From positions 1 through 29,964 of IMG/VR virus record IMGVR_UViG_3300038439_000017: DNA of 29,964 bases; one strand, 5' to 3'. Shown one piece after another: positions 1 through 29,964 of the stretch (position 1 is the first letter of the stretch; every line of letters begins with the position of its first letter). A program made the translations under genes and the position numbers. The DNA is from a virus. The notes under the pieces were generated by a model. The model did not search any database. It was not told where the DNA came from and saw nothing but the letters and a program-made list of their open reading frames with translations.

Positions 1-1355
1 ACGTCGAGTCCGACAATGTCAAATAAATCCACCGCAAATTGCAATTCGGGCCGGCTCTCTATTTTTACGGACGGAAATGGATGCAGAGTGTTGAGAAATT
101 GTCCGAGCACCAGCGCATAATCCAGCGCCACGTTTGCGCTCTGCTGCCATTTCTGGTCAAGCACAAATTCGCGCGGCTCTGCTACAGTTGTCGTGTTTTC
201 TGGATATGTTGCGTCCGAGACATTCTCCTCATACAGCGCAATGCCTTTTATCTTCCGCATGGTCACATAAAAATCAACCGTATCGTTATTGGTTATCGCC
301 ATGATCGCATTATCGCCAAAATCGGTCACGAGAATCGAGCAAAAAGCCGTCTTATTCGTTCCTGTTCCGTCTGAATTTGTGTTTGCGAGAAAATCGTCTG
401 TCGCTACTGGCTGCAATACTGTTTTCGCCGAAACAGGCACGTTGTTGTATGTATAATTCGCCCCGATATACTTCGTAGTTCCCGCGGAAACCAGCAATGG
501 ATCGCCGATCACCGAATAAATGACCCCGGAAGCCGCCGCCTTGAGTGGTTTTATTTTTAACCGTGTCACATTCCTGCGGTTGACATACGGCTGCGGATTA
601 TTGACATCCTTTAGAAGTACCGCCTGCGTTAGATCTGCGACAGCCGCAGGCGCGGAGTTGCGATCAATAAATCTGGCATTGCCGTTCGCCGCGATAAAAA
701 ATAAACCCAAAAATGAATTCGACACATCCTCCAACTCGCTCCATGCAAGTTTATTTCCGCTCGACCAGTGATATGGAATCGTGCTGGTTGAACTGTCAAT
801 ATTCCTGCCCCAGCGGTACGGCCAATTCACGGCAGTCAAAATATTTCCTATGATCGTAGTGATCGTTTGTCCCTCCGACACCGCAAATCTCGCGGTATAC
901 GAGCGTAAAAAACGCCCGCCGTCCTCGATCTCGAGCTCCACATACGCATCACCGCCATAGCCATATGGACGAATATCCACGATCACACCGCGGAAAAACG
1001 GTTTTATAACTCCGGTTGCCTGATCCTTGACGCGGATTTTTACCTCGGGCCCGTACGTTACATATGGAAAGAGCGGACTGGCTGAGTTCCATCCGTCATA
1101 ACGTCCGTCGTTATTACGCAGTTTAATAATGCAACGCCCAGGCGGGATGGTCTCAAAACCCTGTCCAACGCTTTTTAGCATTCGTTTGCGTCCGCGCTCA
1201 ACGGAAATATAAAACATACGACTGGCTTCATTTGAGCCGTCAAAGCGATAATCCCTGTCCCAGTCTATTTCGACCGCCCAGGACAATAACCCGGTCGCCG
1301 CGCTCTCGCCGTATTTCGTGCCGTCGCCGTACTTAAAAGTCCCGTATAGCGCCAT
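1..1355 (-). CDS. Tail-tip/baseplate protein, partial (runs off left edge)
   Basis: The minus-strand frame is open from the ATG at 1355 to the window edge with no stop, giving at least 451 residues; the C-terminus is missing. The start overlaps the tape-measure stop as TAATG, so translation is probably coupled. The N-terminus is rich in aromatic and beta-type sequence (starts MALYGTFKYGDG) and contains an R-N-N-D-G-R-Y-D-G segment near residue 85. Genes directly downstream of the tape measure in siphoviruses normally encode the distal tail protein or the tail-associated baseplate hub, and this assignment rests mainly on that position. I see no enzymatic motif. Exact role uncertain. Confidence 0.6.
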   Translation of the reverse strand, partial: MALYGTFKYGDGTKYGESAATGLLSWAVEIDWDRDYRFDGSNEASRMFYISVERGRKRMLKSVGQGFETIPPGRCIIKLRNNDGRYDGWNSASPLFPYVTYGPEVKIRVKDQATGVIKPFFRGVIVDIRPYGYGGDAYVELEIEDGGRFLRSYTARFAVSEGQTITTIIGNILTAVNWPYRWGRNIDSSTSTIPYHWSSGNKLAWSELEDVSNSFLGLFFIAANGNARFIDRNSAPAAVADLTQAVLLKDVNNPQPYVNRRNVTRLKIKPLKAAASGVIYSVIGDPLLVSAGTTKYIGANYTYNNVPVSAKTVLQPVATDDFLANTNSDGTGTNKTAFCSILVTDFGDNAIMAITNNDTVDFYVTMRKIKGIALYEENVSDATYPENTTTVAEPREFVLDQKWQQSANVALDYALVLGQFLNTLHPFPSVKIESRPELQFAVDLFDIVGLD

Positions 1356-3226
1356 TAGAGATGCCCGTTTGCCTTGGCTTTTTGTATCATTTCGAGAAAC
1401 AGCGGATAGAGTCTGTTGACCGCCTCGCTCTCATCCCCAAACGAGATCCCGGGCGAGTAGGTCACATGAAAACTGTTCCCGCCGCCGCCAAACCCGCCCA
1501 CAGAAGCCGGCGAGGCATTGACGCCGGCAGGGGTCACCGCGAACCGTTCACCGCTCGTCAGCAGAAGTGGATAGGTATCGTCTGGATACCCGGAGGGAAC
1601 TTCCTCCCAACCCTTCGTTCCCAATGCGCGCCCGCTTCCAGGCCGCACATTTATTGCATTGGTTGTGTTTCGTATAACATTTCTTATTTCATTAAAAATC
1701 GCATCCGCCGTGATTGTTATTTTTTTGCTTTCCAGCCTTGCAATTGCATCACGAAGTTCGAGTGTTTTCCTTGCATATTCTGGCGCGTCTATTATGCCTT
1801 TCTCGTACGAGGCTTTTAGTAGATTTTGAGCGGTTAATGCCTGATAAGTTGCCTCGTCAATTGTTCCCATCGCGCGTGCCAGCGCAAGTTGTCCCTCGGC
1901 GTCCAGTCCAGCGGCGGCAGTCTGTAATAACATGGCTTCCAAAGTGCCTTGAATTGCCAGGGTTACATCATTTTGTTTCTGTTCGTTCTCCGCCAGCTTT
2001 TCGTTTAAATTTATAATTGCGCTGTTTTCGGGCCAGTATCCCCGATTCAATAAATCCTGTTTTTTGGCGGTCAATTTATCATGTTCGGTTTGTAGACCGG
2101 CAAGTTTTTCCTCGTTCTTTTGGTAGCTTTCAAATACCGCCATCGCCCCTTTGACAGCCTCTTTGTCAACCTCAATTAAATCCCCAACCGCATCGGCTGC
2201 GGCAGTTACTGCGCCGGCAGACATCTGAAATTCTGCGTCTAGCGCTCGTTGTTTTTCCAACATTTCCTGGGCTAATGGCAGATATTCCTGCCATCCGGCG
2301 TTCATTGGATCGAGCGTATCTCTTAGATATATAGCTTTTTCATTTAATGTGATCTGCTTATCAACAACCTCGCCAAAAATCCTCCAGCCTTCGAGCGACA
2401 TTGCAAGAAATTCCGCAAAGTCTCCGCCGGTATCGCCAGTTCCTTCCTTGATGCCATTAATAAAATCCAGCCACGTAGCGCCAAGCCGCTCGAATTGTGC
2501 GGCACTGTCATCAGCCAATCCGCCCGCCTTTTCGAGCATTTCGTTGCCAGTTTCAAGCGTTTTATTTAATAGGGCTTGTGTCTTTTCTGCCTTTGTTAAT
2601 TCGTCTTTTGATTTCCCGATGCTTTCAGCGTAGTCTTCGTAAGTGGCGTCCGCATCGATGATAATGCCGAGATTATCAAGAATAAGCGGCGAAGCCCTGC
2701 CGATTCCGCGCACAATATCATCAAACGCCTGTGTGGTGCTAATTCCCATCGCGCGCCCGCGAAATGCTGCAACTTCCATTAAATTTGCGAGTTCATTAGC
2801 GTCCGCACCTAATCCAAGCATCATGGCTTTATTGGCAGAGCCAATAATGTCCATTTCAGAGACCGTGCCTAGAGAGGCTGCTTTAACCTTTTCAACGATT
2901 AAATCCATGTCCCCACCAAGTTGACGAGCCATTTCGTGTCCGGCGTCTTTTAGCCTTTCAAGTTCCGCGCCCTCTTCCGAAAATTTAAAAACCACCACCA
3001 TCGCGCCGACGGCGGCTACAACAAGCGCCAGATACCCTTTTAAAGACTTTAAAGCGACTCCCATACCATCAAAATCTTCGCTTGTGTCATCCGTTGTATC
3101 GCCCGCCCCCTCAACGCTCTCTTCTAGCGCATTAATATCACCGATGGCCGTCTTGAGTTGAGCGGACGCATCATTTTGTAATGATAATATTAATTTAATT
3201 TCTTCTGCGCTAAGTCTGATCGACAT
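1355..3226 (-). CDS. Phage tail tape measure protein
   Basis: This 623-residue protein is the longest uninterrupted tail gene and follows the tail-assembly chaperones, the standard position of the tape measure. The N-terminal third is helical and acidic, with a hydrophobic membrane-type segment near residues 65-82 (LALVVAAVGAMVVVF) as in many tape measures. The region around residues 85-235 (RLKDAGHEMARQLGGDMDLI and following) resembles the TP901-type tape-measure core. Coiled-coil-like Gln/Glu/Lys stretches follow at 365-410. The C-terminus is Gly/Pro-rich. By the usual length rule (about 0.15 nm per residue) the tail would be roughly 90 nm; that is an inference. The start overlaps the end of the frameshifted chaperone by 17 nt. 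Confidence 0.88.
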   Translation of the reverse strand: MSIRLSAEEIKLILSLQNDASAQLKTAIGDINALEESVEGAGDTTDDTSEDFDGMGVALKSLKGYLALVVAAVGAMVVVFKFSEEGAELERLKDAGHEMARQLGGDMDLIVEKVKAASLGTVSEMDIIGSANKAMMLGLGADANELANLMEVAAFRGRAMGISTTQAFDDIVRGIGRASPLILDNLGIIIDADATYEDYAESIGKSKDELTKAEKTQALLNKTLETGNEMLEKAGGLADDSAAQFERLGATWLDFINGIKEGTGDTGGDFAEFLAMSLEGWRIFGEVVDKQITLNEKAIYLRDTLDPMNAGWQEYLPLAQEMLEKQRALDAEFQMSAGAVTAAADAVGDLIEVDKEAVKGAMAVFESYQKNEEKLAGLQTEHDKLTAKKQDLLNRGYWPENSAIINLNEKLAENEQKQNDVTLAIQGTLEAMLLQTAAAGLDAEGQLALARAMGTIDEATYQALTAQNLLKASYEKGIIDAPEYARKTLELRDAIARLESKKITITADAIFNEIRNVIRNTTNAINVRPGSGRALGTKGWEEVPSGYPDDTYPLLLTSGERFAVTPAGVNASPASVGGFGGGGNSFHVTYSPGISFGDESEAVNRLYPLFLEMIQKAKANGHL

Positions 3227-3850
3227 CTAAACTCCAAACATATTCCATGAATTTCACTATGTCTTTGTTCGCGTTCATCCACTTTATCAATCCATCACCG
3301 CTCAAACCGGCATTTGCGCTTTTCCACGCATTGATCGCATTATGAACGTTCAGCAGGTTTTTTATATTGCGCAGCAACTGTATTGGCTGATCGTATAAGC
3401 CGCCTGAAAACGGGGATGTATTAAAGCGTACCCAATCCAAACCAAGCGATAATTCATAAGGCGGAGCAGGCTGGAGCAGGTTTCCATCGTCGTCTTTCAG
3501 TCCCTGTGTCCATCTTGCCGCCGCCTTGATCAGTTTGGGTCGGTTGGCGCGGTAGTAACCTTTTTAACATGATCGCGCACCTGGTCTGCCAGCCACTCCA
3601 CTACATAGGGCTTTAATTCGCCGATCTCTTCAACGGTTACGCCCGTCAAAAAGCCGGCTTTGACAGCGGCGCGGACGGTCTCACCGCGAGTAACCGAAGA
3701 GGCAGAAACGCCCGTACCACCGTCGAATTCTGTATAAGCAAGTTTGGCGGCCTTGATAACCTGTGGTTGATATTCCTCGAACTGCGCCTGTGAAAAATCA
3801 TGCAGATTGATCGTCAGGCCATATTTCGATTTCGTCTCTAAAACATCCAT
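3210..3850 (-). CDS. Tail assembly chaperone, -1 frameshift product (gpGT-like)
   Basis: Ribosomes that slip back one base at the CCCAAAC site (3539-3533) avoid the TGA that immediately follows and enter a second open frame ending at 3210. This gives a longer protein that shares its N-terminus with the short chaperone. The new frame has no stop across the junction (it continues LIKAAARWTQGLKDDDG) and contains the segment seen as a separate ORF at 3440-3210, whose apparent start is only a TTG without a ribosome site. In lambda-like siphoviruses G and GT bind the tape measure and recruit tail-tube subunits. Position between the major tail protein and the tape measure fits exactly. Confidence 0.8.
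3530..3850 (-). CDS. Tail assembly chaperone, short form (gpG-like)
   Basis: Zero-frame protein of 106 residues. I chose the ATG at 3850 because GGAGG lies at the usual distance upstream; an in-frame GTG at 3856 overlaps that ribosome site and is unlikely. The sequence is small and acidic/helical, starts MDVLETKSKYGLTINLHDFS, and ends in TAPTDPN directly at the slippery site. It sits between the major tail protein and the tape measure. No catalytic motif is expected or seen. Confidence 0.78.
   Translation of the reverse strand: MDVLETKSKYGLTINLHDFSQAQFEEYQPQVIKAAKLAYTEFDGGTGVSASSVTRGETVRAAVKAGFLTGVTVEEIGELKPYVVEWLADQVRDHVKKVTTAPTDPN
3533..3539 (-). promoter_or_regulatory. -1 programmed ribosomal frameshift slippery heptamer
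   Basis: On the minus strand the sequence reads C CCA AAC, a canonical X-XXY-YYZ heptamer, and the next zero-frame codon is the stop TGA (3532-3530). After a -1 slip both tRNAs re-pair on CCC and AAA and reading continues CTG ATC AAG into the open downstream frame. Slip site, adjacent stop and genome position all agree with the conserved tail-chaperone frameshift. Confidence 0.85.
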
Positions 3851-3894
3851 AAACACCTCCGTCCTTCCTAATCCCTAATTTCCTAATCCCTGCA

Positions 3895-4902
3895 TCACGG
3901 CACCGCTGCCAATTGATTCACCAGCAGGAAGTCAACGAATTTGGCCGCTGTCCCGTCGTATCCGCACTCAAACGTAATCTTGGAGACGTTCGAGCCTTCG
4001 TCTTCATCGTTCGGCCCGGAAAATGCGCTGTACACGCCGGCCATATCCGCGCGGAAAGTCTCCTTGCTATAAGTGCCGGGTGTTGTCAGGTTATTACCCT
4101 CGATCAACAGGCGGATCTGGCGCGGGGTATTCGCCCGCCACAAGACACGCTCCGCAGCGGTCGCGGCATTGTGCAGCAGGGTAATTTCGAGCGCCGCCTT
4201 CGCCCCGATGAAGTCCATGAAACTGAAATACAAATTACCTTCCCCTGTAAATTGCGCTTTCAGCCCGGTCGTCACCTTGAGCTTCGCCTCGATCCATCCA
4301 TTCACGATCTGGGTCGTTCCTATCGCGCCGCCCACATTATCAATGTACAGCTTGCTCTTGTTGAACAGCATCTCGCTCACGGTCGGGACGCTCAACGCGC
4401 CTGTAAAGGCGGAGACAATCGCCTGCCGGCCCCGCCAGTTCGATTGCAGCATCCAGCCTTCGTTTTTCTTGCCGCTCAGCTCGAAATCAACCACGAACCC
4501 ATACTCGATCTCTTCAACGACCTTGTTGTCTCCGCCTTCGATGGTATAGGTCTTGGTCGCGTTGACATCGCCCGATGGCAGCGGATAGGCATTCACAAAG
4601 CCCGTCCCAACGCCATCCGCCACAGGCGTGACCGTCTTCACGCCCGCCTCCATTACATGTTGGATTTGCTGAAAAGTCGCCTCCACCGCGGGGAACGCCA
4701 GGCTTGCCAGAAGGCTCGGCGTATATTGGCGCGTCGTTATGGCGGAAAACCCGACATTCTCCTCGGGCCTCACCTGCACCCGCTCGTCATTCGGCATCAC
4801 CGCCGGCCCGCGCCAGATCGTGGTAGCAGGAATCGCCGTCCCTGGCGTGGCCTCACGCCCGAGCTGGATTTTTCTTAGGGTCTTTACACCTGAAGTAGCC
4901 AT
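3895..4902 (-). CDS. Major tail (tube) protein
   Basis: This 335-residue protein starts MATSGVKTLRKIQLGREATP, a typical opening for siphovirus tail-tube subunits, which often begin with a short N-terminal stretch mentioning input template values such as PGTAIPA. The rest is beta-rich, without transmembrane segments or enzymatic motifs. It lies between the neck/tail-completion genes and the tail chaperones, the expected slot for the tube protein. Its ATG overlaps the previous stop (TAATG). An antisense frame of 321 codons across it is a shadow and is not annotated. Confidence 0.8.
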   Translation of the reverse strand: MATSGVKTLRKIQLGREATPGTAIPATTIWRGPAVMPNDERVQVRPEENVGFSAITTRQYTPSLLASLAFPAVEATFQQIQHVMEAGVKTVTPVADGVGTGFVNAYPLPSGDVNATKTYTIEGGDNKVVEEIEYGFVVDFELSGKKNEGWMLQSNWRGRQAIVSAFTGALSVPTVSEMLFNKSKLYIDNVGGAIGTTQIVNGWIEAKLKVTTGLKAQFTGEGNLYFSFMDFIGAKAALEITLLHNAATAAERVLWRANTPRQIRLLIEGNNLTTPGTYSKETFRADMAGVYSAFSGPNDEDEGSNVSKITFECGYDGTAAKFVDFLLVNQLAAVP

Positions 4903-5117
4903 TATTTATTCTCCTTCTCTTTCTTTTTCTCTCCCAAATCGCTGCTCTCCCGATTTGGGGTAGATGTCCGCAGGACAGTGGGGGTTTCTTCCTGATACAA
5001 ACCTGTTGCCAGCAGTTTTTCCCTGCCGAATTCCTTTACTTCATTGGCTGAAAGGTCCCTGGCTGGATAGGGGTATTGGAATGCACCCCTGCCGATATAG
5101 ATCAAACCGTTGCTCAT
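4902..5117 (-). CDS. Small hypothetical tail-region protein
   Basis: This protein has 71 residues. The N-terminal half (starts MSNGLIYIGRGAFQYPYPAR) looks like a small structured module with Tyr/Pro content; the last 30 or so residues are Ser/Thr/Lys/Glu-rich (ends in GEKKKEKENK). The C-terminal part is encoded by a palindromic repeat copy (4928-4986), so the tail of this protein may have been created by repeat insertion. It is translationally coupled to the tube gene by a TAATG overlap. I do not recognise the family; position suggests a tail or neck accessory role. Confidence 0.6.
   Translation of the reverse strand: MSNGLIYIGRGAFQYPYPARDLSANEVKEFGREKLLATGLYQEETPTVLRTSTPNRESSDLGEKKKEKENK
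4928..4986 (+). repeat. REP-like double-hairpin element, copy 1 (inside a CDS)
   Basis: The element reads CTCTCCC...GATTTGGGG and then GATGTCCGCAGGACAGTGGGGG, with the same layout as the copies at 9905, 24073 and 27316: a CTCCC/GGGG stem, a second short stem around CG-A/C-GG, and a G-run. It lies inside the small gene 5117-4902 and encodes its C-terminal region. Confidence 0.6.
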
Positions 5118-5127
5118 GCTGAACTCC

Positions 5128-5610
5128 TTACTTCACCATTAGATTGTTGCGCCTGGCGACAACACGGATCTCTTTTGCTATCTCTTCGGGCAGCTTCCTG
5201 GTCTCTTCGTCTGCCACGTCTCGAAACAATGGCCAGCGTCCCTGATGGATGGGGGATTGCCTTTGGCCGTAGGCGTTGCCTCCGATAAAAGGGGCGCCCT
5301 TGCTTCGGTTATTCACCTGGTAGCCGGTATCGCCAAGCGGTTCGATCTTCCATGCATCCACATATTGGTCAGTGCGTCGGTGGGGGATTCCGCCTCCAAA
5401 CCCGTCGCTCGCATAAAAGGCCTGGCGTTGCTTCTTGCTTACCCAGGGAATGGGTCCGCTGGGTTTTGCGCCGCTCTGCTTCATTCTTTTCTGGATCGCC
5501 TGCGCGGTGCGATAGATTTGCAGCCGGCCGATCTTTGGGATCTCATCGCCCAGGTTCTGCAATCCCTGGCGCACCAATTGGCCGTCGACTTTGATGCTAA
5601 GCTGCGTCAT
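5128..5610 (-). CDS. Tail completion / minor tail protein (HK97 gp10-like)
   Basis: The 160-residue protein starts MTQLSIKVDGQLVRQGLQNL. The layout (short N-terminal helix pair with an ALQNLG-type heptad, then a KPSGPIPWVSKKQRQAF segment and an Arg/Trp-rich loop) resembles gp10-like head-tail joining proteins. It sits between the tail-terminator candidate and the small gene before the tube protein, which fits. No catalytic residues are evident. Assignment is by weak pattern and synteny. Confidence 0.6.
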   Translation of the reverse strand: MTQLSIKVDGQLVRQGLQNLGDEIPKIGRLQIYRTAQAIQKRMKQSGAKPSGPIPWVSKKQRQAFYASDGFGGGIPHRRTDQYVDAWKIEPLGDTGYQVNNRSKGAPFIGGNAYGQRQSPIHQGRWPLFRDVADEETRKLPEEIAKEIRVVARRNNLMVK

Positions 5611-5612
5611 GG

Positions 5613-6263
5613 CTAATCGCTCTTGAGAGTGAATAGAAGATGAATAACTTCATGCAGGTATTCCTTGCCGCCGATCGCTATGTCGTCACGGCTGGGTTCA
5701 CCATCAAAAGCAACCTGCTCCCATGTTTCATTCGTATCGTTGTCCATGAGCAAGTCGGAGATTTCCTTCTCCAACAGATCAAGGCGATTAGCCGCCAGCT
5801 TTTCATTCCACCAATAAACCTTGGGCGTCGTGTAGGAATAAATCAATGTCGCCGCGGTGATCGACACATTGGTGGATACGGCGGTCACTACGGCAACCTC
5901 GTAATGCGCGGCATCCTCCACAAAAACTTCATCGCCAATGGCAAAAAGGGAGGTATCAGCCATTTCGATCGCCTTATTGTTTCCAGCCGTGGGGCTATTC
6001 GTGGCTGGTGTTGGATCGTCCGAATACAGCACAAATAAATGCGTATCCAGTTTTATGCCCGAAGACACCCGTGTGACTTGTGCCTGCTTGGATCTTATGG
6101 ATGGCCGTGAGTCCAATGCGACAGTGGCGTACTTTCCCTTGAAGTCTTTGACTATGAAGTCGTAGACCTTTTGCGCGGGCTTGCCTGCGCCTTCGATGGC
6201 AGCGACAAGCAAAGCGCCAAACGCTTCGCGGATCGTCTTTCGGTTCTGAACATCGGCGGCCAT
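5613..6263 (-). CDS. Neck / tail-terminator-like protein
   Basis: This 216-residue protein starts MAADVQNRKTIREAFGALLV. The N-terminal helix followed by beta-rich sequence (VYDFIVKDFKGKYATVALDS) resembles siphovirus tail-terminator (gpU-like) proteins, which cap the tail tube. The long beta-rich middle (residues 80-150) is larger than the usual single-domain terminator. ATG overlaps the upstream stop by one base (TAATG). Function is inferred from position between the head-closure and tail-completion candidates. Confidence 0.55.
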   Translation of the reverse strand: MAADVQNRKTIREAFGALLVAAIEGAGKPAQKVYDFIVKDFKGKYATVALDSRPSIRSKQAQVTRVSSGIKLDTHLFVLYSDDPTPATNSPTAGNNKAIEMADTSLFAIGDEVFVEDAAHYEVAVVTAVSTNVSITAATLIYSYTTPKVYWWNEKLAANRLDLLEKEISDLLMDNDTNETWEQVAFDGEPSRDDIAIGGKEYLHEVIHLLFTLKSD

Positions 6264-6574
6264 TATTTGAGATCTTCCAGGATCAAATGCACAAAGCCTG
6301 CGCTGTCGGCGATAAAGGTTTGCAGTAATTCATGGGGGGTTTCAAGCGCCAGGCGTCTGCGCAATTCAGGATCCACAGGATCCAAAGGCGTGCATTTCAA
6401 ATTACTCAACACGGTGGCCGGCTCGCCTTTCTTGGTTCGTTTGGTGCCGGCGGTAACCGTGGCCATCCGTCGAAAGGAAGTGCTGTTCATCCCCGACTTC
6501 GTCCAATCTGCGCAGGACTTGATCGGGTATTCGTCGCTTCCTACAACCAGGAAATCGCCTTCTCGAATATCCAT
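6263..6574 (-). CDS. Head closure / head-tail joining protein
   Basis: The 103-residue beta-rich protein starts MDIREGDFLVVGSDEYPIKS, which reads like the small SH3-like fold of head-closure (gp16 / gpFII-type) proteins. It is flanked by the connector adaptor (6966-6574) and the tail terminator, in TAATG overlaps on both sides. I see no individual diagnostic motif, so the call is by size, fold impression and gene order. Confidence 0.55.
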   Translation of the reverse strand: MDIREGDFLVVGSDEYPIKSCADWTKSGMNSTSFRRMATVTAGTKRTKKGEPATVLSNLKCTPLDPVDPELRRRLALETPHELLQTFIADSAGFVHLILEDLK

Positions 6575-6966
6575 TATTCGGAGGCCTCCGCCGCAATTGA
6601 GTACCCGTCCTCGCGCGCCAATCCAACCGAGAAGGCGCTCCCGCTTGAACCGCCGTATACGTCGCGCAAGGCTTGTGCCTGTTTAGCCCAGGCATCTGCC
6701 ACTTTGCCCATCTCTTCTTTGCGGGGTCCCACCGTTACATTCGTAACGGACGCCCACATGCGCGCCAGGGCTTCGCACGCGCGCGCCACGCTGCGCATCC
6801 CCATATTGGATTCAGCCGTCAACCACACCGTAATCTCTTCATCCGACAGATTCGTCCAATCCGGGCGCACGCCAACCCCTGAAACCGTATCGCCCAATTC
6901 AAGGCGTATCTTAGAGATGGCAAGCAGGGTCTCGTCCGTGGATGCGAGATTGTAGGTAAAGGTCAC
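6574..6966 (-). CDS. Head-tail connector / adaptor protein
   Basis: This 130-residue mostly helical protein starts at a GTG (6966) with AGGT upstream. The pattern of an N-terminal region reading TLLAISKIRLELGDT, a DEEI segment and then long Ala-rich helices (residues 60-105) is typical of gp6/gp15-like adaptor proteins that dock on the portal. Similar phage proteins often contain RLELGDT near the N-terminus. Gene order (after capsid genes, before head closure) supports it. Confidence 0.65.
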   Translation of the reverse strand: MTFTYNLASTDETLLAISKIRLELGDTVSGVGVRPDWTNLSDEEITVWLTAESNMGMRSVARACEALARMWASVTNVTVGPRKEEMGKVADAWAKQAQALRDVYGGSSGSAFSVGLAREDGYSIAAEASE

Positions 6967-6974
6967 GGCATTAC

Positions 6975-7199
6975 CTATGCTTTCTTTGCTTTGCTTGTCT
7001 TGTCAGCGACTGCCTGCGCCGGCTGGGCAGTGGCTTGCGCTTCAGGAAGTACTCCCGCTTCTGTTTCGTCAGGAACAGATTGTGAAACGGCAGGTCCAAC
7101 GCCTGCAGAAGCGGAAGCATTGATCACTTTACCGTTCGCATCGTGCTGGGTCTTTTTGTCTGCGGATAAATAAGCGCCGCCGATTACAGTTTCAGCCAT
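6975..7199 (-). CDS. Small Ala-rich hypothetical virion-region protein
   Basis: This 74-residue protein starts MAETVIGGAYLSADKKTQHD, with GAGGTG as the ribosome site. The C-terminal half is low-complexity Ala/Gln/Pro/Lys (ends KTSKAKKA) and probably disordered. It lies between the major capsid gene and the connector genes and is preceded by a strong hairpin at 7230-7260. I do not recognise a family; a virion accessory or linker function is only inferred from position. Confidence 0.6.
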   Translation of the reverse strand: MAETVIGGAYLSADKKTQHDANGKVINASASAGVGPAVSQSVPDETEAGVLPEAQATAQPAQAVADKTSKAKKA

Positions 7200-7229
7200 A
7201 GTTACACCTCGTAAGTAGTTAATTCAGGG

Positions 7230-7260
7230 AGAGCCGACACATTCAATACGTGTCGGCTCT
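7230..7260. terminator. Intercistronic hairpin downstream of the major capsid gene
   Basis: An 11-bp perfect inverted repeat (AGAGCCGACAC / GTGTCGGCTCT, loop of 9) lies between the capsid stop and the next ribosome site. The T-rich run (TTATTTATT) is on the plus-strand side, so it is not a textbook minus-strand terminator. For leftward late transcripts it more likely acts as a 3'-end stabiliser or partial attenuator that raises capsid mRNA relative to downstream genes. Confidence 0.6.
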
Positions 7261-7274
7261 TATTTATTGGATTG

Positions 7275-8333
7275 TCAGGTGATCGCGGGGTCGGCATATG
7301 TGGCGTTTGCGAAGTACAGGATCGCACCGTTCGTGCGGGTCCATACGCCGATGCCAAACTCAGATTCCAGGAATTGGGCGTACAGCGGGTAAGCGCTGTT
7401 GGTAGCCGCAATGCGCAATCCTTGCAGGTTTTCATTGTCACGCTGACGGAAAGCCAAAGGTTTGTTCGGCGAGGCAGAGTCCCACACATACACATAGTTC
7501 GCAATGGCCCAGGACTTCACCCAGATCTCAGCGCCGCCGAAGATACCGATCGCTCGGTTATCCAGCCGGCTGATGTCCAGTGTTTGTCCAGGGGTGTCGC
7601 TGTTGCGATAGATGATGCGGGGATCGGGATACGCAACAAAACCGGTCAACGCGCGCGTGGCGGCCTCGTCGGTCTTGCTGATCGCAACCCTCACTGCGCC
7701 GCCGTGCCCATGCTCGATCACATCATTGATGATCGCAGTTAGGAAGGCGGCAGTCAAAGAGGCCTCTCCCACGTAGTGTGTGTGGGTTGCGCCGTCAAAG
7801 GCTTCACCGTTTGGCCCGTTCGGGATTGACGCGCTGTCGGCATTGACGAATCGCTTGATCGCCAGGTCAACGTTATCCACCAGATGATCGCGGTGCGTGT
7901 AGTTCGCGGAAAGGTAGATCGCTTTCTTTAGGTCGCGTTGGATCGCGCGTAAATGGGCTTGCTCAGCGGCAAGGAAAGCGGTCGCCAGGTCTGCCGGCGT
8001 GTGGGTTTGCAGCCACTTCTCGGTCCAGCCAATGGGGAACTGGAAGAGCTTGAGAGGGAAGCCCACGGTCGCTCCAGTCAGCGGGCGTTGTGTGGGACCG
8101 CGACCGTATTCATCCACCTCGATCATCTCACCGTCGGCGCTTGTGCCGTACAGTCGTTGACGATCGGTGGTGACTTCGCACATGTCGCTCATCATCTCTG
8201 TGACGATGGCGTTATGCGCGGCAACATCTGAATTCAACACGGCTTGGATGGTGTCCAAGCCATATTCGGCTGCGCTCTGGAAACGAGCGGCCAGCAAACT
8301 TGCAATATCAAGGGTACCGGTTACTGTGGTCAT
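7275..8333 (-). CDS. Major capsid protein
   Basis: The 352-residue protein starts MTTVTGTLDIASLLAARFQS with AAGGAG upstream. It has the composition of an HK97-fold capsid subunit: a helical N-arm, then a spine-helix-like segment near residues 118-140 (LATAFLAAEQAHLRAIQRDL), and a mixed alpha/beta C-terminal half with many aromatic strands (WVKSWAIANYVYVWDSAS). Position after scaffold and decoration genes and before connectors is characteristic. The preceding decoration gene is 12 bp away. I cannot assign a precise capsid family. Confidence 0.8.
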   Translation of the reverse strand: MTTVTGTLDIASLLAARFQSAAEYGLDTIQAVLNSDVAAHNAIVTEMMSDMCEVTTDRQRLYGTSADGEMIEVDEYGRGPTQRPLTGATVGFPLKLFQFPIGWTEKWLQTHTPADLATAFLAAEQAHLRAIQRDLKKAIYLSANYTHRDHLVDNVDLAIKRFVNADSASIPNGPNGEAFDGATHTHYVGEASLTAAFLTAIINDVIEHGHGGAVRVAISKTDEAATRALTGFVAYPDPRIIYRNSDTPGQTLDISRLDNRAIGIFGGAEIWVKSWAIANYVYVWDSASPNKPLAFRQRDNENLQGLRIAATNSAYPLYAQFLESEFGIGVWTRTNGAILYFANATYADPAIT

Positions 8334-8345
8334 GTCATCAGCTCC

Positions 8346-9152
8346 TTATGCAACACGCACGCCGAGAACGAACACGGTAGCGTCAGGTTGGGTTGCGCCG
8401 GTCGCGCTGGTCACACGCAATGTGCCCCCAGCCGCGATTTCCCAGGATGCGTCATCGAGGGTTGCGGCTCGGACAAGGGCTTTGTCAGATCCGCTTGCCG
8501 CCATAGCATCGGTAATGGCGTTCGCGCCATTCTTTACTTGCAGGGTGGTGGTTGCAACGCCGGCGCCGCGCAGCACGAGCCAGGCTTCAATAACACGGGT
8601 CTTGTGTGTCAGCACAACATCGGTGTTACCGAGTGCCCCCGCGACAATGTCAACACGGTGCAAAACAGTGATTCCGCCGACAACATTGGCGTCGGCTACG
8701 GTGGCGACCTTGGTGCCTGTCAGGGCGCCGTCGGCTACTGCATTCAAAACCAGGGGGTTGGCGCGGCTCACAACAACATCAGTCGCTGTGATTGCGGTCG
8801 CAAGACCCATCGAGTCGCCTGTCGTGGCCGCTGTATCAAGCCGGCCAGCAGTGGCGCCCATATAAAACACATCGCCCGGGGTCAGGCCCGATCCATAGCG
8901 GAAACGGGTACCGAAACCGAACAATGTGACAGGCTGACCGCTTATAACGGCGCGGGGTGTAAAGCCGGCAAACTCCGCGGCTTCATTCGCGGCTGTGCCG
9001 TTACACATATAAACTTTTCCGTCGCTGCTCTTGATGTAACAAGGGGCGGCAACATCCAGATTTTCGCCGGCTACGAGACCGGTGATCTGGGGGGCGTACA
9101 TCGCAGTGCTGGCATCCATGCTCGCACTGGCTGAACGGGTTACGAGAGTCAT
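8346..9152 (-). CDS. Head decoration / capsid cement protein (DUF2190-like N-terminus)
   Basis: The protein has 268 residues. The N-terminal half (residues 20-130) carries GLVAGENLDVAAPCYIKSSD, a GF-P-A-x-SG stretch and LTPGDVFYMG, a pattern I associate with DUF2190-type decoration proteins. The C-terminal half is Ala/Val/Thr-rich and beta-like, probably a second beta-sandwich that could face outward. No catalytic residues. It lies between scaffold and major capsid, the usual decoration-gene slot, with GGAG before the ATG. Confidence 0.7.
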   Translation of the reverse strand: MTLVTRSASASMDASTAMYAPQITGLVAGENLDVAAPCYIKSSDGKVYMCNGTAANEAAEFAGFTPRAVISGQPVTLFGFGTRFRYGSGLTPGDVFYMGATAGRLDTAATTGDSMGLATAITATDVVVSRANPLVLNAVADGALTGTKVATVADANVVGGITVLHRVDIVAGALGNTDVVLTHKTRVIEAWLVLRGAGVATTTLQVKNGANAITDAMAASGSDKALVRAATLDDASWEIAAGGTLRVTSATGATQPDATVFVLGVRVA

Positions 9153-9184
9153 AGTATTCTCCTCTTCGGAAGGAGACCGTCAAA

Positions 9185-9853
9185 CTAAAGAACGGAGTAC
9201 CTTCCGGTTTTTTGTTTTTCTTGAACGATTTCCTTTTTCAAGGTTTTTTGGTTGGTCTTGCCTCTTCGGGTCGCATCGATCTCTTCGGGCTCGGTATCGG
9301 CAAATAGATAAGCGTCTTCCTTCAATAAATCTTTCACCGCTTCTTCCATTTCCTTTTCGCCTTTGCCGGCCGTCTCGATGTCCAGAAGTTTGAATGCCAC
9401 ATCGCGCGCTTTATCGTTCTGGAACTCAAGCTGTAGCTTCAGCACCGTCTTATCGAAATCGCGCTCGAAGCGCATTACACGGAGTTCGCCTTCAAGTTTG
9501 TCGTTCCTGGCTTTCGCCTCCTCAGCGATCTTCTTCGCCTTATCGACCTCTCCCAGCTTGTCGTCCTCTGCCTTTCTGTATGCGTCTAATGCCGCGTACA
9601 CTTCGTCAATGGACTTGAAGCTGGTCTTTTCAAGGATCTCCTTGGCCAGCGCCTCGCGGCCCTGCTTGCGGGTATCCCCGAACAACTTGTCGAGCTGCTC
9701 CTGGGTGAATTCTTTCTTGAGCTGAGCGTCGCTCTTTTCGGTGCTTTTCCCGTCGCCAGCAGACTTATCTTTATTCTGGTCTGGATCAGCTCCTCCACCG
9801 CCTTTATCGTCACCATCGAAAAAAACAAGTGGCCTTCCAAAGTTTTTCAACAT
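9185..9853 (-). CDS. Capsid scaffold protein
   Basis: A 222-residue, highly charged and almost entirely helical protein. I chose the ATG at 9853 (MLKNFGRPLVFFDGDDKGGG) because GAAGGAG precedes it; longer in-frame extensions run through a palindromic repeat and are unlikely. After a Gly/Asp-rich linker the sequence is Lys/Glu/Asp/Ala-rich coiled coil (residues 45-190), typical of siphovirus scaffolds. The C-terminus is basic (TRRGKTNQKTLKKEI), as expected for a capsid-binding end. Located directly before decoration and capsid genes. Confidence 0.8.
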   Translation of the reverse strand: MLKNFGRPLVFFDGDDKGGGGADPDQNKDKSAGDGKSTEKSDAQLKKEFTQEQLDKLFGDTRKQGREALAKEILEKTSFKSIDEVYAALDAYRKAEDDKLGEVDKAKKIAEEAKARNDKLEGELRVMRFERDFDKTVLKLQLEFQNDKARDVAFKLLDIETAGKGEKEMEEAVKDLLKEDAYLFADTEPEEIDATRRGKTNQKTLKKEIVQEKQKTGRYSVL

Positions 9854-9904
9854 CGCTCTTACTCCTTCACTGCCATTACCGCTGGCATTGCGTGGTTTGA
9901 ATTG

Positions 9905-9947
9905 TTCTCCCCTGTAGGGGAGGTGCCCGAAGGGGGCAGAGGGGTCA
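9905..9947 (+). repeat. REP-like double-hairpin element, copy 2 (intergenic, short form)
   Basis: It reads TTCTCCCCTGTAGGGGAGG followed by TGCCCGAAGGGGGCAGAGGGG. Layout and orientation match the other three copies, but with a shorter loop in the first stem. It lies between the scaffold ribosome site and the terminator at 9961-10008. Confidence 0.65.
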
Positions 9948-9960
9948 GTCGAACTTAACG

Positions 9961-10008
9961 CAAAAAGCCGTCCACTCATGCTCCCTTGCGGTTGCATGAG
10001 TGGACGGC
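9961..10008 (-). terminator. Strong rho-independent terminator between minor head gene block and scaffold
   Basis: On the minus strand a perfect 14-bp inverted repeat (GCCGTCCACTCATG paired with its complement, loop of 14) is followed by TTTTTG. It would end or strongly reduce leftward transcription coming from the terminase/portal/minor-head genes. The scaffold-capsid genes then need their own promoter in 9853-9960 or depend on read-through. Confidence 0.85.
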
Positions 10009-10099
10009 TGGTAAGTGTTCCGTCGATCCCTATTTAGTCCATTAGGTACTGGACATTGACAAGCACATTGTAGCACAAGATTACAAAGTTAATATAGTG

Positions 10100-10294
10100 C
10101 TATTCGTTGTCACTATTCATGATGTCAATCGCCTGCTCAACGATCTCCCTGTGATCAAACGCATAATGGATGATCAACAGGTTCGCACCGACCACTTCCA
10201 CCATCGGGTCACACGGGCAATCCGTTCCGACCGTGACATGTTCGCGCAGGTCATTCTCTGGGTAAACGTGGACATCACCATCAGAGCCAGCCAT
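10100..10294 (-). CDS. Small conserved-type phage protein, unknown function
   Basis: This 64-residue protein begins 4 nt after the minor head gene stop. It contains HVYPENDLREHVTVGTDCPC and an HYAFDHRE segment; small proteins with a DLREH...C.C pattern are common next to phage head genes. The Cys pair and following His could bind metal, but this is speculative. It is the last gene before the strong terminator at 10008-9961. Confidence 0.65.
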   Translation of the reverse strand: MAGSDGDVHVYPENDLREHVTVGTDCPCDPMVEVVGANLLIIHYAFDHREIVEQAIDIMNSDNE

Positions 10295-10297
10295 ACA

Positions 10298-12136
10298 TCA
10301 CTCCAAAGCCGGCGCAAACAACATCTCCGATGCTTTCTCCACATCGCGTGGTGCGAACAACATGTCATTCTTGCGGTACTCGAAGACGCAATGGCAATTC
10401 GACAAGCATTCTTCCTCACCAATTCCATCAAGCGTGCCGATGGGTTGCCAGCCTAGGCTCGCCTGATCCAAACAACCATTGCAGTTGTGCACAACAAAGT
10501 TGTTTGCAATATATTCATGTACATCCTCAATCTCCAGGTTGTAAATCTTTATAGAGCGTGGTATAATTTGGTTATACTTATCATTGCTAGGGTAAAATAA
10601 AATATGCCAAAGATTTCCGACTATACCCATCCCGAACTTGTCGATTGGCGTACCTGCCCCATTTGCGGAAAGATAGGACAGCGGTGTATTAATCTCTGTA
10701 CTAAATGCAGGCCACACCTGCCACCCAGACCATCTAAAAAGGTTTGCTCCAAGTGCGGAAAAGAAAACCATAGTGTTAGTGGAATATGCAAAAAGTGTAC
10801 CGGAAAGTCTCTTGAAGCACATCGCGGTTTTATCTGTCATTGTGGCAACAAGAAAGATTGGTACTCTAAAGAATGTAGCGAGTGTTTCAAGAAAAGCGGC
10901 AAGATTTTCATTTGGAATAAAAATGATGTTTCGTTTCTTAAAAGGCATTACCCTGCACGTGGTGCAGAATGGTGTGCCAAAAGCCTTAATATTCCATATA
11001 AGCGGGTTCGAGATAAAGCCAACAAACTTCGTATCCCACTTTCTAAAAAAGCCACTCGGCAACTTGTTAGCTCCAAAGCCGCTGAGTACATGCGAAATAA
11101 TAACCCTTCCAAAAAGGATGGAGCTAAAGAAAGGTTGCGAAAACAAGCTCTTTCCCGTCCAGACATTATCGAGAAGCTCTTTCTTGGAAATGCAAAACTT
11201 CAAAAAGATAAACCATCTGGACTTGAAAAAAAACTTCATAAAATCCTTGATTCTTTGAAAGTTAAATACGAATACGCTGTAGTTATTAAACCCAACTTCG
11301 TTATTGATATTAGAATCGGAAGGTTGATTATTGAGGCTGACGGCGAATGGTGGCATGGACATCCACGATTTAATCCGTTGCACGAAAGGCAGATAAGACA
11401 ACAAGCCAGAGATAGGGCTAGAAATTCTTATCTTACTGCCTGCGGGTATATTGTTGAACGCATTTGGGATCGTGACGTGACGCCTGAGAACATAAGTACC
11501 ATTCTCAAAGATCACGGTATTATCTAAACAAGATAGGTTGTCAGCCCTTTTCCATCCATTGTCCGTAAGAAACGGATGGTTTTTTGTTGTTATAACTGAA
11601 TTCTCACCACTAGACACATTTAACAAATCGCCATAATAATCATTAACAAATGTCCTTGTAACCATTTTGTTTCCAAAGCGGGTTACAACATATTCACCAA
11701 TTCTAATCTTCTCTATTGGTTTATCTCCCGACGGCGTTTTCACTAAAGTGCCAGTTACAAAACAATGATCAGCCATCCCCAGCACGCGCCTTTCTTCATC
11801 GTATCCCATTGCTTCCATTTGTCGTCTGATCACCTGCTCGAAGGTTCCCCAGGCGGCGCGCTCGTAGAGCTGCATACGAACAAACAGACGCCCGTTCAGC
11901 CAGGCTTGCGGATTATCAAGAATATCCTGGACGAAGTTATCCAGGTATGCGTATTGTTTTTTTATCAGCGAGCCGATATAACCCCATTGTGATTGCGTGA
12001 CATTCTGCCTTCCGCCCATAGCGATCGCGGCAGCATCCACGTGAATGATACGGATATACTCACGCATGGCCGCCTGCCACTGCGCCACCGTGATCTTCCC
12101 ATCGACCAATTGTTGTGCGAGTGCTTCAAGGTTCAT
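10298..12136 (-). CDS. Minor head protein (MuF / SPP1 gp7-like) interrupted by an intein
   Basis: The 612-codon frame encodes an N-extein (residues 1-124), an intein (125-551) and a C-extein (552-612). Joining the exteins gives a 185-residue protein with ...LGMADH-CNGCLDQ...CLSNCHC..EYR, the Cys-rich signature of the MuF/gp7 minor head family, which links portal and capsid. The insertion is exactly before the first Cys of that motif, a highly conserved point. It is coupled to the preceding 112-residue gene by an ATGA overlap. About 308 codons of the frame are the antisense of the endonuclease gene on the plus strand (10604-11527), yet no stop codon occurs. Confidence 0.85.
   Translation of the reverse strand: MNLEALAQQLVDGKITVAQWQAAMREYIRIIHVDAAAIAMGGRQNVTQSQWGYIGSLIKKQYAYLDNFVQDILDNPQAWLNGRLFVRMQLYERAAWGTFEQVIRRQMEAMGYDEERRVLGMADHCFVTGTLVKTPSGDKPIEKIRIGEYVVTRFGNKMVTRTFVNDYYGDLLNVSSGENSVITTKNHPFLTDNGWKRADNLSCLDNTVIFENGTYVLRRHVTIPNAFNNIPAGSKIRISSPISGLLSYLPFVQRIKSWMSMPPFAVSLNNQPSDSNINNEVGFNNYSVFVFNFQRIKDFMKFFFKSRWFIFLKFCISKKELLDNVWTGKSLFSQPFFSSILFGRVIISHVLSGFGANKLPSGFFRKWDTKFVGFISNPLIWNIKAFGTPFCTTCRVMPFKKRNIIFIPNENLAAFLETLATFFRVPIFLVATMTDKTAMCFKRLSGTLFAYSTNTMVFFSALGANLFRWSGWQVWPAFSTEINTPLSYLSANGAGTPIDKFGMGIVGNLWHILFYPSNDKYNQIIPRSIKIYNLEIEDVHEYIANNFVVHNCNGCLDQASLGWQPIGTLDGIGEEECLSNCHCVFEYRKNDMLFAPRDVEKASEMLFAPALE
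10539..10567 (+). promoter_or_regulatory. Antisense promoter for the intein-nested endonuclease
   Basis: On the plus strand TTGTAA (10539-10544) is followed by a 17-bp spacer and a perfect TATAAT (10562-10567). It lies 37 bp before the endonuclease ATG and within the sequence coding for the intein C-terminal splicing block, so one sequence carries both functions. Confidence 0.7.
10604..11527 (+). CDS. Homing endonuclease, Vsr/EDxHD-like, antisense to the intein frame
   Basis: The 307-residue protein has three zinc-ribbon-like Cys groups (C18/C21/C32/C35; C48/C51/C62/C65; C78/C80/C91/C94), a helix-turn-helix-like region around residues 104-146 (WNKNDVSFLKRHYPARGAEW), and a C-terminal nuclease domain at 205-305. 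The domain carries VIDI (Asp235), IIEADGEWWH (Glu244, Asp246, His251) and a following RD-R helix, the layout of Vsr-type and I-Bth0305I/EDxHD homing endonucleases. The gene is A+T-rich compared with its neighbours, a sign of transfer. It fills precisely the interval between intein blocks B and F, in the opposite orientation. A weak AGGG lies upstream of the ATG. Confidence 0.85.
   Translation: MPKISDYTHPELVDWRTCPICGKIGQRCINLCTKCRPHLPPRPSKKVCSKCGKENHSVSGICKKCTGKSLEAHRGFICHCGNKKDWYSKECSECFKKSGKIFIWNKNDVSFLKRHYPARGAEWCAKSLNIPYKRVRDKANKLRIPLSKKATRQLVSSKAAEYMRNNNPSKKDGAKERLRKQALSRPDIIEKLFLGNAKLQKDKPSGLEKKLHKILDSLKVKYEYAVVIKPNFVIDIRIGRLIIEADGEWWHGHPRFNPLHERQIRQQARDRARNSYLTACGYIVERIWDRDVTPENISTILKDHGII
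11552..11585 (+). terminator. Rho-independent terminator of the endonuclease gene
   Basis: On the plus strand CCATCC...TCCGT-AAGAA-ACGGATGG forms a hairpin ending directly in TTTTTT, 24 bp after the endonuclease stop. With the promoter at 10539 this makes a self-contained transcription unit inside the intein. Confidence 0.75.
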
Positions 12137-12471
12137 GCTTTGCTGTATGCCCTCACGAACGCGGCTACCGCGGAAAGCGCTTCGTCCTGGTCAACAACAT
12201 GTCCGGTCTCTACATTTGTATAGGTCATCGTTGCCGCATTCCAAGTAAAACGACCGGATGGCTTTTCGCCGGTCTGCTGCAAGACCAGTCTGTCCTCCGC
12301 GTCCATCATGCCGCGGTATTGCGCCGGCGCGTATGTATCCCAAAGAGAAACGATTAGATCCAATTCTTCTGCTGTGGGTATCTGCACAATTTTGACAGGC
12401 GGCAAAGCCTTCCCCAAAGGCTTTCGATTATACGCTGGGATCTTCGCTTCAGGTTTATTTTTACTTGCCAT
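12133..12471 (-). CDS. Hypothetical protein between portal and minor head genes
   Basis: The 112-residue protein starts MASKNKPEAKIPAYNRKPLG, with a basic, Pro-rich N-terminus. The middle (residues 30-60) reads VQIPTAEELDLIVSLWDTYA-PAQYRGMMDA, which suggests a small helical domain. It contains WNAATMTYTN-type beta sequence and a helical end. The stop overlaps the minor head start (ATGA), so the two are co-translated. Family unknown; portal-adjacent genes of this size are often assembly factors. Confidence 0.6.
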   Translation of the reverse strand: MASKNKPEAKIPAYNRKPLGKALPPVKIVQIPTAEELDLIVSLWDTYAPAQYRGMMDAEDRLVLQQTGEKPSGRFTWNAATMTYTNVETGHVVDQDEALSAVAAFVRAYSKA

Positions 12472-12482
12472 TGAATATATAC

Positions 12483-14069
12483 CTACTGCGTGATAGGTTC
12501 GCCGGTTTCGGGATTATTTGGAGGAATCACATCTTCCTGCTTCGTCTTGATATCTGCCAGCTTCTCCGTCCCGATCCTCCCGAATTCAGCCGTATCGATG
12601 CCGGCCCGTCTCAGCACAGTTTCCAATGATACACCCGCCGCCTGTGCGGCGCTCGCCGCTTCCCACAACAATTTCTCGCGGGTCAATTGATACTCTTCGC
12701 TATTTTTCATGGATGTGATCTTCTCAGGCGAGTACCCGGCTTCCATCCATAACTGTTCGAGGGGAATGCTCAATGATTCGCGCTTATCCTTCAATTCATC
12801 CAGGCTGGTGCTGTGTTCCCAAAGCGCGGAAAACAAAATGCTTTCATCCAGTCCTGCGCGCCCGTACAGATTATCCAGCTTGCGCGCCATACTCATCACA
12901 TCTTCCCACCCGTTCCCAAATAAAACTCTACGCTTCTTCGCCTTGCGTTGCAGGGGTTTATCCTGTTGCTTTACAGTCTCTGCCCCCGCCAGTTGACGTG
13001 TCATCACAAAGCGCGAAACGGGCGTAGCCGTGATCTGCGCGGCAATTGCAATGATCTCGATCAGTGTATTCATCAGCGGCGCCACATCCGCGCCGTCAAT
13101 TGCATCAAATGCCGCATCGTTCTTCGACTTGCTTGTGCCAATCACCTGCCCGGGCGCGATCTTTAGCTCGTTTGAGCCGTCTGTCCGAAGCTCTTTTCCA
13201 TCCGTGGTCGGTATCCACCCCAGCGCCACGAAGATGCGAAAGCCTGTCGTATCCGCCGACGCGAGAATATCCACCATGATCTTATTGATCGCATCCTGCA
13301 AGGGGATGGCTTCCCACGCCTCAGGCGCAAGTCCTTCATTTCGGAAATGGATCACCGGAATACCCAGCGGCCTGGCATTCTTTCCCTTGCCGGATACCCA
13401 GGGGATAAGCCCCTTGCCTCCTTCGCCATAATGTTCCCAATCGTCTGAGCCGTACACCCAACGCTCAATCCGATCAGGATAATAGACGGTGCGGCGCATA
13501 CGGGTTAGCAATCGCCCGTTCTCTTCGGTCATCTCAGACCATTGTTTGACCGCGGCGACCGCCGGTTGGTTGATGTCGTCATTCTCGTACACCATCCAAC
13601 AACCTGTGCCATCCCCGCCGGCCTCTGTGCTGACAAAGCGCTCATGGAATGTCATGCGCGGGCGGCTGTTCTCAATATCCCAATCCACGATCACAAATGC
13701 TTCCCGGTCCCTCAGCGTGGCTTCATGTACATCGTTCTGCTTCGAGTCCATGCGATTCAACTGCCACAAGGTGCTTGCCCATTGGCTTTGCTTCTTGCTG
13801 CCTTCACCTTCGGCTTTCTCAGTGGTGTCAAAACCGACCACGTTCAACTCGTCCTGTACAGCCGTCACAATGGACTGGCAGATATTGAGCCTGAAGTCAA
13901 CCGATGAATTCAATGCCAGGAATTCCTGCGCGCGCTCGGTCAGGTGTACGGTCTGATCGCCTTTGTGATAATTGCGCGCAAGCTGGATATTGCGCTGCTC
14001 GTCAATGTCCGCCGTCAACAGCGCGTCAAAGTACGAGATCTGTATGAGTGTTTGTGCGGAAATAGTCAT
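12483..14069 (-). CDS. Portal protein (SPP1 gp6-like)
   Basis: This 528-residue protein follows the large terminase and precedes the MuF-like gene, the invariant position of the portal. The N-terminus (starts MTISAQTLIQISYFDALLTA) carries a YHKGDQ motif, and the sequence has an HFRNEGL segment and a long helical C-terminal half (QQDKPLQRKAKKRRVLFGNG) typical of the portal clip/stem/wing region. The portal forms the dodecameric DNA channel at the capsid vertex and docks the terminase. The final 40 residues are low-complexity and acidic. Confidence 0.85.
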   Translation of the reverse strand: MTISAQTLIQISYFDALLTADIDEQRNIQLARNYHKGDQTVHLTERAQEFLALNSSVDFRLNICQSIVTAVQDELNVVGFDTTEKAEGEGSKKQSQWASTLWQLNRMDSKQNDVHEATLRDREAFVIVDWDIENSRPRMTFHERFVSTEAGGDGTGCWMVYENDDINQPAVAAVKQWSEMTEENGRLLTRMRRTVYYPDRIERWVYGSDDWEHYGEGGKGLIPWVSGKGKNARPLGIPVIHFRNEGLAPEAWEAIPLQDAINKIMVDILASADTTGFRIFVALGWIPTTDGKELRTDGSNELKIAPGQVIGTSKSKNDAAFDAIDGADVAPLMNTLIEIIAIAAQITATPVSRFVMTRQLAGAETVKQQDKPLQRKAKKRRVLFGNGWEDVMSMARKLDNLYGRAGLDESILFSALWEHSTSLDELKDKRESLSIPLEQLWMEAGYSPEKITSMKNSEEYQLTREKLLWEAASAAQAAGVSLETVLRRAGIDTAEFGRIGTEKLADIKTKQEDVIPPNNPETGEPITQ

Positions 14070-14079
14070 ATTTTTTACC

Positions 14080-15525
14080 TCATTTGCCTTTTACATAGCT
14101 GAAAGAAAATCCGCCAGAGCCGGCATCCTGCCTGGAGGCCCATAGTGCCAGCGCCCACGACCAGAATTTATCCGCATGATGACTTTCGTTTCGTTCGGTG
14201 TCGAAAATATTGTTCTTGGCACTGCTTACCTTTTTTTTGATGCTGTGGATCTGATACGCCAGGTCTCTATCCACCGGGATTGGCGTGTTCATCTTCTCTG
14301 CCTGTATCCTCGCCTCCACAGCCCATAACTCTTTGGTTACATTCGTAAAGTCAACGCCCTGCGCTTTCCTTGTTTCTCGTTCCAGATCTTCTGCCAATTG
14401 CATACCAAGACCGTTCCTATCTACCAGCACCTGTGTAATGGGCAGGCGGTTGATCACTTGTATAAAACAATTTTTCTGTTCCTCGAACTTAACACGGTCA
14501 AGCGAAATGGCAATTCGATAAGGAAGCTGCCCTGTGGTTGATTTACCCACAGCCGCGAACTCTGTCAGGTCATGGTGCCGGCCGACATCCAGTCCCGCCG
14601 ACAAAGCCGGCTCGATCTCGCCCGTGGATATCGCGCGGTTGATCTCTTCGATCAGCCCCAGGGCTTCATCCACACTGCGCGCGTGCCAGTAAAGCAGCTC
14701 TGTTTTCTGGTTGCGCGTGATGATGTCCCATGAGATCCACGCCGTCAACTCATCAACCCACGCGCATTCGTATTCCTGCTGGAAGTCTTCCAGGAACATA
14801 TTCTCGAATATATCGATCAAGGTCTGCGTGCCAAACGCGTATATCCGCTCCTGTGTCTGCATTTTCGGAGCCAGCTCGCGCGCAGTCTTGCGGTCCGTGC
14901 ACATCGAATTGACTTCCCACCACGGAATAAATTGGCGGGTAAAGCCTGGCCACTTCCGCATGGACTCTGTCATGATCTCCCAGAACAATCCCTTTGCTCC
15001 GAGGGGGGAAGATCCCATTCGCAGATACCCCCCCTTGGTCGTGGCAGGCAGCGCCGCGGTGTATATCTCGCGGTCCATCCCGTGTGGATAATGCGCGATC
15101 TCGTCCAAATACACGCGCGCCTTGGGCTTTCCTCTCACAGGTCGGCACGGATGCGAGATGAAGCGGCTGCCATCATCAAGCTCGATGGTCGTGATGCTGT
15201 CCTGGATAAACCACTTCGGCCTTACGGGCTCATCTGTAGCCGCGATGATCGCGCGCAGGTAACGTATCTTCTCCTTTGCCTCATCGTAGTTAATGGAAAC
15301 AAAGACATACGGGTTGCCCGGCTCGATGCGGCTGTCGCAATACGCATCCAGCGCCGACGTGAACGACCACGCGATCTGCCGGCTCTTTACATCCGCCTGG
15401 AACCGTGTTGAGTTGTTAAGGTACTTGATCTGGAAGGTTTCCCAAATGGCATTATCCACCTGGGCCGCCTCCCGAATATCTATGAATTCAGCCGCAAACT
15501 TCGCCTTGAGCGTTTTGATCTCCAC
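14080..15525 (-). CDS. Terminase large subunit
   Basis: The 481-residue DNA-packaging motor starts at a GTG (15525) with GGAAGAG upstream. The N-terminal ATPase has a deviant Walker A (K47-S-R-Q-I-A-W-S54) and Walker B VYLDE (Asp141, catalytic Glu142), followed by a GSSPLG coupling motif around 171-176. The C-terminal RNase H-like nuclease has three acidic positions: GLDVG (Asp313), VLVDRNG (Asp369) and HADKFWSWA (Asp452). It translocates DNA into the prohead and cuts concatemers. Position between small terminase and portal fits. Confidence 0.92.
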   Translation of the reverse strand: MEIKTLKAKFAAEFIDIREAAQVDNAIWETFQIKYLNNSTRFQADVKSRQIAWSFTSALDAYCDSRIEPGNPYVFVSINYDEAKEKIRYLRAIIAATDEPVRPKWFIQDSITTIELDDGSRFISHPCRPVRGKPKARVYLDEIAHYPHGMDREIYTAALPATTKGGYLRMGSSPLGAKGLFWEIMTESMRKWPGFTRQFIPWWEVNSMCTDRKTARELAPKMQTQERIYAFGTQTLIDIFENMFLEDFQQEYECAWVDELTAWISWDIITRNQKTELLYWHARSVDEALGLIEEINRAISTGEIEPALSAGLDVGRHHDLTEFAAVGKSTTGQLPYRIAISLDRVKFEEQKNCFIQVINRLPITQVLVDRNGLGMQLAEDLERETRKAQGVDFTNVTKELWAVEARIQAEKMNTPIPVDRDLAYQIHSIKKKVSSAKNNIFDTERNESHHADKFWSWALALWASRQDAGSGGFSFSYVKGK

Positions 15526-15529
15526 ATTA

Positions 15530-16120
15530 CTACTCTTCCTGATCCTTCAACTTCTTCAATCGGCTTTCGCGTTCTTTCTTCCATGTATCCATATCGAAGA
15601 TTGGGATGGGGCCGCCGTTCGGCCCGCTGTATTCCTTTCGTTCGACGAACAACTTGTGGTATTTGCCAAGCATTTCAAGCGCGTCCTGTGGATCGTGCAG
15701 CTCGACTCTTATCCACTCATCCTCCCACTCTTCAGCATCCTTACCACGCCCTTCAAGCCGGCGTGTCCGTTTGGTTTCGATCTTCTTCACCAGGTGTAAG
15801 TGTTCCATTGCTTCGGGGTTTGAGAAATCAAAATACACGAAGCCATCAGTGGCTACTTTTACGAACGGCCTATGACTGCCTCGTGCATGGTCTGACAGCC
15901 TCGCCAGCACTTCAGCCGACGACATATGCACTTCAGCCATTCGACGGTCGAGTTCTTCTCGAATCACAGGTTTCCTCAGGTTTTCATAGGCAATCGAATA
16001 GATTGAGCGGGCAGAATAGCCTGCTTTCCTTGCCGCCTCCGCCCCGCTAAAGCACTTTAGGTATTCATCAATGAATACCTTTTCCTTATTAGTGAGCTTT
16101 CGTTTCTTCTCTTTGCCCAT
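15530..16120 (-). CDS. Terminase small subunit
   Basis: The 196-residue protein has the N-terminal Terminase_2-type helix-turn-helix region: LTNKEKVFIDEYLKCFSGAE followed by AARKAGYSARS. This domain recognises packaging sites on phage DNA, and the C-terminal part (Lys/Glu-rich, ends RLKKLKDQEE) normally contacts the large subunit. Its stop is 4 nt from the large subunit start. No strong ribosome site is visible upstream of the ATG. Confidence 0.88.
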   Translation of the reverse strand: MGKEKKRKLTNKEKVFIDEYLKCFSGAEAARKAGYSARSIYSIAYENLRKPVIREELDRRMAEVHMSSAEVLARLSDHARGSHRPFVKVATDGFVYFDFSNPEAMEHLHLVKKIETKRTRRLEGRGKDAEEWEDEWIRVELHDPQDALEMLGKYHKLFVERKEYSGPNGGPIPIFDMDTWKKERESRLKKLKDQEE

Positions 16121-16193
16121 TTTCGTTATCTAAAACTTCTCCATCACATACGGGGCTTTATTGCCACCATTTGCGATCCTCCACATATTTCCC

Positions 16194-16433
16194 TTACGCA
16201 TGTTCCGCCTCTTCAAGTGGGATCCTTACAAAGACGCGGGCGGCCAATTCCCAGCGCCAATCAAAGTGTATACCGATATGACATACCCCGCACCGCCCAT
16301 GATAGCTTTCAGCAATGTTCAAATTGCCAAGGTTCAGCACCTGGAGTGACGGATATTTTGGGTGAGTAATGAGATGCCCGATCAACTTGCCGCATCCCTG
16401 GCAGGTAAACTCGCTATTGTTGCCGGCCATCAT
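16194..16433 (-). CDS. Small zinc-finger-like protein
   Basis: This 79-residue protein starts at ATGATGG (16433) after a G-rich sequence that can serve as ribosome site. Two CxxC pairs (CQGC near residue 11 and CGVC near 50) plus nearby His residues suggest a single zinc-binding fold. It has the shape of the small zinc proteins that often lie upstream of terminase genes. Its start overlaps the stop of a 22-residue ORF. An 8-G run just upstream could allow fusion of both frames by one inserted G. Confidence 0.6.
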   Translation of the reverse strand: MMAGNNSEFTCQGCGKLIGHLITHPKYPSLQVLNLGNLNIAESYHGRCGVCHIGIHFDWRWELAARVFVRIPLEEAEHA

Positions 16434-16498
16434 TTCCCGCCCCCCCCTGCGATCCATGCAAGCACTTGTTTCTTTTGTTTTTTACTGAGCTTCATCAT
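16430..16498 (-). CDS. Tiny ORF, 22 residues, overlapping the zinc-finger gene
   Basis: ATG at 16498 opens a frame reading MMKLSKKQKKQVLAWIAG and ending in Gly/Lys at a TGA that overlaps the next start (ATGA). A lysine-rich amphipathic helix runs into an 8-G homopolymer. It may be a leader peptide, or the true N-terminus of the zinc-finger protein if the G-run is one base short in this assembly or slips during expression. Confidence 0.4.
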   Translation of the reverse strand: MMKLSKKQKKQVLAWIAGGGGK

Positions 16499-16593
16499 CT
16501 AATTTCGTCCTGTTTTCTCTCGCATTTCGTAACGGTCACCCAAACCAAACCGGAGACTTCATGGTGCGAAACCATGAGCTTGCCCATAACAGG

Positions 16594-16998
16594 CTAACTG
16601 CCGGCTTTTGGCTCAGCCTTCGGCAGGGGCTTGAACGGCACAGGCTCCATGCCGTGGCTCTTCAGTTGATGCACCAGCCGGCGCGCCCAGTTCTGCCAGT
16701 CCGCCAGGCTGGCCTCCAGGGCGGTGACTTTGCGCAGCAGATCTGCTTCGCGTTCATCCCGTTTTTCTTCCCGCTGCTCCATTTCCTCGAGACGCCTCAG
16801 CAAAAGGTCGTTGCTGGTTTTTGCGCCTGTCGCAATGCTGTCTGCCGCCGCGCCAATCGCAGAATCGCCTTCGGCCTCGGTCTTATTGCGCTCAGCCCTG
16901 AGTTTATAAAGGTTGATCCCGATCGCCGCGATCGCGCCCAGGGTGGAGACAAACGCGCTGATGAAGGAGATGAGAATAATATTATTCGGGTTGTCCAT
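16594..16998 (-). CDS. Membrane-anchored coiled-coil protein (holin/spanin candidate)
   Basis: The 134-residue protein has one N-terminal transmembrane segment (residues 7-28, IILISFISAFVSTLGAIAAI) followed by a long charged helix (residues 35-105) with heptad-like Glu/Arg/Leu content and a Pro/Lys-rich end. This topology is shared by i-spanin (Rz-like) and some holin-like proteins. It overlaps the upstream membrane gene by 17 nt and lies in a cluster of three membrane proteins, typical of a lysis cassette. No endolysin is recognised next to it. Confidence 0.55.
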   Translation of the reverse strand: MDNPNNIILISFISAFVSTLGAIAAIGINLYKLRAERNKTEAEGDSAIGAAADSIATGAKTSNDLLLRRLEEMEQREEKRDEREADLLRKVTALEASLADWQNWARRLVHQLKSHGMEPVPFKPLPKAEPKAGS

Positions 16999-17275
16999 TA
17001 TCCCCTCTGTTCAAGACATATAATAGGATCAAAATAACGGCCTGGGGAATGGCGATGATCAGAAATCCAAGCCTGGCAAACACGGCGCGCATATCAATGT
17101 CCACATTGAAAAAGTTAAACCACACATAAACCAGGGCTACAGTAAAGAAGGGCAGGGATAACCACGGCAAAATATTGGCGTGAAACCTGCCGCGTTGTGA
17201 CCGCGCAAACAGGATCCAGCCAATGCCGGCCAATGTTAAGTTGATCGCGACCCAATAAGCGGGGAGTAGGGACAT
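16982..17275 (-). CDS. Small membrane protein, three predicted membrane segments
   Basis: The 97-residue protein starts at the ATG at 17275 (MSLLPAYWVAINLTLAGIGW); a TTG two codons upstream is also possible. Hydrophobic segments lie near residues 5-24, 38-57 and 67-88, with positively charged loops. It could be a holin. Its ribosome site region is partly inside the hairpin at 17281-17316, so translation may depend on that structure opening. Confidence 0.55.
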   Translation of the reverse strand: MSLLPAYWVAINLTLAGIGWILFARSQRGRFHANILPWLSLPFFTVALVYVWFNFFNVDIDMRAVFARLGFLIIAIPQAVILILLYVLNRGDNGQPE

Positions 17276-17280
17276 AAACA

Positions 17281-17316
17281 ATTTATCCCAGCCTGATTCC
17301 CAGGCCGGGATAAATT
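17281..17316. repeat. Long inverted repeat between two membrane genes
   Basis: AATTTATCCC-A-GCCTG on one side pairs with CAGGC-C-GGGATAAATT on the other around a short ATTCC loop, about 15 bp with one mismatch. There is no long T-run on either side, so it is not an evident terminator. It ends 6 nt before the downstream start codon and covers the only candidate ribosome site, suggesting translational control or mRNA processing. Confidence 0.65.
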
Positions 17317-17328
17317 CGGTTGAATAAA

Positions 17329-17781
17329 TTACTTCTTCAAACCAATGAACCGCAGCGACTGGCTGGTGATCTCCGGCAGCTTTTCAAGGACCTTGGCAAG
17401 CAAAATATTGTAGATGCTCATGGCAAAAACTACAGCCGTGCCGACAATGGAAAAGAAGGCTTCGAACCATCCTGCAAGCAATGGAACGTATGAACCCGCG
17501 TCACCAGTCCAGCTAGGCAGGGCGGAGATCACGAACGGGTGGAAAATGTAGGACAGGCCAAACGAAACCACAAAGACCGCGACGGTCAAAGGCCCCTTGC
17601 CTTTCAGCCACTCGAACTTGGCGCTCTGCCTGGCTAATACACTGACCAGCCACACGATCAGCACAGCCGAGTATGCGATGACTGTGTTTTGGTTGTCTGC
17701 GAACCAGCCGAAGCCGAAAGTCGCCGCCGCCAACAAAATCTTGAACCCGTCCATATAGTTATATGAAATTTTGTTTGACAT
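17329..17781 (-). CDS. Membrane protein, holin-like
   Basis: The 150-residue protein starts at ATG 17781 (MSNKISYNYMDGFKILLAAA) with AAGGAG upstream; longer in-frame starts lack a ribosome site. Three or four hydrophobic segments are visible (residues about 11-26, 33-47, 66-85 and 103-125). The C-terminus is a charged tail. Position near two more small membrane proteins suggests lysis or superinfection exclusion. I cannot place it in a known holin family. Confidence 0.55.
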   Translation of the reverse strand: MSNKISYNYMDGFKILLAAATFGFGWFADNQNTVIAYSAVLIVWLVSVLARQSAKFEWLKGKGPLTVAVFVVSFGLSYIFHPFVISALPSWTGDAGSYVPLLAGWFEAFFSIVGTAVVFAMSIYNILLAKVLEKLPEITSQSLRFIGLKK

Positions 17782-17836
17782 GTGAAATTCTCCTTTGCAC
17801 CCCATTATGGAGAAAAGATAAACTATACGCAAGTGG

Positions 17837-18076
17837 CTAAATGTGGTCATCCATTGGATTGACGGTTACTTCGCCGCCGGCTATCAAGAGGGCAATGCAG
17901 CGATAATTACTCTTTGCGCCCATCTTGATCCGAATGCGGGATAAATAAGTTCTGATCGTCCTGGCTTCAACGCCCATCTGCAGCGCGATTTCTTTATAAG
18001 ATAGACCATCCACAAGATGCTGCATGATGATCTTCTGCTGGGGGCTGAGTGGTTTTGGCAGTGTGGTTGATTCCAT
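17837..18076 (-). CDS. LuxR-type helix-turn-helix regulator
   Basis: This 79-residue protein is essentially a lone GerE/LuxR DNA-binding domain (residues 10-68): LSPQQKIIMQHLVDGLSYKE then IALQMGVEARTIRTYLSRIR and KMGAKSN. There is no receiver or ligand domain. It lies between the integron segment and the membrane/packaging genes and points toward them, so it could control late transcription; that is inference. No clear ribosome site, and the region upstream contains the last attC site 24 bp away. Confidence 0.75.
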   Translation of the reverse strand: MESTTLPKPLSPQQKIIMQHLVDGLSYKEIALQMGVEARTIRTYLSRIRIKMGAKSNYRCIALLIAGGEVTVNPMDDHI

Positions 18077-18099
18077 CAGTTTTCTTATTTAAGAATAAG

Positions 18100-18229
18100 G
18101 ACCAACGGCTTGCGTTACCTGCGCTGGGGCGGGGACGGCGAAGCCGTCCAACCAGAAAAAGCCCACAGCGTAGATAAAGCCTAATTTATTCACCAGAATC
18201 CCCAGCGTCAGGTGGACGCTGTGTTGGGC
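18100..18229 (-). repeat. attC site 1 (last cassette)
   Basis: Outer boxes are GTTGGGC (18223-18229) and a degenerate GACCAAC (18100-18106), with inner GGCTTGCGTTA and GACGCTGT. The inner arms CCTGCGCTGGGG and CCCCAGCGTCAGG pair with one extra base, giving a long stem. This is the phage-distal end of the array. Confidence 0.8.
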
Positions 18230-18368
18230 TTTCTGCAATCATTTTGTTGTAGTCGTCTGCTGTAAACACAGCACTAGCAAGACATAATTCCCCTTGCTCG
18301 TTATAATATGCGCCTTTTTTTTCAATAAGCCATTGGACAAACTTTTGGTCTAATAATGATTGAGACAT
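18186..18368 (-). CDS. Cassette 1 protein, 60 residues, unknown
   Basis: ATG at 18368 with AAGGAG upstream, 28 nt after the cassette boundary. The sequence starts MSQSLLDQKFVQWLIEKKGA and ends in a Pro/Asp/Gly-rich stretch (RPPDAGDSGE) encoded inside attC site 1. No transmembrane segment or motif recognised. Typical orphan integron cassette gene. Confidence 0.65.
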   Translation of the reverse strand: MSQSLLDQKFVQWLIEKKGAYYNEQGELCLASAVFTADDYNKMIAESPTQRPPDAGDSGE

Positions 18369-18395
18369 AAAACACTCCTTTTTCTTCAAGTATAA

Positions 18396-18509
18396 GCCCA
18401 ACGGTTATTTTTACCCGCTCTCAGCAGGCAAGTTATTCTCAACTCTCACAGATTCGGGCAGGCTAGAATCGCCAGCCTTCAAGGAGTCGGGTGCAAAACT
18501 TTGTTGGAA
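18396..18509 (-). repeat. attC site 2 (degenerate)
   Basis: Boxes GCCCAAC (18396-18402) and GTTGGAA (18503-18509). The inner GGTTATTTTTACC and GTGCAAAACTTT depart from the others, so this site may be poorly recombinogenic. Confidence 0.65.
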
Positions 18510-18656
18510 AGCGTCTTGCGCGTCAAATGGATCAGGTGATCCTTTGTGACTCATTGCTTCTTCTACAGTCAAAAACTGTATTCCGCCAACATCATCTCGA
18601 TTGCTACCTTTTGAAGATAGACCCATTCCAATAAATAAGCCAAGTAAAAAACTCAT
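18411..18656 (-). CDS. Cassette 2 protein, single membrane segment
   Basis: This 81-residue protein starts MSFLLGLFIGMGLSSKGSNR with GGAGG upstream. The N-terminus is a short hydrophobic segment with small residues, a probable membrane anchor or signal; the rest is hydrophilic and acidic. The final third is encoded within attC site 2. Small membrane proteins are frequent cassette cargo. Function unknown. Confidence 0.65.
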   Translation of the reverse strand: MSFLLGLFIGMGLSSKGSNRDDVGGIQFLTVEEAMSHKGSPDPFDAQDAFQQSFAPDSLKAGDSSLPESVRVENNLPAESG

Positions 18657-18670
18657 TGTACCTCCAGTCT

Positions 18671-18764
18671 TTCCAACGGCTGGCGTTACTGGCGAAGGGC
18701 GGGTTGCGCTACTTCGCTTTCAAGCCGCGACGTACCCGCCAATCCATTGCACGCTTTGTTCGGC
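18671..18764 (-). repeat. attC site 3
   Basis: Boxes TTCCAAC (18671-18677) and GTTCGGC (18758-18764), inner GGCTGGCGTTACTGG and TTGCACGCTTT. Internal arms GGGCGGGT and ACCCGCC pair. Confidence 0.8.
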
Positions 18765-18999
18765 GCGCTCTCCGAAAATCAAAACCGCATTTCGGACACC
18801 ATCTTTCAACGCCTGTTCCCCAACACTCGGTACACACTTCAGGATCATCTTCATCGTACCAAAGCGGGTCTTCATCGTAGCGATCAATCCAGCCATCTTC
18901 GCAACCAAGATTTCTACAACGGCAGGAGCGAATTGGCGAATGACCACATGACGGGCAACTCGTATCATATTCATCTTCGATTTCGTCATCATCAGACAT
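18709..18999 (-). CDS. Cassette 3 protein with DnaJ-like zinc-finger Cys motifs
   Basis: The 96-residue protein starts at ATG 18999 (MSDDDEIEDEYDTSCPSCGH) with GAGGTAAC upstream. Cys groups: CPSC, CRC, a later CTECWGTG and WCPKCG, with CxxCxGxG-like spacing resembling the DnaJ zinc-binding module. Very acidic N-terminus and basic C-terminus (RRARRTKRAM), the end lying inside attC site 3. It may bind nucleic acid or act as a small chaperone-like factor; function unknown. Confidence 0.7.
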   Translation of the reverse strand: MSDDDEIEDEYDTSCPSCGHSPIRSCRCRNLGCEDGWIDRYDEDPLWYDEDDPEVCTECWGTGVERWCPKCGFDFRRARRTKRAMDWRVRRGLKAK

Positions 19000-19015
19000 T
19001 GTTACCTCACGAAGC

Positions 19016-19107
19016 GCCGAACGGTTTGCGTTACTGGTTTGCGGATTGTGCAAAACCAGCCCATTTTGCCAGACGTGACAGCAAATCCAGTGCACGCTGT
19101 GTTGGGC
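19016..19107 (-). repeat. attC site 4
   Basis: Boxes GCCGAAC (19016-19022) and GTTGGGC (19101-19107), inner GGTTTGCGTTACTGG and CAGTGCACGCTGT. Arms ACTGGTTTGC and GCAAATCCAGT pair with one extrahelical base, the structural hallmark of attC. Confidence 0.85.
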
Positions 19108-19270
19108 GTTCTCGCAGGTGCAACGAAATATACTGATCGCGCTTATATCGGATATTCACGCCAATGGGATAAAACCAAAACGCCTTACCGTTTTCGTGAC
19201 CCATAAACGAATAACCAACAGGACAACTAAAAAACCACCACATCCAAAATTTTCTTTTCAACCAATTCAT
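19031..19270 (-). CDS. Cassette 4 protein, aromatic-rich N-terminus
   Basis: The 79-residue protein starts at ATG 19270 with GGAGGTC upstream. It reads MNWLKRKFWMWWFFSCPVGY at the N-terminus: a hydrophobic, Trp/Phe-rich segment that may be a membrane anchor. A YPIGVNIRYKRD stretch follows and a helical C-terminus encoded within attC site 4. Family not recognised. Confidence 0.65.
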   Translation of the reverse strand: MNWLKRKFWMWWFFSCPVGYSFMGHENGKAFWFYPIGVNIRYKRDQYISLHLRERPTQRALDLLSRLAKWAGFAQSANQ

Positions 19271-19284
19271 TTGACCTCCGATAC

Positions 19285-19396
19285 GCCCAACGGACTGCAT
19301 TACCCGCTGATTGCAGGCGCAGAACCTTTGCGATTAGATTTTTTAGCAGGCATTTTGCCGCCACTTGGAGAGAGTCGGGTGCGCGCTGTGTTCGGC
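19285..19396 (-). repeat. attC site 5
   Basis: Boxes GCCCAAC (19285-19291) and GTTCGGC (19390-19396), inner GGACTGCATTACCCG and GGTGCGCGCTGT. Confidence 0.8.
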
Positions 19397-19581
19397 GGCA
19401 GTGATAGACATTTGCGACAATGCCACCAAGACCGCCTGCCAACCTTTACCAAGCCACCCCAATCTTTCAAACTATCACGCTCAACAATGACACCAAGCGA
19501 ACCTTCTTTGTGCATACTCCAACAACAATCGGGATTGCCCGTTATTACCTTATCGCCTATTTGTGGTTTCTTTTTTAGCAT
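19300..19581 (-). CDS. Cassette 5 protein, SH3-like beta sequence
   Basis: The 93-residue protein starts at ATG 19581 (MLKKKPQIGDKVITGNPDCC) with GAGAAGG upstream. The pattern P-x-I-G-D-K-V-I-x-G...GVIVERDS...WWHCRKCLS resembles a small SH3-like barrel followed by a CxxC pair. C-terminus is Lys/Ser-rich (GKMPAKKSNRKGSAPAISG) and lies in attC site 5. Unknown function. Confidence 0.65.
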   Translation of the reverse strand: MLKKKPQIGDKVITGNPDCCWSMHKEGSLGVIVERDSLKDWGGLVKVGRRSWWHCRKCLSLPPNTARTRLSPSGGKMPAKKSNRKGSAPAISG

Positions 19582-19604
19582 AAGACCTTCTCTGGCAAGA
19601 TGCC

Positions 19605-19696
19605 GCCGAACGGTTTGCGTTAGGCGCGTGTGGCGGTAGAACCTTTGCAGTAAATTACCTGCGCCCGCCACACGTCGCCTGCACGCTGTGTTATGC
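19605..19696 (-). repeat. attC site 6
   Basis: Boxes GCCGAAC (19605-19611) and a degenerate GTTATGC (19690-19696); inner GGTTTGCGTTAGGCG and CCTGCACGCTGT. Arms GCGTGTGGCGG and CCGCCACACG pair perfectly. Confidence 0.82.
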
Positions 19697-20107
19697 GGCG
19701 GGCTTGTTTTTACTGCCTTTCGGACGCCCGCCAAGCCTGCCGTTATTAGCGGACGATTTCTTTTTTGCCTTGCTTGTTACAGAGCCGCCCAATTTCCCTA
19801 GCACAGACGCGGCGGTATTTGGATTGAGTAACGCGACTGTCTCATCACCATTATTGCCCTCATAAATATCATCTGCAATATCTTGCGGCTTGGAGGTGTT
19901 GCGATAGGCGTACCCGTTGGTTAGCAGGATTGCGCCTGGCTCAAGTTTTCCGTTGGCGTCCTGCTTGCCCACGACCAACTCACCAACCCACAAACTAGCG
20001 ACACGGTAAATATTGAGATAGCCTTGCCTGACTACGTGGATGTAGTCAGGCTTGATGTCTCGGAGGCGATAAGCCCATGTGATGGAGGGTATATTTTCGC
20101 GGATCAT
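19691..20107 (-). CDS. Cassette 6, second gene: 138-residue protein with AT-hook-like tail
   Basis: Starts MIRENIPSITWAYRLRDIKP one base after the upstream stop, so both genes are co-translated. The first 110 residues are mixed alpha/beta (GYLNIYRVASLWVGELVVGK). The C-terminus is basic with LGGSVTSKAKKKSS followed by GRLGGRPKGSKNKP, where GRPKG is an AT-hook-like DNA-binding motif. Unlike most cassettes this one carries two genes and its own promoter; a toxin-antitoxin or regulator pair is possible but not shown. Confidence 0.7.
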   Translation of the reverse strand: MIRENIPSITWAYRLRDIKPDYIHVVRQGYLNIYRVASLWVGELVVGKQDANGKLEPGAILLTNGYAYRNTSKPQDIADDIYEGNNGDETVALLNPNTAASVLGKLGGSVTSKAKKKSSANNGRLGGRPKGSKNKPAA

Positions 20108-20108
20108 T

Positions 20109-20516
20109 TTATTCAGCCTTAAGGATAAATTTTGCGTTGCTGTTCTTGCTGGCGTAAAAATATATGTTTTCGCCTGCGCTGTAGGACTGACCGAGGCAAT
20201 CTGTGCCATCATATTTTGATTCCATGAGGCGACCATTGGCGCGGACTAAATCACTCAGGCGGCGATTCTGCGGAGGATTGATAAATCGGTCGACAAATTC
20301 AGCGGCGGCTTCGAAAGTGTCAAACATTTTTCCGTCGTTTTGGTTGCCAACACTTACGCGAGCGTAGATTTTTCCATCTTCGTTCGCTGGCTCGATTGAC
20401 ACATCAGCGGCGGCGGCAATGGGGAAGCCACCAGATAGGGATATAACAAATTTCTCGATGCCGTGAGCGTGTGCGTATCCATCTGCGTTTTTGGTGAGAG
20501 TTACTTTTGTGTCCAT
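20109..20516 (-). CDS. Cassette 6, first gene: 135-residue protein
   Basis: Starts MDTKVTLTKNADGYAHAHGI with AAGGAG upstream, directly behind a strong promoter. The C-terminal half has LVRANGRLMESKYDGTDCLG followed by YSAGENIYFY, similar in layout to small zinc/treble-clef-like modules with the KYxGxC...aGExIxY pattern but with only one Cys left. The first half is a beta-rich region. Unknown function; paired with the AT-hook gene. Confidence 0.7.
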   Translation of the reverse strand: MDTKVTLTKNADGYAHAHGIEKFVISLSGGFPIAAAADVSIEPANEDGKIYARVSVGNQNDGKMFDTFEAAAEFVDRFINPPQNRRLSDLVRANGRLMESKYDGTDCLGQSYSAGENIYFYASKNSNAKFILKAE

Positions 20517-20557
20517 TTTTGCTCCTTGTGGTTGATTACTTGCTTGACGATGTTGTT

Positions 20558-20586
20558 AGTATATACCTAACCGCTTAGGTTGTCAA
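20558..20586 (-). promoter_or_regulatory. Cassette promoter with palindromic operator in the spacer
   Basis: On the minus strand TTGACA (20586-20581) is followed by exactly 17 bp and TATACT (20563-20558). The spacer contains a perfect palindrome, ACCTAA-GCGG-TTAGGT (20580-20565), ideal for a repressor that blocks RNA polymerase. The second gene in this cassette has a DNA-binding-type tail and could be that repressor. Confidence 0.85.
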
Positions 20587-20635
20587 GGGGTTACAAGCAC
20601 CAATTTTAGAGCAATTTCAGACCGCGAAGATAGCC

Positions 20636-20760
20636 GCCGAACGGCTTGCGTTAATGGCGCGGGGATTTGCGAGTAACCTTCGCAGGGCGAATAACCTCTG
20701 CGGAAAATAACGATAGATTAGCGGGCGACTCCCCACCGTCCAGTGCACGCGGTGTTCGGC
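20636..20760 (-). repeat. attC site 7 (first cassette)
   Basis: Boxes GCCGAAC (20636-20642) and GTTCGGC (20754-20760), inner GGCTTGCGTTAATGG and CAGTGCACGCGGT. Longest of the array at 125 bp after attC site 1. Confidence 0.85.
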
Positions 20761-20887
20761 GGCTACCTTTGAGCAACCGCAAACACGTTTTACAAGTAAC
20801 CAAGCCTGTGACGTTTGTATAAAAATCGCCTGGATGGTCGCCAGCGTGCAAAGTATAAAAATGGATTTTCGGATTTTTCTTTTGCAT
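20651..20887 (-). CDS. Cassette 7 protein with CxxC motif
   Basis: I chose the ATG at 20887 (MQKKNPKIHFYTLHAGDHPG) because it keeps the gene inside the cassette; another in-frame ATG at 20905 lies before the recombination boundary. The 78-residue protein contains VTCKTCLRLL, a single CxxC that could form half of a zinc site, and ends in a basic tail encoded in attC site 7. Function unknown. Confidence 0.6.
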   Translation of the reverse strand: MQKKNPKIHFYTLHAGDHPGDFYTNVTGLVTCKTCLRLLKGSRRTPRALDGGESPANLSLFSAEVIRPAKVTRKSPRH

Positions 20888-20894
20888 ATCAGCC

Positions 20895-20907
20895 GCCGAA
20901 CTCATAA
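20895..20907 (-). other. attI-like recombination boundary
   Basis: The minus-strand sequence GTTCGGCGGC directly follows the integrase stop by seven bases and marks the start of the first cassette. As there is no second half-site typical of attC upstream (the sequence there is integrase coding), I read it as the attI crossover point. In standard integrons attI is at the 5' side of intI; here it is at the 3' side. Confidence 0.6.
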
Positions 20908-21126
20908 TTAGAGACCCACAGGGTCACTAATATCCAACAGATCCGCAGGTGATTTTACACCCGCGCTCACATTTGCCACATGTGTATAAATCATAGTGGT
21001 TTTTAGGTCTTGATGACCGAGCAATTCCTGAATTTTCCGTATATCATATCCTTCCTGCAACAAATGCGTTGCAAACGAATGACGCAAAATATGCGGACCC
21101 GTCGGTTTTTCAATCCCAGCTTCACG
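20908..21126 (-). pseudogene. intI: intI-like integron integrase, C-terminal remnant
   Basis: Only about 72 residues remain, starting around [12 protein letters not shown]. Preserved are the second conserved box [20 protein letters not shown], the [16 protein letters not shown] stretch with the third catalytic His and the nucleophilic Tyr, and the GVKSPADLL ending typical of IntI. The first catalytic Arg, the IntI-specific insertion and all N-terminal DNA-binding parts are gone, so it cannot be active. It could not shuffle these cassettes without help from another IntI. Confidence 0.85.
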
Positions 21127-21164
21127 CGGATTTTCTCGCGCATCGTATCCAGGAATTTGCTCAT
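21120..21164 (-). pseudogene. 5' stump of a phage gene cut by the integron
   Basis: An ATG at 21164 overlaps the stop of the upstream gene (ATGA) and has GGAGGAGG at ideal spacing, so it is a genuine coupled phage start. The frame reads [18 protein letters not shown] and then enters sequence that codes for the integrase in another frame. The rest of this gene is missing; I did not find it left of the array. Confidence 0.65.
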
Positions 21165-21817
21165 TTCTTCCTCCTCCACATCGCATGACGATTCATTGGC
21201 TCGATCCACGGCAAACCCAGGAAATCGAAGAAATCCACTTCACCGGGCATTGATAAAGGCAGTTGCCCTTTGATTGGTTCGTCCTTCGCATCCATCTGCT
21301 CTTCTCGCCATACCGCCGCATATTTCACACGGTAGCCATCCGGCAGCGCACCTCCCAGACGGCGCGGCGTCACAATATACTGCGAGAAATTATCTTCATC
21401 CTTTCCCGGTCCCGTACGGATCATCAAAAGCACGCCATACTGTGCCGGCGGCGTACATAAATAAAACTCAACCTTGAACGCACTGAGCGCGGACGGAAGA
21501 TCAAACCTCTGCATGTGAATTTCATACTTCTTCAACTTCTCCCCACCCATTAGGGAGCGCAGGTAACCATCCTTCTCCAGCCGTGCCAGGACTTTATCGA
21601 ATTCTGTTTTATACGGCGGCTCACCGAACACTGGTCTGGGGGCACCTGGGGTCGGCTTTGCCACAATCTCAATATCATGCACATCCTCGCTGTGTCTTCG
21701 CAACCCGCCTGCAATCGTACACAATCTATCTATATCAAGAGGCGGCTCATATTCGCAGGCATCCTTCGCCCACTCATGCAGTTGATCGGCGATCATCCTC
21801 GCATCTGTATGGTTCAT
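21161..21817 (-). CDS. DNA polymerase X-like / nucleotidyltransferase-like phage protein
   Basis: This 218-residue protein has a palm-like segment [12 protein letters not shown] (residues 45-56), a [20 protein letters not shown] stretch (115-134), [15 protein letters not shown] (148-162) and the end [13 protein letters not shown] (196-207). These match the palm and thumb layout of Pol-beta/X-like proteins in phages, where the last motif reads LGLP-[WY]-[IV]-x-P. The palm carboxylates are partly replaced, so activity is uncertain. It overlaps the ASCH gene by ATGA and is coupled to the truncated MSKF gene. Confidence 0.65.
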
Positions 21818-22542
21818 GATATCACCGTCTCCTGATATTTCGAGAACTCATACACCCACACCCACGGGTTCATTGACCAGGGTAATTTCTTGCCATTCAA
21901 CTTGTCCCATAGATTTTTATACTGAAACTGTGCATAACTCAACTCACCCGTACCCATGCGAAATGAACTAAAAATCACTCCCTCGGCAATCGCATTTATT
22001 CCTTCAGCAAGCGCATCGCTATCGCTGATATCTTGTAACCGCTCAACACGCACATTCGCGATCGGGATATCCACGAAACGGCTGTGAATCTTCTTCATGA
22101 ACATGGATGATTTCCATTTCGGAGCCTCGGGGTTTCCGCGAGCCTCCTCCTCTGGCCAATCACCGGGGTATTTGTTGCCCGTATCGGCTCGATATTCGAT
22201 GTAGTGATTTTCCTTCTCCTCCTCGTCACTCTCGCACGGACAGATTGGGTCAGCCCAATTACAGATTTCCGCATACGTCTCTTTGAACCATAACGTATCT
22301 CCTGCCCAGCCATAGGGCGGGCGGCATAAATGGCACAAATGTCCCTCTTTTCTATTTTTAAAAAAGACATGGACGCGAAGCGTGTCGCCGTCTTTGATCG
22401 AAGACAACAACCATTCATCGGGGTTTTTATTGACCAAATCCAAACCCCGCGTCCTGCGTGTCTGTGTCTTCAACCCGGCCAGGTAAGCCCTCACCATCGG
22501 ACTACTCATCAACATGCTCTTAGAATGGGACGTGATCATCAT
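21814..22542 (-). CDS. ASCH-domain-like phage protein
   Basis: The 242-residue protein starts MMITSHSKSMLMSSPMVRAY; residues 13-30 (SSPMVRAYLAGLKTQTRR) match the common phage ASCH start [FS]S-xPMVxAILxGxKTQTRR. ASCH proteins have a PUA-like fold and bind RNA or modified nucleotides. A WAGDTLWFKETYAEI segment (80-94) is also typical. The Glu/Asp-rich middle insertion is not. GGAGG precedes the start, which overlaps the upstream gene. Confidence 0.75.
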   Translation of the reverse strand: MMITSHSKSMLMSSPMVRAYLAGLKTQTRRTRGLDLVNKNPDEWLLSSIKDGDTLRVHVFFKNRKEGHLCHLCRPPYGWAGDTLWFKETYAEICNWADPICPCESDEEEKENHYIEYRADTGNKYPGDWPEEEARGNPEAPKWKSSMFMKKIHSRFVDIPIANVRVERLQDISDSDALAEGINAIAEGVIFSSFRMGTGELSYAQFQYKNLWDKLNGKKLPWSMNPWVWVYEFSKYQETVIS

Positions 22543-23080
22543 TGACGCGCCTCCGGGCGTTTAATTGCCAGCTTCCACCATACACACCGATCAATCGCGG
22601 CAGCTTCCGTACACCGCGCAGCCACAGCCCGATTCCCGTCCGCGCCATCATCCAGATCTGCTTTTGTTCAGATGGATTGATGAATCCCTTCTCGCTGGTG
22701 GATACATAGGGCATTGGAGTAATCTCCGTCAGTTTCACCGCGTAATCACAGAACCGTTGGAGCTGGTGCCATTTGTAGGTCTTGCCGGCTAGGTAAAACG
22801 TAAAACCATACAATAGCTCTGTGTGATGCACGCCCGTCCCGCCGCAGCGAAAGCACCCTTCTCCTTCGCAGGTCCAGCACTCGTGGTCTCGCTTATGTTC
22901 CAAAACCTCGATGCAATATCCATACTCATATAGGTACTTGATCAGCAGGTTCTTCAGCGTATAAAATGCCCGATAATCAATCTTCTTCAGCCGCCGCTCA
23001 CGGGACAACACATTCAGGACAAACACGTCATCACACATCGAGCGCAGGCCGAATGGCAGCACAGGAAATACGTTCTTCAT
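22520..23080 (-). CDS. Hypothetical protein with DnaJ-like Cys cluster
   Basis: The 186-residue protein starts at ATG 23080 (MKNVFPVLPFGLRSMCDDVF) with AGGA at good spacing; a GTG six bases upstream is the alternative. A single zinc-type cluster CWTCEGEGCFRCGGTG at about residue 67-82 has DnaJ CxxCxGxG spacing. The rest shows Tyr/Leu-rich helices. Sits in the early module beside replication genes. Function unknown. Confidence 0.65.
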   Translation of the reverse strand: MKNVFPVLPFGLRSMCDDVFVLNVLSRERRLKKIDYRAFYTLKNLLIKYLYEYGYCIEVLEHKRDHECWTCEGEGCFRCGGTGVHHTELLYGFTFYLAGKTYKWHQLQRFCDYAVKLTEITPMPYVSTSEKGFINPSEQKQIWMMARTGIGLWLRGVRKLPRLIGVYGGSWQLNARRRVNDDHVPF

Positions 23081-23089
23081 TTTCACATC

Positions 23090-23203
23090 CTATAACCCGG
23101 ACATTCCGCCCAGAAAGCCAATCAAAAGGAAAATGCAAAAAATGGAGGTCGTAATCATTGCCATGATCAGTATCACTGCAATTTGACATATTCTTTTTAA
23201 CAT
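23090..23203 (-). CDS. Tiny membrane protein, 37 residues
   Basis: ATG at 23203, three bases after the stop of the replication gene and preceded by GAGGAG. The product is MLKRICQIAVILIMAMITTS followed by IFCIFLLIGFLGGMSGL: a short basic start then a continuous hydrophobic helix. It is coupled to both neighbours by close spacing. Its length kept it below common ORF cut-offs. Confidence 0.65.
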   Translation of the reverse strand: MLKRICQIAVILIMAMITTSIFCIFLLIGFLGGMSGL

Positions 23204-23206
23204 TGC

Positions 23207-24508
23207 CTACTCCTCGATCTTCCCAACCACAAACATCACGGTCAATTCCTCTTGCAGATACGTTTTCAACATCGCATTCACCTTCGTCTGCAGTCGGTTC
23301 TCCAGCCAATCCCGCGCATACGCATTACGGACCGCAACCTGCAGAGTCTTCCGCTCAAATGAAACCGCAGCCGTATCCTTCGCCCACGTCTCGAAGCTTG
23401 CACGCGGCATATCCTTTTGCAATTCCTGCTTGACCAACTCCCACGCACATGCGCCGCGATGATCCGCCGGTAACGACTCGAATACGTTGTAAGTTGGCTG
23501 CTCCGGTTGTTTATGATTTTTTCTTGAATGCTCTTCCATAGCTTCCAGGGTGTGAAATCTCTCCTCGCAACCCCACTCGATATGGTCGCAGCGCAAGAGC
23601 AGTTTTCGATGTTCATCAAACTCAGCGCGTTTCTGAAATTCCACCCTGCAATCGTCGCAGACATAGGTGCGCAATCCCAGAACCTCCATGAAACTATCGG
23701 GTAGGATATCCCAGCCGTTGTTGTAATAGACCGGGCGCGGCTTTTCTCCGTTTTTCAGGCGGCTGTGCACCACCCCGGATGGCGAATGCAGATTCCCGTG
23801 TTTTCCGCCCTCCCGCCATTGATCCCAGGCATGAGCGACCCACGCCAAAGCCAGCCACGGCGTAATTAAATCTAAATCCAGCCCGTGCAATGCGACGCCA
23901 GGCTCACCGAACAAATCAGGTGTTGCTTCAAGGATTTCCAGCACCGTCGGCCATTCGCCGTCTTTACGCGCATTTTGTGTTCTCTTAGAAGTAGAAGAAG
24001 TAGAATCTGTTTTTAAAATTAAAATTGAATCTTCTTCTTCTTTCTTAAGAGCGCGCAATGTGCGCGTGTCATTTTCTCCCCCTATTGGATGCTCTTCCAA
24101 ATGGGGAGCTGTGTCGCCGAGGCGACACAGGGGGATCGGCAGGGAGGACAGTGCCTGGGCATTTACTACAGTGCCTGCATCGAGTGCAGGGCTTAGTGCC
24201 AGGTCTTTTTCAACAATTTGGGGTTGGAGCTCGCCAGACATTCCCAGGATCAACGCCTTACCGCCTTCGAGCAGCACATAGCCGGCAGACGTGCCAGCCA
24301 GTCGTCCCGTTGCGCACAAAGCGTTCAATTGCGTCTCCAGCTTCCGCAAGTCCTTGATGATTGGGTATAGATAAGGCAGCAATTCCCTGGGCTTGGTGGT
24401 GCGTCCCGGATAATTCTGGTCGATCATCCACAACGCAAACAGCACCATCGCACTGTCGCCAATTGAGCGCAATTCATCTGCCTGCTTACGGGTTAATAAA
24501 GTAGTCAT
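23207..24508 (-). CDS. Phage replication protein with C-terminal DnaA domain-I-like module
   Basis: The 433-residue protein has an N-terminal winged-helix-like region (LTRKQADELRSIGDSAMVLF to about residue 85), a segment at about 122-147 encoded by a palindromic repeat (IPLCRLGDTAPHLEEHPIGG), a low-complexity linker, a domain around 190-280, two zinc-finger-like Cys/His groups (CDDC...HRK and CDHIEWGC...H) at about 283-335, and a C-terminus (353-433) resembling DnaA domain I: WELVKQELQKDMPRASFETW, then LQVAVRNAYARDWLENRL. DnaA domain I recruits helicase, so this is likely the origin-binding/helicase-recruiting initiator. Confidence 0.75.
   Translation of the reverse strand: MTTLLTRKQADELRSIGDSAMVLFALWMIDQNYPGRTTKPRELLPYLYPIIKDLRKLETQLNALCATGRLAGTSAGYVLLEGGKALILGMSGELQPQIVEKDLALSPALDAGTVVNAQALSSLPIPLCRLGDTAPHLEEHPIGGENDTRTLRALKKEEEDSILILKTDSTSSTSKRTQNARKDGEWPTVLEILEATPDLFGEPGVALHGLDLDLITPWLALAWVAHAWDQWREGGKHGNLHSPSGVVHSRLKNGEKPRPVYYNNGWDILPDSFMEVLGLRTYVCDDCRVEFQKRAEFDEHRKLLLRCDHIEWGCEERFHTLEAMEEHSRKNHKQPEQPTYNVFESLPADHRGACAWELVKQELQKDMPRASFETWAKDTAAVSFERKTLQVAVRNAYARDWLENRLQTKVNAMLKTYLQEELTVMFVVGKIEE
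24073..24139 (+). repeat. REP-like double-hairpin element, copy 3 (inside replication gene)
   Basis: TTTCTCCCCC...AAATGGGGAG followed by CTGTGTCGCC-GA-GGCGACACAG and GGGGGATCGG: first stem then a perfect 10-bp second stem. It lies in frame within the replication gene. Confidence 0.7.
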
Positions 24509-24511
24509 TAT

Positions 24512-24658
24512 TTACCTCTTCAACCCGCTCAAAACCTTCAACCGATTGATCTCTTCCGCATTGACCTTGAAGCGGCCCAGGTCGTCCATTGACATCAAGC
24601 CGATCTTCACCGCAGCCTTGCATGCCGAACTCATGCGGCTCTTCGTGGAGTCATCCAC
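24512..24658 (-). CDS. Small protein, 48 residues, GTG start
   Basis: GTG at 24658 follows GGAGGGGG. The product starts VDDSTKSRMSSACKAAVKIG and ends EINRLKVLSGLKR. It looks like a compact helical protein of the size of small phage regulators. The stop is 3 nt from the replication gene start; its start lies within the end of the upstream gene. An ATG eight codons in is an alternative. Confidence 0.55.
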   Translation of the reverse strand: MDDSTKSRMSSACKAAVKIGLMSMDDLGRFKVNAEEINRLKVLSGLKR

Positions 24659-24813
24659 GATCCCCACCCCCTCCGCAAATATTGAGCGATCTCCGCAGTG
24701 GCACTGTCACGATACTTCGTTAATTCGGAAATCGTGTTATCGAGATGCTGGATTGCGCCATTGCTATTTGAGAGCATCTCTGCAATTGTTGGTTTAGGAA
24801 CTTTTATAGCCAT
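24631..24813 (-). CDS. Small coiled-coil-like protein, 60 residues
   Basis: Starts MAIKVPKPTIAEMLSNSNGA and runs through a helical region (HLDNTISELTKYRDSATAEI) with heptad-type spacing. Overlaps the nuclease gene by 10 nt and the next gene by 28 nt. No family recognised. The compact overlaps suggest it is a true early gene. Confidence 0.5.
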   Translation of the reverse strand: MAIKVPKPTIAEMLSNSNGAIQHLDNTISELTKYRDSATAEIAQYLRRGWGSWMTPRRAA

Positions 24814-25316
24814 TTCTCGTCTGCCTTCGACAATTTCATGTAACCGTCAAACAGCTCGATTGCTTCATTCGCGCCATAGCAGGATACTGCCAATGCTCCT
24901 GATTGATTTGCCGTCTGGAGAAAAGCCATCTGCTCATCCGAAACACCGCCGTTCTTCTCTTTTCGTCGTCTTATGGTTTTCATCTCAATGGCCAGGAACG
25001 TATGTCCGCCGCGTGGTTGCAGATATAAAATATCGGCCACACCGGGCAGGAAACCTTCCCTCTTCATCTTGTTCATCATCGCCGGCGCGCGTCCGCCCAG
25101 CCAGGCGCCATTCGGCACTGAAAAAAATAAACCACGGATGAAATCGTCATGGTGCTGGTAGGTCCACAACACATAATCGACAAAGGTGGCTTGCTCGTTA
25201 TGCTCACTCGATATTGTTTGTTTCATCTTCTCTGCATCCTTTAATAAATCTCTTGAACTCTCGAACAATTTGCCGCTTTTCCGCACCGCATCATTCCATT
25301 GGCTGGATAGGCTCAT
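24804..25316 (-). CDS. VRR-NUC domain nuclease
   Basis: This 170-residue protein carries the VRR-NUC pattern: SEHNEQATFVDYVLW (Glu), LFFSVPNGAWLGG, REGFLPGVADILYL (catalytic Asp), AIEMK (Glu-x-Lys) and SDEQMAFLQTANQSGALAVS followed by CYGANEAIELFDGYM. The family is a PD-(D/E)XK nuclease common in phage replication modules as a structure-specific endonuclease. Starts at MSLSSQ; a later in-frame ATG (MKQTIS) would still keep the domain. Confidence 0.85.
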   Translation of the reverse strand: MSLSSQWNDAVRKSGKLFESSRDLLKDAEKMKQTISSEHNEQATFVDYVLWTYQHHDDFIRGLFFSVPNGAWLGGRAPAMMNKMKREGFLPGVADILYLQPRGGHTFLAIEMKTIRRRKEKNGGVSDEQMAFLQTANQSGALAVSCYGANEAIELFDGYMKLSKADEKWL

Positions 25317-25329
25317 CGCTGTTTTTCAC

Positions 25330-25617
25330 TCATTTCCATCTCCTCGGTTTCAATCTCCGAAAAAATACCTGCTCCCAACCCTCCGACCCCAGAGACGGAA
25401 TGATTCTCCTGACCCGCGGCTTCCGCTCCGATGGAAACACTCGTGGCAAACCAAGTTTCTGGCGCACCGCGGGGTTGCCCGGTACTTTCCCGTGCTTCAC
25501 CAACGCCACAATATACCCATGATTCACGCCCATTTCTGCTTCCACCGCGCGCCCACGTTCCAAGCCGTTTATAGGCGCGCAGAAGCCTTTTCTCCACGCG
25601 CCTGATACATTCTCCAT
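25330..25617 (-). CDS. Small helix-turn-helix-like protein
   Basis: The 95-residue protein includes LERGRAVEAEMGVNHGYIVA followed by LVKHGKVPGNPAVRQKLGLP, the sequence style of small phage proteins with a single HTH (A-x-x-L-G-V-x-x-G-Y-I...G-K...R-x-x-L-G-L). C-terminus is basic (RRLKPRRWK). An overlapping 119-codon frame (25672-25313) covers the same stretch but looks like a shadow. It sits between the winged-helix gene and the VRR-NUC gene. Confidence 0.6.
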   Translation of the reverse strand: MENVSGAWRKGFCAPINGLERGRAVEAEMGVNHGYIVALVKHGKVPGNPAVRQKLGLPRVFPSERKPRVRRIIPSLGSEGWEQVFFRRLKPRRWK

Positions 25618-25668
25618 CTTTCCGTCTCTCGTCTGTCACAATGATGGTAAACGCCATACCAACGTTCA

Positions 25669-26124
25669 TCACATACCATCCCCGGCGCGCTCGGCGATGA
25701 ATGACAATTGCTTGAAGCCGCCTACCTTCATCCGCTCAGGCGGACGTACCTTCGGCAGCGCCGCGCGGATCCTCTCCGCAGTTGCAGTCAACTGCCTGGC
25801 TCGTTTCTCCATCTCGCCGGCCATCTCCTGCGCCTTCTCCGCGCTCGTATCGATCCGATATCCAGCCTCACCCGAAGACGACACGACGAACGTCGCACCC
25901 TTATCCCGCAGGCTCTTGATCGCAATGCGGATCTTGCGGTCGTGCTTGTTTCCGTTCAAACTTCCATCGGGCTGGTATCCGAAGATCAGGCGGATAAAAT
26001 CATGCCGCGTCACGGTTGCGCCGGCCTGATCGTTCAGGATCTCCAAAACCCTTCGCTCCAGCATGCTCAATTCACCGGCGCGCAGCTCCGCCTGCATCTT
26101 GTCATAAATCGGTGTCGTGGCCAT
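25669..26124 (-). CDS. Winged-helix-like early protein
   Basis: The 151-residue protein reads SMLERRVLEILNDQAGATVT then RHDFIRLIFG, and later RKIRIAIKSLRDKGATFVVS, an arrangement of a winged-helix domain with a beta wing (GEAGYRIDTS). A basic helical C-terminus (RARQLTATAERIRAALPKVR) follows. Likely DNA-binding regulator or replication accessory protein. Transcribed with the RecT-like and zinc-ribbon genes. Exact role unknown. Confidence 0.6.
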   Translation of the reverse strand: MATTPIYDKMQAELRAGELSMLERRVLEILNDQAGATVTRHDFIRLIFGYQPDGSLNGNKHDRKIRIAIKSLRDKGATFVVSSSGEAGYRIDTSAEKAQEMAGEMEKRARQLTATAERIRAALPKVRPPERMKVGGFKQLSFIAERAGDGM

Positions 26125-26151
26125 CTTGTTTTCTCCTGCTCCAGGTAGGTA

Positions 26152-26382
26152 CTAAAACTCCGCCGCCGTCATTTCTCTTTCAACCTGCACGGCTTCCATC
26201 GCGGTTTTGATCTCGTCCGTCAATACGGATACATAGCCGCACAGCGGCCAGGACATACACCCAACGAATTGCTTATGCCTGGTGTACTCGTTGAAGGCGA
26301 GCTTCGTTATCACCCGCAACCCGTTTCCGCATCGCGGGCAGGCCGCTTCGGGTATCTGTCCTGTGGGGATGAGGTCGGTCAT
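26152..26382 (-). CDS. Zinc-ribbon protein (topoisomerase-type C4 finger)
   Basis: A 76-residue protein with CPRCGNGLRVI near residue 15 and a later GCMSWPLCGYV: the C-x2-C...F-x-GC-x4-C-G-[YF] pattern of topoisomerase-I-like zinc ribbons. Such single-finger proteins may bind single-stranded DNA. Its ATG overlaps the RecT-like stop (ATGA), indicating co-translation and perhaps a joint role in recombination. Confidence 0.7.
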   Translation of the reverse strand: MTDLIPTGQIPEAACPRCGNGLRVITKLAFNEYTRHKQFVGCMSWPLCGYVSVLTDEIKTAMEAVQVEREMTAAEF

Positions 26383-27206
26383 TCCGTCACCATGTTGAAA
26401 TCATTTGCCAACACAATCCGCGCGGCTTCGATATGCTCGAGGGTTTTGGAGTTCTCAAGAACTTTTTGGAGTTGTTCGGCGTCCATCTCACCGATGAATT
26501 TTTCGCCCCTGCTGGTTTTCACCACAACCTGCCGTGCTTGGTCGTATGTCATGGCTTGCGCAGGTTCTGTGATGTCCGTTACTTTAGCTTCAACATAGGA
26601 GGAGTTATGTTCTTCGATGGACACATCCACACCGAAAGGAACAATAATGCACTTTTTGAGGGCGTCTGCCTCGGCTCGTTTACGGGCAAGCTGCGTCTTG
26701 TTCATGCGGGAAGACTCACTCTCGGTTGAATATCCGTACCCCACCCATTGGGGCTTGGGTCCCACTAGCTCCTTCGCCGCGGAAAACGGATCTGCAGCCT
26801 TTGTTTCCCGCATCATATTCAATGTGTCCTGAAATAATTTTAGATATTCCCTGGTTGCCTGGCTGTCGTGTGCAATGGCTTTATATGCCGCAACTACATC
26901 TGTCTCGGTTGCCCCCGCCTCCTTGGGCGAACAGAGTATTAGTTCCACAAAAGAATACCCGCCGCCCGCGATACTTTTCTCATTCCACAATCTTCGCGCG
27001 CCGGCAATTCCGATCATCGGCCCCTTGCCGGGGATGTACCAAAGCTCCCCTATGTATGGGTCAAGCCTCGTGACAATTGCGATCTGTGCCAGGGCGCGGG
27101 CTTCGTTGTTGTTCAGCTTGTCGCCGCCCCGTAAAGCGATCCTGAACCTGCTTGCCATTGCGTCTACATCTGCATTCGTGCCGTGTATTGCTAATGTGTT
27201 ATTCAT
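26379..27206 (-). CDS. RecT/Bet-like single-strand annealing protein (putative)
   Basis: The 275-residue protein starts at ATG 27206 (MNNTLAIHGTNADVDAMASR) with GGAGAG upstream. The segment LNNNEARALAQIAIVTRLDP then YIGELWYIPGKGPMIGIAGA matches the RecT/Bet arrangement E-x3-A-x2-A...L(D/N)P-x4-(E/I)-x-(Y)-x-(I)P-x-K-G-x-M-x-x-x-x-G. The C-terminal third is charged and poorly ordered. Location in the early module with a VRR-NUC nuclease supports recombination. An upstream extension of the frame enters a palindromic repeat and is unlikely coding. Confidence 0.6.
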   Translation of the reverse strand: MNNTLAIHGTNADVDAMASRFRIALRGGDKLNNNEARALAQIAIVTRLDPYIGELWYIPGKGPMIGIAGARRLWNEKSIAGGGYSFVELILCSPKEAGATETDVVAAYKAIAHDSQATREYLKLFQDTLNMMRETKAADPFSAAKELVGPKPQWVGYGYSTESESSRMNKTQLARKRAEADALKKCIIVPFGVDVSIEEHNSSYVEAKVTDITEPAQAMTYDQARQVVVKTSRGEKFIGEMDAEQLQKVLENSKTLEHIEAARIVLANDFNMVTE

Positions 27207-27384
27207 TGTTCTCTCCATTTTGGTGTACAATAGAGGCGCTGGCGTCCCAAATGTCAGTGCCCTTCGTGCCCTTGCGGTTCCATCCGCTCGGGCACGGTTT
27301 TTATTACTTAGCCCTTTCTCCCCTAAATCGTGTTTTCCGTTTTGGGGGAGATGTGGCGCCAAGGCGCCACAGTGGGGGTCGGGT
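27207..27384. other. Non-coding gap: hairpin and palindromic repeat
   Basis: The 178 bp between the RecT-like gene and the next small gene hold two structures: a hairpin GTGCCC...GCGG/CCGC...GGGCAC (27266-27295) with a plus-strand T-run (GGTTTTTATT), and palindromic repeat copy 4 (27316-27380). No ORF of merit. The direct repeat GGGCACGAAGGGCAC on the minus strand adjoins the hairpin. The T-run faces the plus strand, so for early minus-strand transcripts the hairpin may be a processing or stability element. Confidence 0.5.
27316..27380 (+). repeat. REP-like double-hairpin element, copy 4 (intergenic)
   Basis: TTCTCCCCTAAATCG...GTTTTGGGGGAG is followed by a perfect second stem TGTGGCGCC-AA-GGCGCCACA and a G-run. 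Same orientation as the other copies. Confidence 0.75.
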
Positions 27385-27564
27385 CTAGTTCTTCCTCAAA
27401 TCAAACCACGCATCGATAAACCCGGTGATCGAACTCAACGCATTGGATACATACACCAGCAGCCCGAGTGCTACCGCAAATCCCTGCGGCGTTTCATAGA
27501 TCGCCACGCCTCGGTAATTGCCCTTGCTGACCGCCATGATTTGCTTTCTGTTTTTCTCAGCCAT
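27385..27564 (-). CDS. Small early protein, 59 residues, amphipathic/hydrophobic middle
   Basis: ATG at 27564 (MAEKNRKQIMAVSKGNYRGV) with AAGGAG upstream; stop TAG at 27387-27385. A hydrophobic segment GFAVALGLLVYVSNALSSIT (residues 29-48) suggests membrane association. It is 10 nt from the upstream gene, both under the operator-controlled promoter. Family unknown. Confidence 0.65.
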   Translation of the reverse strand: MAEKNRKQIMAVSKGNYRGVAIYETPQGFAVALGLLVYVSNALSSITGFIDAWFDLRKN

Positions 27565-27574
27565 AACAAACTCC

Positions 27575-27913
27575 TTATTTCGTCTTCCTAAGCACCATTA
27601 CACCCAGCGCCTCTGTGATCTCTGCCGCTTTGATATCATCGGCGTCGGTAGAAAGCACATACTGCCTGCATTTGATGCAATAAAAGCCGCGAAACGGCTG
27701 ACCCTTGCCGACCTGCGCGGGCTTCTCTTCCACGGGCTCCAAAACGCGGGCCACCACAATACTCAGCTGTATCCGCGTCGCCTGGGGGTGAGTGCAAGCC
27801 GTCTCCGCCCAATACCGCACCTGGTCCCCCAGGCCGCGCCAGTTGGCTTTCGCAATCTTCACCACCCTGGCGTGTACATCCTCGCTTACACGAATAACTT
27901 TACCTTCCGCCAT
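27575..27913 (-). CDS. Ribbon-helix-helix-like early protein with C-terminal CxxC
   Basis: The first gene after the early promoter. ATG at 27913 (MAEGKVIRVSEDVHARVVKI) with AAGGAGAG; an upstream in-frame ATG lies in the promoter and is excluded. Residues 5-40 have RHH spacing (VIRVSEDVHARVVKIAK then GLGDQVRYWAE), the fold of Arc/MetJ-type repressors; the C-terminal part has FYCIKCRQYV, a possible zinc pair. As first early gene it could be a Cro-like repressor that acts on the adjacent palindrome. 112 residues. Confidence 0.65.
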   Translation of the reverse strand: MAEGKVIRVSEDVHARVVKIAKANWRGLGDQVRYWAETACTHPQATRIQLSIVVARVLEPVEEKPAQVGKGQPFRGFYCIKCRQYVLSTDADDIKAAEITEALGVMVLRKTK

Positions 27914-27943
27914 AGCTCTCTCCTTGAAAAATGTTACTGTCAA

Positions 27944-27965
27944 ACTGGTAGAAATATCTACCAGT
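27944..27965. promoter_or_regulatory. Perfect 22-bp palindromic operator
   Basis: ACTGGTAGA-AATA-TCTACCAGT: 9-bp arms, perfect. It lies just downstream of the -10 of the leftward early promoter, between it and the first early gene, and 46 bp from the XRE repressor start on the other strand. A dimeric repressor bound here would block leftward early transcription. Confidence 0.85.
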
Positions 27966-27993
27966 ATTATATACATTTATGAACTTTTGTCAA
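27966..27993 (-). promoter_or_regulatory. Leftward early promoter
   Basis: On the minus strand TTGACA (27993-27988), 16-bp spacer, TATAAT (27971-27966): both boxes are perfect sigma-70 consensus. It drives the early module from 27913 leftward. Confidence 0.88.
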
Positions 27994-28010
27994 TAGGGAA
28001 TTTTTCCAAA

Positions 28011-28385
28011 ATGGAAAGAGTATCTACTACCAAATACAGTAAAGTATGCGTAATGAGACAAGTCCGTGCCGAATTGCTGCAGATGATCAAGTCAAAGATG
28101 GCCACTGAAAACCTGGGTATTCGGGAGCTGGCGAGAAAAATAGGCGTTTCGCATCCGACTGTCTCTGAAGTTGTGACATATGGAAACATGCCGAGCTTCA
28201 ATACCTGCGCAACGGCGGCGACCCATACACCCTGCAAAAGTTACTCGGGCACTCCTCCCTGGATATGGTCAAGCGTTACCTATCCCTCGCTCAGATCGAT
28301 CTCGACAAAGCCCACAAACGCGCCTCTCCAGTCGATAATTGGGCGCTCTGAGTACTGGATGCTTTTCTTCCACCAAATGAATTGA
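28011..28385 (+). CDS. XRE-type repressor with an aberrant C-terminus
   Basis: The plus-strand frame from ATG 28011 (or 28053) reads [20 protein letters not shown] then [20 protein letters not shown] and [11 protein letters not shown], a typical XRE helix-turn-helix. After about residue 65 the sequence loses homology ([14 protein letters not shown]...) because from about 28196 the DNA encodes, one frame over, the C-terminus of a tyrosine recombinase. The HTH may still bind DNA, but dimerisation parts are lost or replaced. Divergent from the early promoter, as expected of a lysogeny repressor. No clear ribosome site. Confidence 0.7.
28193..28351 (+). pseudogene. Tyrosine recombinase (phage-integrase family) 3' remnant
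   Basis: The frame reads [20 protein letters not shown] then [20 protein letters not shown] and ends ASPVDNWAL-stop. It contains the catalytic His in LGHSS and the nucleophilic Tyr in VKRYLSLA, typical of XerC/D-like phage integrases. The N-terminal about 250 residues, including Arg-I and the arm-binding part, are missing; upstream the frame is closed by TGA at 28166-28168. The overlap with the repressor frame at about 28196-28206 marks the junction. Confidence 0.85.
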
Positions 28386-28440
28386 TATTTGGGAGAAAGC
28401 GGCGAGCGTAGCGAATGCCCAATGGAAGGGGGTGGGGTAC

Positions 28441-28469
28441 TTGTCTTTCGCATAGTTTATGCGTATAAT
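28441..28469 (+). promoter_or_regulatory. Rightward promoter with palindromic spacer
   Basis: TTGTCT (28441-28446), 17-bp spacer, perfect TATAAT (28464-28469). The spacer contains CGCATA-GTT-TATGCG, a perfect palindrome (28449-28463), the same design as the cassette promoter at 20558-20586 but with another sequence. Confidence 0.8.
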
Positions 28470-28475
28470 ATTACT

Positions 28476-28612
28476 AAACGCCGGCGTATCTCTGCCCGCC
28501 GCCGGCTCAGCGCTGAACGTCTCGCAGGAAGATTCGCCGCTTACCAGGCATCAGTCGTCTCCTACTGCACCACAGGTGGCGCCGGGCAGCGCCACCTATT
28601 GTTTTATTTATC
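28476..28612 (+). ncRNA. Candidate small RNA (promoter-terminator unit, no convincing ORF)
   Basis: From the predicted start (~7 bp after the -10) to the terminator the transcript would be about 135 nt. It contains GC-rich self-complementary parts (CGCCGGCG and CCGCCGGC at 28481-28504) and ends in AGGTGGCGC-CGGGCA-GCGCCACCT followed by ATTGTTTTATTT. The only plus frame crossing it (from 28459) starts inside the -10 region, has no ribosome site and reads through the terminator. Role unknown; placement beside the repressor suggests a regulatory RNA. Confidence 0.55.
28574..28612 (+). terminator. Rho-independent terminator
   Basis: Perfect 9-bp stem AGGTGGCGC / GCGCCACCT with a 6-nt loop, followed by a T-rich tract. 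Ends the plus-strand unit that starts at 28441 and would also stop any transcript from the repressor gene. Confidence 0.85.
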
Positions 28613-28715
28613 TATGGCAGGACTACGTCCAAAGAAGTGATCATTTCTCAGGGATCATTCCTCCTCCCGGACGCCCGAAAAAGCGCCATTTCTTATCCTC
28701 TGAATGACGGGGTCT

Positions 28716-29606
28716 CTATTTTTCAGGTACATATGGTGACCAGCGCGATCCAGCCGCAAGCTCCACACAGGAACTTTTCTTGATAAGGATGCTGCCACCC
28801 TTTGATAGTAACGGAATCGGCGTCCCTGGTTTTTCTAGCCAACCGTGTTGACGAAACGCCACTTCGATTTGTGGATAACCCGATACAACCCATTTTGTAT
28901 ACGGCTTTGGCAGGATACCTACTGGGGTTGCCTCCGTAGCCCAACCCCAAAGCCACGGACTGTTTTCAATAACGCTCATCGAAGGCGGAGGCTTTAGAAC
29001 ATCTAATGCCTCTAATTCCCAATATGTACCTCTGTCTGCTTTTACCATTCCCATCTGTCCAGTTGTCGGCCTGAACAACCACTGCCATCTTTTATTATTC
29101 TCCAAGTTTCTGCCGGTCACAATGTCCCTAGCTCCAATTTCTGGAGAATAGGAATCCGTGTGTGACCTTGACTTCTCAATCATGTCAATATACACCTGCG
29201 TCAATGACCCTAACGTAGCACGGGCGAACACACCCGTATTGGTACTCTTTATGTAAAAGCTTTCTATTTTCCCAACGGGTAATTTATAACCAGATGCCCA
29301 ATTCCAAAAATCCCAAAAGAACTTCGCCCAAACATCTGGAATTTCAACGTAATCATAAACTTGGTCAGCGTATTTTGTAAGCAAGCCCCAATTCTTGTTG
29401 ACTACTGCCGGGAAGGCATACTTATATCCGAACGACCTTGGTTGTCCCAAGACATCAAAGTCGTGCTTCATTTGCACAAACTTTCTACCAATGTCAGGCA
29501 CACGCAGGTTGACATCTTTTAGGATAAACGGAGTGGGTACTGGCGGAGCAGGTTGCCGTTTCTCAAACAGCAGAGACTCTGTCTCGGTGTGAACAATAAT
29601 CTCCAT
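28716..29606 (-). CDS. Unrecognised protein, 296 residues
   Basis: Starts at ATG 29606, one base after the upstream stop, so co-translated. The sequence starts MEIIVHTETESLLFEKRQPA, is Trp/Tyr-rich (VWAKFFWDFWNWASGYKLPV around 93-112), and shows alternating beta-type segments without a signal peptide. A repeated Pro-rich VPTP linker lies near residue 22. I cannot place it. Similar aromatic proteins occur as phage tail-tip or cell-wall-binding proteins; since late genes leave the window at the left, this could be the end of the late operon if the genome is circular, but this is speculation. Confidence 0.6.
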   Translation of the reverse strand: MEIIVHTETESLLFEKRQPAPPVPTPFILKDVNLRVPDIGRKFVQMKHDFDVLGQPRSFGYKYAFPAVVNKNWGLLTKYADQVYDYVEIPDVWAKFFWDFWNWASGYKLPVGKIESFYIKSTNTGVFARATLGSLTQVYIDMIEKSRSHTDSYSPEIGARDIVTGRNLENNKRWQWLFRPTTGQMGMVKADRGTYWELEALDVLKPPPSMSVIENSPWLWGWATEATPVGILPKPYTKWVVSGYPQIEVAFRQHGWLEKPGTPIPLLSKGGSILIKKSSCVELAAGSRWSPYVPEK

Positions 29607-29607
29607 G

Positions 29608-29964
29608 TTACACCACAGGGAAGAAATCTTCCGTCACAGAACTACCGTCCGCATAATGCGAGACAACGGTTAGCGATACGATCTTTTCTTGTTCGGCTGG
29701 CACAGGCGGCTCCACCGGGGGTGTACCCACTAAAACATAATCGGGTCTGCAAATTGCGTTGCCCCAATAGGTAATAGCCATCCAAGCTGGTTGTGCAATT
29801 GTCACGCCGTTTATCTTAATCACACGCCCCCATTTATCTCCTATCTTTACATACTCTGCGAGAAGGGTTTCGGTGTACTCCCGCACCAGATCAATCTCAA
29901 CCTGAGAGCCGGCGGCGTATGATCCAATTACGGATGTGAACGTGCTGGGGGAAACACGCAATCG
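29608..29964 (-). CDS. Partial protein with SH3-like segment (runs off right edge)
   Basis: The frame is open to the window edge; the first possible start inside is only a TTG at 29961 with nothing visible upstream, so the N-terminus is probably missing. The visible 117 residues include a beta-rich stretch LLAEYVKIGDKWGRVIKING and a Pro/Val linker GTPPVEPPVPAEQE before a final beta segment. This layout fits an SH3-like or carbohydrate-binding module with a linker, as seen in phage lysins or tail proteins. Function not assigned. Confidence 0.6.
   Translation of the reverse strand, partial: RLRVSPSTFTSVIGSYAAGSQVEIDLVREYTETLLAEYVKIGDKWGRVIKINGVTIAQPAWMAITYWGNAICRPDYVLVGTPPVEPPVPAEQEKIVSLTVVSHYADGSSVTEDFFPVV

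Follow-up and report, generated by a model that had tools for sequence, protein, structure and literature searches.

The window analysed here, a virus record of 29,964 bases (IMGVR_UViG_3300038439_000017), carries on its minus strand a head gene interrupted by an intein, the middle of which is, on the plus strand, a gene for an endonuclease. Very probably, this is a continuous cis-splicing intein with a stop-free middle combined with an independently expressed homing endonuclease of the opposite strand. The continuous intein frame, the complete endonuclease gene, the avoidance of stop codons, the strand-specific selection, and the recurrence of the layout are demonstrated by the data below; splicing, plus-strand expression, and cleavage are inferred.

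The minus strand of the window encodes a head-gene cluster consisting of the small and large terminase subunits, the portal, the precursor gene, the scaffold, and the major head protein. The precursor ORF (12136-10298, minus strand), located between the portal gene (12483-14069) and the scaffold/major head genes, runs for 612 codons without a stop or frameshift and was assigned as a minor-head-like extein plus intein from its open frame, gene order, and Hint profiles. The N-extein (11765-12136) is 124 residues long, ends in ...MADH, and was delineated by a match to phrog_24776 (residues 2-125, 2.7e-30) and an alignment with S-CBS4 gp013, while the C-extein (10298-10483) provides 61 residues beginning at Cys+1 (CNGC...). 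The window extein has no match to Pfam Phage_Mu_F, so the label ‘minor head protein’ rests on gene order and phrog_24776. Between the exteins, the intein spans precursor residues 125-551 (11764 down to 10484), or 427 residues from Cys1 to Asn. Its N-terminal splicing region (11528-11764) extends from block A (Cys1, CFVTGT) to block B (TTKNH, whose TxxH is invariant across homologues), and its C-terminal splicing region (10484-10603) contains blocks F and G (IYNLEIEDVHEYIANNFVVHN), which read YNLEI...VHN, followed by Cys+1. Cys1, TxxH, and the VVHN/C junction meet the residue criteria of a class 1 intein, and C1, T60, H63, H426, N427, and C428 are invariant among six intein homologues.

The minus ORF matches the PT-HINT (7e-9; 7.2e-9 for the N-terminal splicing region), Intein_splicing (2e-7, under the curated cut-off), and TIGR01443 (0.003, over the cut-off, in the C-terminal region) profiles. 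An AlphaFold model of the intein with its 308-residue insert, as the sequence-only reading had proposed, gave pLDDT values of 73-92 at the Hint ends (75-92 in the N-terminal and 73-88 in the C-terminal region) and about 33 in the overlap. The prediction agrees with an unfolded overlap between confident Hint ends, and its Hint part matches the solved gp41-1 and DnaB inteins; profiles and model together meet the Hint fold criterion. Joining the flanks produces a 185-residue protein that aligns unbroken through the junction with the intein-free S-CBS4 gp013 and scores 126.5 bits against phrog_24776 (residues 2-164) vs. 106.8 for the interrupted form. The empty site is uninterrupted in two intein-free homologues, L006 and L203, the latter reading RVLGRADHC/VDC there. 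The gp013 alignment, the gain in bit score, and the L203 empty site thus satisfy the expectation that excision of an intein restores the host protein. On the strength of the residues, Hint profiles, and spliced-product alignment, the interval originally proposed for the intein (10484-11764), with splicing blocks on both sides, is exact. Group I intron RNA was also sought, without any Rfam match at E up to 1 within 10200-12200, and an RNA-intron reading of the insertion was dropped for lack of an Rfam family in that region.

The opposed gene (10604-11527, plus strand) encodes a complete protein of 307 residues, composed of N-terminal zinc ribbons, a helical/HTH region, and a Vsr/EDxHD catalytic domain, as judged from the ORF, profiles, and fold. 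It spans minus codons 204-511, between blocks B and F, in the codon-aligned antisense frame, and the 308 minus codons across this interval are free of stops and frameshifts and have no predicted fold; both the gene and the open antisense codons had been read correctly from the letters alone. The plus ORF matches TIGR00632 (1e-6, under the cut-off) and DUF559 (1.6e-4, over the cut-off). A search of the PDB with the single plus ORF returned chance-level matches only, mostly zinc fingers, and a profile of 12 endonuclease sequences retrieved I-Bth0305I (3R3P, 1e-13) and Vsr (1cw0, 1.6e-6). Residues D235, E208, D246, W250, and H251 are invariant, which meets the criterion of a Vsr-like catalytic fold and motif, and Foldseek matched the predicted plus-strand protein, with a catalytic domain at pLDDT 90-97, to 3R3P and 1VSR. 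Thus, the endonuclease homologues on which the initial assignment depended do exist.

Putative expression signals surround the endonuclease gene. A promoter-like TTGTAA-17-TATAAT with an extended -10 (10539-10567, plus strand; supported only by 10/12 consensus matches) lies about 37 bases before the ATG, and a possible weak ribosome-binding site, AGGG (10589-10592), about 11 bases before it, is suggested by sequence alone. A terminator-like hairpin with a T run (11558-11580), likewise a mere consensus match, lies about 30 bases past the stop. Both the promoter-like and terminator-like signals fall within the intein. Promoter-like sites, again consensus matches only, also precede the endonuclease genes of loci L012 and L061. 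The promoter scan as a whole found 8 sites vs. 3.5 in shuffles, that is, an excess of sites in general.

In the codon-aligned antisense register, only TTA, CTA, and TCA in the endonuclease gene would close the intein frame. As the codon counts demonstrate, the minus frame could stay stop-free by synonymous choice of Leu and Ser codons alone. None of the 42 Leu/Ser codons in the window plus ORF is one of these three. The probability of a stop-free frame by chance is 2e-8 to 5e-8 given the gene's own composition, 4.6e-7 given the codon usage of 29 similar-GC relatives (0/200,000 recodings were stop-free), and 4e-4 given the usage of neighbouring genes; the two remaining antisense frames contain 8 and 25 stops. 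Across 15 antisense-intein endonuclease genes, intein-frame stops account for 0/521 Leu/Ser codons vs. 90.8 expected. The product of P0 for the 15 genes is about 1e-47, without correction for kinship, and the high-GC members alone (P0 0.01-0.26) are uninformative. Free-standing relatives use TTA/CTA/TCA at 51% (GC <0.35), 28% (0.35-0.45), and 18% (0.45-0.55) of Leu/Ser sites, and in-frame inteins together with a fractured locus use them at 44/122, 17/55, 16/46, 8/22, and 7/22. Similarly, the linkers of three same-strand control inteins (L324, L326, and L005) have 8, 14, and 12 antisense stops, respectively. Because the P values are uncorrected for kinship, strand-specific dN/dS is the stronger test.

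For lack of a close relative of the window endonuclease, dN/dS at low divergence was taken from other members. The inteins of Gordonia phages Barsten and Lennon align without gaps at 83.5% identity. Across the 197 codons of the endonuclease zone, the endonuclease frame has a dN/dS of 0.11 and the intein frame one of 1.22, with 51, 6, and 16 differences at intein codon positions 1, 2, and 3, respectively. The relationship is inverted on both sides, with dN/dS of 0.17 in the intein frame vs. 2.3 antisense in the 37 codons before the zone, and 0.36 vs. 2.0 in the 41 codons after it. Selection switches strand at the endonuclease borders, and Vibrio, Streptomyces/viral, and metagenomic pairs switch likewise, on smaller and in part saturated samples. 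In deep pairs, the first two positions of the endonuclease codons show the highest identity, and in all pairs the endonuclease protein is more alike than its antisense shadow, with changes at plus third positions. Together, strand-specific dN/dS and deep-pair identity indicate that the intein frame of the overlap is kept open, not kept as protein; protein-level selection there is confined to the endonuclease strand, and the intein-frame translation is a linker that merely needs to lack stops. The sequence-only reading had inferred that splicing and homing are encoded by two opposed, overlapping genes. Layout, stop avoidance, and recurrence support this proposal, but protein-level selection in the overlap acts on the endonuclease strand alone, and both activities remain inferred.

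To assess recurrence, alignment-based scans and phage records were combined into a sample of 161 distinct Vsr-like loci, 14 of which have Hint N- and C-blocks around a gene on the opposite strand. Thirteen distinct loci are Vsr-like antisense cases, drawn from uncultivated phages, a Streptomyces prophage, and Vibrio phages (the window, L009, L011, L012, L061, L207, L192, L126 of Streptomyces alboflavus, L182, L269, L270, and Vibrio phages 1.082.O/1.266.O and 1.265.O). The antisense layout thus recurs, and none of the 13 has a closed intein frame, an outcome that would have told against the initial proposal. The fourteenth locus, L253 (3833-4931), is a head-gene intein whose antisense gene was recognized by eye as HNH-type; the locus looks decayed on both strands, with a frame change in the intein and a stop in the endonuclease. 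A scan of the splice-site region retrieved the same loci and one intein-free homologue, L203; scanning 393 Streptomyces genomes returned only the case already known, and neither the viral contigs scanned with single proteins nor the plasmid scan gave any match.

The layout extends to another endonuclease family. Gordonia phages Barsten and SchottB have an antisense LAGLIDADG-like ORF inside a MuF intein, and Nordenberg, Lennon, Sitar, and Thing3 carry a version 92% identical to it. No Pfam family matched the Gordonia antisense ORF, so the LAGLIDADG assignment rests on I-MsoI (5.8e-4) and matches to phage endonucleases; in the same-strand control intein of Blubba, an in-frame LAGLIDADG was recognized by sequence. 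The deposited annotations of Barsten, SchottB, Lennon, and three Vibrio phages have no antisense gene at the intein. All antisense-endonuclease inteins found reside in MuF-type or window-type head genes (Phage_Mu_F matches the host proteins at 1.3e-10 in Gordonia and 2e-4, under the cut-off, in Vibrio), at two insertion sites discerned by eye: before CxxC in the window type, and before an HPN/CRC-like motif in Gordonia, Vibrio, and L253.

The antisense label requires six changes on a tree of 81 catalytic domains; well-supported branches force at least three of them. These changes, together with the LAGLIDADG and HNH cases, point to several origins of the layout, involving Vsr-like, LAGLIDADG, and probably HNH endonucleases. 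The nearest non-intein gene to the window endonuclease on the tree, in locus L007, is nested in the antisense clade. This endonuclease gene (2950-3870, plus strand) is convergent with, and overlaps the end of, an intein-free window-type head gene (3854-4507, minus strand) that reads ...ENHCKDC...; it still lacks TTA, CTA, and TCA. This codon imprint outside an intein speaks against the preferred reading; we infer that L007 is likely an escapee from the antisense state. On balance, we favor the broader notion that inteins overprinted in antisense form a general and recurring class of mobile elements, in which three endonuclease families entered phage head-gene inteins on the opposite strand, in the register where synonymous Leu/Ser choice can avoid stops in the host frame.

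The proposed mechanism can be rationalized as follows. The minus strand would yield one continuous precursor made of head protein, Hint N-half, a filler of ~308 residues encoded antisense to the endonuclease, Hint C-half, and head protein. The Hint halves would pair around the disordered filler and splice in cis to release the intact 185-residue head protein, while the plus strand, from its own signals, would express a separate Vsr/EDxHD-type endonuclease. This enzyme is inferred to cut intein-free alleles of the head gene, whose repair would copy in the whole element; selection works on the minus frame for the splicing blocks and on the plus frame for the endonuclease. One plausible benefit is an endonuclease that is expressed separately and untouched by intein excision, alongside a host protein that, unlike in fractured genes, remains continuous. 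As a counterpoint, the 308-residue filler, aromatic-rich in the window, might hinder folding.

Three other explanations were weighed. The locus could be a fractured gene, in which a split intein with separate halves splices in trans around a free-standing endonuclease gene and the open minus frame is accidental. Such an arrangement has precedent, since Dassa et al. in 2009 reportedly described fractured genes in which split inteins accompany free-standing Vsr-like endonucleases, and L060 in our sample has this structure, both halves being on the same strand and the gene separate. However, the window does not have two separately encoded halves but a single 612-codon frame, none of the 13 antisense Vsr-like loci has a stop between the halves, and an accidentally open frame leaves unexplained the avoidance of TTA/CTA/TCA, which L060 uses at 7/22 Leu/Ser sites. 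We consider this explanation very unlikely. Conversely, an ordinary large intein, with a functional domain in the minus-frame middle and the plus ORF as its mirror image, would account for the open minus frame and for some overlap residues that look conserved in alignment, but it is virtually excluded. No endonuclease family was detected in the minus frame, and its middle has neither a family match nor a fold, so the criterion for a canonical bifunctional intein is not met, whereas the plus ORF resembles Vsr/EDxHD proteins by both profile and fold. The greater identity of the plus protein in all pairs, the changes at plus third positions, and the Gordonia intein-frame dN/dS of 1.22 all point to the plus strand.

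It is also conceivable, albeit quite unlikely, that both strands were formerly coding and that the window phage now carries a silent endonuclease and an intein inherited vertically as a passenger. Recent selection cannot be tested in the window for want of a close relative, and decay is common in homing cycles, as L253 appears to illustrate; yet the window ORF retains its full length and the invariant residues of the catalytic motif, its catalytic domain is predicted at high confidence, and promoter-like and terminator-like signals are present. The continuous intein with an independently expressed opposite-strand endonuclease is our preferred reading.

Inteins are taught as having either an in-frame endonuclease or none. 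Like canonical bifunctional inteins (PI-SceI, with its in-frame LAGLIDADG), the window intein has blocks A, B, F, and G at a conserved host site, keeps the endonuclease information between B and F, and precisely restores the host protein, but its endonuclease comes from a gene of its own on the opposite strand instead of forming a domain of the spliced protein. It shares with fractured genes the endonuclease superfamily and the position between intein halves, and differs in that the host frame continues through the endonuclease gene, which is antisense. Nuclear rDNA group I introns can carry an antisense endonuclease ORF, similarly opposed to the host-gene strand; they splice as RNA and need no open frame, whereas the window protein frame must stay open. 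The catalytic fold and acidic/His motif are those of I-Bth0305I/EDxHD (3R3P) and Vsr, to which the window protein adds N-terminal zinc ribbons and a helical region, and unlike them, it is encoded antisense in an intein.

The sequence-only reading regarded an antisense intein endonuclease as an unfamiliar layout. Our literature search turned up no published intein whose endonuclease is encoded antisense. The layout is not unique to the window and also occurs with LAGLIDADG. Whether this is a first description remains open, as a 2025 preprint by Gosselin et al. on actinophage inteins may overlap; judging by its title (‘Actinobacteriophage Inteins: ... Non-Canonical Architecture’), it reportedly deals with actinophage inteins of unusual architecture, possibly including the Gordonia intein, and may have anticipated some of these findings. 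The nearest published system is ShiLan, a same-strand, out-of-frame HNH insertion in phage methylases in which no splicing domains were found; the in-frame translation of the related Pacc40 case looks disordered (PMC11855218). As in ShiLan (PMC11855218), the window endonuclease overprints a frame that stays open together with the host gene. The window does not meet the ShiLan-type definition of a same-strand shifted frame without a splicing domain: ShiLan is a third-frame HNH on the same strand, and the window endonuclease is antisense, inside an intein with a Hint domain.

If this interpretation is true, an endonuclease is free to be its own gene while every intein precursor carries a neutral antisense polypeptide, and an opposite-strand endonuclease may lie hidden in many ‘mini-inteins’ and in many inteins whose insert is of unknown nature. 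Long antisense double coding is rarely seen so cleanly in nature; the mechanism is visible as three codons avoided in one register. The layout is also an independent example of how overlapping antisense genes arise. In the cultured Gordonia and Vibrio phages, splicing, antisense expression, and homing are open to experiment.

Several other arrangements of related endonucleases were encountered. In the helicase inteins of Corynebacterium phage phi673 gp43 (L321, 1943-4453) and Pseudomonas phage MR14 gp44 (L322, 1976-4549), a Vsr-like endonuclease occupies the same-strand +1 frame, which is a second kind of overprinted intein. Salmonella phage S16 (L323, 1532-4258) has an intein match where gp114 ends, followed by an ORF (gp114.1) and then UvsW (gp115), and looks like a fractured UvsW helicase. 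Multi-zinc-ribbon Vsr-like endonucleases lie antisense to the start of DNA methyltransferase-like frames in L026 (2578-3414) and L038 (2614-3528), with no antisense-frame stops even at GC 0.28-0.34; intein blocks were not found there. A related multi-zinc-ribbon endonuclease in L016 (2632-3411) is convergent with a DNA methyltransferase gene and overlaps its end, also without antisense stops. Finally, in Mycobacterium phages Techage, Malithi, and Camster (L003, L004, and L205), an unannotated Vsr-like endonuclease adjoins DNA methylases, and the hypothetical genes called opposite it are probably wrong-strand calls.
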